Assembly (NCBI GenBank): GCA_017434025.1
Contig: JAFRGC010000066.1
Location: forward strand, 24,074-88,073
From: Mogibacterium sp.
Lineage (GTDB): Bacteria; Bacillota; Clostridia; Peptostreptococcales; Anaerovoracaceae
Direction of reading: 5' to 3'
Length of the DNA: 64,000 nucleotides
Part shown: in pieces, positions 1 through 64,000 of the stretch
Position numbering within the stretch: the stretch's first letter is position 1
How the letters are laid out: the number at the start of each line of letters is the position of its first letter
The notes under the pieces: model-generated
What the model saw: the letters and a program-made list of their open reading frames with translations, nothing else
The model's database searches: none
What the model was told of the DNA's origin: nothing
Position numbers and translations under genes: made by a program

Positions 1-143
1 GTGCCGGATGCGTGGTTCTGGGAGTCGGTTCCGATCGCCAGTTCCATTGGTTCTCCGTATACAGCATTCCGGTCATAGAAAGCCTTCAGCTTGTCCGGAA
101 TGTCCTTGAGGCTCAGCTGTCCGTATGTCTGGGATTTCCACAT
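1..143 (-). CDS. YkuK family (DUF458) RNase H-like protein, 5' part only
   Basis: The first 47 codons of a gene that continues off the left edge. The ATG at 141-143 has a good AGGAG ribosome site about 8 bases upstream. The start of the protein (MWKSQTYGQLSL, then ELAIGTDSQNH) matches what I know of the YkuK/DUF458 family: a short N-terminal lead and a first beta strand ending in I-G-T-D-S-Q, the expected first metal-binding Asp of an RNase H-like fold. YkuK-type proteins have been linked to stress and sporulation, but the substrate is unknown. Only about a third of the protein is visible, so the family call is moderate. Confidence 0.6.
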   Translation of the reverse strand, partial: MWKSQTYGQLSLKDIPDKLKAFYDRNAVYGEPMELAIGTDSQNHASG

Positions 144-188
144 ATCTTTCTCTCCTTTCTGCAAAATTGTCACCCCGCTGCCGGGGTC

Positions 189-264
189 TGGTGATCCCCG
201 TGGGATTCGAACCCACACCATCCGGATTAAAAGTCCGGTGTCGTAGCCGTTTGACCAGAGGATC
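189..264 (-). tRNA. tRNA-Lys(TTT)
   Basis: Full cloverleaf on the minus strand: 7-bp acceptor GATCCTC/GGGGATC with one wobble, anticodon loop CTTTTAA giving UUU, T-loop TTCGAAT, discriminator A and an encoded CCA (189-191). It is the last of the Lys-Asn-Tyr cluster in the direction of transcription. Confidence 0.95.
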
Positions 265-276
265 ATGGTCTGTAAT

Positions 277-352
277 TGGCGATCCCCGTGAGACTTGAAC
301 TCACATCAACGGATTAACAGTCCGCCGTCCTGACCGATTGAACGAGAGGATC
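277..352 (-). tRNA. tRNA-Asn(GTT)
   Basis: Cloverleaf with acceptor GATCCTC/GGGGATC, anticodon loop CTGTTAA giving GUU, discriminator G and encoded CCA (277-279). The acceptor stem is identical to that of the neighbouring tRNA-Lys. Confidence 0.95.
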
Positions 353-353
353 A

Positions 354-437
354 TGGTCGGCAGGGCTGGACTCGAACCAGCGTGTTTCTACGTCGTGGGG
401 TTACGGCCCACTGCAATCGCCGCTATGCCACCTGCCG
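354..437 (-). tRNA. tRNA-Tyr(GTA), class II
   Basis: Acceptor CGGCAGG/CCTGCCG, anticodon stem GTGGG/CCCAC, loop CCGTAAC with GUA anticodon, a long variable arm of about 13 nt as expected for bacterial tRNA-Tyr, discriminator A and encoded CCA. It starts 1 nt from the 5' end of tRNA-Asn, so the three are clearly cotranscribed. Confidence 0.95.
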
Positions 438-745
438 ATATTGATACTTGTGTTATTGATACTTGTGTTGTTGGAGCCTGGGTCCTGACACCTCGGCCCA
501 TTGAAAAACCGCCTGCCTCGTTCGAGACAAGCGGCCGTGGTTAACTGGTTTCCCGGAGGGTGCGCCTGGCTAGCTCTGTTCTTGCCGCGCGCCCACTATT
601 CTTGTCTCTTTATTGCACACCAAGCTGCTTCCCAGCTCCGTGCTCTGGAATTTTGCTCTGCTATTCATGATCTCCGAATTATGATGGCAATATAGCATTC
701 CTGATTGTTCCTTTCCTGTTTCTTTCTTGTTTGCTCTTTCGTTAT
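438..745. other. gene-free stretch between tRNA-Tyr and the lipoprotein gene
   Basis: On the minus strand this is the 3' untranslated region of the lipoprotein gene (about 210 nt), then a strong terminator (504-534), then the leader of the Lys-Asn-Tyr cluster. The leader carries a direct repeat AACACAAGTATCAAT (two copies, around 441-470). The 535-745 part is GC-rich in its lower half and could hold a structured RNA, but I could match it to no known family. Confidence 0.4.
504..534 (-). terminator. rho-independent terminator upstream of the Lys-Asn-Tyr cluster
   Basis: Minus-strand 12-bp stem CCGCTTGTCTCG/CGAGGCAGGCGG (wobbles included) closed by AA and followed by TTTTT. It ends the lipoprotein transcript before the tRNA cluster. 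Its left arm is almost the same as that of the terminator at 2384-2414. Confidence 0.85.
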
Positions 746-1417
746 CTAGTTCTTCAGCATCCATTCCGGGATCGAATCCAAAACTCCGTTGACTGCGCTC
801 ACAAGCCCTCCGGTCAGCACGTCTACGATCGCGTCGTCTGACTTGAGCTCGTCGACGATCCACTGGTCTTCGACTTTGGTCATCGAGAGCGTCGCGGTCT
901 TCTCGTAGTTCTTCGTGTTGAGCTGCGTGAGTTTGGCGGTCAGGGCTTCTGCTGCTTTGGCCGCGATCTCTTCTTCGGTGGCATTGGTCAGTGCCATCAT
1001 GATGAAGGCCTGCGCGATGAAATCGTTGAAGGTCTCGGTAAAAGCTTCTCCCATCCCATAGGTCCTGATCTTGACGTCTACTGTTGCCTTGTCTCCGTCG
1101 ATCTGCTCGTTGCTGAGTTCGTAGTCAAAATCCAGCAGTTTGGGCTTCATCTCCTCTTCGTAGACTGCGGAGAGCCCGGTGTCTTCGATGACTTTGTCCA
1201 GGTTGTCCATCTGGGCTGCGGTCGCGAGCAGATCCAGTTTTCCTCCGGCGTAAACTGTTGCCATGGTCTCATCGTCCTGGGTCTTCAGTGCCGTGAAGAA
1301 TATATCTGCTGTAGCCGAAGGTTCTGCCGGCTCTGGCTGCTCCGGTGCCTTGGCGCCGCAAGCGCACAGGCTGATGAGCATTGCTGTGAGTAAAACTAAT
1401 GTCAGTATCTTCTTCAT
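746..1417 (-). CDS. predicted surface lipoprotein (DUF5105/DUF4878-like)
   Basis: About 223 aa. The start is set at the ATG at 1415-1417 (MKKILTLVLLTAML), preceded by a GAGGGGG ribosome site; the longer reading frame upstream lacks one. A lipoprotein signal peptide ends in S-L-C-A-C-G, so the mature N-terminus would be the lipidated Cys before GAKAPEQPEP. A short Pro/Glu linker leads into one compact alpha/beta domain that starts ADIFFTALKTQDDETMATVY and ends in amphipathic helices. The layout resembles clostridial DUF5105/DUF4878 lipoproteins, whose role is unknown. It stands alone between tRNA clusters. Confidence 0.7.
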   Translation of the reverse strand: MKKILTLVLLTAMLISLCACGAKAPEQPEPAEPSATADIFFTALKTQDDETMATVYAGGKLDLLATAAQMDNLDKVIEDTGLSAVYEEEMKPKLLDFDYELSNEQIDGDKATVDVKIRTYGMGEAFTETFNDFIAQAFIMMALTNATEEEIAAKAAEALTAKLTQLNTKNYEKTATLSMTKVEDQWIVDELKSDDAIVDVLTGGLVSAVNGVLDSIPEWMLKN

Positions 1418-1490
1418 ACTGCACCCCCTCTCTGTACGTTTTCTATTATGCGCCATCCGGGGGTGTCAGTGCTACTGTAATTTCGAATGA

Positions 1491-1629
1491 AAAGTCCGAG
1501 AATAACGCAACAGCCTTTTTTCCTGCTCTACCTACTGAGCTACTGTCGCATAGGTGCGACAGACTGGATTCGAACCAATGACTAGGGGATTTACATTCCG
1601 ATGTAACTGTATACTCCGCTTCGGACTTT
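1491..1629 (-). ncRNA. element A: apparent circularly permuted tRNA in a conserved RNA scaffold
   Basis: Read on the minus strand: a 9-nt arm (1629-1621) pairs perfectly with the last 9 nt (1499-1491). Next comes a conserved flank (AGCGG...ACAG.T.CATCG), then a tRNA 3' half (1599-1555: GGA, loop ATGTAAA, TCCCC, 5-nt variable, T-arm with TTCGAAT, CTGTCGC, A), CC, a TAT linker, then a tRNA 5' half (1549-1522: GCGACAG, TA, D-arm GCTC/GAGC with GG in the loop, A, GG), then a conserved flank AAAAAAGGCTGTT. Joining 1522 to 1599 gives an exact 73-nt cloverleaf with 7-bp acceptor and GGGGA/TCCCC anticodon stem; the anticodon reads GUA. The flanks pair again through ACAGTT/GGCTGT. It begins 1 nt after the CCA of tRNA-Ile. 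Identity, processing and activity are inferred. Confidence 0.7.
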
Positions 1630-1630
1630 A

Positions 1631-1710
1631 TGGTGCGCTATCATGGATTCGAACCATGGACCGCTCGCATATCAGACGAGAACTCTATACCAGACTGAGT
1701 TTAATAGCGC
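1631..1710 (-). tRNA. tRNA-Ile(GAT)
   Basis: Acceptor GCGCTAT/ATAGCGC, anticodon stem CTCGT/GCGAG, loop CTGATAT giving GAU, T-loop TTCGAAT, discriminator A, encoded CCA (1631-1633). The D-loop is long and A/T rich, unlike the Lys-Asn-Tyr set. Confidence 0.9.
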
Positions 1711-1716
1711 ATACTT

Positions 1717-1757
1717 GTCACAAGGGGGACCATCGAAGATGGTGGATCCCTTATGAC
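1717..1757 (-). other. hairpin in the Ile-Trp tRNA spacer
   Basis: The spacer is almost wholly one stem: 10 bp GTCATAAGGG/CCCTTGTGAC outside and ACCATC/GATGGT inside. No T-run follows, so it is not a terminator. It may guide precursor processing or be a tRNA remnant. Confidence 0.5.
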
Positions 1758-1760
1758 GTT

Positions 1761-1835
1761 TGGCACCCTGAGTAAGATTTTAACTCACATCTTACGGCTT
1801 TGGAGGCCGTTGTTCTGACATTGAACTATCAGGGT
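1761..1835 (-). tRNA. tRNA-Trp(CCA) with altered D- and T-loops
   Basis: Acceptor ACCCTGA/TCAGGGT, anticodon stem ACGGC/GCCGT, loop CTCCAAA giving CCA, discriminator G and encoded CCA (1761-1763). The T-loop reads TTAAAAT instead of TTCRAAT, so position 56 is A, and the D-loop reads AATGTCA, so position 19 is U. The usual G19-C56 tertiary pair is thus replaced by a possible U19-A56 pair, which suggests a functional but unusual tRNA rather than a decayed one. Confidence 0.85.
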
Positions 1836-1839
1836 ATGT

Positions 1840-1890
1840 ACTAGTGCATGTTCCTGTGGATGCACTAGTGCTGGCACCTGGGTAAGTGCC
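1840..1890 (-). other. paired hairpins in the Trp-Asp tRNA spacer
   Basis: A perfect 10-bp inverted repeat (ACTAGTGCAT/ATGCACTAGT, 1840-1849 and 1860-1869) is followed by a GGCAC/GTGCC stem (1873-1890). There is no poly-U tract, so a processing or spacer role is more likely than termination. Confidence 0.5.
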
Positions 1891-1898
1891 GGGTCAAA

Positions 1899-1973
1899 TG
1901 GCGGTCAGTATGGGAGTTGAACCCATGTCTTCCGATAGACAGTCGGAGATAATAGCCGTTATACGAACTGACC
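1899..1973 (-). tRNA. tRNA-Asp(GTC)
   Basis: Acceptor GGTCAGT/ACTGACC, anticodon stem TCCGA/TCGGA, loop CTGTCTA giving GUC, discriminator G as expected for Asp, encoded CCA (1899-1901). Confidence 0.92.
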
Positions 1974-1976
1974 ATG

Positions 1977-2051
1977 TGGTGATCCCCGTGGGACTCGAAC
2001 CCAACATTGTCGGGGCGAAAGCCCGATGTCCTACCTTTAGACGAGGAGACC
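1977..2051 (-). tRNA. tRNA-Glu(TTC)
   Basis: Acceptor GGTCTCC/GGGGATC (two wobbles), anticodon stem TCGGG/CCCGA, loop CTTTCGC giving UUC, T-loop TTCGAGT, discriminator A, encoded CCA. Confidence 0.92.
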
Positions 2052-2054
2052 ATG

Positions 2055-2131
2055 TGGTTGCGGAGGTCGGATTCGAACCGACGATCTTTTGGGTATGAGC
2101 CAAGAGAGCTAAACCGCTGCTCCACTCCGCA
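2055..2131 (-). tRNA. tRNA-Met(CAT), initiator-like D-arm
   Basis: Acceptor TGCGGAG/CTCCGCA, loop CTCATAC giving CAU, encoded CCA (2055-2057). The D-arm TGGAGCAG...AGCTC is that of initiator tRNA. But the first pair is T1-A72 rather than a mismatch, and the anticodon stem has only two G-C pairs next to the loop instead of three. Initiator or elongator use is therefore open. Confidence 0.88.
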
Positions 2132-2146
2132 ACAATGATAAAAATT

Positions 2147-2223
2147 TGGTGCTCCACACAGGATTCGAACCTGTACTGAATGGACTCTCAGCCCACTTCC
2201 TCTACCCATTGGGATACTGGAGC
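2147..2223 (-). tRNA. tRNA-Leu(GAG), short variable arm
   Basis: Acceptor GCTCCAG/GTGGAGC (innermost pair mismatched), loop CTGAGAG giving anticodon GAG, T-loop TTCGAAT, discriminator A, encoded CCA. The variable region is only about 5 nt although bacterial tRNA-Leu normally has a long variable arm, so identity from the anticodon alone is less certain. Confidence 0.75.
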
Positions 2224-2228
2224 AAATG

Positions 2229-2362
2229 CGATGCCCGAGAATATAGAAACAGCCTTTTTCACATGCAAGCATGTGCGGCCGGATTCGAACCGGCAAGTTT
2301 CGTACCTTAAACAAAATGAATTCCAATTCTCGATGAAGCTGTGTTCACCGCTTCGGGCATCG
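2229..2362 (-). ncRNA. element B: second tRNA-like scaffold RNA
   Basis: Same design as element A at the other end of the tRNA cluster. A perfect 10-bp terminal stem (2362-2353 with 2238-2229) differs in sequence from that of A. The flanks are conserved (17 of 22 positions on the 5' side; AAAAAGGCTGTT and TATTCTCGG on the 3' side), with the inner stem ACAGCT/GGCTGT. Inside lie a possible anticodon hairpin around GAATTGGAATTC, a long variable-arm hairpin, a T-arm GCCGG/CCGGC with TTCGAAT, then CACATG joined by CTTG to CATGTG. There is no D-arm, so a full tRNA cannot be rebuilt. It may be degenerate or a reduced relative. Confidence 0.55.
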
Positions 2363-2383
2363 ATTCAATAACAATTACATAAG

Positions 2384-2414
2384 AAAAACCGCTTATCCCA
2401 TCTGAGACAAGCGG
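2384..2414 (-). terminator. rho-independent terminator upstream of element B
   Basis: Minus-strand 11-bp stem CCGCTTGTCTC/GGGATAAGCGG (wobbles included) with loop AGAT, followed by TTTTT. It stands just before the second tRNA cluster, mirroring the terminator at 504-534 before the first. Confidence 0.85.
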
Positions 2415-2452
2415 CCTTGATTACTCTATTCTATGCCCGGCACCTAATTACA

Positions 2453-2581
2453 TCACATTACATGCCGCACACACCCGCTGTATGTCTCAGATCTGCACAC
2501 GAAACCATGCTCCAGGCAAATGTCCTGAAGATCAATGATCATATCAAATTCATTGAATGAATAACTCAGATATAGCATCAT
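2453..2581 (-). CDS. small ORF of 42 aa, unknown function
   Basis: Starts ATGATG at 2581 with an AGAAAGGA ribosome site about 8 nt upstream and runs 42 codons (MMLYLSYSFNEFDMIIDLQD...) to a TGA, ending about 40 nt before the 2384-2414 terminator. The protein is acidic with one amphipathic helix and two Cys. I recognise no family. The ribosome site and terminator make expression plausible, but it could be a chance ORF. Confidence 0.35.
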   Translation of the reverse strand: MMLYLSYSFNEFDMIIDLQDICLEHGFVCRSETYSGCVRHVM

Positions 2582-2751
2582 TTCGTGGTCCTTTCTAATT
2601 TCTTTGATCTAGTGGCCTTCCGGCCCTTCATCTGCAGAGACTATATCACACATGCCAAACGTTGTAAATTCAACCCGTAGTTTAATCCAGTCTCTTGGCC
2701 TTGAGGCGGTGGCCGTTGGCCCTTGCAATGAGCACCTTTGGCATCTGCATT

Positions 2752-2814
2752 GATCTCCACTGGCTTTGCAATGATCTCCACTGGCTTTGCAATGATCTCC
2801 ACTGGCTTTGCAAT
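2752..2814. repeat. 21-bp tandem repeat, three copies
   Basis: Three identical head-to-tail copies of gatctccactggctttgcaat, with a degenerate partial copy to the left (about 2725-2751). The period is a multiple of three, so frames stay open on both strands, but no ribosome site supports a protein. Confidence 0.9.
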
Positions 2815-2903
2815 AAGCTCTACCCTTCTTGCAATGATAGTATAGCAAGATCCCTAGTATTTGGGGTCGCTTCACAGGCGACAAGTCCCATCCGACAGGC
2901 ACA

Positions 2904-3300
2904 GCACACAATGGTTGTGTGCCTACATGCCTTGTTACTGTGCAATCCGGTCACTCGGCACACAATAGTTGTGTGCCTACATGCCTTGTTACTGTGCAAT
3001 CCGGGCCTTCGGCACACAATGGTTGTGTGCCTGACTGCCTTGTTACTGTGCAATCCGGTCACTCGGCACACAAAGGTTGTGTGCCCACATGCCTTATCAC
3101 TGTGCAATCCGGTCACTCGGCACACAATGGTTGTGTGCCTGACTGCCTTGTCACTGTGCAATCCGGGCCTTCGGCACACAATGGTTGAGTGCCTGACTGC
3201 CTTGTCACTGTGCAATCCGGGCCTTCGGCACACAATGGTTGTGTGCCTACATGCCTTGTCACTATGTAATCCGGTCACTTGGCACACAATGGTTGTGTGC
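2904..3300. repeat. 54-bp tandem repeat array with eight palindromes
   Basis: Eight near-identical inverted repeats (GCACACAATGGTTGTGTGC and variants) start every 54 bp at 2904, 2958, 3012, 3066, 3120, 3174, 3228 and 3282. They are separated by 35 bp that is also conserved and comes in two main versions, ending TCACTC or GCCTTC. The conserved spacing DNA excludes CRISPR. Each unit can form a hairpin on either strand. Long frames through the array follow from 54 being divisible by three. Confidence 0.9.
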
Positions 3301-3450
3301 TTTCCCGCTGACCGACCTAGAATCTGTGTACTTTACACTCAACAATGATAGGATCGTTATTTACTGCATCTACTTATAAGGTGTTTTTCCACCCTAAACT
3401 GTTGCAACAAAGATGGATTGCATTCTGTTTATGCTGGTTGCTGCTCAGTT

Positions 3451-3531
3451 AAGGTTCAGTTGGGATTCAGTCTGGCTTCAGTTGGGGTTCAGTTGGGGTC
3501 CCATTGAAGTTCAGTTGAGATTCTGTTGAGC
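3451..3531. repeat. degenerate ~11-bp repeats (TTCAGTTGGGG type)
   Basis: Seven or so imperfect head-to-tail copies of a ttcagttgggg-like unit. No gene is visible between 3301 and 3692 on either strand, and the only other feature there is the terminator at 3542-3579. Confidence 0.7.
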
Positions 3532-3541
3532 CTCACAGACC

Positions 3542-3579
3542 AAAAGAGACCGATCCTCGTATCTGAGTTCCGGTCTCTT
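3542..3579 (-). terminator. possible terminator after the TIR-TPR gene
   Basis: Minus-strand 9-bp stem AAGAGACCG/CGGTCTCTT with a short inner CTC/GAG pairing, followed by TTTTGG, about 115 nt past the stop codon. Confidence 0.55.
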
Positions 3580-3692
3580 GTCATGCATATTATTCGGATT
3601 GATGCGTCTGGCTGTTATGCACCAAAGTGCAACTGTGCCAAATTGTTTCTGTACCTTGCTGTTCTATGCCAAATTGCACTCGCGCCTTGCTG

Positions 3693-6236
3693 TTACCGCA
3701 GTTCTGCCAGTTCGTGCTGTGCTGCCAGGATGTAGTTTGCGTGCTGTGGGGCTCCGGTTGCTCTGTACAGGGCGGTCCCGATCCGGTACATGTCTTCCAG
3801 GTAGTGCTTCCGCTCTGCTGCCGGAAGTGTATCCAGGGTTCCGAGCTTGTAGCAGTTGACTGCCAGGTTTTCCATGGTCAGTATGGAAACGCCTCCGTCT
3901 CCTTCACTGCCTTCTCCTTCATCTCCGCCGCCTTCTCCTTCATCTTCGCCACTGCCTTCGACGCCTTCGGCTTCATCTTCTTCTTCGTCCTCAGCTTCTG
4001 CGTCTTCGGCTTCTGCGGCTGCTATCTGCAGTATGTAGGCTCTGTTCTGGTCATACCACTCCTTTGCGAAGTCGTTCTTGCCCATGAGCACGTACAGGTC
4101 GCCCAGTTTGAGGCAAATGCCTGCTCGGTTCCGCATGGACTCGATGGTTTCTGTCATCTCGCAGATGTCGTCCCACTTGTCTTCGCACTGGAAGTACCAC
4201 TCGCGGGCTTCTTCCAGCTTGCTCTTTGCACCGCTCTGGTCGGCCTTACTTCCTACGCTGCTATGGTCGCCCCTGCTTCCTGCAATGCCTGAACTAGCTT
4301 TGCTCTCTGCCACGCACAGGTCTGCCATGTATTCGTATACGACTGCCAGGTTCCAGAGGGTTTCGAGGGTCTCAGCTTCGTAATAGGCTTGTCTGCACAA
4401 CTCGATGTCTTTCTCGTACCAGTGCCGGGCTTCGTAGGTGTTGCCTTCTTTCTGGCTCGCAAAACCCAACCGCCCGTACGCGACTCCCAGATCCTGTGTG
4501 GCTTCTGCTGTGCCGGTCTCTTCGTAGAGGGCTTTGCTGATTTCCACGTCCTTGTGGTACCAGTTCCGGGCTTCATCCCAGTTGCCGGCTTCCCCGTAAA
4601 CGTCACCGATCTTGTTGTAGGTGTCTGCCAGAGGTTTGCGCGCGGCATCGCCCTCGGCCATCAGCCGGATGTCCAGCTCTTTGTTGTACCATTCCAGTGC
4701 TTCGTCGTGTCTACCTTCTGCCCTGCAGATGTCGCCCATTCTGGAATAGGAGAAGCCGAGATCGCTTTCCGCTTCCGGAGTTCCCTCCTGTGCGGCGATC
4801 TCTTCTCTGGCCTCCAGCGCCTGTTCGTACCAGTCTCTGGCTTCGTCCATGTCGCCATTGTCATAGCAGATATCGCCGAGTCTTTCGTACGCGACGGAAA
4901 GATCCCAGAGGGCCTTCTCGTGGCCAAACGCCCTGACTCGCTCCGCTGCTTCTTGCAGCCTCATCGCGGTATCATAGGCATCTTCGGACTCGTCCTGGTC
5001 TGCCTGATACTGCTCCAGATAAGCGAGTGCGGTGAAATAATCCTGGTAAGCCTGCCCGGTCTGTTCCGCCTCGGCTTTCTCGGCCAAGACATCTGCGTAC
5101 TCTTCCTGCCAGGCGATCGCCTCGTCAAAATCACGCTCGACTGCGTCGCCTGTCCGGAACATGTCGACCATCTTCTCGTACGCTTCAGGGAGTTTGCCGT
5201 CCTCTGCCGCCTCAGCGATCAGACTCACTGCCAGACCCTGATTGATCTCGACATCGACACCGGAGAGATACGCGAGGCCCATGAGGAATTTGTGCTCAGG
5301 GTCGTTCCTCTTGGTGCCCAGAACGACATCCTTGAGGAGCTCTTTGAGCCTCATTGCGATCGCGACTGGATCGCTCAGCGGGAAGCACTGGCCGATGTTC
5401 TCATACATCTGGCGCAGGTCCCCCTGATCCGTCTCTGCAGTCTCTACAGGCAGGGTCTTCATCCCCATGTCCTGAGCGGCCGGATACTCCGTCGTCTGGA
5501 CATAGTTGCCTTGTTCGAGGAGGTTCGGTGTGACGACCAAAGTGAAGAGTTCGCTCTTGCGCATGGCCTCCCGGATCTCATCATTGAAATCCTCGCCCGG
5601 CGTCAGGAACTCGTCGTACCAGATCGCCATGTCGCGACAGGCTTTGATCTGGTGGATCCTGTTCATGACCTTCTGCGCTGCCGCCCTGTCTTTCTTGCGG
5701 TAGCTCAGGAAGATGTACGCGTCAAAAGCGCTCCGGATCCGCTCTGCCGTCTTATCATCGACCAGGACCGATCCGAGAAATCTCTTGAGTTTGTCCCTGT
5801 AAGGAAGTGCCGTCGAGTCAGTCCTCGCCGCCCTCTCGTCCAGGAACTGCAGGTCTCCGCAGATCATGCCAAAATGCTCCGCAAGCCCGGATTCCTGCAT
5901 CAGCGGCAGCACCGGGATGTGGTGCTCTTCCGCAAACTCGAATTCCACCGTTCTCGCAGGATCATCCGTGAAGAGGAAGTTGGAGGTCACCGGCACGACG
6001 AAAAGCTGCATGAGCGCCAGGTCTTCCAGGAACTCTTCAGTGTCCGGGAACGACATATCCGGATCGCGGTACCAGATCGCAGCATTCCGCTGGATGTCCA
6101 GGATCTCGTCCGTGATCCTGTCGAAATACTTACCGAAGTCTTCCTCGTGGCAGCAGAAATACACGCGCGGCCGCCCCTGCGGACTGGCCCCGCCTCTGGT
6201 CTTGTAATTCAGGATCGATCCGAGGTCATGGTTCAT
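3693..6236 (-). CDS. double-TIR, Sel1/TPR-repeat protein
   Basis: 847 aa. Residues about 22-165 form a first TIR-like domain (RVYFCCHEEDFGKYF, AAIWYRDPD). Residues 172-300 form a clearer TIR domain (DAYIFLSYRKKDR, AIWYDEFLTPGEDFNDEI, FTLVVTPNLL) with acidic residues where NAD-cleaving TIRs carry their catalytic Glu. A Sel1-like segment follows (about 315-375), then TPR-like pairs with W-Y-x-(Q/K) helices to about 720, a strongly acidic Gly/Glu run near 745-785 and a C-terminal helical tail. An in-frame Ser/Gly/Ala/Lys-rich insert lies inside the TPRs (4225-4315). The start codon overlaps the ybaK stop by one base (TAATG), so the two are probably translationally coupled. TIR-TPR proteins act as sensors or effectors in conflict systems; enzymatic activity here is inferred. 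Confidence 0.8.
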   Translation of the reverse strand: MNHDLGSILNYKTRGGASPQGRPRVYFCCHEEDFGKYFDRITDEILDIQRNAAIWYRDPDMSFPDTEEFLEDLALMQLFVVPVTSNFLFTDDPARTVEFEFAEEHHIPVLPLMQESGLAEHFGMICGDLQFLDERAARTDSTALPYRDKLKRFLGSVLVDDKTAERIRSAFDAYIFLSYRKKDRAAAQKVMNRIHQIKACRDMAIWYDEFLTPGEDFNDEIREAMRKSELFTLVVTPNLLEQGNYVQTTEYPAAQDMGMKTLPVETAETDQGDLRQMYENIGQCFPLSDPVAIAMRLKELLKDVVLGTKRNDPEHKFLMGLAYLSGVDVEINQGLAVSLIAEAAEDGKLPEAYEKMVDMFRTGDAVERDFDEAIAWQEEYADVLAEKAEAEQTGQAYQDYFTALAYLEQYQADQDESEDAYDTAMRLQEAAERVRAFGHEKALWDLSVAYERLGDICYDNGDMDEARDWYEQALEAREEIAAQEGTPEAESDLGFSYSRMGDICRAEGRHDEALEWYNKELDIRLMAEGDAARKPLADTYNKIGDVYGEAGNWDEARNWYHKDVEISKALYEETGTAEATQDLGVAYGRLGFASQKEGNTYEARHWYEKDIELCRQAYYEAETLETLWNLAVVYEYMADLCVAESKASSGIAGSRGDHSSVGSKADQSGAKSKLEEAREWYFQCEDKWDDICEMTETIESMRNRAGICLKLGDLYVLMGKNDFAKEWYDQNRAYILQIAAAEAEDAEAEDEEEDEAEGVEGSGEDEGEGGGDEGEGSEGDGGVSILTMENLAVNCYKLGTLDTLPAAERKHYLEDMYRIGTALYRATGAPQHANYILAAQHELAELR

Positions 6237-6703
6237 TATTTCTTGAGTGGCATCAGTTCGTATGGCTGGACTTTGGCAAATTCGTCAAGGGTGAGCTCAA
6301 CGAGGTATCCGCCGCCTCCGCCGTTGATGATGACGTCTTTCATGCTGCCGGCGCACTCGTCGAAGATGACTCTGTACTGGTTGGTCATTCCAAGCGGGGA
6401 TGTGCCGCCGTGCATGTATCCGGTGAGGGCTTTGAGCTCAACTGGCTTTATCATCTCAAGAGCGTGCTCGCCGAGTGCTCTTGCGGTCTGTCTCTGTGAA
6501 AGCTTTGCAAGCGCCGGTACGACGAATACGTAGATGCTGCCGGTGGTGTCGCCCTTCATGACGAGAGTCTTGAACAGTCTGTCAGCTTTGTCAGCTCCCA
6601 GCATTCTGAAATAGTCCTCGCCGCTGATGGCTCCCGGGCACTCCAGGAATTCGTACTTAGCATTTACTGCGTCAAGCGCTTCTGTAGCAGGTGTTTTGAT
6701 CAT
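6236..6703 (-). CDS. ybaK: YbaK/EbsC Cys-tRNA(Pro) deacylase
   Basis: 155 aa, the usual length for the family. It would hydrolyse Cys mischarged on tRNA-Pro in the cytoplasm. The family signature G-G-T-S-P-L-G-M and the conserved Lys region LFKTLVMKG are present, as is the C-terminal INGGGGGYLVELTLDEF. It sits between the MoxR gene (34 nt away) and the TIR-TPR gene, whose ATG overlaps its stop. That placement inside a predicted conflict locus is unusual for a housekeeping editing enzyme; it may only be sharing transcription. Confidence 0.9.
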   Translation of the reverse strand: MIKTPATEALDAVNAKYEFLECPGAISGEDYFRMLGADKADRLFKTLVMKGDTTGSIYVFVVPALAKLSQRQTARALGEHALEMIKPVELKALTGYMHGGTSPLGMTNQYRVIFDECAGSMKDVIINGGGGGYLVELTLDEFAKVQPYELMPLKK

Positions 6704-6736
6704 TAGTGTTCCCCTTTCATCTTGAAATAGTGCTTG

Positions 6737-8248
6737 TTATAGTTCGAGGTCCTCTATCACTTTGAGGATCTCGTTCTGTCTCTCGTAGAACAGCAGCTCC
6801 TTGTTGTGCTCGAAATACTTGCTGCACCCGTGTCTGCTGATGTAATGGGCAGAGTAGGAGCCTTTGGTCAGTTCCGTAACTATTATAAGCATCTCCTGCC
6901 CATCCGTGAATGCTTTTTCTGCAAAAACAAACATATTCTCGAGTTCTGCTGCGATTGCATCCACATATTTCCGGTGATCCGCCCTTCTCGCGTTGAAATC
7001 CTGCCGGATGATCTCGAACGCCGCTGCTCCTTCCGGACCGCCTGCCTGTGCCAAAGCCGATACCGCCGCTTCCAGATCTGCGATGATCCCGTGCAAAATC
7101 CTCCGCCTGTCGTCAGACAGCGAATTGGAGCGTTTGCCCGTATCGAGTTCGGTGTGCTTTGCCACAAGCTCCGCCTCCAGCATCTGCGCGACGGAAGCTG
7201 ACGGGTCGGCGAGCGCCGCTTTGATCTTCCTGAAGAAAGCCAGTTCTTCGGTCAGCACCTGTTCTCTGTAGTAGAACTTCCGCAGGTCGCTCCCCACTCT
7301 GTCGAGGATCAGGCCGAGCAGCGACAGGCGCTCGTCGTATCTGGCAGCCTTCGCGCGCTCGATGATCTCATCGGAAGCCTTGCCGGCAAGGATGTCATCG
7401 ATCTGGTAGTCGGATCTGTATTTGTTGAAGAGATCGTAATAATTCGAGAATGATTTGGAGATCCGCGGGTCCTGCAGGTACTGCCCGATCATCTTCTCGT
7501 CGACTGCGATGCCGTTCTGTTCGTAGAGCCGGATCATGTCCGAGAGGTTGAGCCACGCGCGGGCAGTCACGATCGTTTTGCCCTCGACGGTCGTCTCGAC
7601 CCGGTAGAAATCACCGCTCTTGATGTCGAGATAGGTCGAGATCGATGGATGGACGCCGCGGTCCAGCGCGTACTCTTTCCAGATCTGATAGTCCGGCTCG
7701 ATATCGATGCGTTTGAGGCGGTCCCAGGTGACGGTGTCGAATTCGCGCACGGAATTGTTGTATTCCGGAGGGTTGCCGGCTGTGACGACGATCCAGCCGT
7801 CCGGAACACGGTGGCGGCCAAATGTCTTGAACTGCAGGAACTGCAGCATCGACGGGGTCAGTGTCTCGGACACGCAGTTGATCTCGTCGAGGAACAGGAT
7901 GCCTTCCTTGAGCCCGGTCTCTTCCATCAGATCGTAGACCGAAGCGATGATCTCGGACATCGTGTACTCGGAAACGCTGTATTCCTTGCCCCCGTAATTC
8001 TTGGTCAGGATGTACGGCAGGCCGAGCGCGGACTGTCTGGTGTGATGCGTCATCGAATAAGATACCAGTCCTACGCCGAGCTCGGAAGCGATCTGTTGCA
8101 TGATCGCAGTCTTGCCGATGCCCGGAGGGCCCATCAGGAAAACAGGTCTCTGGTCCTCAATGGCGATCTGGTATTCTCCGTATTCGTCCTTGGTGAAGTA
8201 AGCGATGATCGCGTTACGGATCTGGTCTTTGGCATCTCTGATATTCAC
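6737..8248 (-). CDS. MoxR-type AAA+ ATPase
   Basis: 503 aa. I start it at GTG (8246-8248), which has GGGAGG at the right distance and lies 11 nt past the VWA stop; the longer frame would run back into the VWA gene with no ribosome site. Walker A is GPPGIGKT (residues 41-48), Walker B ILFLDEIN (118-124), followed by sensor 1 (VVTAGNPPEYN) and an Arg-finger region (WDRLKRIDIEP). MoxR ATPases work with VWA-domain proteins as chaperones or remodelling machines, and the VWA partner is directly upstream. The C-terminal 200 residues are helical and family specific. Confidence 0.9.
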   Translation of the reverse strand: MNIRDAKDQIRNAIIAYFTKDEYGEYQIAIEDQRPVFLMGPPGIGKTAIMQQIASELGVGLVSYSMTHHTRQSALGLPYILTKNYGGKEYSVSEYTMSEIIASVYDLMEETGLKEGILFLDEINCVSETLTPSMLQFLQFKTFGRHRVPDGWIVVTAGNPPEYNNSVREFDTVTWDRLKRIDIEPDYQIWKEYALDRGVHPSISTYLDIKSGDFYRVETTVEGKTIVTARAWLNLSDMIRLYEQNGIAVDEKMIGQYLQDPRISKSFSNYYDLFNKYRSDYQIDDILAGKASDEIIERAKAARYDERLSLLGLILDRVGSDLRKFYYREQVLTEELAFFRKIKAALADPSASVAQMLEAELVAKHTELDTGKRSNSLSDDRRRILHGIIADLEAAVSALAQAGGPEGAAAFEIIRQDFNARRADHRKYVDAIAAELENMFVFAEKAFTDGQEMLIIVTELTKGSYSAHYISRHGCSKYFEHNKELLFYERQNEILKVIEDLEL

Positions 8249-8259
8249 GGTGATCCTCC

Positions 8260-9687
8260 CTATATATCTTCGTTCTGCAGTACCAGCCTGATTGCCCAAG
8301 GCGGTACTTCCGGTTCGTTGTATTCGTTGTCCAGGAAGACGAAAGCGGTCTCGTATGACGGTTTGCGCACCGGATAGGTCCCGCGTCCGTCGGTGAAATA
8401 GATCAGTCCCCGCAGGTCTGCGAACTCGCCCTGCTCGATCAGTTCGTCCACGAAGTGGAACACCGGCCTGAAATCGGTCCCGCCGAGTCCGTGGATGTCC
8501 ATCTCGCTGATGTACCGGTCGAACTCCTCTTCCGATGTGACTTTGACATGCTCCTGGATCGCTGCGTCACACTGTATGATGTGCACGTTGATCTTCGAGA
8601 AGTAACTCTCGGTCGATTTGAGGATGTTGTATGTCTTCTGGAGAAACCGCTGGACCAGGTCGCCCGAAGTGCTCCCCGAGGTGTCGATGGCGATCACGAA
8701 TTCCCGGATCCGCCTGACTTCCTTGTATTCGAGAGGTTCAACGAGCGGCATGTTTTTGTACAGCTTGAGTCCGTACGTGTAGAAAATATAGTCGAATTCC
8801 TCGTCGTTCACGATCATGTTTTCTCCAAGCACGGAGAACTTCCTGAGGAATGCCGTGTAGTCGTATCTCTCCCGGTTGACCTCCAGCAGGTTCTGCATGA
8901 GACCGCCGGCGGTGTCGCCCTGCTCTCTGGAGAAGGTCTCGAGGTCCTCCTGGATCTTCTCGGCGATCTTCTTCCACTCCTCCATGATCTCTTCCAGCGG
9001 GAGGCTCTCGGCCTGCTCCTCTGCATCGACCGCATCGTTCCTGCCGTCCTGCGTCTCGGTGTCAAAGAGGTCATTGCGCCCGCCGCTCTTGCCCGGAACG
9101 TCGTTGAAGTCCCTGTCCGGCTTGTTGCTGTACCAGCCCCGGTGCTCATCGGCCTCGAAGAGCTTGCCCAGCATGTCGATCTCGAATTCCTGGATGCCGC
9201 CTTCCTTGTAGTAGTGGTAGATCTTCTCAGCCGTCAGAGTCTTGAGCTCTGCTCTGAGCCGCTCGATCTCCGGGTCCTGGGCCATCCTCCGCACCGATCC
9301 CCACGGGTTGATCCCGAGGTCACCGATCGTGCTCTCTACCGCGATGTCGCAGGCGAGATTCCACAGCCTGCGGTCGACATCCGGTCCGATGAACATGTGG
9401 CTGAAGATGCAGTGGAGCACCACGTGGAGATACTCCTGCGCCGGTTTGTCGCGGTCGTTCCTGAAGCACATGAGAACATGCCGTGGCCCGTACTTCAGCC
9501 TGACACCGTCCGTCGCGAGCGTCGCGTCGTCTGAAGGGACCATCTCCAGCCTGCTCAAAGCGATATCGAGGAAGCGCAGCTTGACCATCAAAGTGTTGCG
9601 GGCAAGCGTCAGCACGTCCTGCGCGGCTTTGGCGATCAGGTCATCCTGTGAAACTGTATTCTTAACGTTGTTGTCGTTGTCGGTCAT
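8260..9687 (-). CDS. VWA-like protein with DUF2201-type N-terminal domain
   Basis: 475 aa. The N-terminal part carries H-x3-H-x4-H (HVVLHCIFSHMF, residues 88-97), a metallopeptidase-like motif seen in DUF2201 proteins. A charged linker (about 180-260) leads to a VWA-like C-terminal domain with a full MIDAS: DTSGSTS at 335-341 and a later G-G-T-D. The ATG overlaps the stop of the LRR gene (ATGA) and the stop is 11 nt before the moxR start, so the three genes are an operon. The metal-binding VWA probably docks on the MoxR ring; the target is unknown. Confidence 0.88.
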   Translation of the reverse strand: MTDNDNNVKNTVSQDDLIAKAAQDVLTLARNTLMVKLRFLDIALSRLEMVPSDDATLATDGVRLKYGPRHVLMCFRNDRDKPAQEYLHVVLHCIFSHMFIGPDVDRRLWNLACDIAVESTIGDLGINPWGSVRRMAQDPEIERLRAELKTLTAEKIYHYYKEGGIQEFEIDMLGKLFEADEHRGWYSNKPDRDFNDVPGKSGGRNDLFDTETQDGRNDAVDAEEQAESLPLEEIMEEWKKIAEKIQEDLETFSREQGDTAGGLMQNLLEVNRERYDYTAFLRKFSVLGENMIVNDEEFDYIFYTYGLKLYKNMPLVEPLEYKEVRRIREFVIAIDTSGSTSGDLVQRFLQKTYNILKSTESYFSKINVHIIQCDAAIQEHVKVTSEEEFDRYISEMDIHGLGGTDFRPVFHFVDELIEQGEFADLRGLIYFTDGRGTYPVRKPSYETAFVFLDNEYNEPEVPPWAIRLVLQNEDI

Positions 9688-10976
9688 AATTCGTCAAGCA
9701 GCGGGTCGCCGTGCCAGCCCGACTCTGCCTGGCGCTCGAGGAGGAACGCAGTGCATTCCGGAGCGGCAAGCGAGATCGAACTGTCGATGATCTCTGTGAT
9801 GTTCTCCTCGCCTATCAGGTCATGCTCGCACATGAACGCGAGCATGTCGATGTCTCTGTCGCGCAGCGCACGCTGCGCCATCCTGCCAAAATGTCTGTGC
9901 AGGTAGCCGTCGTACTGCTCGCGGGCAGTATCGGACAGGCCGTAAGGGAATTTGATCCGCGTGACTGCCTGTTTGTCCTTGCACCGCTGGTTCCACTTCA
10001 TGCCGTCAAAGATGACGGTGTCGAGGATCGTGTAGTCGAATGTATTGTCTTCCCGGAACGCCTCGGCCAGAGCGCTCCTGAGGTATGGATCGAAGTCTGA
10101 ATACAGCGGCAGAAGTCCGATGACTTCATCCGTCTGCTCGTCCAGCACAGTGATGTCGATCGAGCTCTCCCACAGGTAGAAATGGTCATCTTCATACTCT
10201 GGATCGGTCCGGTCATCCTTGAAGTAGTTCCTGAGCTCGTAGAGGGCCGGCCTGTAGATCCGGATGCTCTTCTTCCGGTCTGCCGGCCCGAAGCAGTTCC
10301 TCCCGATCGCCTCAACGTTCCCCGGAACGGTGAGTCCGTTCTGGATGCTGCTGAAAGCGTCATCGCCGATCTCCCGCAGGCCGTCCGGCAGTCGCGAGAC
10401 GATGAATGCGTCACAGCGGTAGAACGCTTTGGCCCCGATCTTCTCCGCTGCGTCATAGAGCACGCGGGTGAGCGCGCCGCAGCCCGAGAAAGCTTCCGCT
10501 CCGATCTCGCGCGCACCGCTGATATCTGCGTATGCCAGCGCGTTGCAGCTGCTGAACAGGTATGAAGGGATCTCGCTGAGCCAGTGCAGATCCGCGCGCC
10601 TTATGGACGTGTGTGAGAACGCGCCTGAGCCGACCGATCTGATCGAGCGCGGCAGCTGCGGGATGTCCAGCAGGCTGCAGCAGAAGAACGCCCGCTCTCC
10701 GACGTCTGTGATGTCTCCGATGACGACGGTGCGGAGCGAGCGGCAGAATTCGAAAGCCAGCGGGTCGATCACAGTGACTTTGCTCATCACAACAGACTCC
10801 AGATTGGAGCAGTCCTGGAAAGCGCTGGTCCCGATCCGCCTGACATTCCTCAGGTCTACATGCCTGAGGCTCTTGTTCTTGGCGAAAGCCCCTTCTGCGA
10901 CCTCCGTCACATCATCGGGCATCACGAAACGCTCTTCTGTCCCGTTGTATTCTGTGAAAACGACCTGATCACCCAT
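9684..10976 (-). CDS. BspA-type leucine-rich-repeat protein
   Basis: 430 aa, starting at the ATG at 10974-10976 (MGDQVVFTEYNG), which overlaps the hslO stop by 8 nt. Residues about 20-250 are LRR_5/BspA-like repeats of 20-24 residues with the pattern I-G-x-x-A-F-x-x-C-x-x-L-x-x-V. The rest is non-repetitive alpha/beta sequence. There is no signal peptide, so unlike secreted BspA proteins it is probably cytoplasmic. Its coupling to VWA and MoxR genes suggests a recognition subunit of that complex; this is inferred. Confidence 0.85.
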   Translation of the reverse strand: MGDQVVFTEYNGTEERFVMPDDVTEVAEGAFAKNKSLRHVDLRNVRRIGTSAFQDCSNLESVVMSKVTVIDPLAFEFCRSLRTVVIGDITDVGERAFFCCSLLDIPQLPRSIRSVGSGAFSHTSIRRADLHWLSEIPSYLFSSCNALAYADISGAREIGAEAFSGCGALTRVLYDAAEKIGAKAFYRCDAFIVSRLPDGLREIGDDAFSSIQNGLTVPGNVEAIGRNCFGPADRKKSIRIYRPALYELRNYFKDDRTDPEYEDDHFYLWESSIDITVLDEQTDEVIGLLPLYSDFDPYLRSALAEAFREDNTFDYTILDTVIFDGMKWNQRCKDKQAVTRIKFPYGLSDTAREQYDGYLHRHFGRMAQRALRDRDIDMLAFMCEHDLIGEENITEIIDSSISLAAPECTAFLLERQAESGWHGDPLLDEL

Positions 10977-11853
10977 TGTTTCTCGATGCCATGATCTCTT
11001 CCAGTTCCGCAACGCTGAACTTGTAGGCAGAGTTGCAGAAATAGCACTTCACTTCGATCTCTTCTCCATCGTTGATGATATCCTCGAGATCCTTGGTGCT
11101 GATCGTCGCGAGTGCTCCGGCTACTCTCTCCTTGGAGCATCCGCAGTAGTACCTGACCGGGAGCTTCTCGGTGATGACGAGCCCCAGATCTCCGAGGAAG
11201 TACTGCAGGATGTCTTCCGGCGTCATGCCTTTGTCCATCATCGTCGTGACCGGCTCAGCGGCAGAGACTTTGGCCTCTATCGCAGCGATCGTCTCTTCTG
11301 CCGCATCCGGCATGATCTGTATGATAAAACCTCCCGAATGCTTCACCGAGCTGTCTACGTCGACCATGACTCCGAGACCGACCGCCGAAGGTGTCTGCTC
11401 GGAAACGGTATAGTAATACGCCAGGTCGTCTCCGATCTCTCCAGTCTGGATCTCGACCTGTCCGTTATATGGCTCTTTGAGTCCGAGGTCCATGCTGACG
11501 GTCAGCATCCCCTTGCCAACCGCACCGCCGACATCGAGTTTGCCGGCCCACTTCCTCGGGATATTGACAGACGGATTGGCCGGGAAGCCTTTGACATTGC
11601 CGTGACTGTCGACGGTGACCGTCATCTGGCCGATCGGGCCGTCGCCCTTCATCTGGATCGTCAGTTTGTCATTCTCTCCCTTCATCATGGAGCCCATCAT
11701 CGCACCTGCGCTCAGCAGTCTGCCGAGTGCAGCCGTCACGACCGGGAACGTGTGGTGGATCTCCCTCGCCTCTGCCGTCAGTTCTGTCGATCTGATCGCG
11801 AATGCCCTGACCGTCTCGCCAGCTGCAGTCGCTCTAATGATATAGTCATGCAT
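10969..11853 (-). CDS. hslO: Hsp33 redox-regulated chaperone
   Basis: 294 aa, family length. A holdase activated by oxidation in the cytoplasm. The N-terminal fold starts MHDYIIRATAAGETVRAFA and the C-terminal zinc switch has C-x-C (YYCGCSKE) and C-x-x-C (KCYFCNSA). It is the first gene of the run leading into the LRR-VWA-MoxR-YbaK-TIR genes. Overlapping reading frames tie it to them, so the whole set may be made under oxidative or proteotoxic stress. Confidence 0.97.
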   Translation of the reverse strand: MHDYIIRATAAGETVRAFAIRSTELTAEAREIHHTFPVVTAALGRLLSAGAMMGSMMKGENDKLTIQMKGDGPIGQMTVTVDSHGNVKGFPANPSVNIPRKWAGKLDVGGAVGKGMLTVSMDLGLKEPYNGQVEIQTGEIGDDLAYYYTVSEQTPSAVGLGVMVDVDSSVKHSGGFIIQIMPDAAEETIAAIEAKVSAAEPVTTMMDKGMTPEDILQYFLGDLGLVITEKLPVRYYCGCSKERVAGALATISTKDLEDIINDGEEIEVKCYFCNSAYKFSVAELEEIMASRNNG

Positions 11854-11913
11854 AGTAAATGCCCTCTCTGAAAAAATGTATTTTCACGCGGATCGCTCTC
11901 CGAAGTATGCTTA

Positions 11914-12747
11914 TCAGAAGAGCCCCTCGTAATATTCCTTGTCTTCGTCTTTGAATACGTTGAAGACGACTCTGTCCATTGTGTCCGGGTTATTGGTCAG
12001 CCAATCCGAGACGGTCCTGACAGCGATCTCTGCCGCTCTCTCGCCCGGGAACATGAACACGCCTGTCGAGATGCAGCAGAATGCTACGGTCCTGAGGCCG
12101 TTCTCCCGGCACATGTCCAGGACATTCCGGTAGCACTCGGCGAGCTTCTGCTCATGCTCCGGAGTCAGCCCGTACTGCACGATCGGTCCCACGATGTGGA
12201 TGACCTTCTTCGCTGGCAGGTTGTACGCGTCTGTCAGCATCGGGACGGCTGTAGGCTGCTCGTATTCTTCGCCAAACTTCAGCCTCATCGAGTTCATCTT
12301 CCTGCTGCATTCCGCGCGCAGCTGCACCCCTGCGTAGGTGTGGATGCAGTTGTCGATGCAGTTGTGCATCGGGATAAAACAGCCGATCATCTGTGAGTTT
12401 GCCGCATTCACGATCGCGTCCGCGGCGATGCGGGTGATGTCGCCCTGCCAGACCGAGATCAGGGTCGCGCATGGATGTGTACTGCCGAGGCTCTCCTCAA
12501 CCGTCTCTATATTATTGATGTTGACGATACCCTTCTCCAGCGCGCGTCCTCTGAGATAGATGTCCTGCACGGACAGCACCGAAGCCGGAGCCGGCCTGGC
12601 GTCCCGGATATTCATCAGGGATCTCAGCAGGCGCTGCTTCCCTTCTGTATCGTTCGGGATCCTCACCCTGCGGTATTCAGGCTTCTCATCCTTGAACCGC
12701 TGCACCAGATAATCCAGTCTCTGTTCCTGCGTAATGGTCTCGCTCAT
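11914..12747 (-). CDS. zinc-type macrodomain protein-ADP-ribose hydrolase
   Basis: About 277 aa, started at the ATG at 12745-12747 (MSETITQEQRLDYL) with a GAGGG ribosome site. An N-terminal helical region of about 110 residues precedes a macrodomain beginning ISVWQGDITRIAADAIVNAAN, with the H-N-C-I-D-N-C-I-H and later Cys pattern of zinc-dependent macrodomains and a G-x-F ribose loop (STGVFMFPG). Members of this group remove ADP-ribose from proteins and are often paired with sirtuins and lipoylation enzymes, but no such partner is adjacent. It lies near a TIR protein, also tied to NAD chemistry; a link is speculative. Confidence 0.88.
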   Translation of the reverse strand: MSETITQEQRLDYLVQRFKDEKPEYRRVRIPNDTEGKQRLLRSLMNIRDARPAPASVLSVQDIYLRGRALEKGIVNINNIETVEESLGSTHPCATLISVWQGDITRIAADAIVNAANSQMIGCFIPMHNCIDNCIHTYAGVQLRAECSRKMNSMRLKFGEEYEQPTAVPMLTDAYNLPAKKVIHIVGPIVQYGLTPEHEQKLAECYRNVLDMCRENGLRTVAFCCISTGVFMFPGERAAEIAVRTVSDWLTNNPDTMDRVVFNVFKDEDKEYYEGLF

Positions 12748-12859
12748 AATTCCCTCGCTTGATTCTCTCAATGCCCATACATAATAAGTATACATCAGTT
12801 GGCACGCACTATGCTAATCGCAGATGCGCTGTTTCTGCAAATCCTGAATATCTGCATTG

Positions 12860-12886
12860 AAAGAGCGGGCTTAACGCCCGCTCTTC
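12860..12886 (-). terminator. terminator after the symporter gene
   Basis: 10-bp stem AAGAGCGGGC/GCCCGCTCTT on both strands; on the minus strand it ends in TTTC, about 28 nt after the symporter stop. Confidence 0.75.
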
Positions 12887-12913
12887 GTGATTTGTCTCTA
12901 TGTAATTCTGCGA

Positions 12914-14143
12914 TTACTTCTTGCCTTCCTTGGCTTCTCTTCTGTTCTCGTAGTCGCTGATGATCATTGCAGCGGAGAGGTCTCCTACTACATTGATTCC
13001 GGTACGGCCCATGTCGAAGATCTTATCAACGCCGGCAACGAGAGCGATACCTTCAACCGGCAGACCTACAGACTGGAGTACCATAGCGAGCATGATCATG
13101 CCTGCACCAGGTGTTCCTGCTGTTCCGATGGATGCCAGTGTAGCTGTGAGAACGATGGTGATCATCTGTCCCAGTGTCAGCTGGATGCCGAAGCAGCTGG
13201 CGATGAAGATCGCGCATACGCCCTGATAGATCGCAGTACCATCCATGTTGATGGTAGCTCCGAGCGGAAGTGTGAAGCCTGCAACGTCCTTACGCGCACC
13301 CATATCCTCTGCGCATTCCATGGTGACCGGAAGGGTTCCGATCGAGGATGTGCTGGAGAATGCGAACAGGAATGCAGGGAATGCACCCTTGAGGAACTCT
13401 ACCGGGCTCATGTGACCAAGTGTCTTGACAGCCACCGAGTATGTGAACAGTGCATGTACCGCGTAAGCGATGTATGCTGTCAGGAGTACCATAGCAAGTG
13501 ATCCGAGAACCTGCGGTCCGTTTACGGCAACGACTGGTACGATGAGACAGAATACAGCGATCGGAGTGACCTTGATGATTCCTCTCATGATGACCATGAA
13601 TACTTCATAAGCACTGTCGATCCATTCTTTGAATGGCAGACCCTTGTCGCCGGCAATGATGATACCGAATCCGACGAAGAGTGCGATCACGATGACCTGC
13701 AGCATAGTGCTGTCTACCATAGGCTGGAACAGGTTCGACGGGAAGATGTTGACGATCGTATCCATGAACTTGGTAGGCTCAGCAGCTTCATATGTCAGAT
13801 CAGATGTCTCGAGTACCTGGTAAGATCCCTTGAAGATGTTCGCGAAGATCAGGCCGATAACGATAGCGAATGCTGTTGTGCAGAAATAGTAGATGATGGT
13901 ACGAAGACCGATGGTTCCGACTTTCTTGACATCGGAGAGTGAAACGACACCCTGGATGATCGATGTGAGTACGATCGGAACTACGATGAATTTGAGCAGG
14001 TTAAGGAAGATCGTTCCGAATGGCTTGATGTATGCTGTCGTGAAGTCAGCAAGGCCAAGTGCCAGGAAGATCAGACCTGCAACAATACCCAGACCTAGAG
14101 CAATAAAGATCTGAAGCGGCAGTGAATTTTTGATTTTCTCCAT
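12914..14143 (-). CDS. dicarboxylate/amino acid:cation symporter (DAACS family)
   Basis: 409 aa integral membrane protein with eight helices and two re-entrant loops as in GltPh. Key motifs are visible: the Ser-rich HP1 tip SSTSSIGTLP, N-M-D-G-T in TM7, HP2 G-T-P-G-A-G, and the TM8 substrate motif DKIFDMGRTGINVVGD with Asp and Arg. It would import aspartate, glutamate or C4-dicarboxylates with Na+ or H+. The neighbouring racemase, transaminase and oxaloacetate decarboxylase genes suggest aspartate. It has its own terminator and a run of Shine-Dalgarno-like repeats upstream. Confidence 0.93.
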   Translation of the reverse strand: MEKIKNSLPLQIFIALGLGIVAGLIFLALGLADFTTAYIKPFGTIFLNLLKFIVVPIVLTSIIQGVVSLSDVKKVGTIGLRTIIYYFCTTAFAIVIGLIFANIFKGSYQVLETSDLTYEAAEPTKFMDTIVNIFPSNLFQPMVDSTMLQVIVIALFVGFGIIIAGDKGLPFKEWIDSAYEVFMVIMRGIIKVTPIAVFCLIVPVVAVNGPQVLGSLAMVLLTAYIAYAVHALFTYSVAVKTLGHMSPVEFLKGAFPAFLFAFSSTSSIGTLPVTMECAEDMGARKDVAGFTLPLGATINMDGTAIYQGVCAIFIASCFGIQLTLGQMITIVLTATLASIGTAGTPGAGMIMLAMVLQSVGLPVEGIALVAGVDKIFDMGRTGINVVGDLSAAMIISDYENRREAKEGKK

Positions 14144-14148
14144 ACTTA

Positions 14149-14241
14149 ATACCTCTCTTAAATACCTCTAAAATACCTATAAACTACCTCTATAAACCTC
14201 TATAATTTCTATAAATCTCTAGTAAACCTCAATACCTCCTC
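14149..14241 (-). repeat. tandem AGGT-type Shine-Dalgarno-like repeats before the symporter
   Basis: On the minus strand the leader carries seven AGGT motifs (acct on the plus strand at 14151, 14164, 14175, 14186, 14197, 14226 and 14234), several 11 nt apart within TAGAGGT-like units. Only the one or two nearest the ATG can serve as the ribosome site. The rest could be standby sites or a protein-binding array. Confidence 0.6.
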
Positions 14242-14286
14242 CGTGCCTGCGGGAACGGCTCCGAGTGACACATCCGCATGCGATGC

Positions 14287-14330
14287 CTAAAGTGCCGGAT
14301 AGAGAGCCGTCCTCTATCCGGCACTTTATT
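14287..14330 (-). terminator. terminator at the end of the decarboxylase-racemase operon
   Basis: 16-bp perfect stem AAAGTGCCGGATAGAG/CTCTATCCGGCACTTT, 10 nt after the racemase stop on the minus strand. It separates the operon from the symporter gene. Confidence 0.85.
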
Positions 14331-14336
14331 AACTTG

Positions 14337-15059
14337 TCAATAGCGAGTTCCCGGCTTGACTTCGGCTCCTGCCTCTCTGACGGCGGCTGCTGCCAGGATG
14401 CCTGTCGCATCCGCAACATTCTCTCCGTTAAAGCCCATGATGCTGAAAGCCAGCGGAAGCTCGGTGCAGGCCAGAAGGAGCTGCTGCGCGCCTCTGGCCT
14501 CAAGAGATTCGATCAGTGACTTCATTTCTTCGTATGGCAATGCTTCAGGATCTGTGATGCCTTTCTTGATATAGTCATAGATGACCGACATCACCAGACG
14601 CTGCTGCTCAGCGGTAGGATAGATCACCTCTATATCATAGTCGCCAAGCGCCTTCCCGTAGATCCCGCTTTGCACGACACCGTCGGTGCCGAGCACGGCG
14701 ACTTTATCCACTCCGGCTTTGCTGAGAAACTTTGCTGATTCCTCAAGCATGCTCACGAGCGGGATACCTATCTCCTTCTGGATATACGGCCGGAAGTAAT
14801 GCGCTGTATTGCAGGGCATGATCAGGAAATCTGCTCCGCCGGCCTCGAGCCGCCTGGCGCTGCGGAGCATCTCCGGCAGCGGGCTCTCTCCGCCATGCAG
14901 TATGGCTGCGGTCCTGTCTGTGATCCTTGTATTCAAGTCTACCAGCATAGGAATGTGATCCTGATCGCAGCTCGCTTCGGTCATGCTGATGATCTTGTCC
15001 ATCAGATCGACAGTCGCTGCCGGTCCCATACCGCCTATGATGCCAATAGTCTTAAGCAT
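14337..15059 (-). CDS. aspartate/glutamate racemase family protein
   Basis: 240 aa, started at the ATG at 15057-15059 (MLKTIGIIGGMGPAATVDL) with GGAGAGG upstream. PLP-independent racemase fold with both catalytic cysteines: M-P-C-N-T-A-H and L-A-C-T-E-L-P. The G-G-M-G-P start is typical of aspartate racemase (RacD-like). It is 11 nt downstream of the aminotransferase and last in the operon. It could supply L-aspartate from D-aspartate for the transaminase, or D-aspartate for cell wall; the operon context favours the former. Confidence 0.9.
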   Translation of the reverse strand: MLKTIGIIGGMGPAATVDLMDKIISMTEASCDQDHIPMLVDLNTRITDRTAAILHGGESPLPEMLRSARRLEAGGADFLIMPCNTAHYFRPYIQKEIGIPLVSMLEESAKFLSKAGVDKVAVLGTDGVVQSGIYGKALGDYDIEVIYPTAEQQRLVMSVIYDYIKKGITDPEALPYEEMKSLIESLEARGAQQLLLACTELPLAFSIMGFNGENVADATGILAAAAVREAGAEVKPGTRY

Positions 15060-15070
15060 TGTGACCTCTC

Positions 15071-16291
15071 CTACTTCCTGATCAGTGCAGCGATAGCCTC
15101 TGCACACTTCACGCACTTCTCCTTGGAGATCGATGCGATGGATACTCTGATGCCCTTAGGCAGAGCCAGAGCGAAAATGTCCTGTGCCTCGAGTGCAGCT
15201 CCTACTGCAGCCGGATCGTCACAGCCTACCGTTACGAAGAATCCCGCGCTGAACGGCACACACTTGACGCCGTTGTCATTGAGGGTCTTCTCGAACACTC
15301 TGCCTCTCTCGAGCAGCATGTCACGGTATCCTCTTCTCTCTTCGTCTACCTTGGCGAGCAGTTCAGGATCGCTGTAGATCTTGCCCATCAGGACCTGTGC
15401 GGAACGGTTGCAGTTCGACCATGTCGAACGGGCAAAATACTCGGAAGCGCGCTTGAACTCAACTGCAGTCTGCTCGTCCTTCGTTACGAGAACGATAGCG
15501 CCGCAGCGCATTCCGTAAGCAGTCAGAGTCTTGGAAGCACTGTATCCGTAGATCGTGATAACGTGATCGCCGAGCGCTTCAAACTTAGGCATGAACGCTC
15601 TGACCTCGTCTTCCTCACCTGCATAGTCGATATATGCTACGTCCAGGAAGAGTACGACATTGCATGGTGCATTGTTGACGATCCTGACAACATTGTCCCA
15701 GTCCTCAAGCGACAGTGAGTAGCCTGTAGGGTTGTGTGCAGGGCTGTTGATCATCAGGACGATCTGATCCTGTTCCTTCGCAAGCTCATTAAGCTGCTCT
15801 TCGAGATCCGCGCTGTCGAACTTACCCTCTTCATCGAAGAATCTGAAGGTCTTGAGCTTGCGGCCCTGCTGGCTGCAGATGTTCCTGTAGTTCGCCCAGC
15901 ACCAGTCGTGTGTCAGTACCGCATCACCGACATTGGTGTAGTTAGCTACGACACTGGAGATACTTCCGGTACCACCCGGCGTAACGCTGACTTCAATGAA
16001 TCCTTCCGGAACGAATTTGCCGAACAGTGCCTTCTTGACAGCCTCTCTGAAAGCAGGTGTGCCTGAGATCGGCGCGTATTCCGCATAGTCGACCGGTCCG
16101 AGAGTCTTGATAGCATCTACAACGGATGACATTACGACCAGGTCGCCGTTGTCATCGAGCAGAGCTCCGATAACGGCGTTGATAACTTTGTCCTTACCCT
16201 TCTCAGCAGTCGCTGCCTTGGCGCGTCCGTTGAGTGCAAATACTTTGTCAGCAACAGGAATCGTCCTGTTGTTTTCTTTAAGGAATCCCAT
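15071..16291 (-). CDS. PLP-dependent class I/II aminotransferase, likely aspartate
   Basis: 406 aa, fold type I. The PLP lysine lies in SASKTLTAYGMR, the cofactor Asp/Tyr region in LFLDVAYIDYAG, and NSPAHNPTG is the usual Asn-x-Pro-x-x-x-x-P-T-G site. Ribosome site GGAGG before ATG. In this operon, converting aspartate to oxaloacetate would feed the carboxyltransferase encoded 26 nt upstream. Substrate is inferred from context only; the subgroup also includes aromatic transaminases. Confidence 0.88.
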   Translation of the reverse strand: MGFLKENNRTIPVADKVFALNGRAKAATAEKGKDKVINAVIGALLDDNGDLVVMSSVVDAIKTLGPVDYAEYAPISGTPAFREAVKKALFGKFVPEGFIEVSVTPGGTGSISSVVANYTNVGDAVLTHDWCWANYRNICSQQGRKLKTFRFFDEEGKFDSADLEEQLNELAKEQDQIVLMINSPAHNPTGYSLSLEDWDNVVRIVNNAPCNVVLFLDVAYIDYAGEEDEVRAFMPKFEALGDHVITIYGYSASKTLTAYGMRCGAIVLVTKDEQTAVEFKRASEYFARSTWSNCNRSAQVLMGKIYSDPELLAKVDEERRGYRDMLLERGRVFEKTLNDNGVKCVPFSAGFFVTVGCDDPAAVGAALEAQDIFALALPKGIRVSIASISKEKCVKCAEAIAALIRK

Positions 16292-16317
16292 GAGAGTGTA
16301 CCTCCTTCTCTGTCAGG

Positions 16318-17718
16318 CTATACCGGATAGGCTTTGTTCTTGGTGTCGATCGCATTCGGATCCATTTTGGCCTTCCTGGCTGCTCTCTTCTTGAAGAAGT
16401 CCATAGCGACATTCGCGAAGAGTGCGTATGTCAGAACGTCTTCATCCTGTTCCTTGTAGTCCCCTACCTCTTCCTCAAGCTTCTTGAGTTCCGGCTCGAG
16501 CAGGTCTGCCGGACGGCATGTGATCCTCTCGCTCTGATCGATCTTAGCGAGAACTTCAGGGTTCATCGGCATTGGTGTAGCGCCGTATTTGCCCTTGAGG
16601 ATCTGCTGGGTCTCTTTGGAGAGAACTTTGTATCTCTCGCCCATCAGGACGTTGAGTACAGCCTGTGTTCCTACGATCTGTGAGGACGGTGTTACCAGCG
16701 GTGGCATGCCGAGGTCGTCTCTTACGCGAGGAACTTCCTGCAGTACTTCGAGGTACTTATCCTCAGCGTTCTGATCCTTGAGCTGGGATACCAGGTTGGA
16801 AAGCATTCCGCCAGGTACCTGATAGATCAGGGTCTTGATATCTGTGCCGAGAACCTTGGTGTTCATGAGTCCGCTCTTGAGATCCTTATCTCTGATCTTC
16901 TGGAAGTGAGCAGCGATCTTCTCCAGCTTGGCGATATCCAGGCCTGTGTCGTACTCAGTTCCCTTGAAGGTCTCTACCATTACCTCTGTAGATGGCTGGC
17001 TGGTGCCGCCTGAGAATGGCGAGATCGCTGTGTCGATGATATCTACGCCTGCCAGTGTAGCGCAGTAATATGTGATCGGCGCTACGCCGCTGGTGCAGTG
17101 TGTGTGCAGCTGGATAGGAATATCCACGTTAGCCTTGAGCATGGATATCATCTCTGTTGCTGCGGTCGGTAGCATGAGGCCGGCCATGTCCTTGATGCAG
17201 ATCGAGTCAGCGCCGAGTTCCTGGATGCGCAGCGCGCGGTCTTTCCAGTACTCCGGTGTGTACGGCTCGCCGATCGTGTAGGACATCGCTACCTGAGCAT
17301 GTGCACCGTACTGTTTGGTCGCTCTGACTGCTGTCTCTACGTTACGCAGGTCGTTCAGAGCGTCGAAAATTCTGATGTTGTCGATACCGTTGTCGATGGA
17401 CTTCTTGACAAAGTAATCGACTACGTCATCCGAATAGTGCCTGTATCCGAGAAGGTTCTGGCCTCTGAGCAGCATCTGGAGCTTGGTGTTAGGCATTGCT
17501 GCACGGAGCTTCCTGAGTCTGTCCCACGGATCCTCATCGAGGAATCTGATGCAGGAGTCGAATGTAGCTCCGCCCCAGCACTCGATCGCTTCATATCCGA
17601 CACTGTCCATCAGCGCCAGAGCTGGCTCCATGTCCTCGAACGGCATTCTTGTCGCGATCAGAGACTGCTGTCCGTCTCTGATGCAGGTTTCCATGATTTT
17701 GAGTCTCTTTTTTTCCAT
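16318..17718 (-). CDS. oadA: oxaloacetate decarboxylase alpha-type carboxyltransferase (5S-like)
   Basis: 466 aa. TIM-barrel DRE-type carboxyltransferase: ETCIRDGQQSL, MLLRGQNLLGYRHY, the carbamylated-Lys segment CIKDMAGLM and metal-binding HTHCTSG. It moves CO2 between oxaloacetate and biotin. Unlike full-length OadA it stops after the conserved PYC_OADA domain with no biotinyl domain; biotin is on the separate protein at 18913-19272. It could equally be the pyruvate carboxylase subunit or the 5S subunit of a transcarboxylase. Operon mates with Na+-pump subunits favour decarboxylation. Confidence 0.92.
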   Translation of the reverse strand: MEKKRLKIMETCIRDGQQSLIATRMPFEDMEPALALMDSVGYEAIECWGGATFDSCIRFLDEDPWDRLRKLRAAMPNTKLQMLLRGQNLLGYRHYSDDVVDYFVKKSIDNGIDNIRIFDALNDLRNVETAVRATKQYGAHAQVAMSYTIGEPYTPEYWKDRALRIQELGADSICIKDMAGLMLPTAATEMISMLKANVDIPIQLHTHCTSGVAPITYYCATLAGVDIIDTAISPFSGGTSQPSTEVMVETFKGTEYDTGLDIAKLEKIAAHFQKIRDKDLKSGLMNTKVLGTDIKTLIYQVPGGMLSNLVSQLKDQNAEDKYLEVLQEVPRVRDDLGMPPLVTPSSQIVGTQAVLNVLMGERYKVLSKETQQILKGKYGATPMPMNPEVLAKIDQSERITCRPADLLEPELKKLEEEVGDYKEQDEDVLTYALFANVAMDFFKKRAARKAKMDPNAIDTKNKAYPV

Positions 17719-17781
17719 GTTCTGTATTCCTCCATTGAACGAGGTCTCATCACGTATGATGTGAAATCTATACTGTAGAAA

Positions 17782-18897
17782 CTATACACCGAATATCGCC
17801 ATGAATACTCCGGCTGCTACGGCTGTACCGATAACTCCCGCTACGTTCGGACCCATCGCGTGCATGAGCAGGAAGTTTGTCGGATCTGCTTCAGCGCCGA
17901 CCTTCTGCGAAACTCTTGCAGCCATAGGTACTGCGGATACTCCGGCAGAACCGATGAGCGGATTGATCTTGCCGCCTGAAAGTTTGCACATGAGCTTGCC
18001 GAACAGGACTCCGGCAGCGGTACCGAATGCAAATGCTACCAGACCGAGGATAACGATCTTGATCGTTGTCCATTTGAGGAATGCTTCAGCGCTTGTCGTA
18101 GCTCCTACGGAAGTTCCGAGGAAGATTACTACGATGTACATCATAGCGTTGGAAGCGGTTTCCTGCAGCTGACGTACAACACCGCTCTCACGGAACAGGT
18201 TGCCCAGCATCAGCATTCCGACCAGCGGAGCTGTTGACGGAAGAAGTGTACATACGACGATTGTTACGATGATCGGGAACAGGATCCTCTCTCTCTTGGA
18301 AACGGAACGGAGCTGCTCCATCTTGATCTTTCTCTCTGCTTCTGTTGTAAGAGCCTTCATGATAGGCGGCTGAATGATCGGTACCAGCGCCATGTATGAG
18401 TACGCTGCTACGGCGATCGGGCCCATGAGTTCTCTCTGTCCGAGCTTCATAGCGAGGAAGATGGAAGTCGGTCCGTCAGCTCCTCCTATGATACTTACGG
18501 CAGCAGCCTGTGCTTCAGTGAAGCCCATGGCCATCGCCATGAAGAACGCTCCGAATACTCCGAACTGAGCAGCCGCGCCGAGTACGAAACTCTTAGGGTT
18601 GGCGATCAGCGGTCCGAAGTCTGTAAGTGCTCCGACGCCCATGAATATCAGCGACGGCAGGATGGTCCACTCATCCAGCATGAAGAAGTAGTGCAGAAGA
18701 CCGCCATCTTCCATGATTGGTGGATAGAGGTTGACCAGCAGCATACCGAAGGATATAGGCAGGAGCAGTAATGGCTCATACTCTTTGACTATCGCCAGAT
18801 ACAACAGGACAAGGGCAACAACGACCATGATGACGTTGCCGAATGTCAGGTTGAAAAAGGCGGTCTGGTGAGCCAGATTAACTAACGTATCACCCAT
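17782..18897 (-). CDS. oadB: Na+-translocating decarboxylase beta subunit
   Basis: 371 aa, very hydrophobic with about nine to eleven membrane segments. Carries the Na+/carboxybiotin site motif [10 protein letters not shown] with the essential Asp, plus [14 protein letters not shown] and [10 protein letters not shown], all conserved in OadB/GcdB/MmdB. It decarboxylates carboxybiotin and pumps Na+ out of the cell. It is shared by oxaloacetate, methylmalonyl-CoA and glutaconyl-CoA decarboxylases, so it does not fix the substrate. Confidence 0.96.
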
Positions 18898-18912
18898 ATT
18901 AGGCCTCCTATA

Positions 18913-19272
18913 TTATCCGATGTATGCTACTGCCTGTCCTGCTGTTGTGCTGTCTCCTTCTTTGACAACGATCGAGCTGACTGTGCCGTCCTTAGGAGCG
19001 ACTACAGGGATCTCCATCTTCATTGCTTCGAGGATGATAACTGTATCTCCGGACTTGACTGCATCGCCTTCCTTGGCAACTACCTTGAAGACTTTACCGG
19101 CAGTACCGCATATTACAGGCTCGCCCTTACCTGCTGCCTTCTTAGGCGCTGCTGCCTTAGGTGCAGGTGCTGCAGGTGCTGTTGCTGCGAATGTAGGAGC
19201 TGTATCGCTGCCGACCTTCTCAACTTCTACTTCAAATTCTGTTCCGTTTACTCTTACTATATACGTTTCCAT
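18913..19272 (-). CDS. biotin carboxyl carrier protein
   Basis: 119 aa. An N-terminal 25 residues (METYIVRVNGTEFEVEVEK) is followed by an Ala/Pro/Lys linker and a biotinyl domain with the modified Lys in EAMKM. It carries CO2 from the carboxyltransferases to OadB. Its ATG lies 16 nt inside the upstream gamma-subunit gene, which points to coupled translation and fixed stoichiometry. Confidence 0.96.
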   Translation of the reverse strand: METYIVRVNGTEFEVEVEKVGSDTAPTFAATAPAAPAPKAAAPKKAAGKGEPVICGTAGKVFKVVAKEGDAVKSGDTVIILEAMKMEIPVVAPKDGTVSSIVVKEGDSTTAGQAVAYIG

Positions 19273-19580
19273 TGTGCCCTCCGTACATTCCTAACTATGT
19301 ATCCTTCAGTTGCGGCTTCTCCTTGTTCGTCTGCGATCATCTGATGTATCGCTGCTGTGATCACTGCTACAGTCTCCGGCGTGAAACCGTCAAATGCGTC
19401 TTCTGGAGCAGCTTCCGGCTGTGGCGCTGCTGCCGCGGCTGCCGTTGCAGCTGCCTTCGGTGCGCATAATTTGCCCATCAGCCAGATACAGAAAGCGATG
19501 AAGATCAGTATGCAGAATACTGTTCCCATACCAAGTACAGTATCGATCGCACCTACTTTCAGTATTTCTCCTATACTCAT
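19257..19580 (-). CDS. oadG: decarboxylase gamma subunit (OadG-like)
   Basis: 107 aa: one N-terminal membrane helix (LGMGTVFCILIFIAFCIWLMG), an Ala/Pro linker and a C-terminal helical segment FTPETVAVITAAIHQMI. Gamma subunits anchor the soluble carboxyltransferase to the membrane beta subunit. Sequence conservation in the family is low and the call rests on architecture and gene order. The 3' end overlaps the biotin-carrier gene. Confidence 0.88.
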   Translation of the reverse strand: MSIGEILKVGAIDTVLGMGTVFCILIFIAFCIWLMGKLCAPKAAATAAAAAAPQPEAAPEDAFDGFTPETVAVITAAIHQMIADEQGEAATEGYIVRNVRRAQWKRI

Positions 19581-19588
19581 ATGATCAC

Positions 19589-20935
19589 CTACCTGCTGTT
19601 AACGAAGGTCTGCAGTGCGCCAATCAGGTACTTTCTTGTATCTTCCGGTGCGATGACCTTGTCTGCAAATCCGTGTCTTGCAAGTGCAACAGCGCTGGAC
19701 TGGTCGTCACGATACTGCTGCTCAAGCTCTTCTGACCATTTGCCGAAAATGATCTCTGTAGCCTGTCTTGGCTCGACTATGCTGATATCTGCGCCTTCCC
19801 ACATGAATACGTAGTCAGCACCGAGGCCCTTGGAATTCAGAAGGCTGAATGCGCTTCCTACCACGCGGCCTGTTACCACGCTGAGCTTAGGAACGGTAGC
19901 TGTGATGAGTGCCTTGAGCAGTCTTCCTGCGGATTCCGGCAGATACTTCTCGTTCTCGGATGTCGTCTGATATCCGTCAGTATCGATCAGTGTCAGTACC
20001 GGGATGCCGAATCTGCTGCATACATCCACCATTGCAGCGGCTTTGCTGCATCCGTCAGCAGAGAGTCTCTTCTCTCCGTTGACCTTGTTGCACGCTACGC
20101 ATCCTACTGTCTGTCCTGCAAGTCTGATAAAGCCGGTGATCATATCCTGGCCGAAATCAGGCTGTGCTTCCAGAACGTCATTGTTGTCGGAGAGCTCGGC
20201 AAGGAGTGCTCTTCCATCACCGATCATCGACTCGATGTCCGGGCATACGCGGTTGAGCTCTTCAATGCTTGTCTCAAGGACTTCAGGAGCAAATCCTACT
20301 GCCGGCGGCAGAAGTCCGACGAGCTTGCGGATCTTCTTGGCGATCTCCGGCCATGTGAATGTACCGTCATCAACGGCCTTGACATAAGGATTGTCGCCGA
20401 TCGCATTTCCTACAACGCTCTGAGGGTTGACGAAAATGCTGCCCTTGTCCTTCTCAATAAATACGAAATCTGCCTGCTTGGCTGCGATCGACATTCCGCC
20501 GCCGCACTGTCCGATGACAGCTACGATCTGCGGGATCTTGCCGGATGCTTCCGACTGCCTCTTGTACAGTTTGGCAAACTGATACAGTCCATCCAGGCCT
20601 TCCTCGATACGGAACCCTGCACAGTCAAGAAGTCCGATGATCGGCGCATTCGCCTTCATCGCATGCTCATACAGATCTACGATCTTGCGGCCATGCTGCT
20701 CGCCGAATGTTCCGCCCATGACTTCACTGTCCTGCGCATAAACAAAGACGAGGTTGCCGTCTATCGTGCCGTAACCGGTGATCACACCGTCGGACTCTGT
20801 TACAGCGTCCGGATGGTAGAACTCGGTATATCTGGCCGATACACGCTCGCCCACTTCCATGAAGCTACCAGCATCCAGCAGCTGCATTATTTTGCCGGCT
20901 GCGGTAGTTCTCTCTTCGCTAGGTTTTACCTTCAT
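19589..20935 (-). CDS. acyl-CoA-type carboxyltransferase (12S/MmdA-like)
   Basis: 448 aa, crotonase-fold double domain of the acetyl-/propionyl-CoA carboxylase beta type, a little shorter than the usual 510 aa. It has GQCGGGMSIAA in the N-domain and VVTGRVVGSAF in the C-domain, both oxyanion-hole glycine motifs. First gene of the operon, with its own promoter at 20992-21021. MmdA uses methylmalonyl-CoA and GcdA glutaconyl-CoA; I cannot tell which. Finding it with a 5S-like subunit and a free biotin carrier recalls transcarboxylase. Confidence 0.9.
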   Translation of the reverse strand: MKVKPSEERTTAAGKIMQLLDAGSFMEVGERVSARYTEFYHPDAVTESDGVITGYGTIDGNLVFVYAQDSEVMGGTFGEQHGRKIVDLYEHAMKANAPIIGLLDCAGFRIEEGLDGLYQFAKLYKRQSEASGKIPQIVAVIGQCGGGMSIAAKQADFVFIEKDKGSIFVNPQSVVGNAIGDNPYVKAVDDGTFTWPEIAKKIRKLVGLLPPAVGFAPEVLETSIEELNRVCPDIESMIGDGRALLAELSDNNDVLEAQPDFGQDMITGFIRLAGQTVGCVACNKVNGEKRLSADGCSKAAAMVDVCSRFGIPVLTLIDTDGYQTTSENEKYLPESAGRLLKALITATVPKLSVVTGRVVGSAFSLLNSKGLGADYVFMWEGADISIVEPRQATEIIFGKWSEELEQQYRDDQSSAVALARHGFADKVIAPEDTRKYLIGALQTFVNSR

Positions 20936-20991
20936 CAGTACCTCCTTTTATCAGTAAATGTTTATGATTTACATATACCTATACATCTTCT

Positions 20992-21021
20992 ATTATACCT
21001 AATTACTTTGTTACAAAGCAA
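20992..21021 (-). promoter_or_regulatory. sigma-A promoter of the decarboxylase operon with dyad operator
   Basis: Minus strand -35 TTGCTT (21021-21016), 18-nt spacer, -10 TATAAT (20997-20992), about 57 nt before the first ATG. The spacer starts with the palindrome CTTTGTAACAAAG, well placed for a repressor. Confidence 0.6.
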
Positions 21022-21123
21022 TCAAACTGACGTATTAGCGTGTATTTTTGGGACATTTGCGATTGTTTTTTTGACTGGTTGACCGCCGGCCATCATGGCG
21101 TGAGGCGATTGGATTTTGGCCGC

Positions 21124-21158
21124 AAAAAAGAGAGGCAGCTGTCGCCAGCTGCCCCTCT
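21124..21158 (-). terminator. terminator after PEP carboxykinase
   Basis: Minus strand AGAGG-GGCAGCTG/CAGCTGCC-TCTCT stem with GCGA loop, followed by TTTTTT, about 20 nt past the pckA stop. Confidence 0.92.
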
Positions 21159-21180
21159 GTGAAAGGTCGATTATCAGCGA

Positions 21181-22794
21181 TTAGAGTGCAGGACCTGCAG
21201 CAACGAGTGCCTTGCCGGCATCGTTTGTTGTGTACTTGTCGAAGTTCTTGATGAATCTTCCGGCAAGGTCCTTAGCCTTCTCATCCCATACTGCAGGATC
21301 AGCATATGTGTCTCTCGGATCGAGGATTCCTGGGTCAACTCCTGGGAGTTCTGTAGGAACTTCGAAGTTGAAGTACGGGATCTTCTTGGTCGGAGCCTTG
21401 AGTACATCGCCGTTCAGGATAGCGTCGATGATGCCTCTTGTATCCTTGATGGAGATACGCTTGCCTGTTCCGTTCCAGCCTGTGTTGACCAGATAAGCCT
21501 TAGCGCCGCTCTTCTCCATTCTCTTGACGAGCTCCTCAGCATACTTGGTCGGGTGCAGCTCGAGGAATGCCTGTCCGAAGCAAGCGGAGAATGTAGGTGT
21601 AGGCTCGGTGATGCCTCTCTCTGTTCCTGCCAGCTTAGCTGTGAAACCGCTGAGGAAGTAGTACTGTGTCTGCTCCGGTGTCAGGATCGATACTGGCGGC
21701 AGTACTCCGAATGCGTCAGCGGACAGGAAGATAACATTGTCTGCCTGTGGGCCAGCGGACTTGCCGTTGACCTTCTTAGCGATGTTGGTGATGTGCTCGA
21801 TCGGATAGGATACACGAGTGTTCTCTGTGACGCTCTTGTCTGCGAAGTCGATCTTGCCCTCTGCGTCAACTGTTACGTTCTCAAGGAGAGCGTTACGCTT
21901 GATAGCATTGTAGATATCAGGCTCGGATTCCTTATCGAGGTTGATTACCTTAGCATAGCAGCCGCCCTCGAAGTTGAATACGCCTTCATCGTCCCAGCCG
22001 TGCTCGTCATCGCCGATGAGGAGTCTCTTAGGGTCTGTGGAAAGTGTGGTCTTGCCTGTTCCGGAGAGTCCGAAGAAGATAGCTGTGTTCTTACCTTCCA
22101 TATCGGTGTTAGCGGAGCAGTGCATGGAAGCGATGCCCTTGAGTGGCAGATAGTAGTTCATCATTGAGAACATGCCCTTCTTCATCTCGCCGCCATACCA
22201 TGTATTGATGATGCACTGTTCACGGCTTGTGATGTTGAATGCTGCGCAGGTCTCGCTGTTGAGGCCGAGTTCCTTATAGTTCTCAACCTTAGCCTTGGAA
22301 GCGTTGTAAACAACGAAGTCAGGCTCGAAGTTCTCAAGCTCTTCGTCTGTAGGAACGATGAACATGTTCTTGACGAAGTGTGCCTGCCATGCAACTTCCA
22401 TGATGAAACGGATAGCCATACGGGTGTCTTCGTTAGTTCCGCAGAAAGCGTCAACTACGAACAGTCTCTTGTTGCAGAGCTCTTCGATCGCGAGCTTCTT
22501 GATCTCTGCCCATACTTCCTCTGACATCGGATGGTTGTCGTTCTTGTAACCCTCTGTGGTCCACCATACAGTGTCCTTGGAGTTCTTGTCCATTACGATG
22601 TATTTGTCCTTAGGCGAACGTCCTGTGTAAATTCCTGTCATGACATTGACAGCGTCAAGCTCTGTGAGCACGCCCTTGTCATATCCTTCAAGTTCAGGCT
22701 TCATCTCCTCTTCGAAGAGGAATTCAAAGGATGGATTGTAAACTAGTTCTGTGGTACCGGTAATACCGTACTTGGTCAGATCAACTTTCGCCAT
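21181..22794 (-). CDS. pckA: phosphoenolpyruvate carboxykinase (ATP)
   Basis: 537 aa, full length. The P-loop [11 protein letters not shown], the [14 protein letters not shown] substrate segment, and the metal/nucleotide motifs [24 protein letters not shown] are all present, as in ATP-dependent PEPCK. It interconverts oxaloacetate + ATP and PEP + CO2 + ADP. Beside an oxaloacetate decarboxylase operon it is the second exit from, or entry to, oxaloacetate: ATP-forming PEP carboxylation or gluconeogenesis. Ribosome site AGGAGG and a promoter at 22876-22905. Confidence 0.98.
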
Positions 22795-22875
22795 TATATG
22801 CCTCCTATTTCGTTTATATAATGAATAATTATGATTATCTGATTCTGAGGTTCTCTCAAGTCCCCATTTGAAGTA

Positions 22876-22905
22876 ATTATAATATGCGGGCTCTTATTGT
22901 ATCAA
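22876..22905 (-). promoter_or_regulatory. sigma-A promoter of pckA
   Basis: Minus strand -35 TTGATA (22905-22900), 18-nt spacer, -10 TATAAT (22881-22876), about 80 nt before the pckA ATG. Confidence 0.7.
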
Positions 22906-22978
22906 CTTGTATTTCTGCCGCAGCCCATGCCTGCCGGAACCCTGCGATATGTATAATAAGAATTATCAATAATCGTCA

Positions 22979-23040
22979 TTAAGAATCGGCAGTTATCCAC
23001 ATTAAGAATCGGCCAGCATCACTGAGAATCGGCAGTTATC
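22979..23040. repeat. AAGAATCGGC direct repeats upstream of the asparaginase gene
   Basis: Three copies of an AGAATCGGC core (22982, about 23004, 23025), the first and third extended to agaatcggcagttatc. They sit 45-100 nt before the ansA start and may be regulator sites for ansA or for pckA on the other strand. Confidence 0.6.
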
Positions 23041-23084
23041 ATCGCTGCTGACTGCTGGGATCGGCCGCATGAAGGAGGTTTCGC

Positions 23085-24101
23085 ATGGCAAGGAGTAAGG
23101 TCTGCATTCTGTATACCGGGGGAACGATCGGGATGCTGCGGACGGCGAATGGTTTTGCGCCGGCACAGGGGTATTTTGGCAGAGAGCTCGAAGCGATCCG
23201 TGATCTGCACTCGCCTTTGATGCCGGAATGGGATCTTGTGGAATTCGATCCGCTGCTGGATTCGTCCAACATTTCTTATGTGCAGTGGAACCAGATCGCC
23301 GAAGCGATCCGCGACAGATATGATGATTACGACGGATTTGTCGTGCTGCACGGCACTGACACCATGGCTTACAGCACCTCAGCGCTCTCGTTCATGCTGG
23401 AGGGGCTGGACAAACCGGTCATCTTCACGGGGTCGCAGATCCCTCTCAGTGAACTGCGAAGCGACGGCAAGGACAACCTGATCACGTCAGTCATGATCGC
23501 CGGTGAAGGCAAAGTGCGCGAAGTGTGTCTGTATTTTGGCAACGAACTGCTCCGAGGCTGCCGCGCGACCAAACACTCCGCTGACGAGCTGGTCGCGTTC
23601 CAGTCTCCTAATTATCCGCAGCTCGCGACCGCCGGCATAGACATCCATTACAAAACAAAATATCTCCGTGATGTCGACGAGTCCACGCCGTTCAGCATCC
23701 GCGAACTGCGCAAAACTAGGATCGGCGTCATCAAGGTTTTCCCGGGCATCCAGTTTGACCTGTTCTCCCCTATCGTCAAGGAGGACCTGGAGGGTTTGAT
23801 CCTGGAGACTTTCGGCACCGGCAACATCCCGGATTATGATGACGCGCTTTCCACCCTGATCAGCGACGCCGCTCAGCAAGGCGCGATCGTTGTCGTGTGC
23901 ACCCAGTGCCCGCAGGGCTCAGTCAAGCTCGGCGCTTATGAAGCCGGCTCCGCCCTCGTCAAGGCAGGCGCCGTCAGCGGCTACGACATGACCACCGAAG
24001 CCGCCGTCACCAAACTCTCCTATCTGCTCAGCCAGGACCTCAGCCGGGAAAGCATCAGCATCCTGATGGAGACAGACATGCGGGGAGAACTCAGCAAATA
24101 A
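23085..24101 (+). CDS. ansA: type I (cytoplasmic) L-asparaginase
   Basis: 338 aa with no signal peptide, hence the cytoplasmic type. It has both catalytic Thr motifs, YTGGTIGM at residues about 10-17 and LHGTDTMAY near 89-97, and a catalytic Lys in SDGKDN. It hydrolyses asparagine to aspartate and ammonia. GGAGG lies 6 nt before the ATG. It is transcribed away from pckA and would feed the aspartate-to-oxaloacetate operon. It is one of very few plus-strand genes here and is followed by a gene-free repeat region. Confidence 0.95.
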   Translation: MARSKVCILYTGGTIGMLRTANGFAPAQGYFGRELEAIRDLHSPLMPEWDLVEFDPLLDSSNISYVQWNQIAEAIRDRYDDYDGFVVLHGTDTMAYSTSALSFMLEGLDKPVIFTGSQIPLSELRSDGKDNLITSVMIAGEGKVREVCLYFGNELLRGCRATKHSADELVAFQSPNYPQLATAGIDIHYKTKYLRDVDESTPFSIRELRKTRIGVIKVFPGIQFDLFSPIVKEDLEGLILETFGTGNIPDYDDALSTLISDAAQQGAIVVVCTQCPQGSVKLGAYEAGSALVKAGAVSGYDMTTEAAVTKLSYLLSQDLSRESISILMETDMRGELSK

Positions 24102-24185
24102 ACAGGGGCATCAGGGCGTGGCCGCATAGATCAGCCAAGCACTTCGCAGAGGCCCATATAGTTCCCATTTTGAATTTCAGCTAAA

Positions 24186-24434
24186 CCGTAACTATATCTG
24201 TTCACAATATAGTTACGGTTTTAATTTCTTCTCAATCTGTAACTATATCTCAGGTATTTCCGGCTCTGTTTATAGTTACGGTTATATTTCCTTCTCATTT
24301 CGTAACTATATTTCAGGATTTTTCATTCTGTTTATAGTTACGGTTTTAAATCTTTCTCAATCCATAACTATATTTCAGGATTTCCTGTTCTGTTTATAGT
24401 TACGGTTTTAAATCTTTCTCAATCCGTAACTATA
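24186..24434. repeat. 62-bp tandem repeats with TAGTTACGG dyads
   Basis: Four hairpins whose arms are CCGTAACTATA and TATAGTTACGG (24186-24218, 24239-24280, 24301-24341, 24362-24404), with a final left arm at 24424-24434. The last three intervals are 62 bp. Loops differ in length and sequence while arms are kept. The rest of 24102-24185 shows nothing. Confidence 0.88.
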
Positions 24435-24544
24435 GACCTGGCTTTAACTGTAAATTGCCTACAACCCCACAACTAACATCGGCAATTCAGATTGAAATGC
24501 AGGTCATTCAGTAGCTGAACAGAGGCAATTGGCCCACACATCCC

Positions 24545-24740
24545 TGTGCCAGCGGTGGCATGTATGTCAATTGATAGTTGAGCACCGGCAAATGACATAC
24601 AACTTGATCTTGAATCACTGAAGTTTGAGCTGAAATGTATGCCATAATTAAGGTTCTAACAGGGAAATGGCATACACAACCTTTGTGCCAGCGGTGGCAT
24701 GTATGTCAATTGATAGTTGAGCACCGGCAAATGACATACA
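24545..24740. repeat. 57-bp direct repeat and related TGTATG(T/C)CA dyads
   Basis: Two perfect 57-bp copies (24545-24601 and 24684-24740), each able to fold with arms TGTATGTCA/TGACATACA. Between them lies a third hairpin with arms TGTATGCCAT/ATGGCATACA, in which both arms changed together. An AATTGCC/GGCAATT pair lies just to the left (about 24455-24490). No gene is seen from 24102 to 24948. Confidence 0.85.
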
Positions 24741-24844
24741 GCTCCACAACTAATACCGGCAATTCAGTTGGTTTTGTGGTTTCCATTTGCCGAAATTTTG
24801 ATTCGGGAACCATATGTACTGCCCCGACAGGAGAATTCCGAAAT

Positions 24845-24902
24845 AAAAACGGCTGCTCCCTGTTCAGATCTCCATAGTGGTCTGATTGGTCACAGCCGTT
24901 CC
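24845..24902 (-). terminator. terminator of the glycogen operon
   Basis: Long minus-strand hairpin with outer AACGGCTG/CAGCCGTT and an inner TCAGA/TCTGA stem, followed by TTTATTT, 46 nt past the last glycogen gene. Confidence 0.75.
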
Positions 24903-24948
24903 TACTTTTGAATAGTTCTTTCTATGCATCCTATGAGTCTAGGCCGGC

Positions 24949-27900
24949 TCACTGTCTTCCGGTCTTCTCTGCCAGATCTCTGAACCAGGCTGCTCTCTCT
25001 GCTGCATCCGGGAAGGCTGCTTTGACTGAGTCGCCTGGGATCTTCCAGGTCCAGTTGCCTTCTGCAATGCCCGGGACGTTCATCCGGGCTTCTGTGCCAA
25101 GCATGAACATGTCCTGCAGCTGGACCATCGCCAGCGAAGCCGGGCTCTCGTAGATCTGCCTGATGATATCGAGGGCTTCTGTCTCTGCGAGTTTCTGGAG
25201 TTTGTTCCCGGCTTCCGCGTCTCTGCCAAAACCATCTGCCCCATGCGCATCACCCGCACTTGCGCCTGTATACGAGCTGCCTGAATGCGTGCTTCCTGCA
25301 TACAAATTGCTCTGATGTGTGCTGCCTGCATCCACGCTGCTCGGGTGGATTGTGCTTGCGTGTATTGCCATCAGGTATTTCGCGAGCTCTTCCGACGTTA
25401 GTTTGGTGAAGTCATGCGGAAGGTGTCTGGCGACTTCTTCTGAAAGGTATCTGGCGGCTTCGTATGGAGGGAGTTTGGCGAGCTTGTCCGGGATGACTTT
25501 CTCCAGAACGAACCCGATGAGGGTGTCGTTGTCGTGAGTCCCTGTGTAGAAGGCTCTGCGGGCGGCTGCTTCCGGCTCCAGTGCCAGCATCTCTGCTGCT
25601 GTGAACTGCCAGATGTCCATGCCCGGCAGGCCGGACAGTTTGAGCAGGTTCTTGACGCCTGCGTCGAGGAAGCCGAGGTCTTCTGCGAGCACTTTCATGC
25701 CGAGGCCTTCGTCCGCGAGCATTTTCCTGATCGCTCTGAAGAACCCGATGCCCGCGCTGTGCTGCCACACGCCCTGAAGCGGTTTCTCCCCGTAAGGGAT
25801 CGCGTAGTACTCGGAGAGTCCTCTGAAGTGGTCGAGTCTCAGGATGTCATATCTCTCCGCGCACTGCTTGAGTCTCCTGAGCCACCATCCGTAATCGTCG
25901 TCGCGGAGTTTGTCCCAGTCGTACAACGGGTTGCCCCAGTCCTGACCGTCTTTGCTGAACGCGTCAGGCGGTACTCCTGCGTGGACTTTGAGCCTGCCGT
26001 CCTCGTCCAGGCGGAACACTTCCTTGTTTGCCCAGACATCCGCGCTGTTCTCTGCCATATACATCGGCAGATCTCCCATCATGCGGATGCCGAGACCGTT
26101 CGCGTATTCCTTGAGGTCCTTCCACTGTTCGTGGAAATAGTACTGATCCCTGAACAGCTTGTCGATCTCCTCCGCATGATCCGCCGAGAGTTTGTCGAGC
26201 AGTTCCGCCGGGTCTCCGTCTCTGTACTCTTCCGGCCAAACGTGCCAGCTCTTCCTGCGATGCATCTTGCTCAGCACCGTAAACGCAGCGTACTCTGTCA
26301 GCCAGTCATGGTTCTCACGGCAAAAGCTCTCATATCCGCTGTCGTCCGGCAGTTCGTCGCGATTGATGAATGCAGGGTTGCCGGCAAAAGCAGCGTAGCT
26401 GCTGTACGGTGACCCGCCAAGTCCCGCAGGGTTGAGCGGCAGCACCTGCCAAACCTTCATGCCCGCGTCGGACAGATAATCCGCGAACTCTTTCGCCGGT
26501 GTTCCCAGAACGCCTTTGCCCAGAGAGCTGATGTGGCATATCACGCCTGCAGCCCTTCCGAGGTCTTCTCTCAACGGCTCCTCGTCCATGATGCAGATGA
26601 CCATAGCGGACAGTCTCTCCATGTGGATGACTTCACCCAGGCCTTCCCTGCCGACCTTGACCTCTTCGGAAGTCAGCAGTTCCAGAGCGTATCCTCCGGC
26701 TGTCTCAGCACACTTCCTCAGATCGACATCGACCGGTCCATAGCTCCTGTTTGCCAGGACCAGGACCCTCTCGCCTCTGCCGCCGCGTTCGCAGCGTACG
26801 AATGCAAACACATCATCACTGATGCCTTCCCTGCCGGAAAGCATCACTACATCACCGTGTTTGAGCACAGGGTGTTCGTCATAGATCAGGCCAAGCATCC
26901 TGTAATGATACCCGAGGTCGAGATTCTCGAATCCCCAAGGATATCCGTTCCTGTTCAGCGGATCGACTCCGCCGGTCAGGCCGACCTCATCTCCGTAATA
27001 GATGCAAGGAACACCCGGAAGCGCGTACTGCAGCACGGAGAGCAGTCTCACCTTGCGGACCGCCGACGGATAGTCCTCCTCAGCAGCCATCGCGGTAATG
27101 ATCCTCTCCCTGTCATGACTTCCTATGAGGTTGAGCCCCGCATAGAAGTTCGCCTCTGGGTAGTTCTCTTTGAGACTCAGCAGCATCTCTCCTGCCTGCC
27201 CCGACGAGATCGTATAATTGACATAATCAAGGAGCAGCGATCTGAGCGGATAATTCATCACTCCGTCCAGCTCGTCTCCCATGAAATATTTGCGCCGTTC
27301 GCCGTAGCTGATCTTATTGCTGGCATCCTCCCAGACCTCTCCGATGAGAAGCCCTTCAGGGTCGATGCTGCGGATCCGCTCTCTTGCTTCCTGAATAAAG
27401 GAATCCGGCAGCTCATCCGCCACATCCAGCCTCCAGCCTGACGCGCCGGCTTTCATCCAGTGCGATACCGCGCCTTCCTCACCGAGGATCAGCTCCCTGA
27501 ATCCCGGATCATTCTCTTCGACTTCCGGCAGATCCTCAACGCCCCACCAGCATTTGTAACCGCTTGGCTCGTTCTTATCGAACCGGAACCAGCTCCTGTA
27601 CGGAGAGTCCTTATGCTTGTAGGCTCCGAGATTGCCGTCCGCCTCGTAATTGCCGTACATATCGAAGTATTTGCTGTCCGCGCCGGTATGGCTGAAAACT
27701 CCGTCGAGGATCAACCGGATCCCGCGTTTACGGGCTTCCGCTGCCAGATGCGCAAAATCTTCTTCCGTTCCGAGCGACGGATCGATTTTCATGTAGTCCG
27801 CCGTATCGTAATGGTGATTGGACGTCGACTCAAACACCGGGTTGAGATAGATCCCGGTCACACCAAGCGACTTGAGGTAATCGAGTTTGTCTTCGATGCC

Positions 27901-28518
27901 CCTCAGACTTCCGCCGTAAATCGGCCAGTCCGTGACTTTGTTCTGCTCGTCGCGGATATAATAAGCCGGCCTGTTCCAATCTTCCTGCAGGATGCGGTTC
28001 TCACCCGGTCTGCTGTTGACCTCTCTGACGGATGCCTCGACACGCTCTTTCCAGTTCTTATCGCGCGCAAAACGGTCCGGGAATACCTGGTAGATGATCC
28101 CGTCCGTATACCACGACGGCACATCCGCAGGTTTGTATACGGTGATCTGGAACGGTGCAGGGGTATCTCCGGTAAACTCGTGCTCGTGATAAACTCTTCC
28201 CTCTCCACCGGTCCTCCCGTCATTATTGCCGTAATAGATGTAACCGCGGTCATCGTCGCTGCCAACCTGTATCGCAAACGCGTACCACAGCAGGCATCCG
28301 GTCTTCGGCGCGTTGATCACAGCAGAATACATCCCGTCTCCGACCGACTTCATATCGATCATCGACGGCATGCCTGCCTCGTCACGCCACAGCATCAGGC
28401 TGACATTCTCAGGATACAGCCCATTAATCTCAATAAAAAGTTCGATCGCTGTACCAACTGGTACAGCGCCGAACGGTTTCCTGTATTTCTCTTGTCTTGA
28501 ATCGTGTATTATTCTCAT
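24949..28518 (-). CDS. GH13 alpha-amylase/neopullulanase fused to GH77 4-alpha-glucanotransferase
   Basis: 1189 aa from the ATG at 28516-28518 (MRIIHDSRQEKYRKPFG), 4 nt after glgA. An N-terminal CBM34/48-like domain is followed by a GH13 barrel with VFSHTG, nucleophile GWRLDVADE, acid LIGEVWED and LIGSHDRERI. From about residue 660 comes a complete MalQ (ISSLGKGVLGTP, nucleophile DILRLDHFRGL, LAEDLGF, GTHDNDT). All catalytic residues of both enzymes are intact. A Ser/His/Gly-rich stretch of about 45 residues (25230-25370) interrupts the MalQ C-terminal part. The pair would trim and rearrange glycogen limit dextrins in the cytoplasm; no signal peptide is seen. Confidence 0.92.
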   Translation of the reverse strand: MRIIHDSRQEKYRKPFGAVPVGTAIELFIEINGLYPENVSLMLWRDEAGMPSMIDMKSVGDGMYSAVINAPKTGCLLWYAFAIQVGSDDDRGYIYYGNNDGRTGGEGRVYHEHEFTGDTPAPFQITVYKPADVPSWYTDGIIYQVFPDRFARDKNWKERVEASVREVNSRPGENRILQEDWNRPAYYIRDEQNKVTDWPIYGGSLRGIEDKLDYLKSLGVTGIYLNPVFESTSNHHYDTADYMKIDPSLGTEEDFAHLAAEARKRGIRLILDGVFSHTGADSKYFDMYGNYEADGNLGAYKHKDSPYRSWFRFDKNEPSGYKCWWGVEDLPEVEENDPGFRELILGEEGAVSHWMKAGASGWRLDVADELPDSFIQEARERIRSIDPEGLLIGEVWEDASNKISYGERRKYFMGDELDGVMNYPLRSLLLDYVNYTISSGQAGEMLLSLKENYPEANFYAGLNLIGSHDRERIITAMAAEEDYPSAVRKVRLLSVLQYALPGVPCIYYGDEVGLTGGVDPLNRNGYPWGFENLDLGYHYRMLGLIYDEHPVLKHGDVVMLSGREGISDDVFAFVRCERGGRGERVLVLANRSYGPVDVDLRKCAETAGGYALELLTSEEVKVGREGLGEVIHMERLSAMVICIMDEEPLREDLGRAAGVICHISSLGKGVLGTPAKEFADYLSDAGMKVWQVLPLNPAGLGGSPYSSYAAFAGNPAFINRDELPDDSGYESFCRENHDWLTEYAAFTVLSKMHRRKSWHVWPEEYRDGDPAELLDKLSADHAEEIDKLFRDQYYFHEQWKDLKEYANGLGIRMMGDLPMYMAENSADVWANKEVFRLDEDGRLKVHAGVPPDAFSKDGQDWGNPLYDWDKLRDDDYGWWLRRLKQCAERYDILRLDHFRGLSEYYAIPYGEKPLQGVWQHSAGIGFFRAIRKMLADEGLGMKVLAEDLGFLDAGVKNLLKLSGLPGMDIWQFTAAEMLALEPEAAARRAFYTGTHDNDTLIGFVLEKVIPDKLAKLPPYEAARYLSEEVARHLPHDFTKLTSEELAKYLMAIHASTIHPSSVDAGSTHQSNLYAGSTHSGSSYTGASAGDAHGADGFGRDAEAGNKLQKLAETEALDIIRQIYESPASLAMVQLQDMFMLGTEARMNVPGIAEGNWTWKIPGDSVKAAFPDAAERAAWFRDLAEKTGRQ

Positions 28519-28522
28519 TATC

Positions 28523-29977
28523 CTACTTTCCCAGGAGTCCTGCGTACAGCTTGCGGTATTCTTCTGCGGATTCTTCCCAGCCGAAATGCTTAGCCATAGC
28601 ATTCGCCTGGAGAGTCTTCCATGTATCCTTGTGTTCATACCACAGTTCTACAGCAAGCTCGATGGCTTTCCTCAGTCCGTTGACATCGAAGTCTTTGAAC
28701 GAGAATCCATTCGCATTCTCTCCTGCGTCCCAATATCCGTCTACCGTATCCTTGAGTCCGCCTGTCTCTCTGACGAGCGGCAGTGTGCCGTATCTCATGG
28801 AGATCATCTGAGCAAGGCCGCATGGCTCGAACTCGGATGGCATCAGGAATACATCCGCGCCGGCGTAGAAACGTCTCGACATCGCTTCGTTGAAGGTGAT
28901 CCTTGCAGCGAAACTGTCCTGATGTTCATACGCAAATCTGCCGATCGCGTTCTCAAATCTGAAGTCTCCCGTTCCGAGGATAGCGACCTGCAGATCGCCG
29001 CGCTTGGCGAGTTCAGGAAGGAGCTCTGTGAGGAGATTTGCGCCTTTCTGCTGTGTAAGCCTGCTGACCATAGCGAACAGCGGAACATCAGGATCTTCCT
29101 TCAGTCCGAGTTCTCTCTGGAGAGCGAGCTTGTCCTCGACCTTCTTGCCCAGATCATTCGCAGAGTAGTTCACGAAGATATTTTGGTCGGTCTTAGGATC
29201 GTAGTTGCGGCGGTCAATACCGTTGATGATACCGTAGAGTTTGTACTTCCTGGATCTGAACAGACCGTCCAGACCTTCTCCGTATTGCTCTGTGCAGATC
29301 TCTTCAGCATATGTCGGGCTTACAGTAGTGACTGCATCTGAATAGATGACAGCACCCTGCATGAAGTTGACCGCGTTCCTGGTCTCCAGCTGGCCTTCGG
29401 CCGGGGTCTTGTGCAGACCAAGTACATCTCCAATCATGTACTTGTCATACATGCCCTGGAATTTGAGGTTGTGGATCGTAAATACGGTCTTGATGCGGTC
29501 AAAACGTCCGTCCCCCCTGTACAGCTCACGCAGGAACACCGGTACAAGAGCGGTGTGCCAGTCGTTGCAGTGAAGGATGTCCGGCGCATAATTCTTGCTG
29601 ATATGCTTGATACTCTCAAGCACAGCAGCTGAGAAGAACGCGACTCTCTCGCCGTCATCATGCTCTCCGTAAACACTGCCTCTCCTGAAGTAATACTCGT
29701 TGTCGAGGAAGTAGTAAACTACGTTGGCTTTGCGGAGTGTGTACAGTCCGCAATACTGCCTTCTCCATCCGAGCGGTACTTCATAGCTGTCGACGAATCT
29801 CATCTTCTTCCGGTATTCTTCCGGAATCGTATTGAGCAGCGGCAGAATGACTCTCGCATCAAAATTGTCATTCTTGATATATGCAGGCAAAGAACCTGCT
29901 ACATCGCCGAGTCCGCCCGTCTTGATGAACGGGGTGGCTTCGAACGCGGCGAATAACACTCTGGTCTTGTCACCCAT
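28523..29977 (-). CDS. glgA: glycogen synthase (ADP-glucose, GT5)
   Basis: 484 aa. N-terminal KTGGLGDVAGSLP is the ADP-glucose-binding signature; HCNDWHTALVP and the C-terminal nucleotide-sugar region MPSEFEPCGLAQMISMRYG are present. It elongates alpha-1,4-glucan from ADP-glucose made by GlgC/GlgD, encoded 10 nt upstream. Confidence 0.97.
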   Translation of the reverse strand: MGDKTRVLFAAFEATPFIKTGGLGDVAGSLPAYIKNDNFDARVILPLLNTIPEEYRKKMRFVDSYEVPLGWRRQYCGLYTLRKANVVYYFLDNEYYFRRGSVYGEHDDGERVAFFSAAVLESIKHISKNYAPDILHCNDWHTALVPVFLRELYRGDGRFDRIKTVFTIHNLKFQGMYDKYMIGDVLGLHKTPAEGQLETRNAVNFMQGAVIYSDAVTTVSPTYAEEICTEQYGEGLDGLFRSRKYKLYGIINGIDRRNYDPKTDQNIFVNYSANDLGKKVEDKLALQRELGLKEDPDVPLFAMVSRLTQQKGANLLTELLPELAKRGDLQVAILGTGDFRFENAIGRFAYEHQDSFAARITFNEAMSRRFYAGADVFLMPSEFEPCGLAQMISMRYGTLPLVRETGGLKDTVDGYWDAGENANGFSFKDFDVNGLRKAIELAVELWYEHKDTWKTLQANAMAKHFGWEESAEEYRKLYAGLLGK

Positions 29978-29986
29978 GGGACCCTC

Positions 29987-31090
29987 CTAGATGGTCTTTT
30001 CTTTTCCAATGATGATAGGGTCACCGTCACCGCCGTAGATCTTGATGCCTTCGTTGATCGTGACATACTTGTCGCAGATAACGTTGTCAAGAACTGCGCC
30101 TTCTCCGATCTCGCCGTGCATCATGATCACGCTGTTCTTGACGACAGCATTTTTACCGATGTTGACGGTACGGAATATGATGCTGTTCTCAACGCGGCCT
30201 TCGATCCTGCAGCCTGCAGAGATAACGGAGTTCCTTACATCGGAACCCGGGAGGAAGAGTGCCGGAGCTTCGTCCTGTGTCTTAGTGAAGATCAGTCTCT
30301 CCGGATTGCAGAAAACTTCGTTACGGATATCATAGTCAGTCATCGCCTGGTTGACCTTGAGCAGATCAGCAGCATTGTAGATCTTGCCGAGATATCCCTT
30401 GAATTCGAAGGTTCCGATATCGATCGTATCCAGATTGTCTCTGAGGATATCGATCATATCCATGTGATCCAGTGCGCCGAACCAGTCGATGAAGTCTTCC
30501 ATGTAGTCTCTGTCGATGATGAAGCAGTCTGCAAAGTAGTTGGACCATCCGAAGCCTTCTCTTGCGATGGATGTTACTTTGCCGTCTTCGTCAGTTTCCA
30601 GGAAATATCCATGGTGATTCTCTCCCCTAGGTACCTTCTTGAATACCATAGTGATCGGGTCTGATGATTCGCTGTGCTGTTTGATCAGTGGTTCAAAATC
30701 GATGTTCCATACATCGCTGCTGCCCATGCAGATGACGAAATCTGCGTCATCTCTCTCGAAGAACTTCCTGTTCTTGACGATATCTCTCAGGAGGAATCTG
30801 CTTCCTTCTGACTTCAGGCCATATACCGAGCCCGGCATCAGGAACAGGCCGCCTGTCTTACGTCCCAGGGACCATGGGTTGCCGATACCGATGTGGTCGA
30901 TCAGCGATCCTGAATTGTAAGGAGCGATGATTCCTACGGTCGTGATACCCGAGTTGACCAGGTTGGAAAGTGCAAAGTCGATAAGTCTGTATCTGCCGCC
31001 GTATGGGATCGACGCCATTGTCCTGTCCTTGGTGAGTTCGCCGAGACTGGAGCTGTCGTAATTAGCGGAAATCAATCCAATAGTCTTCAT
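29987..31090 (-). CDS. glgD: glucose-1-phosphate adenylyltransferase GlgD subunit
   Basis: 367 aa. Nucleotidyltransferase N-domain with a degenerate start (MKTIGLISANYDSSSLGELT instead of the G-G-x-G-x-R loop) and a C-terminal left-handed beta helix. As in other Bacillota, GlgD is the non-catalytic or regulatory partner of GlgC, encoded just upstream. Confidence 0.95.
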   Translation of the reverse strand: MKTIGLISANYDSSSLGELTKDRTMASIPYGGRYRLIDFALSNLVNSGITTVGIIAPYNSGSLIDHIGIGNPWSLGRKTGGLFLMPGSVYGLKSEGSRFLLRDIVKNRKFFERDDADFVICMGSSDVWNIDFEPLIKQHSESSDPITMVFKKVPRGENHHGYFLETDEDGKVTSIAREGFGWSNYFADCFIIDRDYMEDFIDWFGALDHMDMIDILRDNLDTIDIGTFEFKGYLGKIYNAADLLKVNQAMTDYDIRNEVFCNPERLIFTKTQDEAPALFLPGSDVRNSVISAGCRIEGRVENSIIFRTVNIGKNAVVKNSVIMMHGEIGEGAVLDNVICDKYVTINEGIKIYGGDGDPIIIGKEKTI

Positions 31091-31109
31091 TTCTTACGCC
31101 TCCTTATCC

Positions 31110-32240
31110 TTAAACTGTCAGTCTGGCATTGCCGTGGACTATAACTTCTCCGTCTTCACTGCCGACAACTGCATTATCTTCAACGATAGTACCTTCGTTG
31201 ATGATCGCTTTGGTGATGCGGCAGTTCCTGCCGATCCATGCGTTCGGCAGAACGATCGAATCTTCGATAACTGTTCCGTCACCGATCACCGCACCGGATC
31301 CGATGATCGAGTGCTTGACTGTGCCGTAAACTGTGCAGCCATTGCAGATCATGGACTTGCCGATGTTAGCATTCGGTCCGAGATACTGAGGCGGATACAT
31401 ATTGGAGTTGGAGAATACTCTCATGTCTCTGTTGAATACATTGATGTTCTCCAGATCGTCCATCAGATCCATCTGGCTGTCATAGTAGCTCTTGACAGTT
31501 CCGACGTCTCTCCAGTAACCCTCGAACCTGTAGACGTGCAGGCTCTGGCCTTCTGCGAGCATCTTAGGAATGATATCCTTACCGAAGTCATGGCTGGATT
31601 CTTTATCAGCATGGTCTTCAAGAAGAGCTTTGCGGAGCGCCTTCCATGAGAAGATATAGATACCCATCGAAGCGAGATTGCTGTCCGGTTCTTTCGGCTT
31701 CTCGGAGAACTTCACGATCCTGCCCTCTTCGTCAGCGGTCATGATACCGAATCTGCTGGCTTCTTCCCAAGGGACCTCGATGACAGATACTGTAAGGTCT
31801 GCATTATTATCTGTATGCGCCTTCAGCATCTTCTTGTAGTCCATCTTGTAGATATGGTCGCCGGAAAGGATCAGTACATTCTCAGGATCATACATGTCTA
31901 TGAAGTCGATGTTGTGGTAGATCGCGTCTGCGGTTCCTTCATACCACTCACCGCCGGTCTCCCCGGCATACGGAGGCAGGATATGTACTCCTCCATCATT
32001 GACAGCCATGTCCCAGGACTCTCCTGTGCCGACGTATTTGTTCAGCACCAGCGGTTTGTACTGTACCAGGATACCTACCGTATCGATCCCCGAATTCTTA
32101 CAGTTCGATAGACCGAAGTCGATGATCCTGTACTTGCCGCCGAATGAAACGGCCGGCTTGGCGATGCTCGAAGTCAGGCTGCCCAGTCTGCTTCCCTGAC
32201 CTCCGGCCAGGAGCATCGCAATCATTTTTTTCTTCTTCAT
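31110..32240 (-). CDS. glgC: glucose-1-phosphate adenylyltransferase (catalytic)
   Basis: 376 aa, started at the second ATG (32240, [19 protein letters not shown]), which has GAGGAGG 10 nt upstream; the first ATG overlaps that site. Intact pyrophosphorylase loop [14 protein letters not shown], catalytic-Asp segment [17 protein letters not shown] and C-terminal beta helix. It makes ADP-glucose, the committed step of glycogen synthesis. Confidence 0.96.
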
Positions 32241-32339
32241 GATCTTATGCCTCCTCATTTCTTGAAGTACTGTTTATTATCTGTCTCAATTGTACCCTAA
32301 AACAGGTATCAATAATTATTATCAACCACAAGAAGTACA

Positions 32340-34757
32340 TTAAAGTACATGCCAGATATCCTCTGCATACTCTCTTATCGTCCTGTCACTGCTGAAGAAT
32401 GCTGAATTCGCGACATTAGCGAGCGCCATCTTGTTCCATTTCGCACGGTCGCTGTACGTTCTGTCGAGTTCTTCCCATGTCTTGACGTAAGAATCGAAGT
32501 CTCCGAGTACGAAGAATTCATCATTCTGATTGAGCAGAGCATCGCGGATGCCCCAGAAGTCCTGACCGCTGCCTCTGAAGAAACCGTCGATCAGCTGATC
32601 TGTGATGCGGATCAGTCTAGGGTCGCTGTCACGAGTGATCTGTGAGGAATATCCGCCGTGTCTGTAGAAATTGTCTACCTCGTCTGACGAATAACCGAAG
32701 ATAAACATGTTGTCGTCACCGACGAGCTGATTGATCTCGACATTCGCTCCGTCCATCGTTCCGAGTGTGACTGCGCCGTTCATCATGAATTTCATGTTGC
32801 CGGTGCCGCTGGCTTCCTTGCCGGCTGTCGAGATCTGCTCACTGACATCAGCTGCAGGATAGATCAGCTGTGCATTCGAGACGCAGAAGTTCTCGATGTA
32901 TACGACCTTGATCTTCTTGCTGACGACAGGATCAGAGTTGACAATGTCCGCAAGGCTGTTGATGAACTTGATGACTTCCTTGGCGAACACATATCCCTGA
33001 GCAGCTTTGCCCGCGAAGATGAATGTGTAGTTGTTGATAGGCAGATCAGGGTTCTCCTTGAGTCTGTTGTACAGATCCAGGATCTTGAACGCGTTGAGCA
33101 GCTGTCTCTTGTACGCGTGGATCCTCTTGACCTGGACATCGAATATGGAATCAGGATCGACATCGATCTCCATATTCTTCCTGATGTACTCAGCAAGTCT
33201 GAGCTTGTTCTGCCTCTTGGCATCAGCAAACTCGCTCAGGAATACAGGGTCATCCATGTAATCGTTGAGCATATTGAGTCTGGAGAGATCGCTCTGCCAC
33301 TTGTTGCCGATCGTCTTGTTGAACAATGCGGTCATCGGAGGATTTGCCTGGATCAGGAATCTCCTGTGGCTGATGCCGTTGGTCTTGTTATTGAATTTAT
33401 TAGGATTGAGTTCGTAGAACTTCTTGAAAACGGTCTTGGTCAGGATATCGCTGTGAAGAGCCGATACGCCGTTGACTGAGTGGCTGCCGATGACGGAAAG
33501 ATTTGCCATCTTGACTTCGCCGTCCCACAGAGCGGATGTCTCTCTCGAGAGTTCCTGCCAGTCAGGCGCCTCGATAGGCAGGCTCTTCTGCCAGCGTCTG
33601 TTGATCTCGTCGATGATCATGTAGATCCTCGGAAGCAGTTCCTGGAACTGCGGGATCTGCCACTTCTCGAGCGCTTCCGGAAGTACTGTATGGTTGGTGA
33701 AGGAAATGGTGTTCCTGGTGATCTGCCATGCGTCCTTCCACTCCAGACCTTCTTCGTCCATCAGAACTCTCATGAGTTCAGGGATGCACATCGTCGGATG
33801 TGTATCATTGATATGGATCTGTACTCTCTCAGGGAGCTTCTCCCACTCTGTTCCGTATTTCGACTTGTATTCGCGGATGATCATTCCGATACCCGCAGCG
33901 ACCAGGAAGTACTCCTGTCTGAGTCTCAGCTTCTTGCCGATACCCTGTCTGTCATCCGGATACAGAATGCTGGTGAGAGCTTCGATCTCACTTCTTTCCT
34001 TCATAGCAAGGCTGTAATTGCCGGCATTGAACGCATCCATGTCGATGGTGTCGTGTACAGGCTGAGCGTCCCACAGGTGGAGTGTGTTGATCGTCGTTCC
34101 GCCAAAACCGAGGATCGGCACTTCGTATGGCACCGCCCTGATCGTGGTGTAATCGACATGCTCGTATTCCATCACGCCGTCTTTGTACTGTCTGTCGACA
34201 TGTCCTCCGAATCTTACGATCACGGATTCATAAGGAAGCGGTCTTTCCCAGAGATAGCCCTCGTCAAGCCATGCGTCCGGCAGCTCGATCTGATATCCGT
34301 TCTCGATCTTCTGCTTGAAGAGACCGAACTTATATCTGAGGCCCATTCCGTCGCCCTTGATCCCCAGCGCTGCCATCGAATCGATGAAGCACGCTGCCAG
34401 TCTTCCGAGGCCGCCGTTGCCGAGGCCCGGATCCGGCTCGACCGCACAAAGGGTCTCCAGGTCTGTTCCGAATGACTTGAGGGCTTCGTCAGCCTGATCT
34501 CTGATGCCCAGATTGATGAGGTAGTTCTCCATCAGTTTGCCGATCAGGAACTCCATGGAGAAGTAATATACTTTCTTGCCTTCCGGTGGTGCTGCAGGAT
34601 CTGTAACAGCTGATCTGCGGACCGCTGCCTCGCGGTTGACCAGTCTTACGAGTACTGCGAACTTGTCTCTGTCGTTGAGCTTCTCCGGATGTCTCTCGAA
34701 TAACTCTTCAGCTATACTTGCAAATTCTCTCTTGAAACTTTCTGTTGTTTTGATCAT
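32340..34757 (-). CDS. glgP: glycogen phosphorylase
   Basis: 805 aa, GT35. The PLP-binding Lys lies in EASGTGNMKFMMNGAVTLG; GNGGLGRLAACF and the phosphate-site Arg/Lys residues of the C-domain are present. It releases glucose-1-phosphate from glycogen ends. Located between the branching and adenylyltransferase genes, so synthesis and breakdown enzymes are coexpressed. Confidence 0.97.
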   Translation of the reverse strand: MIKTTESFKREFASIAEELFERHPEKLNDRDKFAVLVRLVNREAAVRRSAVTDPAAPPEGKKVYYFSMEFLIGKLMENYLINLGIRDQADEALKSFGTDLETLCAVEPDPGLGNGGLGRLAACFIDSMAALGIKGDGMGLRYKFGLFKQKIENGYQIELPDAWLDEGYLWERPLPYESVIVRFGGHVDRQYKDGVMEYEHVDYTTIRAVPYEVPILGFGGTTINTLHLWDAQPVHDTIDMDAFNAGNYSLAMKERSEIEALTSILYPDDRQGIGKKLRLRQEYFLVAAGIGMIIREYKSKYGTEWEKLPERVQIHINDTHPTMCIPELMRVLMDEEGLEWKDAWQITRNTISFTNHTVLPEALEKWQIPQFQELLPRIYMIIDEINRRWQKSLPIEAPDWQELSRETSALWDGEVKMANLSVIGSHSVNGVSALHSDILTKTVFKKFYELNPNKFNNKTNGISHRRFLIQANPPMTALFNKTIGNKWQSDLSRLNMLNDYMDDPVFLSEFADAKRQNKLRLAEYIRKNMEIDVDPDSIFDVQVKRIHAYKRQLLNAFKILDLYNRLKENPDLPINNYTFIFAGKAAQGYVFAKEVIKFINSLADIVNSDPVVSKKIKVVYIENFCVSNAQLIYPAADVSEQISTAGKEASGTGNMKFMMNGAVTLGTMDGANVEINQLVGDDNMFIFGYSSDEVDNFYRHGGYSSQITRDSDPRLIRITDQLIDGFFRGSGQDFWGIRDALLNQNDEFFVLGDFDSYVKTWEELDRTYSDRAKWNKMALANVANSAFFSSDRTIREYAEDIWHVL

Positions 34758-34794
34758 ATAATCTCGTTTATCCCTTCTGTTAGTTATATTGTAT

Positions 34795-36708
34795 CTATCT
34801 CTTCTTGCGGAAAATCGCGCCTCCTACCACCGGCAGTTTGACGGTGATCGAGTACGGCATTCCGTGTGCAGGTTTCTTCTTCGCTCTGACCTGCCTTGTA
34901 TTGACTCTGTTGCTGCCTGCGTATTTCGCAGCGTCAGAGTTGAAGATCTCTTTGTAAAATCCCTTCTCAGGAACTCCTATCGTGAATTCATCAAAGGCTA
35001 CGACTGCCGTGTTCAGAGCTACTACCAGCAGCTCGTCTTCGGAGCCGTCCTTCGCTGCCCCATGACTCATCCTCGTATATGTATAGATGTTCTGCGCAGC
35101 ATTGTCGGCATCGATCCACTTGAATCCTTCCCAGGAATTATCATCGGCCCAGAGTGCAGGATGCTCCAGATATACTGCGTTCAGATCGTGGATGTACTTC
35201 TGATACTTCGCGTGATTGTCGTATCCGAGCAGGAACCACTCGAGCTGCTCGTATTCGCGCCACTCGATGAACTGTCCGATCTCATAGCCCATGAAATTGA
35301 GCTTCTTGCCCGGATGTGTCATCTGATACAGCGCCAGCAGCCTGATCCCCGCAAACTGTCTCCAGATATCGCCCGGCATCCTGCCGATCAGCGAGAGTTT
35401 GCCATGCACGACTTCATCGTGCGACAGTGGCAGGATATAGTTCTCGCTGTACGCGTAAGTCATGGAGAAAGTCAGTTTGTTATGACCGGTGCTCCTGTAT
35501 GGGAAGTCATACTTCATGTATTCGAGCGTATCGTTCATCCAGCCCATGTTCCACTTGTAGTGGAATCCCAGGCCGCCATCTTCAGGCGGTTTGGTCACCA
35601 TCGGCCACGCAGAGCTCTCTTCCGCTACGGTGAAAACGCCCTTGAATGACGTTCCGACCATGTAGTTGAACTCCCTCAGGAAATCGATAGCGTCCAGGTC
35701 AGCGTCTCCGCCTTCCTTGTTGGTCCTCTTAGCCGATGGATCCGTGACACCGAAGTTCAGGTACAGCATGCTGCTGACTCCGTCCACTCTGATACCGTCA
35801 ATGTGATATTCATCGAGCCAGTACATAGCGTTGGACAGGAGGAAACTCCTGACCTGCGTCCTGCCGAAGTCGAATTTGTATGTACCCCAGTCAGGATGGA
35901 TCACGCTCTCATAGAGCTTGCCTCCGTTGAAGTTGGCAAGTCCCTGTTCGTCCGGACAGAGATGTCCCGGCACCCAGTCGATGATCACGCCAATACCGTC
36001 CCTGTGGCAGGCATCGATAAAGTATTTGAAGTCTTTCGGCGTTCCGTATCTCGCTGTCGGGGCATAGTAACCTGTGACCTGATAGCCCCAGGACGCGTCG
36101 AGCGGATGCTCCATCACAGGCAGCAGTTCGATATGCGTATATCCCATGTCCTTGACATATGGGATCAGCTCGTCTGCACATTCCCTGTAATTATAGAATC
36201 CGTCCTCGCCCGGATGTCTCTTCCAGGAGCCGAGATGCACTTCGTAGATATTCATCGGAGAAGTGAACGAGTCCGTCTGCTCTCTCCTGCTGATCCACTC
36301 CGCGTCATTCCACCTGTATGAGATATCTCTGATCACAGATGCGGTCCCCGGTCTTCTCTCCGCTCCGAACGCGAACGGATCGGCCTTGAGCACATGCTCG
36401 CCTGACAGGAACTCTATGTCGTATTTGTATCTGTCACCGACGCCGGCTCCCTCAACGAAGCCGGTATAGATACCGGTATCTCCTATGCACTCCAGCACGA
36501 ACTCCTCATCCGACGGATTCCAAGCATTGAAATCACCCGTGACCCTGACCTCCTTCACATCAGGTGCCCAGACAGTGAACTGGACTCCGCCGTTGGTTAT
36601 ATGCGCACCAAAAGTCCGGTAGGCGTGATAGCACTTGCCGGTATTGTACAGATAGATCAGCTCATTGCTGAGCTTCTCCCTAATTGGATTGGTCTGATAT
36701 TGTTTCAT
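34795..36708 (-). CDS. glgB: 1,4-alpha-glucan branching enzyme
   Basis: 637 aa from the ATG at 36706-36708 (MKQYQTNPIREKL). CBM48 domain with GGVQFTVWAPDVKEV, then a GH13_8 barrel: DWVPGHLC, nucleophile GIRVDGVSS, acid TVAEESSAWP and LPLSHDEVVHGK. First gene of the glycogen operon. No Shine-Dalgarno precedes the ATG, and a -10-like TATTAT ends 6 nt before it, so the mRNA may be leaderless. Confidence 0.96.
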   Translation of the reverse strand: MKQYQTNPIREKLSNELIYLYNTGKCYHAYRTFGAHITNGGVQFTVWAPDVKEVRVTGDFNAWNPSDEEFVLECIGDTGIYTGFVEGAGVGDRYKYDIEFLSGEHVLKADPFAFGAERRPGTASVIRDISYRWNDAEWISRREQTDSFTSPMNIYEVHLGSWKRHPGEDGFYNYRECADELIPYVKDMGYTHIELLPVMEHPLDASWGYQVTGYYAPTARYGTPKDFKYFIDACHRDGIGVIIDWVPGHLCPDEQGLANFNGGKLYESVIHPDWGTYKFDFGRTQVRSFLLSNAMYWLDEYHIDGIRVDGVSSMLYLNFGVTDPSAKRTNKEGGDADLDAIDFLREFNYMVGTSFKGVFTVAEESSAWPMVTKPPEDGGLGFHYKWNMGWMNDTLEYMKYDFPYRSTGHNKLTFSMTYAYSENYILPLSHDEVVHGKLSLIGRMPGDIWRQFAGIRLLALYQMTHPGKKLNFMGYEIGQFIEWREYEQLEWFLLGYDNHAKYQKYIHDLNAVYLEHPALWADDNSWEGFKWIDADNAAQNIYTYTRMSHGAAKDGSEDELLVVALNTAVVAFDEFTIGVPEKGFYKEIFNSDAAKYAGSNRVNTRQVRAKKKPAHGMPYSITVKLPVVGGAIFRKKR

Positions 36709-36714
36709 ATGCAA

Positions 36715-36720
36715 ATAATA
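36715..36720 (-). promoter_or_regulatory. -10 element giving a possibly leaderless glgB transcript
   Basis: Minus strand TATTAT with its last base 6 nt before the A of the glgB ATG, which would place the transcript start at or next to the start codon. No strong -35 is visible (TTCCAA at 18 nt is weak). Confidence 0.4.
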
Positions 36721-36788
36721 CCACATATTGTGGCCTGATTGGAAATTTTAATGGATGAACTTAGGATTGTTGTTTAATTCACACTATT

Positions 36789-36819
36789 GAAAAGCCCCGC
36801 CGGTCCATCCGGCAGGGCT
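36789..36819 (-). terminator. terminator after the partner-switching operon
   Basis: Minus strand 11-bp stem AGCCCTGCCGG/CCGGCGGGGCT (one wobble), loop ATGGA, then TTTTC, 34 nt past the stop of the RsbW-like gene. Confidence 0.9.
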
Positions 36820-36852
36820 AATGTCTCCTCATATTACGATATTACGGCTGTT

Positions 36853-37281
36853 TTAGAGCAGTTTGAGTATCCTGACGATATTATGGCCGCCTGAGAACTC
36901 ATATGTGACTTCGTCCATGGATTTCTTGACCATGAAGATCCCAAGTCCGCCGATCTCCCTCTCCTCGGCTGGCATTGTCACATCAGGATCCTCTTTCGCC
37001 AGCGGATCGTAAGGGATCCCTGAATCCTCGAAGGTGATCTCTACCGCCTTCGGATCCTCCAGGTGTCTGATCCTGATAACGGCTTCGCCTGTACCCGGTT
37101 CATAGGCGTACTTGGCGATATTAGTGTACAGTTCTTCGGCCGCGATCTCGATCATCATCTGGGTTTTCATGTCACAGCCAACCGATTCGAGTTCAGTGTC
37201 GACGAACTCGAGCACATCAGGCAGATTTGATACCTCTGCCTGTACCGTAAGAGTTGTATACGCGTCTGCGCAGTTTCTCAT
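36853..37281 (-). CDS. RsbW-like anti-sigma-factor kinase (HATPase_c_2)
   Basis: 142 aa from the ATG at 37279-37281 (MRNCADAYTTL), chosen because GGAG lies 8 nt upstream. GHKL ATPase with N-box EIAAEELYTNIAKYA, G1 box ITFEDSGIPYDP and G2 box REIGGLGIFMVKK. Such proteins phosphorylate STAS antagonists on Ser and bind a sigma factor or other target. Its two likely STAS partners are directly upstream; no sigma factor or PP2C phosphatase gene is in the window. Confidence 0.9.
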   Translation of the reverse strand: MRNCADAYTTLTVQAEVSNLPDVLEFVDTELESVGCDMKTQMMIEIAAEELYTNIAKYAYEPGTGEAVIRIRHLEDPKAVEITFEDSGIPYDPLAKEDPDVTMPAEEREIGGLGIFMVKKSMDEVTYEFSGGHNIVRILKLL

Positions 37282-37305
37282 GGCTGTATCTCCAAAATGC
37301 AATGA

Positions 37306-38565
37306 TCAGATAGCAAGAGAATCGACTTTGTCCAGCAGCGATATGAGTTCGCCTTTCCACAGCTCGATCTCTGCCTTGCCGTCTTCCGTCTCAAGGCCTT
37401 TGCGTCTTATGGAACGGCGGATGAGTCTGGTGTATCCCACGATCTTCGCCTTGTCCTCGATGCCCTTGATGACATCCGGATCATCGGTGCCCGCGTATGC
37501 CTTGAGGACCTTGTCCCAGAACTTTGCAGCTGTTTCGTAGTCAAATCCCTGGAATTCGAGGATCTTGTTATGATCGTATTCACTGAATCCTATGAACGCG
37601 TTGAACATCGATCCGAGCTCGAACACCGGATCTCCGACCGCAAGTGTATCCATGTCGATCAGCAGGACTTCTTCATCCGTAAGTTCGACGTTCTTGGTAT
37701 GATAATCTCCGTGGATCATATGGTCATTGTGCGGTACTGCTTCGACCAGCGCACGGAGCTTGCTGCCTTCCTCTTCCGGCAGATATTCACTGGTAAACTT
37801 CGCCCAATCGAGTGCTGTCTCCTTCATGTCAGGGAGTTTGCCCTCCGGAACGACAGTGCTGTGGATCTTCCTCAGCAGATCAACATACTCGTTGACACAC
37901 CAGTCGAGTTTGTCCGGTTCTGTTGCGAGGATCGTGGAGAAGGATCTGGCGTTGAGCAGCTCAAATACGGAACCATAGGTGTCACCGACTCTGACGACAT
38001 CGTACGAAATTGCCGTAGGTATGCCGAGGATCAGCGCGAGTTTGGCCACTTCGCGCTCATGTTCGATCTCTTCAAGTGCGTCAGAATTATTGAATACTTT
38101 GACTACGTTGTCCTTGTCGATACGGTAGATGGTCCCGTTCGCTCCTTTGCCGATCACTTCGCAGCCCTCAATGGACACTTCCTTATATGCTCTGTGGATT
38201 TCCATCATCTGTGTGAATCCGGTCATATCGAAGATATCGTATACCTCCGGGCTGACATTGATGATGGTGAGCTGTTCATGATCCTTGCGCAGCTGAAGTA
38301 TAGCCCTCAGTCCTGCGCTCGAGATGTATTCGAGATCCTGGGCATCCAGGATCACCGGCGTGTCTCTGTCATCTCCCGCACGGCTCAGAAGGTCCTTCTT
38401 GACTTCCTCTGCATTACCGGAATCGATGCGTCCGGTCAGTTCTATTTTGATTGCATCACTCATGGTTACGGTTACTCTTTCTGTACTGCGACAACTGCTG
38501 TCCTGCCCATCCTCTGCATACGAAAACCCTCCGGAAGCGTCAGCAATCGGAAGGTCTTGTCGCAT
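37306..38565 (-). CDS. STAS domain fused to an aminoglycoside-phosphotransferase-like kinase
   Basis: 419 aa. Residues about 30-125 form a STAS domain with the phospho-acceptor loop LEYISSAGLRAIL. Residues about 135-400 form an APH-type kinase: VVKVF (ATP Lys), MIHGDYHTKNVEL (catalytic loop) and LLIDMDTLAVGDP (metal Asp). The ATG at 38565 has AGAGGA 5 nt upstream; a later ATG (38463, MSDAIKIELTG) would also fit the STAS start. The fusion suggests that a small-molecule or protein kinase is switched by partner phosphorylation; substrate unknown. Confidence 0.85.
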   Translation of the reverse strand: MRQDLPIADASGGFSYAEDGQDSSCRSTERVTVTMSDAIKIELTGRIDSGNAEEVKKDLLSRAGDDRDTPVILDAQDLEYISSAGLRAILQLRKDHEQLTIINVSPEVYDIFDMTGFTQMMEIHRAYKEVSIEGCEVIGKGANGTIYRIDKDNVVKVFNNSDALEEIEHEREVAKLALILGIPTAISYDVVRVGDTYGSVFELLNARSFSTILATEPDKLDWCVNEYVDLLRKIHSTVVPEGKLPDMKETALDWAKFTSEYLPEEEGSKLRALVEAVPHNDHMIHGDYHTKNVELTDEEVLLIDMDTLAVGDPVFELGSMFNAFIGFSEYDHNKILEFQGFDYETAAKFWDKVLKAYAGTDDPDVIKGIEDKAKIVGYTRLIRRSIRRKGLETEDGKAEIELWKGELISLLDKVDSLAI

Positions 38566-38587
38566 CAGAATCCTCTGATGCAGCAGA

Positions 38588-38884
38588 TCATTCTATTGTG
38601 AGGATATCGGTGAATCCTGTGACTTCAAAGATCTCTTTGACGATATCGTTAACGCCCCTGACGATCATCTCACCCTGATTGTTCATCATTCTCTGCGCTC
38701 TGAGCAGAACTCTGAGTCCGGCAGATGAAATATACTCAAGGTCACTGAAATCGATCGTGAGTTTCGTCACGCCCTGAAGGCCGTCTTCAAGTTCGCGTTC
38801 GAGTTCCGGAGCTGTGGTCGTGTCCAGCCTTCCTGATACCTTGACCAGGAAATCACCGTCGTTTCTGGTTTTCTCGATTGTCAT
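38588..38884 (-). CDS. RsbV-like STAS anti-sigma-factor antagonist
   Basis: 98 aa single STAS domain. The phosphorylation loop DLEYISSAGLRVLL carries the acceptor Ser and is nearly the same as in the downstream fusion, as is the C-terminal FEVTGFTDIL (FDMTGFTQMM there). It probably competes with the fusion for the RsbW-like kinase. Confidence 0.93.
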   Translation of the reverse strand: MTIEKTRNDGDFLVKVSGRLDTTTAPELERELEDGLQGVTKLTIDFSDLEYISSAGLRVLLRAQRMMNNQGEMIVRGVNDIVKEIFEVTGFTDILTIE

Positions 38885-38899
38885 GTGACTGTCCCCTTA

Positions 38900-39994
38900 T
38901 TACTGTTCCCAAGTTCCCAAAGCCTTGCTGAGGTGGACTATGAAGTCCTGCACGTTGGTGATGATGCCCTTCGCGCTTAGGCTGCCTCTGTCAGCCAGTT
39001 TGTTGACTGTGAATTCTGAGATGTCTACACAGTAGAAGTATACCTGTCTTACCGTGCCGTCTTCAAGTACTCTGTATGAAGGTGTCATGTTGCCCACAGC
39101 GATGGAATGCAGCATCGTTGCCATGCAGATCACTGTTGTGGCACCTCTGACTTCATCACGCATCCTGTCCTGTGCTTCATATACATCGCCGAAAACAGGA
39201 GGCAGCGGGCCGTCATCTCTGATCGATCCGCCGAGTACGTACGGAATGCCCATCTTCTCACACGCGTAGATGATACCGTTGTCGACGTGCTCTTCCTCGA
39301 GGAATTTCGCGACTGTCCCGTGATATCTCACGCGGTTGATCGTCTCAAGGTGATTGTAATGTCCGTTGTGGACGCTTTCCTGTGTATAGATGTTCTGTCC
39401 GAGAGCGGTCTTGAGATATGCTCCTTCGAGGTCGTGCGCAGCGAGCGCGTTGCCCGCGAGCAGAGCGTGTACATAACCGCCTTCAACGATCCCCTGAAAA
39501 GCTCTTCGCGCGTCGTGGTCGAACGCGAACGCAGGTCCCATGACCCAGACGATCTTGCCATGGTCCTTCTCGTATCTGAGAACTTCATACAGTTCGTCGT
39601 AATCTACCGAGAACGCGGTTTCTCTGGATCTTGAAGTCCTGAACGCGAAAACGTCTTTCTCTATTGCCTTGCCTTCCGAGAAACCGTACGGATATACGTA
39701 GATACCGTCTTCGCCGTTCTCGGTCCTGCCGACCGCTACCATGTCGCCCTTGTTCAGGTTGCGGAACTCCACTACGTGGATCTTGCCGTCTCTGAGTACC
39801 GGAACACAGTCCATTCGGCTCTCCTCTGCCAGGAGCCACTTCCCGTCTACCTTGAAGTATTCAGGGAAGATGCTCATCGCGTGGAAGTTCTCCGGTGCAA
39901 CGCCGTCAAATGGTGCAGGTTCGAAAACAGCATCAGGTGCTTCAACGAATCCTGCTTCAGTAAAATCAGGCGCAGTGTATTCTCTGAGTTTCAT
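38900..39994 (-). CDS. LOR/SDH-type (TIGR00300-like) ornithine cyclodeaminase family protein
   Basis: 364 aa. The C-terminal half has the nucleotide-binding and conserved stretch of the family: GPAFAFDHDARRAF, ALLAGNALAAHDLEGAYLKTALG, GHYNHLETINRVR. This matches archaeal-type ornithine cyclodeaminases and the C-terminal domain of ArgZ-like enzymes. The first 110 residues are less familiar. It is 15 nt upstream of the STAS gene and 30 nt downstream of the AIM24 gene. Activity on ornithine is inferred from the family. Confidence 0.7.
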   Translation of the reverse strand: MKLREYTAPDFTEAGFVEAPDAVFEPAPFDGVAPENFHAMSIFPEYFKVDGKWLLAEESRMDCVPVLRDGKIHVVEFRNLNKGDMVAVGRTENGEDGIYVYPYGFSEGKAIEKDVFAFRTSRSRETAFSVDYDELYEVLRYEKDHGKIVWVMGPAFAFDHDARRAFQGIVEGGYVHALLAGNALAAHDLEGAYLKTALGQNIYTQESVHNGHYNHLETINRVRYHGTVAKFLEEEHVDNGIIYACEKMGIPYVLGGSIRDDGPLPPVFGDVYEAQDRMRDEVRGATTVICMATMLHSIAVGNMTPSYRVLEDGTVRQVYFYCVDISEFTVNKLADRGSLSAKGIITNVQDFIVHLSKALGTWEQ

Positions 39995-40024
39995 TTCAGC
40001 TTATACCTCCGTTGTCAACGCTGA

Positions 40025-40702
40025 TCAGTTGCTGCTAGGATGCGGCATATACGCGTACAGATTCATTGCCAGCGCATTGATCGGCATTGTCTGCAGCCAG
40101 ATCTTGCCCGGACCTGTAACGACTGTATTGAACAGGCCTTCGCCTCCCAGGACCACATTGGTAAAGCCCTTGACTGTCTGGATATCCATCGTACATGTTG
40201 CTTCCATCGCTGCGACATAACCGCTGTCAACGATGAGCTGTTCTCCTGCCTCCAGGACTCTCTCCTGCACTGCTCCGTCGATCTCGAGCCATGCATAGCC
40301 GGAGCCCGAATACTTCTGCATCAGGAATCCTTCACCGCCGAAGAATCCTGTAGCTGCTCTGCGCTGCAGATAGATGTCCATGTTGACGCCTTCTGTAGCT
40401 GCCAGGAAAGATGTCTTCTGTGCAATGATCGGTGTCTCACTTATATTGAATGCAAGGATATCTCCCGGGCAGTGTTTCGCGAGAGTGAGCTCGCCTGCTT
40501 CGTTCGCTGTGTAGTGATTGAGCGCCAGAGATTCCCCGATGATCGCTTTCTTGAACATACCGCCGAGTCCGCCTGTCTTGGTCTCCATCACGATCCCCGG
40601 AGTCATCCACGCCATAGCTCCGCTCTGGCATTTGATAGCCTCGCCTTCATTCATGTGGAGAGTGAGAACCGTAAACGGCTGATTCTTGATCTCGTATTTC
40701 AT
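40025..40702 (-). CDS. AIM24/TIGR00266 family protein
   Basis: 225 aa all-beta protein with the family pattern CQSGAMAWMTPGI, GGLGGMFKKAI, GEGFLMQKYSGSG and C-terminal GGEGLFNTVVTGPGKIWLQT. Bacterial members have no settled function; the mitochondrial relative helps inner-membrane organisation. No signal peptide or membrane helix. Confidence 0.88.
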   Translation of the reverse strand: MKYEIKNQPFTVLTLHMNEGEAIKCQSGAMAWMTPGIVMETKTGGLGGMFKKAIIGESLALNHYTANEAGELTLAKHCPGDILAFNISETPIIAQKTSFLAATEGVNMDIYLQRRAATGFFGGEGFLMQKYSGSGYAWLEIDGAVQERVLEAGEQLIVDSGYVAAMEATCTMDIQTVKGFTNVVLGGEGLFNTVVTGPGKIWLQTMPINALAMNLYAYMPHPSSN

Positions 40703-40830
40703 TTCAATTCCTCCTTACGCAGTTTCCCGCTTTATATCAGTACTGACAATATTATAACAACAAAAAGAACCCACCACAATCCATTGAGGTGGATTCATTG
40801 TGCTATCAGCAGGCTGTCATATGTGCTAAC

Positions 40831-41874
40831 TCAAACGGTTTCGAGCAGCACGTCTATCTCTCCTCCGCAGACCATCCCGTCTTCATCGGCGCACGCCTTC
40901 ATACCGACGTGTCTGACCTGTGTCCCTGTGTATCCGGCCTGCAGCAGTTCAGCAGCATATGCCATGATCTCGCCTTCTGCTGACCCTCCGCCTATCGTAC
41001 CGATTATGGATCCGTCCTTCCTGACGAGCATCCTTGACCCGACACCCCTCGGCGAGGAACCTCTCCTCAGGATGATCGTCGCCATCATCATCGGTTCGCG
41101 GTCATCGTCCATGATCGCTTTCATCACTTCCCGCGTGAAGCCGAAATTCCTTCTCCTGCGGTTCTTGACCTCGATGATCTCCCCGACGATCGCCACTGCG
41201 ATCTCTTCCGGTGTCTCCGCGCCTATATTGAGGCCGACCGGTGTATAGATGCTGTCGATGAGTTCCTCAGACAAGCCCTCCTTGAGGAGCGACTCTTTGA
41301 CAAACCGTGCATGTCTCCGGCTTCCTATCATGCCGACATAAGCGTGCCTCTTGCGCAGCGCTCCTCCGACGCAATCCTTGTCGTACCGGTGTCCTCTGGT
41401 CACGATGACGAAGAATGTATCGTCGCTGCCTTCTATCTCCTTAAAAGCCTCGGCAAAAGACTTGCAGAGCACTCTGTCCGCCCCGCGCTTCCTCGCGTTC
41501 TCGCAGAATTCCTCGCGGTCGTCGACGACAGTGACATACATGCCAAGCATTTTGGTGATGGTGATGATCGGCATCGACAGATGGCCCGCGCCGCAAATCA
41601 CGACATGTTTCTCATTGCCGAGAAGTTCGACGAACACATTCTGCCCGTCAACTGTGACGATGCCGCTGTCTTTCACCGCGGTCACCTCAGGTTCATGTGT
41701 CCTGAGGAAGCCTTCCGCCGCGCTGTTCCATGTCATCTTACCATCAACGATCAACGCTTTCTCTCCGGTCATCTCGCCGCTGATCACTGTAGCGATCAGA
41801 GTCTCAGCGTTGTTGTTGGCATCGCTGATCGCATCGTACAGATCCATGACCGGCATATCATGCATAGCTCTCAT
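40831..41874 (-). CDS. XdhC/CoxI family molybdenum-hydroxylase maturation protein
   Basis: 347 aa, GGAGG 5 nt before ATG. An XdhC Rossmann domain (ELLGNEKHVVICGAGHLSMPI, VIVTRGHRYDKD, YVGMIGSRRH) sits in the N-terminal two thirds. A CoxI/XdhC-like N-terminal type motif (RRGSSPRGVGSRMLVRKDGSIIGTIGGG) follows at the C-terminus, so the order of the two parts is the reverse of classical XdhC. It would insert or sulfurate the Mo cofactor of the aldehyde oxidoreductase at 49453-52299. Confidence 0.88.
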   Translation of the reverse strand: MRAMHDMPVMDLYDAISDANNNAETLIATVISGEMTGEKALIVDGKMTWNSAAEGFLRTHEPEVTAVKDSGIVTVDGQNVFVELLGNEKHVVICGAGHLSMPIITITKMLGMYVTVVDDREEFCENARKRGADRVLCKSFAEAFKEIEGSDDTFFVIVTRGHRYDKDCVGGALRKRHAYVGMIGSRRHARFVKESLLKEGLSEELIDSIYTPVGLNIGAETPEEIAVAIVGEIIEVKNRRRRNFGFTREVMKAIMDDDREPMMMATIILRRGSSPRGVGSRMLVRKDGSIIGTIGGGSAEGEIMAYAAELLQAGYTGTQVRHVGMKACADEDGMVCGGEIDVLLETV

Positions 41875-41910
41875 AATTCCTCCGAGTACTCTTCATCGAA
41901 CGTGTTCTGA

Positions 41911-42432
41911 TCACCCAAGCAGTTCGTCAAGTGTGACGCCGATGATATCCTCGACCCCGTGTATATACTGCATGGTAGCGCTCATGACCGACTTCATCAG
42001 AGCAGCGCCTTCTTCCGTCATTCCCGGTTTGGCGAGCAGGTATTCCACCCTCTTCTCGATCCCAACGTACTGGTCTTCTCTTACCACCCTGTCGGCGAGG
42101 CACAGGACGTCCTGCTCATCGATATCGTCCAGGCTGCCAAAAGGATGGTTCATATGATACCTGACGAGTTCAGCTTCCTGCGGATATCCTCTTTCTATAA
42201 GAAATTCCGCGCCGACATCCGCATGTCTGTCTGCTGTACGCGCGACATCATGAACTCTGGCCGCACCTTCGATCAGCTCCAGGTCCAGATTCCGACCTGC
42301 AGCATTGAGCGCCCTGCCGATCGTGACTGCGACTTCTGTCACAGCGTCGCAATGTTTCCGGACATGTTCGGGCGTTCTGTATTCATCAAACATTTTTTCC
42401 TGAATGGCTTTATCGATCATAACTTGCCTCAT
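41911..42432 (-). CDS. HD-domain phosphohydrolase
   Basis: 173 aa. HD motif in HVRKHCDAVTEVA...GAARVHDVARTADRHADVGAEFL, with further conserved His/Asp (RYHMNHPFG, CLADRVVRED). Metal-dependent phosphohydrolase of unknown substrate. Its ATG overlaps the stop of the CoA-ligase gene (ATGA), placing it in the Mo-hydroxylase operon. Confidence 0.88.
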   Translation of the reverse strand: MRQVMIDKAIQEKMFDEYRTPEHVRKHCDAVTEVAVTIGRALNAAGRNLDLELIEGAARVHDVARTADRHADVGAEFLIERGYPQEAELVRYHMNHPFGSLDDIDEQDVLCLADRVVREDQYVGIEKRVEYLLAKPGMTEEGAALMKSVMSATMQYIHGVEDIIGVTLDELLG

Positions 42433-43736
42433 CTGAATACGATCTTCTTCTTGCTATTATACACTTTCTCGAAGCAGTCCATTTCACTTTCTGTAACTTT
42501 CACGGATATCCCCGCCTTATCCAGAATACCGCGGAGCTTGCTGCTGACCGATGCGGTATCCGGCATATCGCCCGGGAAGTGTTTGAGGCAAATGCTGATC
42601 TCACGATCATGCCTCTCGCACTCGAAATCAATGACTGCCGGCTCTCTGAAAATGATCTCCTCGAGGTCTCTTATGAACACGGAACTGCTCCATCGAGGTT
42701 CATCCTCTCCGACAGGCGGAATGCTGTTTGAGATCCTGCCTCTCGGTCCGATCAGCCTCGGAAGAGGACTTCCGCACGCGCATACGCTGCGGTCGATCCT
42801 GCCGATGTCACCGGTCCTGTACCTCAGCAGAGGCATTGCCTGATGATGGAAAGTCGTAACAGCGAGTTCGCCGTACCCGTCTTCATCTGGATCGATCACT
42901 TCAAAATAGTGATCGCTGTGCCTCAGATGATACCCCATATCCGCGCAGCACTCGCATCCGCCCGCAATGCACAGTTCAGTCATGCCGAAATGCCGGAATA
43001 CCCGCGACCCCCACACTCTCCTGAGGCGGTCACAGATCGCATCAGGGACATCATCCGCACTCAGCAGGACCTCCCGGATCTGCACTAGGCCATCGCCTTC
43101 CGCGGTCTCCCGTGCCTGCAGTTCGCAGTACCTCGCAAGCGCTGCCATCTGGACCGGGATCCCTGTGATAACGTCCGGTTTCCACTCCCGGACTTTCTCA
43201 TACGCATCCCGGATATCGGAGACAGGTCCGTAGATGCAGGTTTCCGCACCCAGCTGATCCATCGAATGCTTGACGACATCACCGATGCTCCCCTGCGTAC
43301 CGCCTGACATCATTACGATCATGCGGTCTCCTTCATGCATGAAGGTCGTATATGCCACAGTAATGAATTTCAGGGATCTCATCAGGTCGCTGCCTGTGAA
43401 AGCGAGCCTCTTGCTGCCTCCTGTCGTGCCTGTCGTCGGAACTGTCACCATCCTTGTGACTTCTCCCGGACTGATGCACAGGAGGCTGTTCTCATGTCCC
43501 GCGAGGTCGGATTCCGAGGTCAGCGGGAGTTTGCGGAAATCATCGACTGTTCGTATCGAATCAGGATCGATGCCCGCCAGACGCTCCCTGTAAAATCTGC
43601 TCCGCCCAACGTAAGCGAGCAGCTTACGTATCTCCGCAAGCTGCCACTCTTCCAGCTTCTGCGCGCTGAGACTCTTCAGATCGATCCCGATATCCTGCGC
43701 GATCTTACTGTCGATCGGACTTCTTTCCATGCTCAT
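42429..43736 (-). CDS. PaaK-like AMP-dependent CoA ligase (DVU_1553 type)
   Basis: 435 aa. Adenylate-forming fold: P-loop TVPTTGTTGGSKRLAFT, FRHFGMTELC and YRTGDIGRID, as in phenylacetate-CoA ligases. It is close to the group named after Desulfovibrio DVU_1553, which occurs only next to Mo-hydroxylase maturation genes; that name is from memory. A Cys-rich GGCECCADMG segment follows the A5 motif. The acid it activates is unknown. Confidence 0.82.
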   Translation of the reverse strand: MSMERSPIDSKIAQDIGIDLKSLSAQKLEEWQLAEIRKLLAYVGRSRFYRERLAGIDPDSIRTVDDFRKLPLTSESDLAGHENSLLCISPGEVTRMVTVPTTGTTGGSKRLAFTGSDLMRSLKFITVAYTTFMHEGDRMIVMMSGGTQGSIGDVVKHSMDQLGAETCIYGPVSDIRDAYEKVREWKPDVITGIPVQMAALARYCELQARETAEGDGLVQIREVLLSADDVPDAICDRLRRVWGSRVFRHFGMTELCIAGGCECCADMGYHLRHSDHYFEVIDPDEDGYGELAVTTFHHQAMPLLRYRTGDIGRIDRSVCACGSPLPRLIGPRGRISNSIPPVGEDEPRWSSSVFIRDLEEIIFREPAVIDFECERHDREISICLKHFPGDMPDTASVSSKLRGILDKAGISVKVTESEMDCFEKVYNSKKKIVFR

Positions 43737-44182
43737 TCTTCCATGATCTCGTCAAGTATCTCCAGCGCAGAACTGATAAAGTTCGGGCACCTCTCGAAGA
43801 AAATACCGCTTTCCATCGCTTTCTCGAGATCGCCTTCCCGAGAAAGATCGTAGTCCTCCAGCAGTTCGCGGCAGACGAGAGTGCCGTAGCGTTCCTTGAA
43901 TTTCTGTTTGAATTCTGTCACTTTGGCAATCATGCGCATATTGCCTTCCGCGTCGCCCAGCTCATAGTGTCCGTAGCGCGCGCCGATAACGGCCAGTGCT
44001 CCGGACACCGCTCCGCACATCTCTCCGTCGAAAGCTCCGCCACCGAATGGCGCCATCATGCGGATCGCGGTCTCTTCATCGAGATCCAGATCCTCTGCCC
44101 AGGCGCCCATCACGACCTGTGAACAGTGTCTGAACCCGGAAACTTGTTTGATGATCTCACTTCTCTCTAATGCATTTCCCAT
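43733..44182 (-). CDS. C-GCAxxG-C-C family protein
   Basis: 149 aa with the cysteine pattern C(SQVV), GEMCGAVSGALAVIG, VCRELL and RCPNF, the C-GCAxxG-C-C signature of small redox or metal proteins (DVU_1555-like). Start ATG 44182 after GGGGGAAG. It overlaps the CoA-ligase start by 4 nt. Confidence 0.85.
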   Translation of the reverse strand: MGNALERSEIIKQVSGFRHCSQVVMGAWAEDLDLDEETAIRMMAPFGGGAFDGEMCGAVSGALAVIGARYGHYELGDAEGNMRMIAKVTEFKQKFKERYGTLVCRELLEDYDLSREGDLEKAMESGIFFERCPNFISSALEILDEIMEE

Positions 44183-44201
44183 ATCTCTTCCCCCTTACCG
44201 T

Positions 44202-45557
44202 TCAATGTCTGGCCGGTGTCATATATTTCGCGCAGAACGGAAGCAGTTTGCCGTCTTCGTAGACATGCAGACTGCATCTGTACAGTCTCTCAAGATCGAT
44301 ATTCATCGCATCCTGGAATGCCATGGCTGAGATCTTGAGTGTATGTGTCCTCATCCTGCGAGTGAATTCATTGAAATCCATACTCTCGCTGCTCTGTGTC
44401 ACGAGTGGTATCCCCGGATCGTATTCCGCAAACTCACCGTCGATACTGCCCGCATCATTCAGCGCATTCTCTGCTGAGCTGTCCCTGCTCCAGTGCTCTG
44501 CAACATACTGCCTGTTCCGGTCAGCAGGAGTACGCTCGCGTCTCGTGTCGTAAGCTCTGTCTGTCATCGGGATCAGCTGCCGTCTGCTGCTGACCATAAA
44601 CGTAGAGTGGAACTCGCACATCGCATGATCGCACCTTGACGGGAGCAGCGCTTTCTCAGGTATCCCGGTCTGCTCACACAAATCCGCCATGAGTTCATCC
44701 AGCGTGTAGTGGTCGCCTGAGATCGCTCCCGGATACCTGCCCAGATAAGTCAGTGGCTGGAAGTGTATGCTCCTGACCGCCGGAAAGAGCTCTGCAGCTT
44801 TGCGCACGATATTTCCGATCTCGTGATCGTTGACTCCGCGCACTACTGTAGGGACCAAAGTCACTCCGATCCGGTATCTGTCGCAGTTCGTGACCGCCCG
44901 GAGTTTGGTCTCCAGCAGATCCGTCCCGCGCAGTTTCCTGTAGATCTCATCATCGCATCCGTCGAACTGCAGGAAGACGATGTCGAGTCCCGCTTCCGCC
45001 AGTCTGCTGACATATTCTTCGTCCTCTGCAAGTCTGATCCCGTTGGTGTTGATCTGCGTGTACCGGCAGCCGGCTTCCTTCGCGTATCTCACCAGCTCCG
45101 GAAGATCATCACGCATCGTCGGCTCTCCTCCGGCAAACTGGATGAGCGGACCTCTCCCCTGCACAGCGATATCTTCTATTGCCGCGCACAGTTCTTCATA
45201 CGCAGGTTCAGCGGTCTGATCACCGCCATTCGCAAAGCAATAAGTGCATCTGAGGTTGCAGCGCCCGGTCACCTCGAGGATGACACAGCAGGTGTCCTGC
45301 CCATGCGTGCTCGTGCAGCTGCGGCAGTCACCGGAGCATTGACCTCTCTGTACTTCATCAAGAGGATCTTCTCTGGCGATCCAGTCCTCGAGATCTATCT
45401 TGTCTTTCCATACTCTGGTGCTGTAAACACCGTGCTCAGGGCACTCTTTGACCAGATATACCCCGTCTTCATGCCGCTCAAGCACTGCCGGCAGCCTGTT
45501 GAGACACACCGGACACATGGATGACGTATAACGGATTATCGTCCGATCAGTGTTCAT
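44202..45557 (-). CDS. radical SAM protein of the TrsS type
   Basis: 451 aa. An N-terminal Cys-rich region (TSSMCPVCLNRLPAV, then CSGDCRSC) precedes a radical SAM core with GRCNLRCTYCFA, GGEPTMRDDLP and QINTNG. It resembles the TrsS group linked to Mo-hydroxylase clusters, where some members carry selenocysteine in the N-terminal motif; here that position is Cys (CPVC). Likely modifies a protein or cofactor in the maturation pathway; the substrate is unknown. Confidence 0.85.
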   Translation of the reverse strand: MNTDRTIIRYTSSMCPVCLNRLPAVLERHEDGVYLVKECPEHGVYSTRVWKDKIDLEDWIAREDPLDEVQRGQCSGDCRSCTSTHGQDTCCVILEVTGRCNLRCTYCFANGGDQTAEPAYEELCAAIEDIAVQGRGPLIQFAGGEPTMRDDLPELVRYAKEAGCRYTQINTNGIRLAEDEEYVSRLAEAGLDIVFLQFDGCDDEIYRKLRGTDLLETKLRAVTNCDRYRIGVTLVPTVVRGVNDHEIGNIVRKAAELFPAVRSIHFQPLTYLGRYPGAISGDHYTLDELMADLCEQTGIPEKALLPSRCDHAMCEFHSTFMVSSRRQLIPMTDRAYDTRRERTPADRNRQYVAEHWSRDSSAENALNDAGSIDGEFAEYDPGIPLVTQSSESMDFNEFTRRMRTHTLKISAMAFQDAMNIDLERLYRCSLHVYEDGKLLPFCAKYMTPARH

Positions 45558-45918
45558 GGCACTCTCCGCCGGAATGGCAGCCTGTACCGCCGATATAATC
45601 AGGGATCATCCTGAGTCTGTAAGCATTCATACAGCGTATCGCCTCTCCTGCCTTGAGCCCGCCTCCGTCATACCTCGTGATGAAGTACTGCTCAGCCAGT
45701 ACTTCGAAAGGTTCCTTATTCATCGGACCGGTTATCACAGCTTCCACGTCCTCTGCACCGATCATCCGCGCAAACTCCGTATCGGAAGCTCTGCCGCGCG
45801 GGACCTCCTTCAGGATCTTCCCGGTCTCGGCATCCATCACAACCGCATGGCCGGCATCGCTGTACATCGCTGCGACCGTTCCGTTCTTCTTATCCAACAG
45901 ACAGGCAACCCTGATCAT
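45547..45918 (-). CDS. NifX/NifB-like FeMo-cofactor-binding domain protein
   Basis: About 123 aa. I start at ATG 45918, whose first base overlaps the TGA of the GTPase gene and which has GGGAG upstream; a GTG one codon earlier is also possible. The dinitrogenase-iron-molybdenum-cofactor fold is seen in VACLLDKKNGTVAAMYSDAGHAVVMD and GPMNKEPFEVL. The Cys/His-rich tail (GCHSGGECHEH) could bind metal. Probably carries or protects a Mo- or Fe-S-containing intermediate. Confidence 0.82.
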   Translation of the reverse strand: MIRVACLLDKKNGTVAAMYSDAGHAVVMDAETGKILKEVPRGRASDTEFARMIGAEDVEAVITGPMNKEPFEVLAEQYFITRYDGGGLKAGEAIRCMNAYRLRMIPDYIGGTGCHSGGECHEH

Positions 45919-47030
45919 CACAGTCTCCCTTCATCATTCAGTCCAAAACTCTCTTTATAGAATACAGTTACTGACAAACCGTAGCGTCCCGACACGTCGA
46001 GGATCGATGCGTCGATGATATTTGTCAGATCGATCGGATCTGCGGCAGATGTCGTATTGAGCACCACCGGCAGATCTATACACCGGCCACCCATCGCGTG
46101 AGTGATGATGATCTCGCGGTTGACACCGAGCAGATCGACTTTGCTGTAAGCACCGTCTTCCCTCTGGCCGAACAGCTTGAGGTGCGGCGTGTCATATCCG
46201 CCTTCTCTGAGCTTGTCCTGGATCTCCGCTGCCAGATCTGTGAGGTAATCATCGGCGCTGAAATCGTCGCAGCAGACCCTCGTGTAATACTGGCAGTTAT
46301 ACATGCTCAGCTTGCCGAACGCTGCCTCGAACTGTTCCTCTGTGACGCCAAAATCCAGTTCCGGATACTCTGTCACATGGCTGCGCAGATAGTCCGCCAG
46401 TTCCGGGATCCCTTCGCCTGTCACAGCAGATACTGTGAGCACCGGCGTGTCCGGGCATATGCTCCGGATCAGTTCCAGATATTTCGCTTTCTCTTCTTCC
46501 GTGTAGAGATCTGCTTTGTTGAGGACGATCAAATCGCCCTCCAGCAGCTGTGATCTCAGGAGATATCTCATCTCGTCAGGGAGCGCCGACTCCCCGCCTT
46601 CGACAGCTGCAGGCGATCCACTGTCTTCCATCAATTTGCTGAGCGACGCGCCTTCCGTTATGACTGTAAACGGTGCCAGCTCGCACTCGTCAGGATACAG
46701 ATCTCTTAGTTTATAATATACGTGCTCGAGAGCACCTACTCCGAAGCCCGGGATATCGGACATGATCAGTTCGCATCCCTTATCGTTATAGAGCCTGCGG
46801 AGACGCTCGACCAGGTCCTCCGTTATAAAACATATGCACTCCCCGCTGATCTCTTCGGAAACGACACCTGCCGCCCTCGAATAGCAATGATCTGCCAGGC
46901 CTTTGCGGCCGAGATCGTTGGATATCATGGCGGCACTGCAGCCGTTATGATTGAGATAGTCCGTGAGGGCCATCATCGTCGTTGTCTTGCCGGATCCAAG
47001 GAATCCGCTCATTACCATAAATTTGCGCAT
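45918..47030 (-). CDS. G3E (CobW-like) GTPase
   Basis: 370 aa. P-loop GFLGSGKTTTMM, a CxC-type metal motif GECICF where CobW/YjiA proteins have CxCC, switch IMSDIPGFG and VLNKADLY. G3E GTPases deliver metals or act in cofactor insertion. Its ATG directly follows the stop of the small zinc-ribbon-like gene (TAGATG), and its stop overlaps the NifX-like start, so all are co-translated. Confidence 0.88.
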   Translation of the reverse strand: MRKFMVMSGFLGSGKTTTMMALTDYLNHNGCSAAMISNDLGRKGLADHCYSRAAGVVSEEISGECICFITEDLVERLRRLYNDKGCELIMSDIPGFGVGALEHVYYKLRDLYPDECELAPFTVITEGASLSKLMEDSGSPAAVEGGESALPDEMRYLLRSQLLEGDLIVLNKADLYTEEEKAKYLELIRSICPDTPVLTVSAVTGEGIPELADYLRSHVTEYPELDFGVTEEQFEAAFGKLSMYNCQYYTRVCCDDFSADDYLTDLAAEIQDKLREGGYDTPHLKLFGQREDGAYSKVDLLGVNREIIITHAMGGRCIDLPVVLNTTSAADPIDLTNIIDASILDVSGRYGLSVTVFYKESFGLNDEGRL

Positions 47031-47207
47031 CTATTTCTCTTCCAGTAAAGTCTCGACCTCTGCGATCTTGCTCTTCGCAAGTTCTTCCGGTACGTACGCC
47101 TGTCCGCATACCGGGCATCTGAGGACCGGATAGTTTGCCTCATGCCCGAGATATTCGAACGTCGTCTTCTTCTCGATCATCTCGACGTTGCATTTACAGC
47201 ACTTCAT
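47031..47207 (-). CDS. 58-aa two-CxxC protein (DVU_1557-like redox/metal protein)
   Basis: MKCCKCNVEMIEKKTTFEYL, then CPVCGQAYVPEELAKSK, ending with a short helix. Two C-x-x-C pairs (KCCKC and CPVC) form a zinc-ribbon or rubredoxin-like knuckle. GGGAGG lies 6 nt before the ATG at 47205-47207, whose first base overlaps the stop of the large Fe-S protein. It is short enough to be missed by length cut-offs, but operon fit and family resemblance make it convincing. Confidence 0.85.
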   Translation of the reverse strand: MKCCKCNVEMIEKKTTFEYLGHEANYPVLRCPVCGQAYVPEELAKSKIAEVETLLEEK

Positions 47208-49447
47208 CACGCATCCTCCCTGACTGTCATCCTGTGCAGGTATACGTTCTCTACGGTGACAGTATCCCCGCTCCGTGAGTAGACCGTCCAGATCGTGACT
47301 GCTCCGAATCTCTTGTGAGAGATGAACACATTGTCATCCTCGTCGTAGACCTTGCAGCCGGTCTCCTCTGCCTCGCAGATGATCTCATTCACCTGCTCGC
47401 GCAGGATCAGTTCGCGATCCATCCTGCGGATCAGCTCTTCCGAAATCAGTATCTCCATGCCGGTATCTTCCCCGCTGTCTTCTTCCTGCTCACTGTGAGC
47501 CAGGATCCCCCGGACCGTCCTGCGGTTGTCACGCCTCTCGCTGAGCTCCGGCGGCTGCCGTCTTGTTTCCTCTGTTCCCAGCAGCATCCCCAGCACATGT
47601 CTTGCGTCCGCGCCTCTGTATGCAAGTATATCTCTGCAGTTCGCGCAGTATGATGCTGCTATGATGTCTGTATCCGCGATATCTTCTATGCGCCGCTCTG
47701 CAAACGTATCATGCAGAGCCGGCACTGCGTTGTATATATGCCCGCCGAACCCGCAGCATGCCGGATCCGGATCATTGTTTATTATCTCATAACCTGCAGT
47801 CTCAAGCAAACCGCGTACGTTTTCCGCCATCCCCGGTTCCGAGACCGAAGAGCACGGGTCGATAACTTTGACACGCGCACCATGACCGACACCGCCCGTC
47901 TGTCCTGCAGCACCGCCGATCCCAGCCATCTCCGGATGCTCCGCTGCAAAACTGTAATATGACACTACTTTCATATCCGGATGCATATCCTTCATGTTCT
48001 CAAGACAGGACGGACATGCTGTTACGACAAGCGGTCTTCCTGCTCTCTCCCAGTCTGAGATGATACGGTCACGGACTCTTCTGTGATCAGATCTATGGCC
48101 GGCCCACTTGGCAGGGACGCCACAGCATCCGAGCAGAACAGCAGGATTCTCACTCACCTTCTGCAAAGCCTCATAGGACCGGACCGTCAGTTCCGGCATC
48201 GATGCTGACAGCTGGCAGCCCGGGAAATACAAGACGTCAGCCGGTCTGCTTTCATCGGTGATCGCAAACAGCCTCGCTTCTTCTGACTCGCAGAAATCCA
48301 TATCCTGCAGCCAGTAATCGTGGAATACCGGTGACATGGCGCCGCTTTCGTAGAAGTCCGTCCTCGCTTCCTGCAGGCATTTGCCCATGTCGATGTTCTC
48401 CGGACATGCTTCCCGGCACATGTGGCACTCAGTGCAGCCCATGATCATGCGGACCGCCGTGCGCCTCGACTTATTTGGTTTGAGCGTAACGATCATCTCG
48501 TTGCAGATCTTCTTAGGATACTGCTTGTGCTTTCCCATAAGCGGGCAGACGTCATAGCACTCCGAGCAGCTGCACCTCATGCATCGGAATGCTTCCGGTG
48601 CGCCTTTGTCCGGTATCTCTTTCGCCACGGAAGTATCATAATGGAGACTGTAGTATCTCTCGTCAGCCTGCCGTTCCGGGACTTCAAGTGTTATATCTTC
48701 ACGCCTTTCAGCACGGTATGTCAGCAGGAGATTGTTCATGTCTGCAGCTGCAGTCAGACCCATCTGCACCGATTCCATGAGGTCCGCGCCGGTCGAAGCG
48801 CCGCCGCGCATGATGATACCGGCACAACTGCTTCCATCCTCTCTGAAGTCTGCGCCTCCTGCTCCGGTTGCTATATATATCGCGTCCGCTTCGATTTCTG
48901 CCAGGGAACGGATCTCTGTCTCCAGGCCAAAATCGCATCGGACCGCCTTGAATTCTCTCGTTATCTCGTCATGACACCACTGTCTGTCGAGACCTTCCGG
49001 CAGCTCGCCTCCGAGCAGAGCTGTCTTCTCGAACACTCTGACCTGATAGCCATAAGAAGCCAGTCTGTAGGCACATGCAAGCCCCGACAGCCCTCCGCCA
49101 ATGACAGCGATCCTGGCTGATTTCTGCGGAATATTATACCTCTCGGGATCTTTGCCCGCCATCTTGTCGACACAGACCTGCTCCAGGCTTTTAAGGTCGA
49201 TGCTCTCATCGCCTGCCAGTCTGCCTCTGACACAGGTCCTCCTGCAGTATTCCGGGCATGCCCTGATAATGACAGACGGAAAGATCAGGCTGCTGCGGAT
49301 GATCTTATACGCGCTGCGTATCGAGCCTCGGCGCATCAGCCTTATGAATTCTCTTACATCATATGCAAGAGGACACACCGCCGCGCATGGCGGTGGTGTG
49401 TCCCTGAAACACTTATCTGCGAATACTCCGTATTCTGCTAATTCCAT
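47207..49447 (-). CDS. pyridine-nucleotide-disulfide oxidoreductase / dicluster Fe-S / CCG-domain fusion
   Basis: 746 aa. The N-terminal GltD-like Fe-S region has CAAVCPLAYDVREFIRLM and CPEYCRRTC. It is followed by an FAD/NAD Rossmann start (IAVIGGGLSGLACAYRLA), two ferredoxin-like sets (CMRCSCSECYDVCP, CTECHMCREACPENID), then HdrB-like Cys-rich CCG segments (FPGCQLSAS, GCCGVPAKW, CPSCLENM, PACCGFGG). It would pass electrons between NAD(P)H or ferredoxin and a disulfide or the aldehyde oxidoreductase encoded just upstream. Confidence 0.88.
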   Translation of the reverse strand: MELAEYGVFADKCFRDTPPPCAAVCPLAYDVREFIRLMRRGSIRSAYKIIRSSLIFPSVIIRACPEYCRRTCVRGRLAGDESIDLKSLEQVCVDKMAGKDPERYNIPQKSARIAVIGGGLSGLACAYRLASYGYQVRVFEKTALLGGELPEGLDRQWCHDEITREFKAVRCDFGLETEIRSLAEIEADAIYIATGAGGADFREDGSSCAGIIMRGGASTGADLMESVQMGLTAAADMNNLLLTYRAERREDITLEVPERQADERYYSLHYDTSVAKEIPDKGAPEAFRCMRCSCSECYDVCPLMGKHKQYPKKICNEMIVTLKPNKSRRTAVRMIMGCTECHMCREACPENIDMGKCLQEARTDFYESGAMSPVFHDYWLQDMDFCESEEARLFAITDESRPADVLYFPGCQLSASMPELTVRSYEALQKVSENPAVLLGCCGVPAKWAGHRSDHRRVRDRIISDWERAGRPLVVTACPSCLENMKDMHPDMKVVSYYSFAAEHPEMAGIGGAAGQTGGVGHGARVKVIDPCSSVSEPGMAENVRGLLETAGYEIINNDPDPACCGFGGHIYNAVPALHDTFAERRIEDIADTDIIAASYCANCRDILAYRGADARHVLGMLLGTEETRRQPPELSERRDNRRTVRGILAHSEQEEDSGEDTGMEILISEELIRRMDRELILREQVNEIICEAEETGCKVYDEDDNVFISHKRFGAVTIWTVYSRSGDTVTVENVYLHRMTVREDA

Positions 49448-49452
49448 TCTTT

Positions 49453-52299
49453 CTATCCTTCTGCCTGTGCTTCTTTCATCTCCAGGGCTTTCTCGATACA
49501 GTCGAACATATCCTCTCCGAGATAGTACTTGTCAGGCTTGAGTTCCTTGCCTGCCGCCTTAGCTTCCATAGCAGCTTTGACGTGCTCTGCTGATGCAGGC
49601 AGCTCGTAGATCCTCACTCCTACTGCGTCGCGTACGCCATTGAGGACTGCCATATGGCCGCCTGACTGGAAGAGTTCGGAGCATCCAGCCGAACCATGAG
49701 GTCCGTGCTCTCTTGGATTCTCAACGAAGATGACTTCGATGTCATCCGGGATATCCTTGATGTACGGGATACCCGCTCCTACCATTGTACCACTCTTCTC
49801 CGGTACACCGTAAGCCTCTGAGAGCGCAAATCCTATCGTATGTGAGATGCCGCCGTATGCCTGGCCTTCGACCGCCAGTCTGTTGCCGATGACACCCACA
49901 TCTGCGACGACTCTGTACTTGAGGACTTTGGTCTCGCCTGTCTTCTTGTCGACTTCGACTTCAGCCAGGAAGATACCGTAGTTCATTACGTTGTTAGGGT
50001 CGCCCTGTCCGGTAAACGGATCGGTAAATGCGCCGCCCTTGTCGATGGTCTCATAGACGCCGGAGTATTTGGTCGGGATGCCTTCCGCCACCATCTCATC
50101 ATATGTGCGGAATGTTCCGTCATCTTTCTTCATAGCCTCCATGAGTTTGTTGGCTGCGTCGATCGTCGCGTTGCCGCACATGAAGTGGCAGCGGCTCGCA
50201 GCAGCGATACCGGAGTCAGGACATCTTCCGAGGTCGTTCATGACCATCTTGACCTGTTCCGCCTTGATGCCGAGAGGAGCAAGTGCCTTGACTGTATGCG
50301 TCAGAGTACCGATATCTCCGCCCTGTCCTACATCTTCCCATGTGTTGTAATGAGTGATCGTACCGTCTTTGTTGAGTTCGAGAGCGACTTCGCAGCGGTC
50401 GATCAGGCCAAGGCTGCACATGAAGCCTCCGCAAGCCAGACCGATACCGTAAGCTTTATCCTCTGTCTCCTTGCCTTCGATCTCTTTCTTGGCTTCTTCA
50501 TAGATCGGACGCATCTTATCCATGAGTTCTGCGATCGAAGGTTCTCTGTACGGATAACTGTTATTGGTATAGTCGCCAGGTCTCGCTACATTCTTGTATC
50601 TGAACTCGAATGGATCCTCTCCCATCTTGCGGGCGAGCTCATCGACCAGTGATTCGAACGTCGTGTAGCACTGCGGTGAGCCGAGTCCTCTGTAAGCTGT
50701 ACCGAATGAATGGTTCGTCGTAGCCATACGGCCGAATCCTCTTACGTTAGGTGTCACATACGGATATCCGAGGAACCTCACCAGCGCCTCGAGCTCAGGG
50801 AATGCCTGCGAAGCGATCGCGCCGTGGTCGCATCCTACGTCGAATTCAAGTCCGGAGAGTTTGCCATCCTCATCGCACGCAAGACGCGCATTGATGAAGT
50901 TGGAAGTTCTCTTGCCGGTATAGTGCATGAACTCCTCATAGCTCAAAGTCATTGTGACAGGTCTGCCGACTGCCATCATCGCGATCGCTGCGATAGCACC
51001 GTCTCCGAGGTATGTGCCCCAGCCAAAAGCGCCTCCGGAAGGATTCATGATCATCCTGAGGTTCTCCATCGGAACACCGATACCTTCCGCGATCTCAGCA
51101 CCACCCCACATCAGGCACTGTGTCTTGCTGTGGATGGTAACTTTGCCGTTCTCATCATAGTAAGCCTGTACGACATCGCCTTCGATGGACAGGTGCGGTT
51201 CTTTCGGTGTGAAGAAGCTGCCCTCTACCGAGCAGTACGCATCGTCGAAAACGTCTCTCGTATCCTCTCCCTTGACCAGCGGCTGCTGCATGTAGATATT
51301 GCCCGGGGTACCTTCGTAGATCGGCTGAGCGCCAGGCGCTACTGCTTCGACGAAGCTCATGTACTCAGGCAGCGGTTCGAGCTCGACTTTGACCTTCTTG
51401 GCCGCTGCTCTCGCATGTTCGTTGGTATCCGCAACGACGCAGCCTACCGCACTGCCGTAACGATAAATCTTATCGTAGCAGAGGATCGGTGTCTCGTTGC
51501 CGGCCTGTGTCGCTGTCGGATGCGGCAGAGGTTCCGCTACCCTGTTGGTCCCCTTGACATCCTTAGCTGTTACGACTTTGACTACGCCAGGCATAGCCTC
51601 AGCCTCGCTGACATCGATCGACAGGATCTTAGCATGCGAGTACTTCATCGGCATTACGATAGCGCCGTAGAGTGTGCCTTCCGGCATGTGGTGGCGCACG
51701 TCATCGCCGTACTCAGTCTGTCCGAGGACTTTGGCCAGAGCGGTCGGACGAGGTCTGCGGCTCTGATAGATATCTTTCTCTCCATCGAAGTCATACATGA
51801 TGTCTTCGATCTTCTTCCTGCCGTTCATTACATCTGCAGCATCCATGACCGCATCTACCAGCGGTTTGAAGCCTGTGCAGCGGCAGAGGTTCCTGTTCTT
51901 CTGGAACCATTCTCTTACTTCTTCTCTTGTCGGGTCAGGATTCTTGTCGAACAGGGCTTTGGCCGACACGATGAATCCCGGTGTGCAGAATCCGCACTGA
52001 GCACCGCCTCTGTACATCCACGCTACCTGTAGCGGATGCAGATGGCTGGCAATACCAAGGCCTTCAATGGTCTCGATCGTGCTGAATTCAGGGATCATAT
52101 CCATCTTGCGGACGCATGATCTGATGAGTTCCCCATTAAGAATGACGTTGCAGGCTCCGCACATACCCTTGCCGCAGCCTACCTTGACGCCGAGGAAACC
52201 ATGTCTTCTCAGGGTCTCGGCCAGAGTATCGGTCTCCGGCTCATACATAAGGATCCTTTCAACGCCATTGATGATATATTGCCGTCTCTTGATTCCCAT
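49453..52299 (-). CDS. molybdopterin-dependent aldehyde oxidoreductase (Mop type)
   Basis: 948 aa, single chain as in Desulfovibrio MOP. Two [2Fe-2S] domains: CGKGMCGACNV and CGFCTPG...CRCTG. Two Mo-cofactor-binding domains follow from about residue 190, with the glycine loops SGGAFGWGTY and AYRGLGSPQ and the catalytic Glu expected in HGPHGSAGCSELF. No FAD domain, so electrons leave through Fe-S partners such as the protein encoded next door. Oxidises aldehydes or related carbonyl compounds with water. AGGAGG precedes the ATG; it is the first gene of the maturation operon. Confidence 0.92.
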   Translation of the reverse strand: MGIKRRQYIINGVERILMYEPETDTLAETLRRHGFLGVKVGCGKGMCGACNVILNGELIRSCVRKMDMIPEFSTIETIEGLGIASHLHPLQVAWMYRGGAQCGFCTPGFIVSAKALFDKNPDPTREEVREWFQKNRNLCRCTGFKPLVDAVMDAADVMNGRKKIEDIMYDFDGEKDIYQSRRPRPTALAKVLGQTEYGDDVRHHMPEGTLYGAIVMPMKYSHAKILSIDVSEAEAMPGVVKVVTAKDVKGTNRVAEPLPHPTATQAGNETPILCYDKIYRYGSAVGCVVADTNEHARAAAKKVKVELEPLPEYMSFVEAVAPGAQPIYEGTPGNIYMQQPLVKGEDTRDVFDDAYCSVEGSFFTPKEPHLSIEGDVVQAYYDENGKVTIHSKTQCLMWGGAEIAEGIGVPMENLRMIMNPSGGAFGWGTYLGDGAIAAIAMMAVGRPVTMTLSYEEFMHYTGKRTSNFINARLACDEDGKLSGLEFDVGCDHGAIASQAFPELEALVRFLGYPYVTPNVRGFGRMATTNHSFGTAYRGLGSPQCYTTFESLVDELARKMGEDPFEFRYKNVARPGDYTNNSYPYREPSIAELMDKMRPIYEEAKKEIEGKETEDKAYGIGLACGGFMCSLGLIDRCEVALELNKDGTITHYNTWEDVGQGGDIGTLTHTVKALAPLGIKAEQVKMVMNDLGRCPDSGIAAASRCHFMCGNATIDAANKLMEAMKKDDGTFRTYDEMVAEGIPTKYSGVYETIDKGGAFTDPFTGQGDPNNVMNYGIFLAEVEVDKKTGETKVLKYRVVADVGVIGNRLAVEGQAYGGISHTIGFALSEAYGVPEKSGTMVGAGIPYIKDIPDDIEVIFVENPREHGPHGSAGCSELFQSGGHMAVLNGVRDAVGVRIYELPASAEHVKAAMEAKAAGKELKPDKYYLGEDMFDCIEKALEMKEAQAEG

Positions 52300-52418
52300 A
52301 ATACTTTCCTCCTGGATCGATAACTATAACGTACCTTGCCACTTAAATTGTATCATTATGAATACAATACTTTTGTAGTTGTTGTGTTATTTTGTGTATT
52401 TTTTACAAACAATCGTCC

Positions 52419-52446
52419 CTCGATTTGTTTTATAAAACAAATCGAG
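52419..52446. promoter_or_regulatory. 28-bp perfect palindrome upstream of the aldehyde oxidoreductase
   Basis: Perfect dyad centred on TATA with arms CTCGATTTGTTT/AAACAAATCGAG, about 120 nt before the oxidoreductase ATG. The TTTGTTTTATAAAACAAA core looks like a repressor operator, loosely like Rex sites. A second dyad TTGTAT...ATACAA lies nearer the gene (about 52353-52372 on the plus strand) over a possible -10. Confidence 0.6.
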
Positions 52447-52451
52447 AATTA

Positions 52452-52492
52452 TAAAAGCAGACCGCAGTGCTATCCGTGCACCGCGATCTGCT
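52452..52492 (-). terminator. terminator after the membrane-protein/LarC/LarB operon
   Basis: Minus strand AGCAGATCGCGGTGC/GCACTGCGGTCTGCT stem followed by TTTTATAA, 35 nt past the stop. The plus strand side also ends in T6, so it may work both ways. Confidence 0.75.
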
Positions 52493-52526
52493 GTATTTTT
52501 TCGTTCCTTATAGTACTCGCTCCGAC

Positions 52527-53000
52527 TTACTCTCCCAGTGTCCTGGCGGCTACGATCGCACCGATCTTAGCCGAAAGCAGTCCGAAGAAATATGAGATGA
52601 CGTATGTCAGCAGCCAGGTCCCGAAGAACGCCGCTTTCCATTCTCCCATCCTGGCATCCGCCGGGATCGCTTCATTGTAGAAGATCCCGAGTGCCGGTAC
52701 TGTTGCGGCAAGTACTGTGTTGATGATGAAGGTCGGGACAAGGTTGGCCACCAGTGTTGAGACCAGCGTACCCGGTCTGCACTTTAACATAGCAGCGAAT
52801 TTATTGCCAAGTTCGCTCACCGGAACAAGCATCAGTACGATCGTCACCACAAAAGTGATCTTGCTCCACATAGTTATCAGTGACACCCAATTGATCGGTG
52901 TATGCTCGATCAGCAGGGTCGTCACTCCCATGAACAGTCCCATCAGCAATGCCATCATGGCATTTACGATCATCCCGAAATGGTCCCTATAACACTTCAT
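52527..53000 (-). CDS. four-helix membrane protein, unknown (DUF2798-like?)
   Basis: 157 aa with four hydrophobic segments (IVNAMMALLMGLFMGVTTLL, ITFVVTIVLMLVPV, LVANLVPTFIINTVLAATVPAL, TWLLTYVISYFFGLLSA). The repeated start of the two halves (short basic lead, then N-A/V-x-M) recalls paired DUF2798 units, but I cannot confirm it. It lies 13 nt after larC and might be a nickel or substrate transporter for the Lar pathway; this is only context. Confidence 0.6.
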   Translation of the reverse strand: MKCYRDHFGMIVNAMMALLMGLFMGVTTLLIEHTPINWVSLITMWSKITFVVTIVLMLVPVSELGNKFAAMLKCRPGTLVSTLVANLVPTFIINTVLAATVPALGIFYNEAIPADARMGEWKAAFFGTWLLTYVISYFFGLLSAKIGAIVAARTLGE

Positions 53001-53012
53001 CCAATTGCCTCC

Positions 53013-53789
53013 TCAGTACAGTGCTCTTATACAGTTGCAGATCTCGAAATCCTTAGTCCCCATACCATGACCGGTCTTCTCTGCTGCCATCTCCGGCTGA
53101 TCTCCGAATTCCCTGACGAAATGCTTCAGCAGAGCCGCCCCCGTAGGCGTACACATCTCTGCTTTGATGTCCCCTGCATAAGTCGGAATGCCCTGAATGA
53201 TATTGGCCGTCGCCGGAGCAGGCACAGGCAGAATGCCGTGTGCACACTTTACATAGCCGTCCCCCACTCTTACAGGCGAAGCATATACTTCGTCCGGCGC
53301 AAGCATATCCATCAGAAGACATACCGCAGTCACATCGGCTATCGCGTCAAGCATGCCTACCTCGTGAAAATGCACTTCACTGACATCTACGCCATGAGCT
53401 GCACTCTCGGCAGCAGCGATCAATTTGTAGACCTCAAAGATATTGCTCCTGACAGCCTCACTTATCCCGCCAAACCCATTGATGATAGCTTCGACTTCTG
53501 CCATGCTGCGGTGGGCGTGATCATGTGCGTGTTCATGATCGTGAGTGTGATCATGTTCATGATAATCGACGCTGTGCTCTTCCTCCCCGTTGATCACAAC
53601 ATCAAAATGTGTTCCGGTAATGCCGCACTTCGTTTCCGGCCTCACGCTGACAGCGACGCTCTCAGGCATTATAGAATTCATCGTATCAAGGAATTTCTGC
53701 TTATCAGCATCGTCAAGCAGTTCATACAGCGCTGCTGCAAGCATATCCCCGGCGGCCCCCATTCCGCAGTCGAGGTACAGTCTCTTCAT
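53013..53789 (-). CDS. larC: LarC N-terminal part (nickel-pincer cofactor nickel insertase)
   Basis: 258 aa. MKRLYLDCGMGAAGDMLAAAL, HFHEVGMLDAIADV and TPTGAALLKHF are LarC signatures, and a His/Asp-rich loop (HEHDHTHDHEHAHDHAH) would bind nickel. Full LarC is above 400 aa; this ends at CNCIRALY, the place where LarC1 ends in organisms that make LarC by frameshift. No LarC2 segment follows in any frame; the next gene starts 13 nt on and encodes a membrane protein. Confidence 0.9.
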   Translation of the reverse strand: MKRLYLDCGMGAAGDMLAAALYELLDDADKQKFLDTMNSIMPESVAVSVRPETKCGITGTHFDVVINGEEEHSVDYHEHDHTHDHEHAHDHAHRSMAEVEAIINGFGGISEAVRSNIFEVYKLIAAAESAAHGVDVSEVHFHEVGMLDAIADVTAVCLLMDMLAPDEVYASPVRVGDGYVKCAHGILPVPAPATANIIQGIPTYAGDIKAEMCTPTGAALLKHFVREFGDQPEMAAEKTGHGMGTKDFEICNCIRALY

Positions 53790-53805
53790 AGTCTCGACCC
53801 CCTTA

Positions 53806-54552
53806 TTATTGTCCTACATGGTTGATCATGCTTGCCATGTACCCGGCGCCAAATCCATTGTCGATATTGACGACCGAAACACCGCTTGCACATGAGTTCA
53901 GCATCGACAGGAGTGCAGAAAGACCGCCGAAAGCCGCACCGTATCCGACACTCGTCGGCACTGCGATGACCGGGCAGTCAGCGAGACCGCCGACTACGCT
54001 GGCAAGAGCACCTTCCATTCCGGCAACAGCGATGATCACTGCAGCTCCCATGATGAGTTCTTTGTTTGCCAGCAGTCTGTGGATCCCAGCGACACCGACA
54101 TCATAGAGTCTCACGACTTCATTACCGAGGAACTCAGCCGTCAGAGCAGCCTCTTCTGCTACCGGGATATCACTGGTACCGCCCGTTACGATGACGATCC
54201 TGCCGATACCGTCCGGTTCAGAGTTCTCTCCGGAGATACCGATCCTGGCCATTTCACTATACGCAAAATCGTGCTCAGCCAATACTGCTGCAGCTTTCTC
54301 CTTGTCCAGCCTGGTGATCAGAATCCTGTCCTGTCCGTGCTCCTTCATGGAGTTCATGATCCCAATGATCTGGTCAGGAGTCTTGCCCTCACCGTAGATC
54401 ACTTCAGAAGCCCCCTGTCTGATCTTGCGGTGCAGGTCGACCTTGGCATACCCGATGTCATCGAAAGGTTCCGTCTTAAGTCTGATCAGTGCGTCCTCGA
54501 CACTCATCTCGCCGCAGGCGATCTTCTCCAGTATAGTTCTAGTCTCGTTCAT
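53806..54552 (-). CDS. larB: LarB, pyridinium-3,5-biscarboxylate mononucleotide synthase
   Basis: 248 aa. PurE-like C-terminal domain (IVTGGTSDIPVAEEAALTAEFLG, VAGMEGALASVVGGL, VPTSVGYGAAFGGLSALLSML). It carboxylates nicotinate adenine dinucleotide in the first step of nickel-pincer cofactor synthesis. GGAGG before ATG. LarE and LarA are not in the window. Confidence 0.95.
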   Translation of the reverse strand: MNETRTILEKIACGEMSVEDALIRLKTEPFDDIGYAKVDLHRKIRQGASEVIYGEGKTPDQIIGIMNSMKEHGQDRILITRLDKEKAAAVLAEHDFAYSEMARIGISGENSEPDGIGRIVIVTGGTSDIPVAEEAALTAEFLGNEVVRLYDVGVAGIHRLLANKELIMGAAVIIAVAGMEGALASVVGGLADCPVIAVPTSVGYGAAFGGLSALLSMLNSCASGVSVVNIDNGFGAGYMASMINHVGQ

Positions 54553-54568
54553 CGGTATCCTCCAAACA

Positions 54569-54593
54569 GCGCCTGAGAAGAACTCTCAGGCGC
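54569..54593 (-). other. hairpin directly upstream of the larB ribosome site
   Basis: Perfect 10-bp stem GCGCCTGAGA/TCTCAGGCGC with a 5-nt loop, followed on the minus strand by TGTTTGGAGG, the larB Shine-Dalgarno. The T-run is poor. It may be a weak terminator for the upstream endonuclease gene or an mRNA-protecting or attenuating hairpin. Confidence 0.5.
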
Positions 54594-54632
54594 CGTTCTG
54601 TTATCAAAGTCTTGAATAATTACGGTAATTCG

Positions 54633-55649
54633 TTATGCTTCCGGAGCCCAGTCCACCTGATCACGGTAACTGCCGAAAGGTGTCACCGGCATATAAACTC
54701 CGAGGTTGAAGCTGCGCCCGTGTTTCTCGCTGTTCGTTACATGGATGTTGAAGCACATCACCCAGCCTCCGTCAAACGAGAGCTGTATGGTATCCTTGGA
54801 CAGCTCACCGTATTTGCCTGTAGCAAATCTGACATCCAGGAGCTTGCTAGGCTTGACAACTACATTGGTGAAATGGTTATCGGTACCCGGGATGCGGCCA
54901 AGTCCTCCGCGCGGATTCACAGCACCGATACGTGTAACGGCCAGTTCATCGATAGGGTTGAAATAGTAGTAATCATACCTTCCGTAGAAGTAGTCGAAGA
55001 AGTGCATCGGAGCTTCCGGATGACTCTCGAGGAGCTTAGGGAGCTCTCTTGCGTAAGCCATCAGCATCGGAGTGATGACATTCTCATAGATAAACTTGTC
55101 ATCCAGCAGCAGTTTGACCCACTGCTCTCTGTCATACGCATGGATCCTCTCCATGATCTTATTGACATCGTCGAAATACTCATTCGAGCATGGTACTCCG
55201 AAGATCCTGTCGCCAAAGTCTTCGATCTCGTTGACGACATTGTCTGTGTGGTTGAGATACATGTCCATATTGCGGTCAGCAACACGCATATCCGTCAGGA
55301 CTTTGGCATCCTTCTTGACTGAGATACCGATCGCCCAGTCCAGATCCTTTCTCTGGATCAGCAGTTCGGCGAATGAATCATGATCGAGGTTCCTCTTATC
55401 TCCGTTGAAACGGATACGAATCGGATCTCCGCTCTTCTCCATTACATAGAGTTCCTTGGAAAGGATTCTTTCCACGGCAGGTTTCGCCTGTCTGAGTGCG
55501 ATGTCCTGCCCCTGTCTGTCTGTCTGCTGCCAGACTTCTTTATATTGTGTATATGCTTCGTTCTTCTCAAGTTCACACGGGATATCATGTTCAGCGAAGA
55601 ACTCCTCGAATGACTTGTAAGTAGCTGCAACCAGTAAATAGTTGATCAT
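54633..55649 (-). CDS. HaeIII-like type II restriction endonuclease
   Basis: 338 aa. The middle has GDPIRIRFNGDKRN then DWAIGISVKKDAK, fitting the D...(I)GIS-x-K nuclease core of the HaeIII family, followed by EDFGDRIFGVPCSNEYFDDV and, near the end, FDGGWVMCFNIHVTN, both close to what I recall of R.HaeIII relatives (GGCC cutters). No C5-cytosine methyltransferase lies within the window. Divergent from the monooxygenase gene across a dyad operator. Family call from motif memory; specificity is not shown. Confidence 0.6.
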   Translation of the reverse strand: MINYLLVAATYKSFEEFFAEHDIPCELEKNEAYTQYKEVWQQTDRQGQDIALRQAKPAVERILSKELYVMEKSGDPIRIRFNGDKRNLDHDSFAELLIQRKDLDWAIGISVKKDAKVLTDMRVADRNMDMYLNHTDNVVNEIEDFGDRIFGVPCSNEYFDDVNKIMERIHAYDREQWVKLLLDDKFIYENVITPMLMAYARELPKLLESHPEAPMHFFDYFYGRYDYYYFNPIDELAVTRIGAVNPRGGLGRIPGTDNHFTNVVVKPSKLLDVRFATGKYGELSKDTIQLSFDGGWVMCFNIHVTNSEKHGRSFNLGVYMPVTPFGSYRDQVDWAPEA

Positions 55650-55676
55650 ATTGAAATCCTCCTTATGGGCACAGAT

Positions 55677-55700
55677 TTATGATATTATAGTATATCATAA
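55677..55700. promoter_or_regulatory. dyad operator between divergent genes
   Basis: Perfect arms TTATGATAT/ATATCATAA around a 6-nt centre, 28 nt from the endonuclease start and 40 nt from the monooxygenase start. It overlaps AT-rich -10-like sequence for both, so one regulator may control the pair. Confidence 0.6.
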
Positions 55701-55740
55701 CAAGACAAAGTATTGCACAATGTATATGGGAGGAGATGCA

Positions 55741-56037
55741 ATGTTAGTTCTGAATGTTATATTCAAATGCGAGCCGGGCAAGAGAGAAGAACTGCGTGAA
55801 CTGATCAGAGAAGAAGGCATCGATGTCGCTTCTCGCAATGAGGAAGGCAATCACAAATACGAGTTCTATATGTCCACAGAGGATCCTAATGATATCTTCC
55901 TGCTGGAGTTCTGGGAAGATGTCGACGCATGGATGCATCACAGGACACTGCCTCACTACGCAAGACTTGAAGAGCTCAAGAAGGGCCGCGTGAAAGGCGC
56001 AGAGATCAGCAAGTATTTCACTGACGAAGAGGCATAG
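55741..56037 (+). CDS. ABM-domain (YgiN-like) monooxygenase family protein
   Basis: 98 aa from ATG 55741, with GGGAGGAG upstream; the longer frame to the left has no ribosome site. Dimeric ferredoxin-like fold expected: MLVLNVIFKCEPGKREEL, HKYEFYMSTEDPNDIFLLEFWEDVDAW, H-R-T-L-P-H. Family members include quinol monooxygenases; substrate unknown. Confidence 0.88.
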   Translation: MLVLNVIFKCEPGKREELRELIREEGIDVASRNEEGNHKYEFYMSTEDPNDIFLLEFWEDVDAWMHHRTLPHYARLEELKKGRVKGAEISKYFTDEEA

Positions 56038-56075
56038 GCGCGGTGGCTCGATCACAGCATTTCATATCAGACACG

Positions 56076-56107
56076 AAAAAAGAACGGCTTCTCTGAAGCC
56101 GTTCTTA
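56076..56107. terminator. bidirectional terminator
   Basis: 11-bp perfect stem AGAACGGCTTC/GAAGCCGTTCT. T6 follows on the minus strand (end of tRNA-Glu) and TATTCTT on the plus strand (end of the monooxygenase gene). Confidence 0.88.
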
Positions 56108-56111
56108 TTCT

Positions 56112-56186
56112 TGGTAGCGCATCAGGGAATCGAACCCTGGATTCCGCCGTGAGAGGGCGACGTCTTGACCTCTTGACCAATGCGCC
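56112..56186 (-). tRNA. tRNA-Glu(CTC)
   Basis: Acceptor GGCGCAT/ATGCGCT with a G1-U72 wobble, anticodon stem TCGCC/GGCGG, loop CTCTCAC giving CUC, T-loop TTCGATT, discriminator A, encoded CCA (56112-56114). It complements the UUC isoacceptor at 1977-2051. Confidence 0.93.
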
Positions 56187-56256
56187 ACATTTACATGCGC
56201 AAGTGGTATTATACCCGATATCGATCAATTTGTCTACACCTATCTCAAAAGTTTTT

Positions 56257-56766
56257 CTATGGATTGAGCGTCAGATCCATTTCGTGCCATTCTTCTCCGC
56301 CCCATGTCGATCCAGAGATCCCCAGGTCAACAAACCCGAACTTCTCATACATACCTACCAGGTTCTCGAGGCACGTCAGTATCAATTTGCTGCGCCCCTT
56401 CGCCTTCTCTCTGCGACAGTACTCCGTCATGATCGCTCTTCCGAGGCCCTGCCCCTGATACTCAGGCAGCACGTCAAGACCAAGCAGTATTATGTTCTGC
56501 CCGTCAGGGACATGGAGGCTCACATCTGTGAAGAATTCATCTCTGAATGCGGATTCGTCCGTTGCCAGTCCATACAGGAAGCCGGCAACCAGACCAGTCT
56601 CCCTGTCGACAGCCACCAGGAAACAATCCGGTGCAACATAAGCATGTTCCCTGACATCATCAGGGAACACTGCTTCATGCGGCGGGAAAACGATCTGTTC
56701 TATCTCTGCGGCCTGATCGCTTTCTTCAGGCCTGATATCTCTGAATTCAAATCTGTCTGTTATCAT
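56257..56766 (-). CDS. GNAT family N-acetyltransferase
   Basis: 169 aa. Acetyl-CoA motif LLGLDVLPEYQGQGLGRAIM, then LTCLENLVGMYEKFGFVDLG. The N-terminal FRDIRPEESDQAAEIE and the H-E-A-V-F-P region recall arylalkylamine-type acetyltransferases. Substrate unknown. 6 nt downstream of glpK. Confidence 0.9.
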   Translation of the reverse strand: MITDRFEFRDIRPEESDQAAEIEQIVFPPHEAVFPDDVREHAYVAPDCFLVAVDRETGLVAGFLYGLATDESAFRDEFFTDVSLHVPDGQNIILLGLDVLPEYQGQGLGRAIMTEYCRREKAKGRSKLILTCLENLVGMYEKFGFVDLGISGSTWGGEEWHEMDLTLNP

Positions 56767-56772
56767 AATATG

Positions 56773-58257
56773 TTACTCGTGAAATGCTCTTGTAGCTTTG
56801 ACTGCCTTGTGCCATCCGGCAAGTCTTTCCTTCCTCTCCTTCTCGCCAAGCGATGGCTTGAACGTCATGGAGATCTCTTTGCTGGCTATGATATCTGCAA
56901 GTCCGTCATAGTATCCTACTGCGAGTCCTGCAAGATATGCTGCACCGAGGGAAGTCGACTCGATCGATGCGTATCTCACGATATCCACATCGGAGATGTC
57001 TGCCTGGAACTGCATAAGCAGATTGTTCATAGCAGCGCCACCGTCTACCTTGAGCGTCGTGATCTCTTTGCCTGTGTCAGCTGTCATCGCTGCGAGCAGA
57101 TCCTCATTCTGATAGACGAGGGACTGGAGCGTAGCTCTGACGATGTGTTCACGTGTTGTTCCTCTGGTGATGCCAAACATCGCTCCCCTCGCCTGTGGAT
57201 CCCAGTACGGCGCGCCGAGTCCGACGAAAGCCGGCACAACGTATACTCCGCCTGCATCAGGAACCGAAGATGCGATCTCTTCTGACTCCGGTGCGCTGCG
57301 GAAGAATTTCATCTGGTCTCTCAGCCACTGTACCGCAGCTCCGCACACGAATACCGACCCCTCGAGCGCGTATGTCACTTTGCCGTCGAGTCCCCACGCG
57401 ATCGTGGTGAGCAGTCCGTTCTTGGAGGTGACCGGTTTGTCTCCTGTGTTGAGGAGCAGGAAGTTACCGGTACCGTATGTGCTCTTGACATCTCCCTCAT
57501 TGTAGCAGGCTTCGCCGAACAGAGCTGCCTGCTGATCGCCTGCCGATCCGGTGATCGGGATCGGTCCGCCAAAGAGTTCGGCAATGGTGTCTCCATAATG
57601 CGCCGAGCACTCTACCGGTTCAGGCAGCATGCACATCGGGATGTTGAGCAGTTTGCAAAGTTCCTCATCCCACTGCAGAGTATTGATATCGAAAAGCATC
57701 GTCCTGCACGCATTGGAATAATCCGAAACATGGACCTTGCCTCCTGTCATCTTCCAGATCAGCCAGCTCTCGATCGTGCCGAACAGCAGCTCGCCCTTCT
57801 CTGCTCTCGCTCTGACGCCCTTGACGTTGTCGAGGATCCACGCGAGTTTGGTCCCGCTGAAGTATGGATCGGCAAGCAGGCCGGTTTTGACTCTGATCAT
57901 ATCTTCATGCGGTTTGAGTCTTGCGGCATAGTCCGCAGTTCTCCTGCACTGCCACACGATTGCGTTATATACAGGTTCTCCTGTCTCCTTGTCCCAGACA
58001 ACTGTTGTCTCTCTCTGGTTGGTGATTCCGATACCTGCAATATTCTTGTAAGTCAGGCCTGCCTTGAGGAGAGCCTCCTGAGCAGTTCCCATCTGAGAAG
58101 CCCAGATCTCCATCGGATCGTGCTCTACCCAGCCTTCATGCGGGAATATCTGAGTGAACTCTCTCTGAACTACAGAAATGATACTGCCGTCTTTGTCGTA
58201 AATTATGGTCCTTGAACTGGTAGTACCCTGATCGAGCGCCATGATATATTGCTTCAT
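56773..58257 (-). CDS. glpK: glycerol kinase
   Basis: 494 aa from ATG 58257 ([21 protein letters not shown]), with AAGGAGA upstream. FGGY kinase with [13 protein letters not shown], phosphate loop [26 protein letters not shown] and the C-terminal signature [17 protein letters not shown]. Makes glycerol-3-phosphate in the cytoplasm. No glpF or glpD nearby. Confidence 0.97.
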
Positions 58258-58285
58258 AGTTTTGACTCTCCTTTTCCTCTTGGTT

Positions 58286-59515
58286 CTATACAAACAGCGA
58301 CATGATGCCGTTGCTGATATCTATACCTTCTTCTGTAAGTCTAAGACCTTCACGGTCAATTATCAATAGTCCGCGCCCCGAATACTCTTCCGCTTCCTGT
58401 CTTGCGTCTGAGAATCGCTCCCAGAATTCTGCTTCAGTAAGGCCGAGATCATGGTATCTGACGCCTTCCCTCCGCCTCAGTCCCGTGAATACGGCTTCGC
58501 TGATGGTGTCGAACTCTGTATTGACATGCTCTTCCAGTATCGGGATCGTCCCGCCCTCCGGTCCGCCTCCGAACACTCTTATATATTCTTCTATATCATC
58601 GATGTTGCGATATCTCACCCCGTCGACGAATCCACTGGCTCCGAGGCCGAGCCCTATGTAATCTGACATGTCCCAGTAGCGCGAATTGTGTCTGGATCTG
58701 TACGGGCTGACTTCACTGTCGGTGACCCGCGCAAAATTGCTGATCTCGTAATGCTCATACCCCGCATCGCGCAGCATTGCGCATATCCGGTGATAAGTTG
58801 CGCGGTCCTCTTCATCACTGACTTCTTCGAACTCTCCGCGCTCTGCCATCTCGTAGAACGGGGTCCCTTCCTCCAGCTGGAGGCTGTAACAGGAGATATG
58901 CTCCGGCCTTAGATCAAGGATCTTCCTCAGGTCATCCAACGCGTCTTCGGTACTTTCGCCTGGGATCGAGAACATCAGGTCGAGATTCACGTTATCGAAT
59001 CCTTTCTGTCTGATGAGTTTCATCTCCCGCGCAACATTCTCGGCAGTATGGATACGTCCCATGAAGTGCAGCCGGTCGTTGTCCATCGACTGGACTCCCA
59101 TGGAGAGCCTGTTGATCCCCATATATCTGTATGCCTGCAGCTTTGCCAGCGTCACACCGTCCCTGATGCCGAGTGTCCCCGGATTCGCCTCCAGTGTGAT
59201 CTCCGCATCTTCATCGATCCTGAATGAGGATCTTACCGCATGCACGATGTCCCTCATCTGAGAGATATCGAGAACAGACGGTGTGCCGCCCCCGATGTAG
59301 ACCGTATCGACGGTCGTGGTTCTTCCCTGCTCTGTATCCCGCTGCCTCAGCGCCTCGCCCCTCAGCTGTATCTCCCGGATCAGCGCCTCGGTGTATTCCC
59401 TGCGCGGAGAACTCTCAGCATCAAAAGACAGGAAGGCACAGTAATTGCACTTCCTGACGCAGAATGGAATATGGATATAGATACCGGTCTTCCGGCATTG
59501 ATCATTCACGCTCAT
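58286..59515 (-). CDS. hemW: HemW-like radical SAM heme chaperone
   Basis: 409 aa. Radical SAM motif [19 protein letters not shown], then [18 protein letters not shown] and [11 protein letters not shown]. Earlier annotated as oxygen-independent coproporphyrinogen oxidase. It usually follows lepA in Bacillota, as here except for the intervening broken membrane-protein gene. Confidence 0.93.
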
Positions 59516-60001
59516 CGTTCAACATCTTCTTCCTGCCAAATCTACTGCTGCAGAGTCTCATCAACGCACCCGCAAACCAGGTGATCAGACACAGACCGGC
59601 GAAAATCGCCAGTCCGACCGGCAGTCCCCATTTCACGAATCCGTACCAGTCATTCGAGTGCGGCCGTACGCCGATGCCGTTGATCAGTATGTTTGTCAGA
59701 TATACCGCCCCATAGATCAGCATAGGCAGTACCGCAAGCCTGTTGTCCCGGCGGCACTTATTGCCGTCACGATCCATATAATACAGGCAATGCCCTCGAA
59801 CAGATTCGAGAGCACTGTAAAATACCTGAGACTTCTCAGCCCCCTGTCAGTCAGCAGACCGCCCCTGATAAACACCATCATGAGCCATGCTCCGATCGCG
59901 AGCGCTGCAATTATTATATTCAGAATGATCCTGAACCCTCTTCCGCGGGGTCCTCTGTGTTCAGTCATATCTTCCCGCATCCGGAGATCATCTTCCGTCA
60001 T
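59502..60001 (-). pseudogene. frameshifted small membrane protein (two overlapping frames)
   Basis: Two frames, 59717-60001 (94 aa, two membrane helices: ILNIIIAALAIGAWLMMVFI and LFEGIACIIWIVTAISAAG) and 59502-59777 (91 aa, two more: LAVLPMLIYGAVYLTNILING, WGLPVGLAIFAGLCLITWFAGA), overlap by 61 nt. The second has no ribosome site. Joined, they read as one four-helix or larger membrane protein with a +1/-1 shift near 59720-59770. It overlaps lepA and hemW by 14 nt each, so it is translated within the operon. A programmed shift or two separate proteins remain possible. Confidence 0.55.
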
Positions 60002-61796
60002 CGAGTTTGAGCACTTCCGTGAATGCTTCCTGCGGCACCGTTACAGTACCGAACTGACGCATTCTCTTCTTGCCCGCCTTCTGCTTCTCGAGCAGCTTCT
60101 TCTTACGCGTGATATCTCCGCCGTAACATTTTGCGAGAACGTCCTTGCGGTATGCCCTGACCGTCTCTCTGGCGATGATCTTCTGTCCGATGGCAGCCTG
60201 GATCGGCACCTCGAACTGATGTCTCGGAATGATGTCTTTGAGCTTCTCACATCTGCCCCTGCCCTTGGCCATCGCTTCCTCCTCAGGAACGATCGTGCTG
60301 AGAGCGTCGATCTGTTCACGGTTGAGCAGGATGTCCAGCTTGACGAGTTTGGCCCTCTGATATCTCAGGAACTCATAGTCAAGAGAAGCGTAGCCTCTGG
60401 TACGGGACTTGAGCGCATCGAAGAAGTCGTAGATGACCTCGTTGAGCGGCATCTCGTAGTGGAGCTGTACTCTCGTCTTGGTGAGATACTCCATATGGAT
60501 CATATTGCCGCGCCTGTTCTGGCAAAGCGACATGATGCTTCCTACGTATTCGTTCGGCGTCATGATGTCGGCTTTGACGATCGGCTCTTCGATATACGAG
60601 ATCAGGGTCGGATCCGGCAGGTTCGACGGGTTCTGGATGTCGAGAACACTGCCGTCCTTCATCACTACCTTATATACTACTGAAGGCAAAGTTGTTATGA
60701 CGTCGAGATCGAACTCTCTCGCCAGTCTCTCCGTGATGACGTCCATATGCAGCAGTCCGAGAAAACCGCAACGGAAACCGTATCCGAGCGCAGCGGAGTT
60801 CTCAGGCTCGAAATTGAACGCGGCGTCGTTCACCTGGAGCTTCTCCAGTGCGTCCTTGACGTTCTCGTACTTCTCGCCTTCCGCCGGGAAGATGCCGCAG
60901 TAGACCATCGACTGGGCTTTCTTGTATCCCTTGAGCGGAGCGTCCGTCGGAGCATTCGCAAGGGTGATCGTATCACCGACGCGTGCGTCAGCGACCTGCT
61001 TGATGCTGCCGCAGATGTAGCCTACCTCTCCGGCCTTGAGCTCTTCAGCAGGAACTGTTCCCGGGATACAGTAACCGACCTCAGTGACTTCGTAGTTCTT
61101 GCCGGTGTTCATCATCCTGATGGTATCGCCCTTCTTCACGCGGCCGTCGAAGATCCTCGTATAGATGATGACGCCCTTGTAGCTGTCATAGTATGAGTCG
61201 AAGATCAGAGCCTTGAGCTTGCCGTCAGGATCGCCCTGCGGTGCCGGGATGACTTCGATCAGCTTCTCCAGCATCTCGTCGATACCCATTCCGGTCTTGG
61301 CCGAGATCTCCGGTGCCTCGCTGGCATCGAGGCCGATGATGTCTTCGATCTCTGCCCTGGCGTCGTCAGGTCTCGCGGAATCCAGGTCCATTTTGTTCAG
61401 GACCGGCAGGATCTCGAGATCCTCGTCCAAAGCGAGATAGACGTTGCCGAGAGTCTGCGCCTCAACACCCTGTGTGGCGTCCACGACAAGAACGGCTCCG
61501 TCGCAGGCGGCCAGTGAACGCGAGACCTCGTAGTTGAAGTCGACGTGTCCCGGTGTGTCGATCAGATTGAGAATGTATTCCTGACCGTCCTTCGCCTTAT
61601 ACTGCAGTCTTGTCGTCTGGAGTTTGATGGTGATACCGCGCTCACGCTCGATATCCATATTATCAAGATACTGCTCCTTCATATCGCGCGCTTCCACGAG
61701 ACCGGTCTTCTCGATAAGCCGGTCCGCCAGAGTGGATTTGCCGTGATCGATGTGAGCAATAATGCTGAAATTTCTTATATTGTCTAGATAACTCAT
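59988..61796 (-). CDS. lepA: elongation factor 4
   Basis: 602 aa from ATG 61796 ([21 protein letters not shown]), with GAAGAGGAATCA before it. GTPase motifs [17 protein letters not shown] and NKMD; EF4-specific C-terminal domain ([22 protein letters not shown]). Back-translocates ribosomes under stress. Confidence 0.98.
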
Positions 61797-61896
61797 TGAT
61801 TCCTCTTCATGTAGTGATATCCCCCTGCAAACCAGGGCATCCGTATTCTCAATTATAAAATAGATCGGATGCAAATGTCAGCATCTTCGTACAATC

Positions 61897-61926
61897 TTTT
61901 CACCCCCTGCTGCTTCATGATATAAT
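61897..61926 (+). promoter_or_regulatory. promoter of the aldehyde dehydrogenase gene
   Basis: -10 TATAAT at 61921-61926 and a weak -35 TTTTCA at 61897-61902, 18-nt spacer; AGGAGG lies 6 nt before the ATG. Confidence 0.5.
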
Positions 61927-61966
61927 TCAGCAAAGCAATGCCATTGTAGATTACAGGAGGCCGATT

Positions 61967-63394
61967 ATGATCAAGATAGAATGGACACAGGAGCTTGTCC
62001 ACCAAACGGTTGAAGATCAGAAGAAGTTTTTCAGAACTGGTGAAACCCTTGATGTGAACTGGCGAATAGCCCAGCTCAGGAAACTCAAAGCCGCCGTGAA
62101 GTCACACGAAGCTCAGATGGCCAGAGCCCTCGGCGAAGATCTCGGAAGACATCCGACCGAAGCTTATCTCTGTGATATCGGAGCTATCATTCTTGAGATC
62201 AATGAAACTATCAGAGGTCTCAAGAGATGGGCCAGTCCCGAGATCCATTACAGCGGAATGCTGTGTTTCCCGAGCATGATGACCAAAGTATACAAGATGC
62301 CTTATGGCACTACCCTGATCATCAGCCCGTTCAACTTCCCGTTCCTGCTTTCATTAGGGGTGCTGATCGCTGCCATCGCAGGAGGCAATACTGCTGTTAT
62401 CAAGGCAAGTTCCAGAACGCCGGCATGCACAGCTGTGCTCCGCGAACTGATCAAGGATACATTCTCTCCGGACTATGTGACCGTCATCGCAGGCGGTCAT
62501 GACGTTGCGGACATGTGCCTCGAGGAGCGTTTTGACAAGATCTTCTATACCGGCTCACCTAAGGTGGCCAAGCATATCATGGAACGCGCGTCTGTCAATC
62601 TTACCCCTCTGGCGCTGGAGCTCGGAGGTGAAACGGGCAACTGGTGTATCGTAAGAAAAGACGCTGATCTTGATGATGCCGCGCGCAAGATCGCCTTCTT
62701 CAAGATCTGCAACAGCGGACAGGTATGCATCAATGTCAATCAGGTCGCAGTTGCCGAAGAGGTCGCGGATGAGTTCGTAGACAAGCTGAAAGCCGCCATA
62801 GTACAGCAGATCGGTGAGCAGCCTCATACGAATCCTGAATATCCGCGTCTGATCACGGAAGCTGCATACAGGAAATGTGCAGACGAAGCCGAACTGTACC
62901 GTGACCGCATCGTTTTCGGCGGAACGGGTGACGCCTCTTCGTGCAGATACGATACGACGATCATCTATCCTGTAAAGCCGGATGAAGAAATCGTCAAGCA
63001 CGAACTCTTCTGCCCTCTTCTGCCTGTCGTACCGTATAAAGACGCAGAGATCGACAGTCTGCTCGAGACGATCGCTTCACGTGAACACGGTCTGGCTCTG
63101 TATATTTTCACAGGGGACACGAAGTGGGCTGAACAAGTTATGAGGACGCAGCAGTTCGGAGGCGGCTGTATCAATGAAGTCTGCATCCATCTGATGGTCA
63201 AAGGAGTTCCGTTCAATGGAACAGGACATTCCGGAATGGGCGCATATCACGGCGAGTGGGGGTTCAGAGAATTCACGCATCCTCAGACGGTCCTGTTCGG
63301 CAATACAAAGTTCAATCTGCCGCTGCGTGAGCATCCGTACAGTGGGATCAAGAACGCTTACAAGGACAAGATGGTAAGATTCTTCGAGCGCTGA
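61967..63394 (+). CDS. NAD(P)-dependent aldehyde dehydrogenase
   Basis: 475 aa. SPFNFPFLLSLGVLIAAIAGGNTAVIKAS is split over the cofactor site; the catalytic Glu lies in LELGGETG and the catalytic Cys in NSGQVCINVNQV. The C-terminal FTHPQTVLFGNTKFNLPLREHPY is like class 3/YwdH-type enzymes acting on fatty or aromatic aldehydes. Transcribed divergently from lepA with its own promoter. Confidence 0.94.
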   Translation: MIKIEWTQELVHQTVEDQKKFFRTGETLDVNWRIAQLRKLKAAVKSHEAQMARALGEDLGRHPTEAYLCDIGAIILEINETIRGLKRWASPEIHYSGMLCFPSMMTKVYKMPYGTTLIISPFNFPFLLSLGVLIAAIAGGNTAVIKASSRTPACTAVLRELIKDTFSPDYVTVIAGGHDVADMCLEERFDKIFYTGSPKVAKHIMERASVNLTPLALELGGETGNWCIVRKDADLDDAARKIAFFKICNSGQVCINVNQVAVAEEVADEFVDKLKAAIVQQIGEQPHTNPEYPRLITEAAYRKCADEAELYRDRIVFGGTGDASSCRYDTTIIYPVKPDEEIVKHELFCPLLPVVPYKDAEIDSLLETIASREHGLALYIFTGDTKWAEQVMRTQQFGGGCINEVCIHLMVKGVPFNGTGHSGMGAYHGEWGFREFTHPQTVLFGNTKFNLPLREHPYSGIKNAYKDKMVRFFER

Positions 63395-63439
63395 TCCTGC
63401 CTGTTTACCGATTATGAATACCGCACTGTTTCAGTGAAC

Positions 63440-63470
63440 AAAAAGACAGCCGGGAGACACTCCGGCTGTC
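63440..63470 (-). terminator. terminator of rpsT
   Basis: Minus strand stem GACAGCCGG/CCGGCTGTC with loop AGTGTCTC, followed by TTTTTG, about 40 nt past the rpsT stop; also lies 45 nt after the plus-strand aldehyde dehydrogenase gene. Confidence 0.88.
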
Positions 63471-63510
63471 AGCGTATTTAACTTATACGCAGTGTGGGGA
63501 CGGGTGAGAA

Positions 63511-63774
63511 TTACTTAAGAGTGTTAAGCTTTTTCTCGAATCTGCCGACTTTGCGGGAAACAGTATTCTTGTGATATGTTCCCTTAGCAGCTGCCTGCAT
63601 GAGCTTCTTCTCAGCGTGCTTGAAAGCCTTCTCAGCATCCTCGAGGTTACCAGCTTCAACAGCTGCGAGGAAAGCCTTCTCAGCATCCTTAACGTGATTT
63701 CTTACTCTGATGTTGCGAGCAGTCTTCTTGTCGATAACGCGGATTCTTTTCTTTGCGGATTTAATATTAGCCAT
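63511..63774 (-). CDS. rpsT: 30S ribosomal protein S20
   Basis: 87 aa, very basic, MANIKSAKKRIRVIDKKTARN and TYHKNTVSRKVGRFEKKLN as in all S20 proteins. Single gene with its own terminator. Upstream is the group II intron end. Confidence 0.98.
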   Translation of the reverse strand: MANIKSAKKRIRVIDKKTARNIRVRNHVKDAEKAFLAAVEAGNLEDAEKAFKHAEKKLMQAAAKGTYHKNTVSRKVGRFEKKLNTLK

Positions 63775-63860
63775 TAATTTACCCCACTTTCATTCTATAA
63801 TGTATTAATTCGCAACGGCTATTATACGTGATTATGCGGGCGAATACAATAGGAAAAATA

Positions 63861-64000
63861 ATTAAGTAGGGGCTAGCTTGTAGCCCCTCTCACACCACCG
63901 TACGTGCCTTTCGGCATACGGCGGTTCAAATCAACTTCAACATGTGCCGTTCGGCATAATAATCGGACAGACTGACTAGCCCCGCGCGGGCTAGTTTTTC
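63861..64000 (-). mobile_element. class C group II intron, 3' end (continues past the window)
   Basis: Minus strand domain V at 63925-63894: ACCGC...GAAA tetraloop...GGTGGT with a CGC catalytic triad as in bacterial class C introns and a 2-nt bulge. Then domain VI hairpin GGGGCTA/TAGCCCC (63887-63869) and a terminal CCTACTTAAT-like end near 63861. To the right are domain IV stems (CTAGCCC.../GGGGCTAG). The reverse-transcriptase gene, if any, lies beyond the window. The 3' exon leads toward rpsT. Confidence 0.82.

What the first reader, a model, noticed from the sequence alone, without database searches (positions are those of the whole stretch)
1491..1629. Apparent circularly permuted tRNA gene in a bacterium (element A)
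The 3' half of a tRNA (1599-1555) precedes its 5' half (1549-1522), separated by CC and a TAT linker. Rejoined between 1522 and 1599 they give exactly 73 nt with every stem paired: 7-bp acceptor, 4-bp D stem, GGGGA/TCCCC anticodon stem (two bases from one half, three from the other) and a normal T-arm. Chance or decay would not restore the split anticodon stem. Permuted tRNAs are known from red and green algae and some archaea; I know of no bacterial case of this form. The anticodon reads GUA but the variable arm is short, unlike bacterial tRNA-Tyr.
Basis: partly seen in the sequence, partly recalled or inferred. Interest (0 to 1): 0.92.

Follow-up and report, generated by a model that had tools for sequence, protein, structure and literature searches.

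The report
Ro60 Y RNA mimicking permuted tRNA
What looked like a scrambled bacterial tRNA gene is most likely a Y RNA, a non-coding partner of the Ro60 protein, whose far end imitates a whole tRNA read in circular order, anticodon loop included; similar RNAs lie beside Ro60-like genes in many viral sequences.

Summary
The fold is not chance: in seven related elements (four of this genus, three viral) 18 of 32 pairs change on both sides, the split anticodon stem included. The reading as a permuted tRNA gene is not supported. The flanking stem GUCCGAAGCGG.../...UAUUCUCGGAC also carries sibling RNAs lacking D and anticodon arms; one ends 130 nt before a Ro60-like (TROVE) gene in this genome. Of 78 viral loci found by an RNA pattern and holding such an element, 54 have a Ro60-like match (52 of 76 without two loci that supplied queries), against 0 of 67 control loci. 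So it is best read as a Y RNA ending in a circularly permuted tRNA mimic. The anticodon is not conserved (21 triplets in 44 viral elements), CCA follows the acceptor in 6 of 49, and no archaeal-type splicing endonuclease was found. What looks new is the retained, canonical-looking anticodon arm, absent from the Rfam YrlA consensus. A decoy or sensor for tRNA-cutting defences is the boldest reading left open.

The parts
1494..1626 (-). Element A: whole predicted Y RNA with permuted-tRNA effector domain
   Evidence: Rfam YrlA 38.8 bits, E 8e-7, below gathering 69
1621..1626 (-). P1 5' strand GUCCGA (Y-RNA-type lower stem), pairs with 1494-1499
   Evidence: P1 pairs complete in 11 of the 11 elements of alignment A5 that my coordinates did not cut short (row B was cut); 4 of 6 P1 pairs change on both sides among 7 elements
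1494..1499 (-). P1 3' strand UCGGAC
1606..1610 (-). P2 5' strand ACAGU, pairs with 1510-1514
1510..1514 (-). P2 3' strand GCUGU
   Evidence: no pair of P2 changes on both sides, and 2 cells (L306) do not pair
1587..1599 (-). Anticodon-arm hairpin GGA-AUGUAAA-UCC (positions 29-41 of the mimic)
   Evidence: Two of three pairs change on both sides across 7 elements; GGA/UCC in A and C, GGC/GCC in G036 and G011
1585..1586 (-). CC (42-43) pairing with GG 1522-1523 (27-28): the part of the anticodon stem that spans the break
   Evidence: One of two pairs changes from C-G to G-C in 3 of 7 elements, the other never varies
1563..1579 (-). T arm AUUGG-UUCGAAU-CCAGU
1556..1562 (-). Acceptor 3' strand CUGUCGC, pairs with 1543-1549
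   Evidence: All 7 acceptor pairs change on both sides somewhere among 7 elements
1550..1555 (-). Acceptor-closing loop ACCUAU (discriminator-like A, CC, UAU)
   Evidence: CCA follows position 73 in 6 of 49 elements
1543..1549 (-). Acceptor 5' strand GCGACAG
1525..1540 (-). D arm GCUC-AGUAGGUA-GAGC
2233..2358 (-). Element B: sibling RNA with the same P1/P2 flanks, a T arm and a capped hairpin, no D arm
   Evidence: (fold z -3.70, 0 of 200 shuffles as good); relatives in G011 and G013
1631..2223 (-). Ordinary tRNA array (Ile, Trp, Asp, Glu, Met, Leu) lying between elements A and B
354..437 (-). Ordinary tRNA-Tyr(GTA), 84 nt as in tRNAs with a long variable arm: the genome has another tRNA with the triplet of element A

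Best explanation
Element A is a bacterial/phage-type Y RNA. Its 5' and 3' ends pair into a conserved stem with the motif GUCCGAAGCGG (inferred Ro60/TROVE-protein binding site). The other end folds into a complete tRNA mimic, read in circularly permuted order because both RNA ends leave through the anticodon stem between positions 28 and 29. No splicing is needed: the RNA works as transcribed, as a tether between a Ro60-like protein and whatever recognises a tRNA. Shown by sequence: architecture, covariation, family, linkage of the family to TROVE genes. Inferred: binding by the TROVE-like protein encoded on contig 8 of this genome, and the effector function (published for other Y RNAs: tethering PNPase, being modified by tRNA enzymes; here possibly presenting an anticodon loop to tRNA-cutting enzymes).
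For: Sibling element D with the same flanks ends about 130 nt before a 548-aa TROVE-like gene in the same genome. That protein: Pfam TROVE 21.4 bits against cut-off 23, 23.8 with its neighbours in frame; phrog_850 RNA-binding protein E 5.8e-41 over residues 5-528; solved TROVE protein E 2.7e-7; phage G gp540, noted as putative TROVE domain ribonucleoprotein, 56% identity over the full length. In 47 genomes of the genus (own included) the protein is in 4 and the stem motif in 5, all 4 included, reversed-pattern control 0; the fifth, G013, has a phrog_850 (DUF2828/DUF7788) relative. Phage G has an element of the same build about 2 kb upstream of gp540 and five small Y-like RNAs directly upstream of it (the five read by eye). 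In L353 the element lies directly before an open frame with TROVE 32.8 bits, above cut-off. 54 of 78 viral loci holding the element have a TROVE-like match, 46 of them within 1 kb; without the two loci that supplied queries 52 of 76; controls 0 of 67. Flanks of the viral elements pair better with their own partner (mean -21.1 kcal/mol, n = 80) than with swapped ones (-13.0). Covariation. GGUCCGA is named as conserved Ro60-site sequence of animal Y RNAs (PMC11277228, passage). YrlA ranked first of all Rfam families on A.
Against: Rfam YrlA score 38.8 is far below the gathering score 69, and ordinary tRNA arrays in G218 and G121 reach 37.4 and 37.8, so the Rfam hit alone proves little. A and C are not beside the TROVE gene; they lie in tRNA arrays on another contig. 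11 of 47 genomes of the genus have a phrog_850 match and 6 of these 11 lack the exact stem motif. Only 3 of 81 viral elements carry the genus motif GAWGCGG; the others have different lower-stem letters. 24 of 78 viral loci show no TROVE-like match in the DNA held. The TROVE Pfam score is marginal and the AlphaFold model was unusable (single sequence, mean pLDDT 36.7). The bulged C of animal Ro60 sites is not evident in P1 (by eye). No expression or binding data. The anticodon loops keep tRNA hallmarks, which a plain structural mimic would not obviously need. One canonical-looking YrlA (G233) was not beside a recognised TROVE gene (4 neighbouring ORFs scanned).
Confidence: 0.86

Rival explanations
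1. True permuted tRNA gene: the enclosing stem is cut out, the ends are joined at 28|29 (perhaps by RtcB), and RNase P and other nucleases open the acceptor to give a decoding tRNA.
For: Complete cloverleaf with exact 28|29 geometry; ARAGORN of 49 rejoined elements, 46 with the triplet as read (the 49 were chosen for 5 of 5 anticodon-stem pairs); loops keep U33 in 38 of 44 and purine 37 in 43 of 44; RtcB is encoded in the genome; CCA follows position 73 in 6 of 49.
Against: ARAGORN also accepts junctions shifted by 1-2 nt (43-47 of 49), so it does not test the junction. Triplets differ among relatives A, G036, G011. Ser, Leu and Tyr triplets come with short variable arms (Ser 8 of 8; but the search pattern itself favours short arms). 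Position 73 does not follow the triplet (Asn: C,G,T,G,C,C). The stretch between acceptor strands is 4 nt or less in 16 of 49, UUCG among those seen. No PF01974 endonuclease in the genome. Ordinary tRNA-Tyr(GTA) and tRNA-Ser(GCT) are present. Sibling RNAs share the flanks but have no full tRNA to splice.
Confidence: 0.05
2. A special form of the best explanation, not exclusive with it: the Y RNA's anticodon arm is a decoy or sensor for anticodon nucleases (phage counter-defence), with Ro60 as carrier.
For: Anticodon arm supported by covariation; 44 of 81 viral elements pair 5 of 5 against a mean of 2.8 after shuffling; 32 of 44 have U33, purine 37 and A38 together against 3% of shuffled loops; 21 different triplets (22 by the tie-breaking). 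A 2020 paper suggests that YrlA could act as competitive inhibitor of an anticodon nuclease (PMC7790460, passage); a jumbo-phage survey places TROVE proteins among phage RNA-repair systems answering anticodon cleavage (PMC7824862, passages).
Against: No cleavage or protection data; the same 2020 paper says YrlA was not a substrate of the nuclease studied; 37 of 81 viral elements do not pair 5 of 5 by my parser, and dealing the 27-28 dinucleotides anew still leaves 14.0 of 81; several sibling Y RNAs lack the arm.
Confidence: 0.35
3. Remnant of two neighbouring tRNA genes in an array, paired by chance.
For: A lies beside a tRNA array, and head-to-tail tRNAs naturally give 3' half before 5' half.
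Against: Seven-bp acceptor pairing between the halves with changes on both sides at all seven pairs among 7 elements; relatives with no ARAGORN tRNA within the DNA held (L260, 17 kb; L353, 10.6 kb); halves swapped between elements are called only 13 of 49 times.
Confidence: 0.02
4. Decaying tRNA pseudogene caught in a repeat element.
For: B and D forms lack arms.
Against: 219 of 221 pair cells are standard over deep divergence.
Confidence: 0.01

Closest known systems
YrlA / bacterial Y RNAs (Rfam RF02553; Salmonella, M. smegmatis, D. radiodurans Y RNAs)
   Same: Terminal stem bound by a Ro60 orthologue, tRNA-like far end with T, acceptor and D arms in permuted order; association with Ro60 genes (literature passages)
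   Different: Different lower stem sequence; score 38.8 against gathering 69; a complete anticodon arm sits at the junction where the RF02553 consensus goes from stem to a 4-bp helix without a hairpin; A and C lie in tRNA arrays away from the TROVE gene found
Circularly permuted tRNA genes of red and green algae and archaea
   Same: 3' half before 5' half, acceptor closed by a linker
   Different: No archaeal-type endonuclease found; no bulge-helix-bulge motif seen by eye (no motif search was run); non-constant anticodon; stretch between acceptor strands often 4 nt or less; flanks conserved as a stem of their own
Two-piece (permuted) tmRNA
   Same: Permuted tRNA-like RNA in bacteria (PMC3978253, passages)
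   Different: No mRNA-like part seen; Ro60 linkage instead
Bacillus phage G unannotated RNA at NC_023719.1 405194-405347 (L275:1781-1934) and small RNAs upstream of gp540
   Same: Same stem motif, same 28|29 opening, same arms; 56% identical TROVE protein
   Different: Anticodon stem CGGAC/GUCCG, triplet UAU, acceptor followed by ACCA and a longer linker

Membership tests
Bacterial Y RNA (Ro60 partner) | 5' and 3' ends pair into a conserved lower stem carrying the Ro60 site | tested here: met
   P1 complete in 11 of 11 uncut elements, P2 duplex in 12 of 12; GGUCCGA motif of animal Y RNAs shared in sequence, its bulged C not evident
Bacterial Y RNA (Ro60 partner) | Encoded with or near a Ro60 orthologue | tested here: met
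   For the family: element D beside the TROVE-like gene in this genome; 54 of 78 viral loci, controls 0 of 67. A and C themselves are not adjacent
Bacterial Y RNA (Ro60 partner) | Bound by the Ro60 orthologue in the cell | not testable with these tools
   Needs pull-down or binding assay
Bacterial Y RNA, YrlA class | tRNA-like domain with D, T and acceptor arms | tested here: met
Rfam RF02553 YrlA model | Score at or above gathering (69 bits) | tested here: not met
   38.8 bits; ordinary tRNA arrays reach 37.4 and 37.8. Not filed under RF02553 as modelled
Circularly permuted tRNA gene | 3' half precedes 5' half and rejoining gives a full cloverleaf | tested here: met
Circularly permuted tRNA gene | tRNA-splicing endonuclease (PF01974) in the genome | tested here: not met
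   0 matches; 4 archaeal controls positive. The assembly is 84% complete, so absence is not proven
Circularly permuted tRNA gene | Constant anticodon fitting the tRNA body | tested here: not met
   GUA, GUC, AUC in relatives A, G036, G011; position 73 does not follow the triplet; variable arms short, though the pattern favours that
Circularly permuted tRNA gene | Mature joined tRNA in RNA data | not testable with these tools
   No RNA-seq available
Ro60/TROVE protein (partner on contig 8) | TROVE HEAT ring plus vWA domain | tested here: inconclusive
   TROVE 21.4 bits, cut-off 23; 23.8 bits with neighbours in frame; PDB TROVE protein E 2.7e-7; full-length phage relatives; DNSGS motif read by eye; AlphaFold model unusable

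The most novel reading that the evidence does not exclude
Phages (large ones among them) and some bacteria carry a Ro60-bound class of Y RNAs that display a complete anticodon arm with a wide choice of anticodons on a permuted tRNA body. They act as decoys or damage sensors for host anticodon nucleases, so that Ro60 RNPs would be a phage counter-defence platform for translation.
Probability: 0.35. Interest if true: 0.82.

Novelty: new variant of a known kind. Interest (0 to 1): 0.62.

Why it matters
Bacterial Y RNAs are known to mimic tRNA, but the purpose of the mimicry is not settled in the papers whose passages I saw. A phage-linked class that keeps the anticodon arm, under pairing constraint and with varying triplets, gives a direct clue and a testable prediction: that something reading anticodon loops is the partner. 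It also warns genome annotators that apparent permuted tRNA genes in bacteria and phages can be Y RNAs, and that ordinary tandem tRNAs can imitate both.

Tried and rejected
Rfam alone: rejected as proof, because ordinary tRNA arrays in L269 and L270 score 37.4 and 37.8 with RF02553. 3'-flank pattern in viral contigs: 67 loci, R1 found one weak hit of 17 bits; these loci became the control set. First 5'-flank pattern in viral contigs: 0. Protein scan of viral contigs with A6: 22 stretches matched a peptide pattern, none confirmed; a failure of that method, since related proteins were found. I first took the strong phrog_850 hits as classical Ro60 proteins; Pfam shows DUF2828 plus DUF7788 instead, so they are called relatives only. 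ARAGORN on rejoined halves does not test the exact junction. The AlphaFold model had mean pLDDT 36.7, so no fold search was made. Group I, group II and self-cleaving ribozyme readings of the flanks were considered from recalled motifs and not pursued once the Ro60 linkage appeared. Primary papers on YrlA (Chen 2014, Wang 2018, Sim and Wolin 2018) and Greiling 2018 were not held, so 'the anticodon arm is new' rests on the Rfam consensus and review passages only.

Full report
Observation. The sequence is as described. On the minus strand 1599-1555 and 1549-1522 form, when joined at 1522/1599, a 73-nt cloverleaf. ARAGORN and Rfam at gathering level do not report it. The element lies just downstream of an ordinary tRNA array, 1631-2223. 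2 of 200 shuffles fold at least as well as the native RNA.

What the finding does not mention. The cloverleaf halves are enclosed by a stem of their own: GUCCGA 1626-1621 with UCGGAC 1499-1494 (P1), and ACAGU 1610-1606 with GCUGU 1514-1510 (P2), with the constant AGCGG and UAUUC between them. A search of the window's own genome with the 3' flank found the same flanks at 2358-2233 (B) and on contig 8 (D). Reading the neighbouring tRNA arrays showed a fourth (C, L009), and model R1 gave a fifth (E, contig 8). A and C have the full permuted tRNA. E has T, acceptor and D arms. B and D have a T arm and a capped hairpin but no D arm. Since the flanks are constant while the tRNA part is dispensable, the flanks are the common functional part and hardly an intron (inference).

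Identity. A permissive Rfam scan of the element ranked YrlA, the bacterial Y RNA, first: 38.8 bits, below the curated threshold of 69. That alone is weak, because ordinary tRNA arrays in two other genera reach 37.4 and 37.8 bits in the same family. The stronger evidence is genetic. A 548-aa protein with a marginal TROVE (Ro60) match starts about 130 nt after element D. It matches phrog_850 over its length, a solved TROVE protein, and gp540 of Bacillus phage G, noted as putative TROVE domain ribonucleoprotein, at 56% identity. In 47 genomes of the genus the protein occurs in 4 and the stem motif in 5, including all 4, with no hit of the reversed-pattern control. The fifth genome, G013, carries a phrog_850 relative. 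Against this, 11 of 47 genomes have some phrog_850 match and 6 of those 11 lack the exact stem motif. P1 carries GUCCGA; a review names GGUCCGA as the conserved Ro60-site sequence in animal Y RNAs (PMC11277228, passage).

Relatives. Phage G has an unannotated element of the same build (L275:1781-1934, 91.6 bits with R1) between gp538 and gp539, about 2 kb upstream of gp540, and five smaller RNAs with the pattern GAWGCGG...ACAGYTACTTC...CTGTT...TCTCA or close to it directly upstream of gp540 (read by eye). Of 120 viral stretches from a stem pattern, two gave further strong elements (L306, L353). In L353 the RNA lies directly before an open frame that passes the TROVE cut-off (32.8 bits) and scores 26.1 bits, just below cut-off, with the Ro60 vWA model. 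No TROVE match was seen in the five L306 frames scanned.

Covariation. In the 4 congeneric elements three pairs changed on both sides: one each in P1, the anticodon arm and the acceptor. With phage G, L306 and L353 added, 219 of 221 cells pair, 18 of 32 pairs have double changes, and 43 cells have them, against 12.4 in shuffles and at most 7 when slid. All seven acceptor pairs, two of three hairpin pairs and one of the two pairs spanning the break are covered; P2 shows no double change. Three cells with gaps were set aside; in L353 the arm is UCC/GGA, shifted by two columns. The break at 28|29 is therefore an old, kept feature.

Wider family. A pattern made only of RNA letters (CAGTTACWTC, 18-26 nt, T loop) matched 118 stretches in IMG/VR. 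My parser found 124 occurrences, 91 with acceptor and D arm, 81 of them unique. 44 of 81 pair all five anticodon-stem pairs, against a mean of 2.8 after shuffling the middle (highest 7 in 200 rounds) and 14.0 when the 27-28 dinucleotide is dealt anew (highest 22). The other 37 of 81 do not. The parser takes the best of several offsets; the controls use the same rule for the arm. Only 3 of 81 have the genus motif GAWGCGG, but the flanks still pair: mean duplex energy -21.1 kcal/mol for own partners (n = 80) against -13.0 for swapped ones, 30 of 80 better than 95% of swaps, and CTG follows position 28 within 25 nt in 71 of 81. Of 78 loci with a unique element, 54 have a TROVE-like match at E 1e-4 in the DNA held, 33 within 500 bases, 46 within 1 kb, 52 within 2 kb. 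Without L353 and L447, which supplied queries, it is 52 of 76; among loci with 5 of 5 pairs it is 33 of 44. 0 of 67 control loci have one. The control loci came from another pattern (600 kb in all; the 88 element loci before duplicates were removed hold 767 kb). Some held stretches are only 1-4 kb long, so the true share may be higher.

Is it a tRNA? The loops look like real anticodon loops: U33 in 38 of 44, purine 37 in 43, A38 in 38, all three together in 32 of 44 against 3% of shuffled loops. But there are 21 different triplets (22 with the tie-breaking), and close relatives differ (GUA in A, GUC in G036, AUC in G011). Ser, Leu and Tyr triplets come with short variable arms, though the pattern itself favours short ones. 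Position 73 does not follow the triplet. The stretch between the acceptor strands is 4 nt or less in 16 of 49, and CCA follows position 73 in 6 of 49. This genome has ordinary tRNA-Tyr(GTA) and tRNA-Ser(GCT), RtcB and no PF01974 match (assembly 84% complete). ARAGORN of 49 rejoined elements, 46 with the triplet as read, but also 43-47 with shifted junctions, 13 with swapped halves and 8 native segments, so it shows that the halves belong together, not that they are joined.

Mechanism. Best supported: a Ro60-type RNP in which P1/P2 is held by the TROVE protein and the tRNA mimic faces a partner. Published partners or enzymes of such RNAs are PNPase, DusA and TruB (PMC8394870, PMC4726728, passages). 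Why the anticodon arm is kept is open. A 2020 paper proposed that YrlA might inhibit an anticodon nuclease, while showing that YrlA was not cut by it (PMC7790460, passages), and a jumbo-phage survey lists TROVE proteins, with a tRNA-like partner in cells, among RNA-repair systems (PMC7824862, passages). An arm with varied triplets fits a decoy or sensor, which is inference.

Known or new. tRNA-mimicking Y RNAs are known; that they also lie beside phage Ro60 genes is recalled from the abstract of Chen 2014, not seen here. The retained anticodon arm is absent from the RF02553 consensus, and the review passages describe only D, T and acceptor arms. A search for papers holding both 'circularly permuted tRNA' and 'Y RNA' gave 0. 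Related searches showed no title announcing it, but most of their lists were cut (for example 20 of 942), few of the papers were opened and none was read in full, and the key primary papers were not held. Hence 'new variant of a known kind', with that reservation. The strong form (R1 at E 1e-13 or better) occurs in 3 of 349 genomes of the family, all in this genus; phages as the main reservoir is an inference.

Noticed in passing
L133:399-973 (G016:C15) and L134/L137 (G036:C22): A ROOL RNA (RF03087, 310 bits in L133; cut-off parts in L134 and L137) sits inside tRNA arrays (27 tRNAs in L259) that also hold a DUF2828/DUF7788 phrog_850 protein, a D-type Y RNA and the TROVE-like protein.
   Followed up: partly
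L275:3240-3930 (Bacillus phage G, upstream of gp540): Five small unannotated Y-like RNAs in tandem sharing GAWGCGG...ACAGYTACTTC (by eye), some without any evident tRNA part.
   Followed up: partly
L267 (G233:C225:23202-23270): A canonical-looking YrlA without anticodon arm (by eye) in another genus of the family, no TROVE gene recognised among four neighbouring ORFs.
   Followed up: partly
L269, L270: Ordinary tRNA arrays score 37.4 and 37.8 bits with the Rfam YrlA model; a likely source of false YrlA hits.
   Followed up: yes
window 2904-3300: Tandem array of a 54-bp unit with an inverted repeat (GCACACAATGGTTGTGTGC), 7.4 copies.
   Followed up: no
window 3693-12795: A TIR-TPR protein (3693-6236), an aminoacyl-tRNA editing domain protein (6236-6703), a MoxR-like AAA ATPase (6737-8299), a DUF2201 VWA-like protein (8260-9687) and a macro-domain protein (11914-12795).
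   Followed up: no
window 63861-63926: Group II intron match (RF00029, 46 bits) at the window edge.
   Followed up: no
L127:433-576 (G000:C8:91932-92075): Element E, a Y RNA with T, acceptor and D arms but a different anticodon region.
   Followed up: partly
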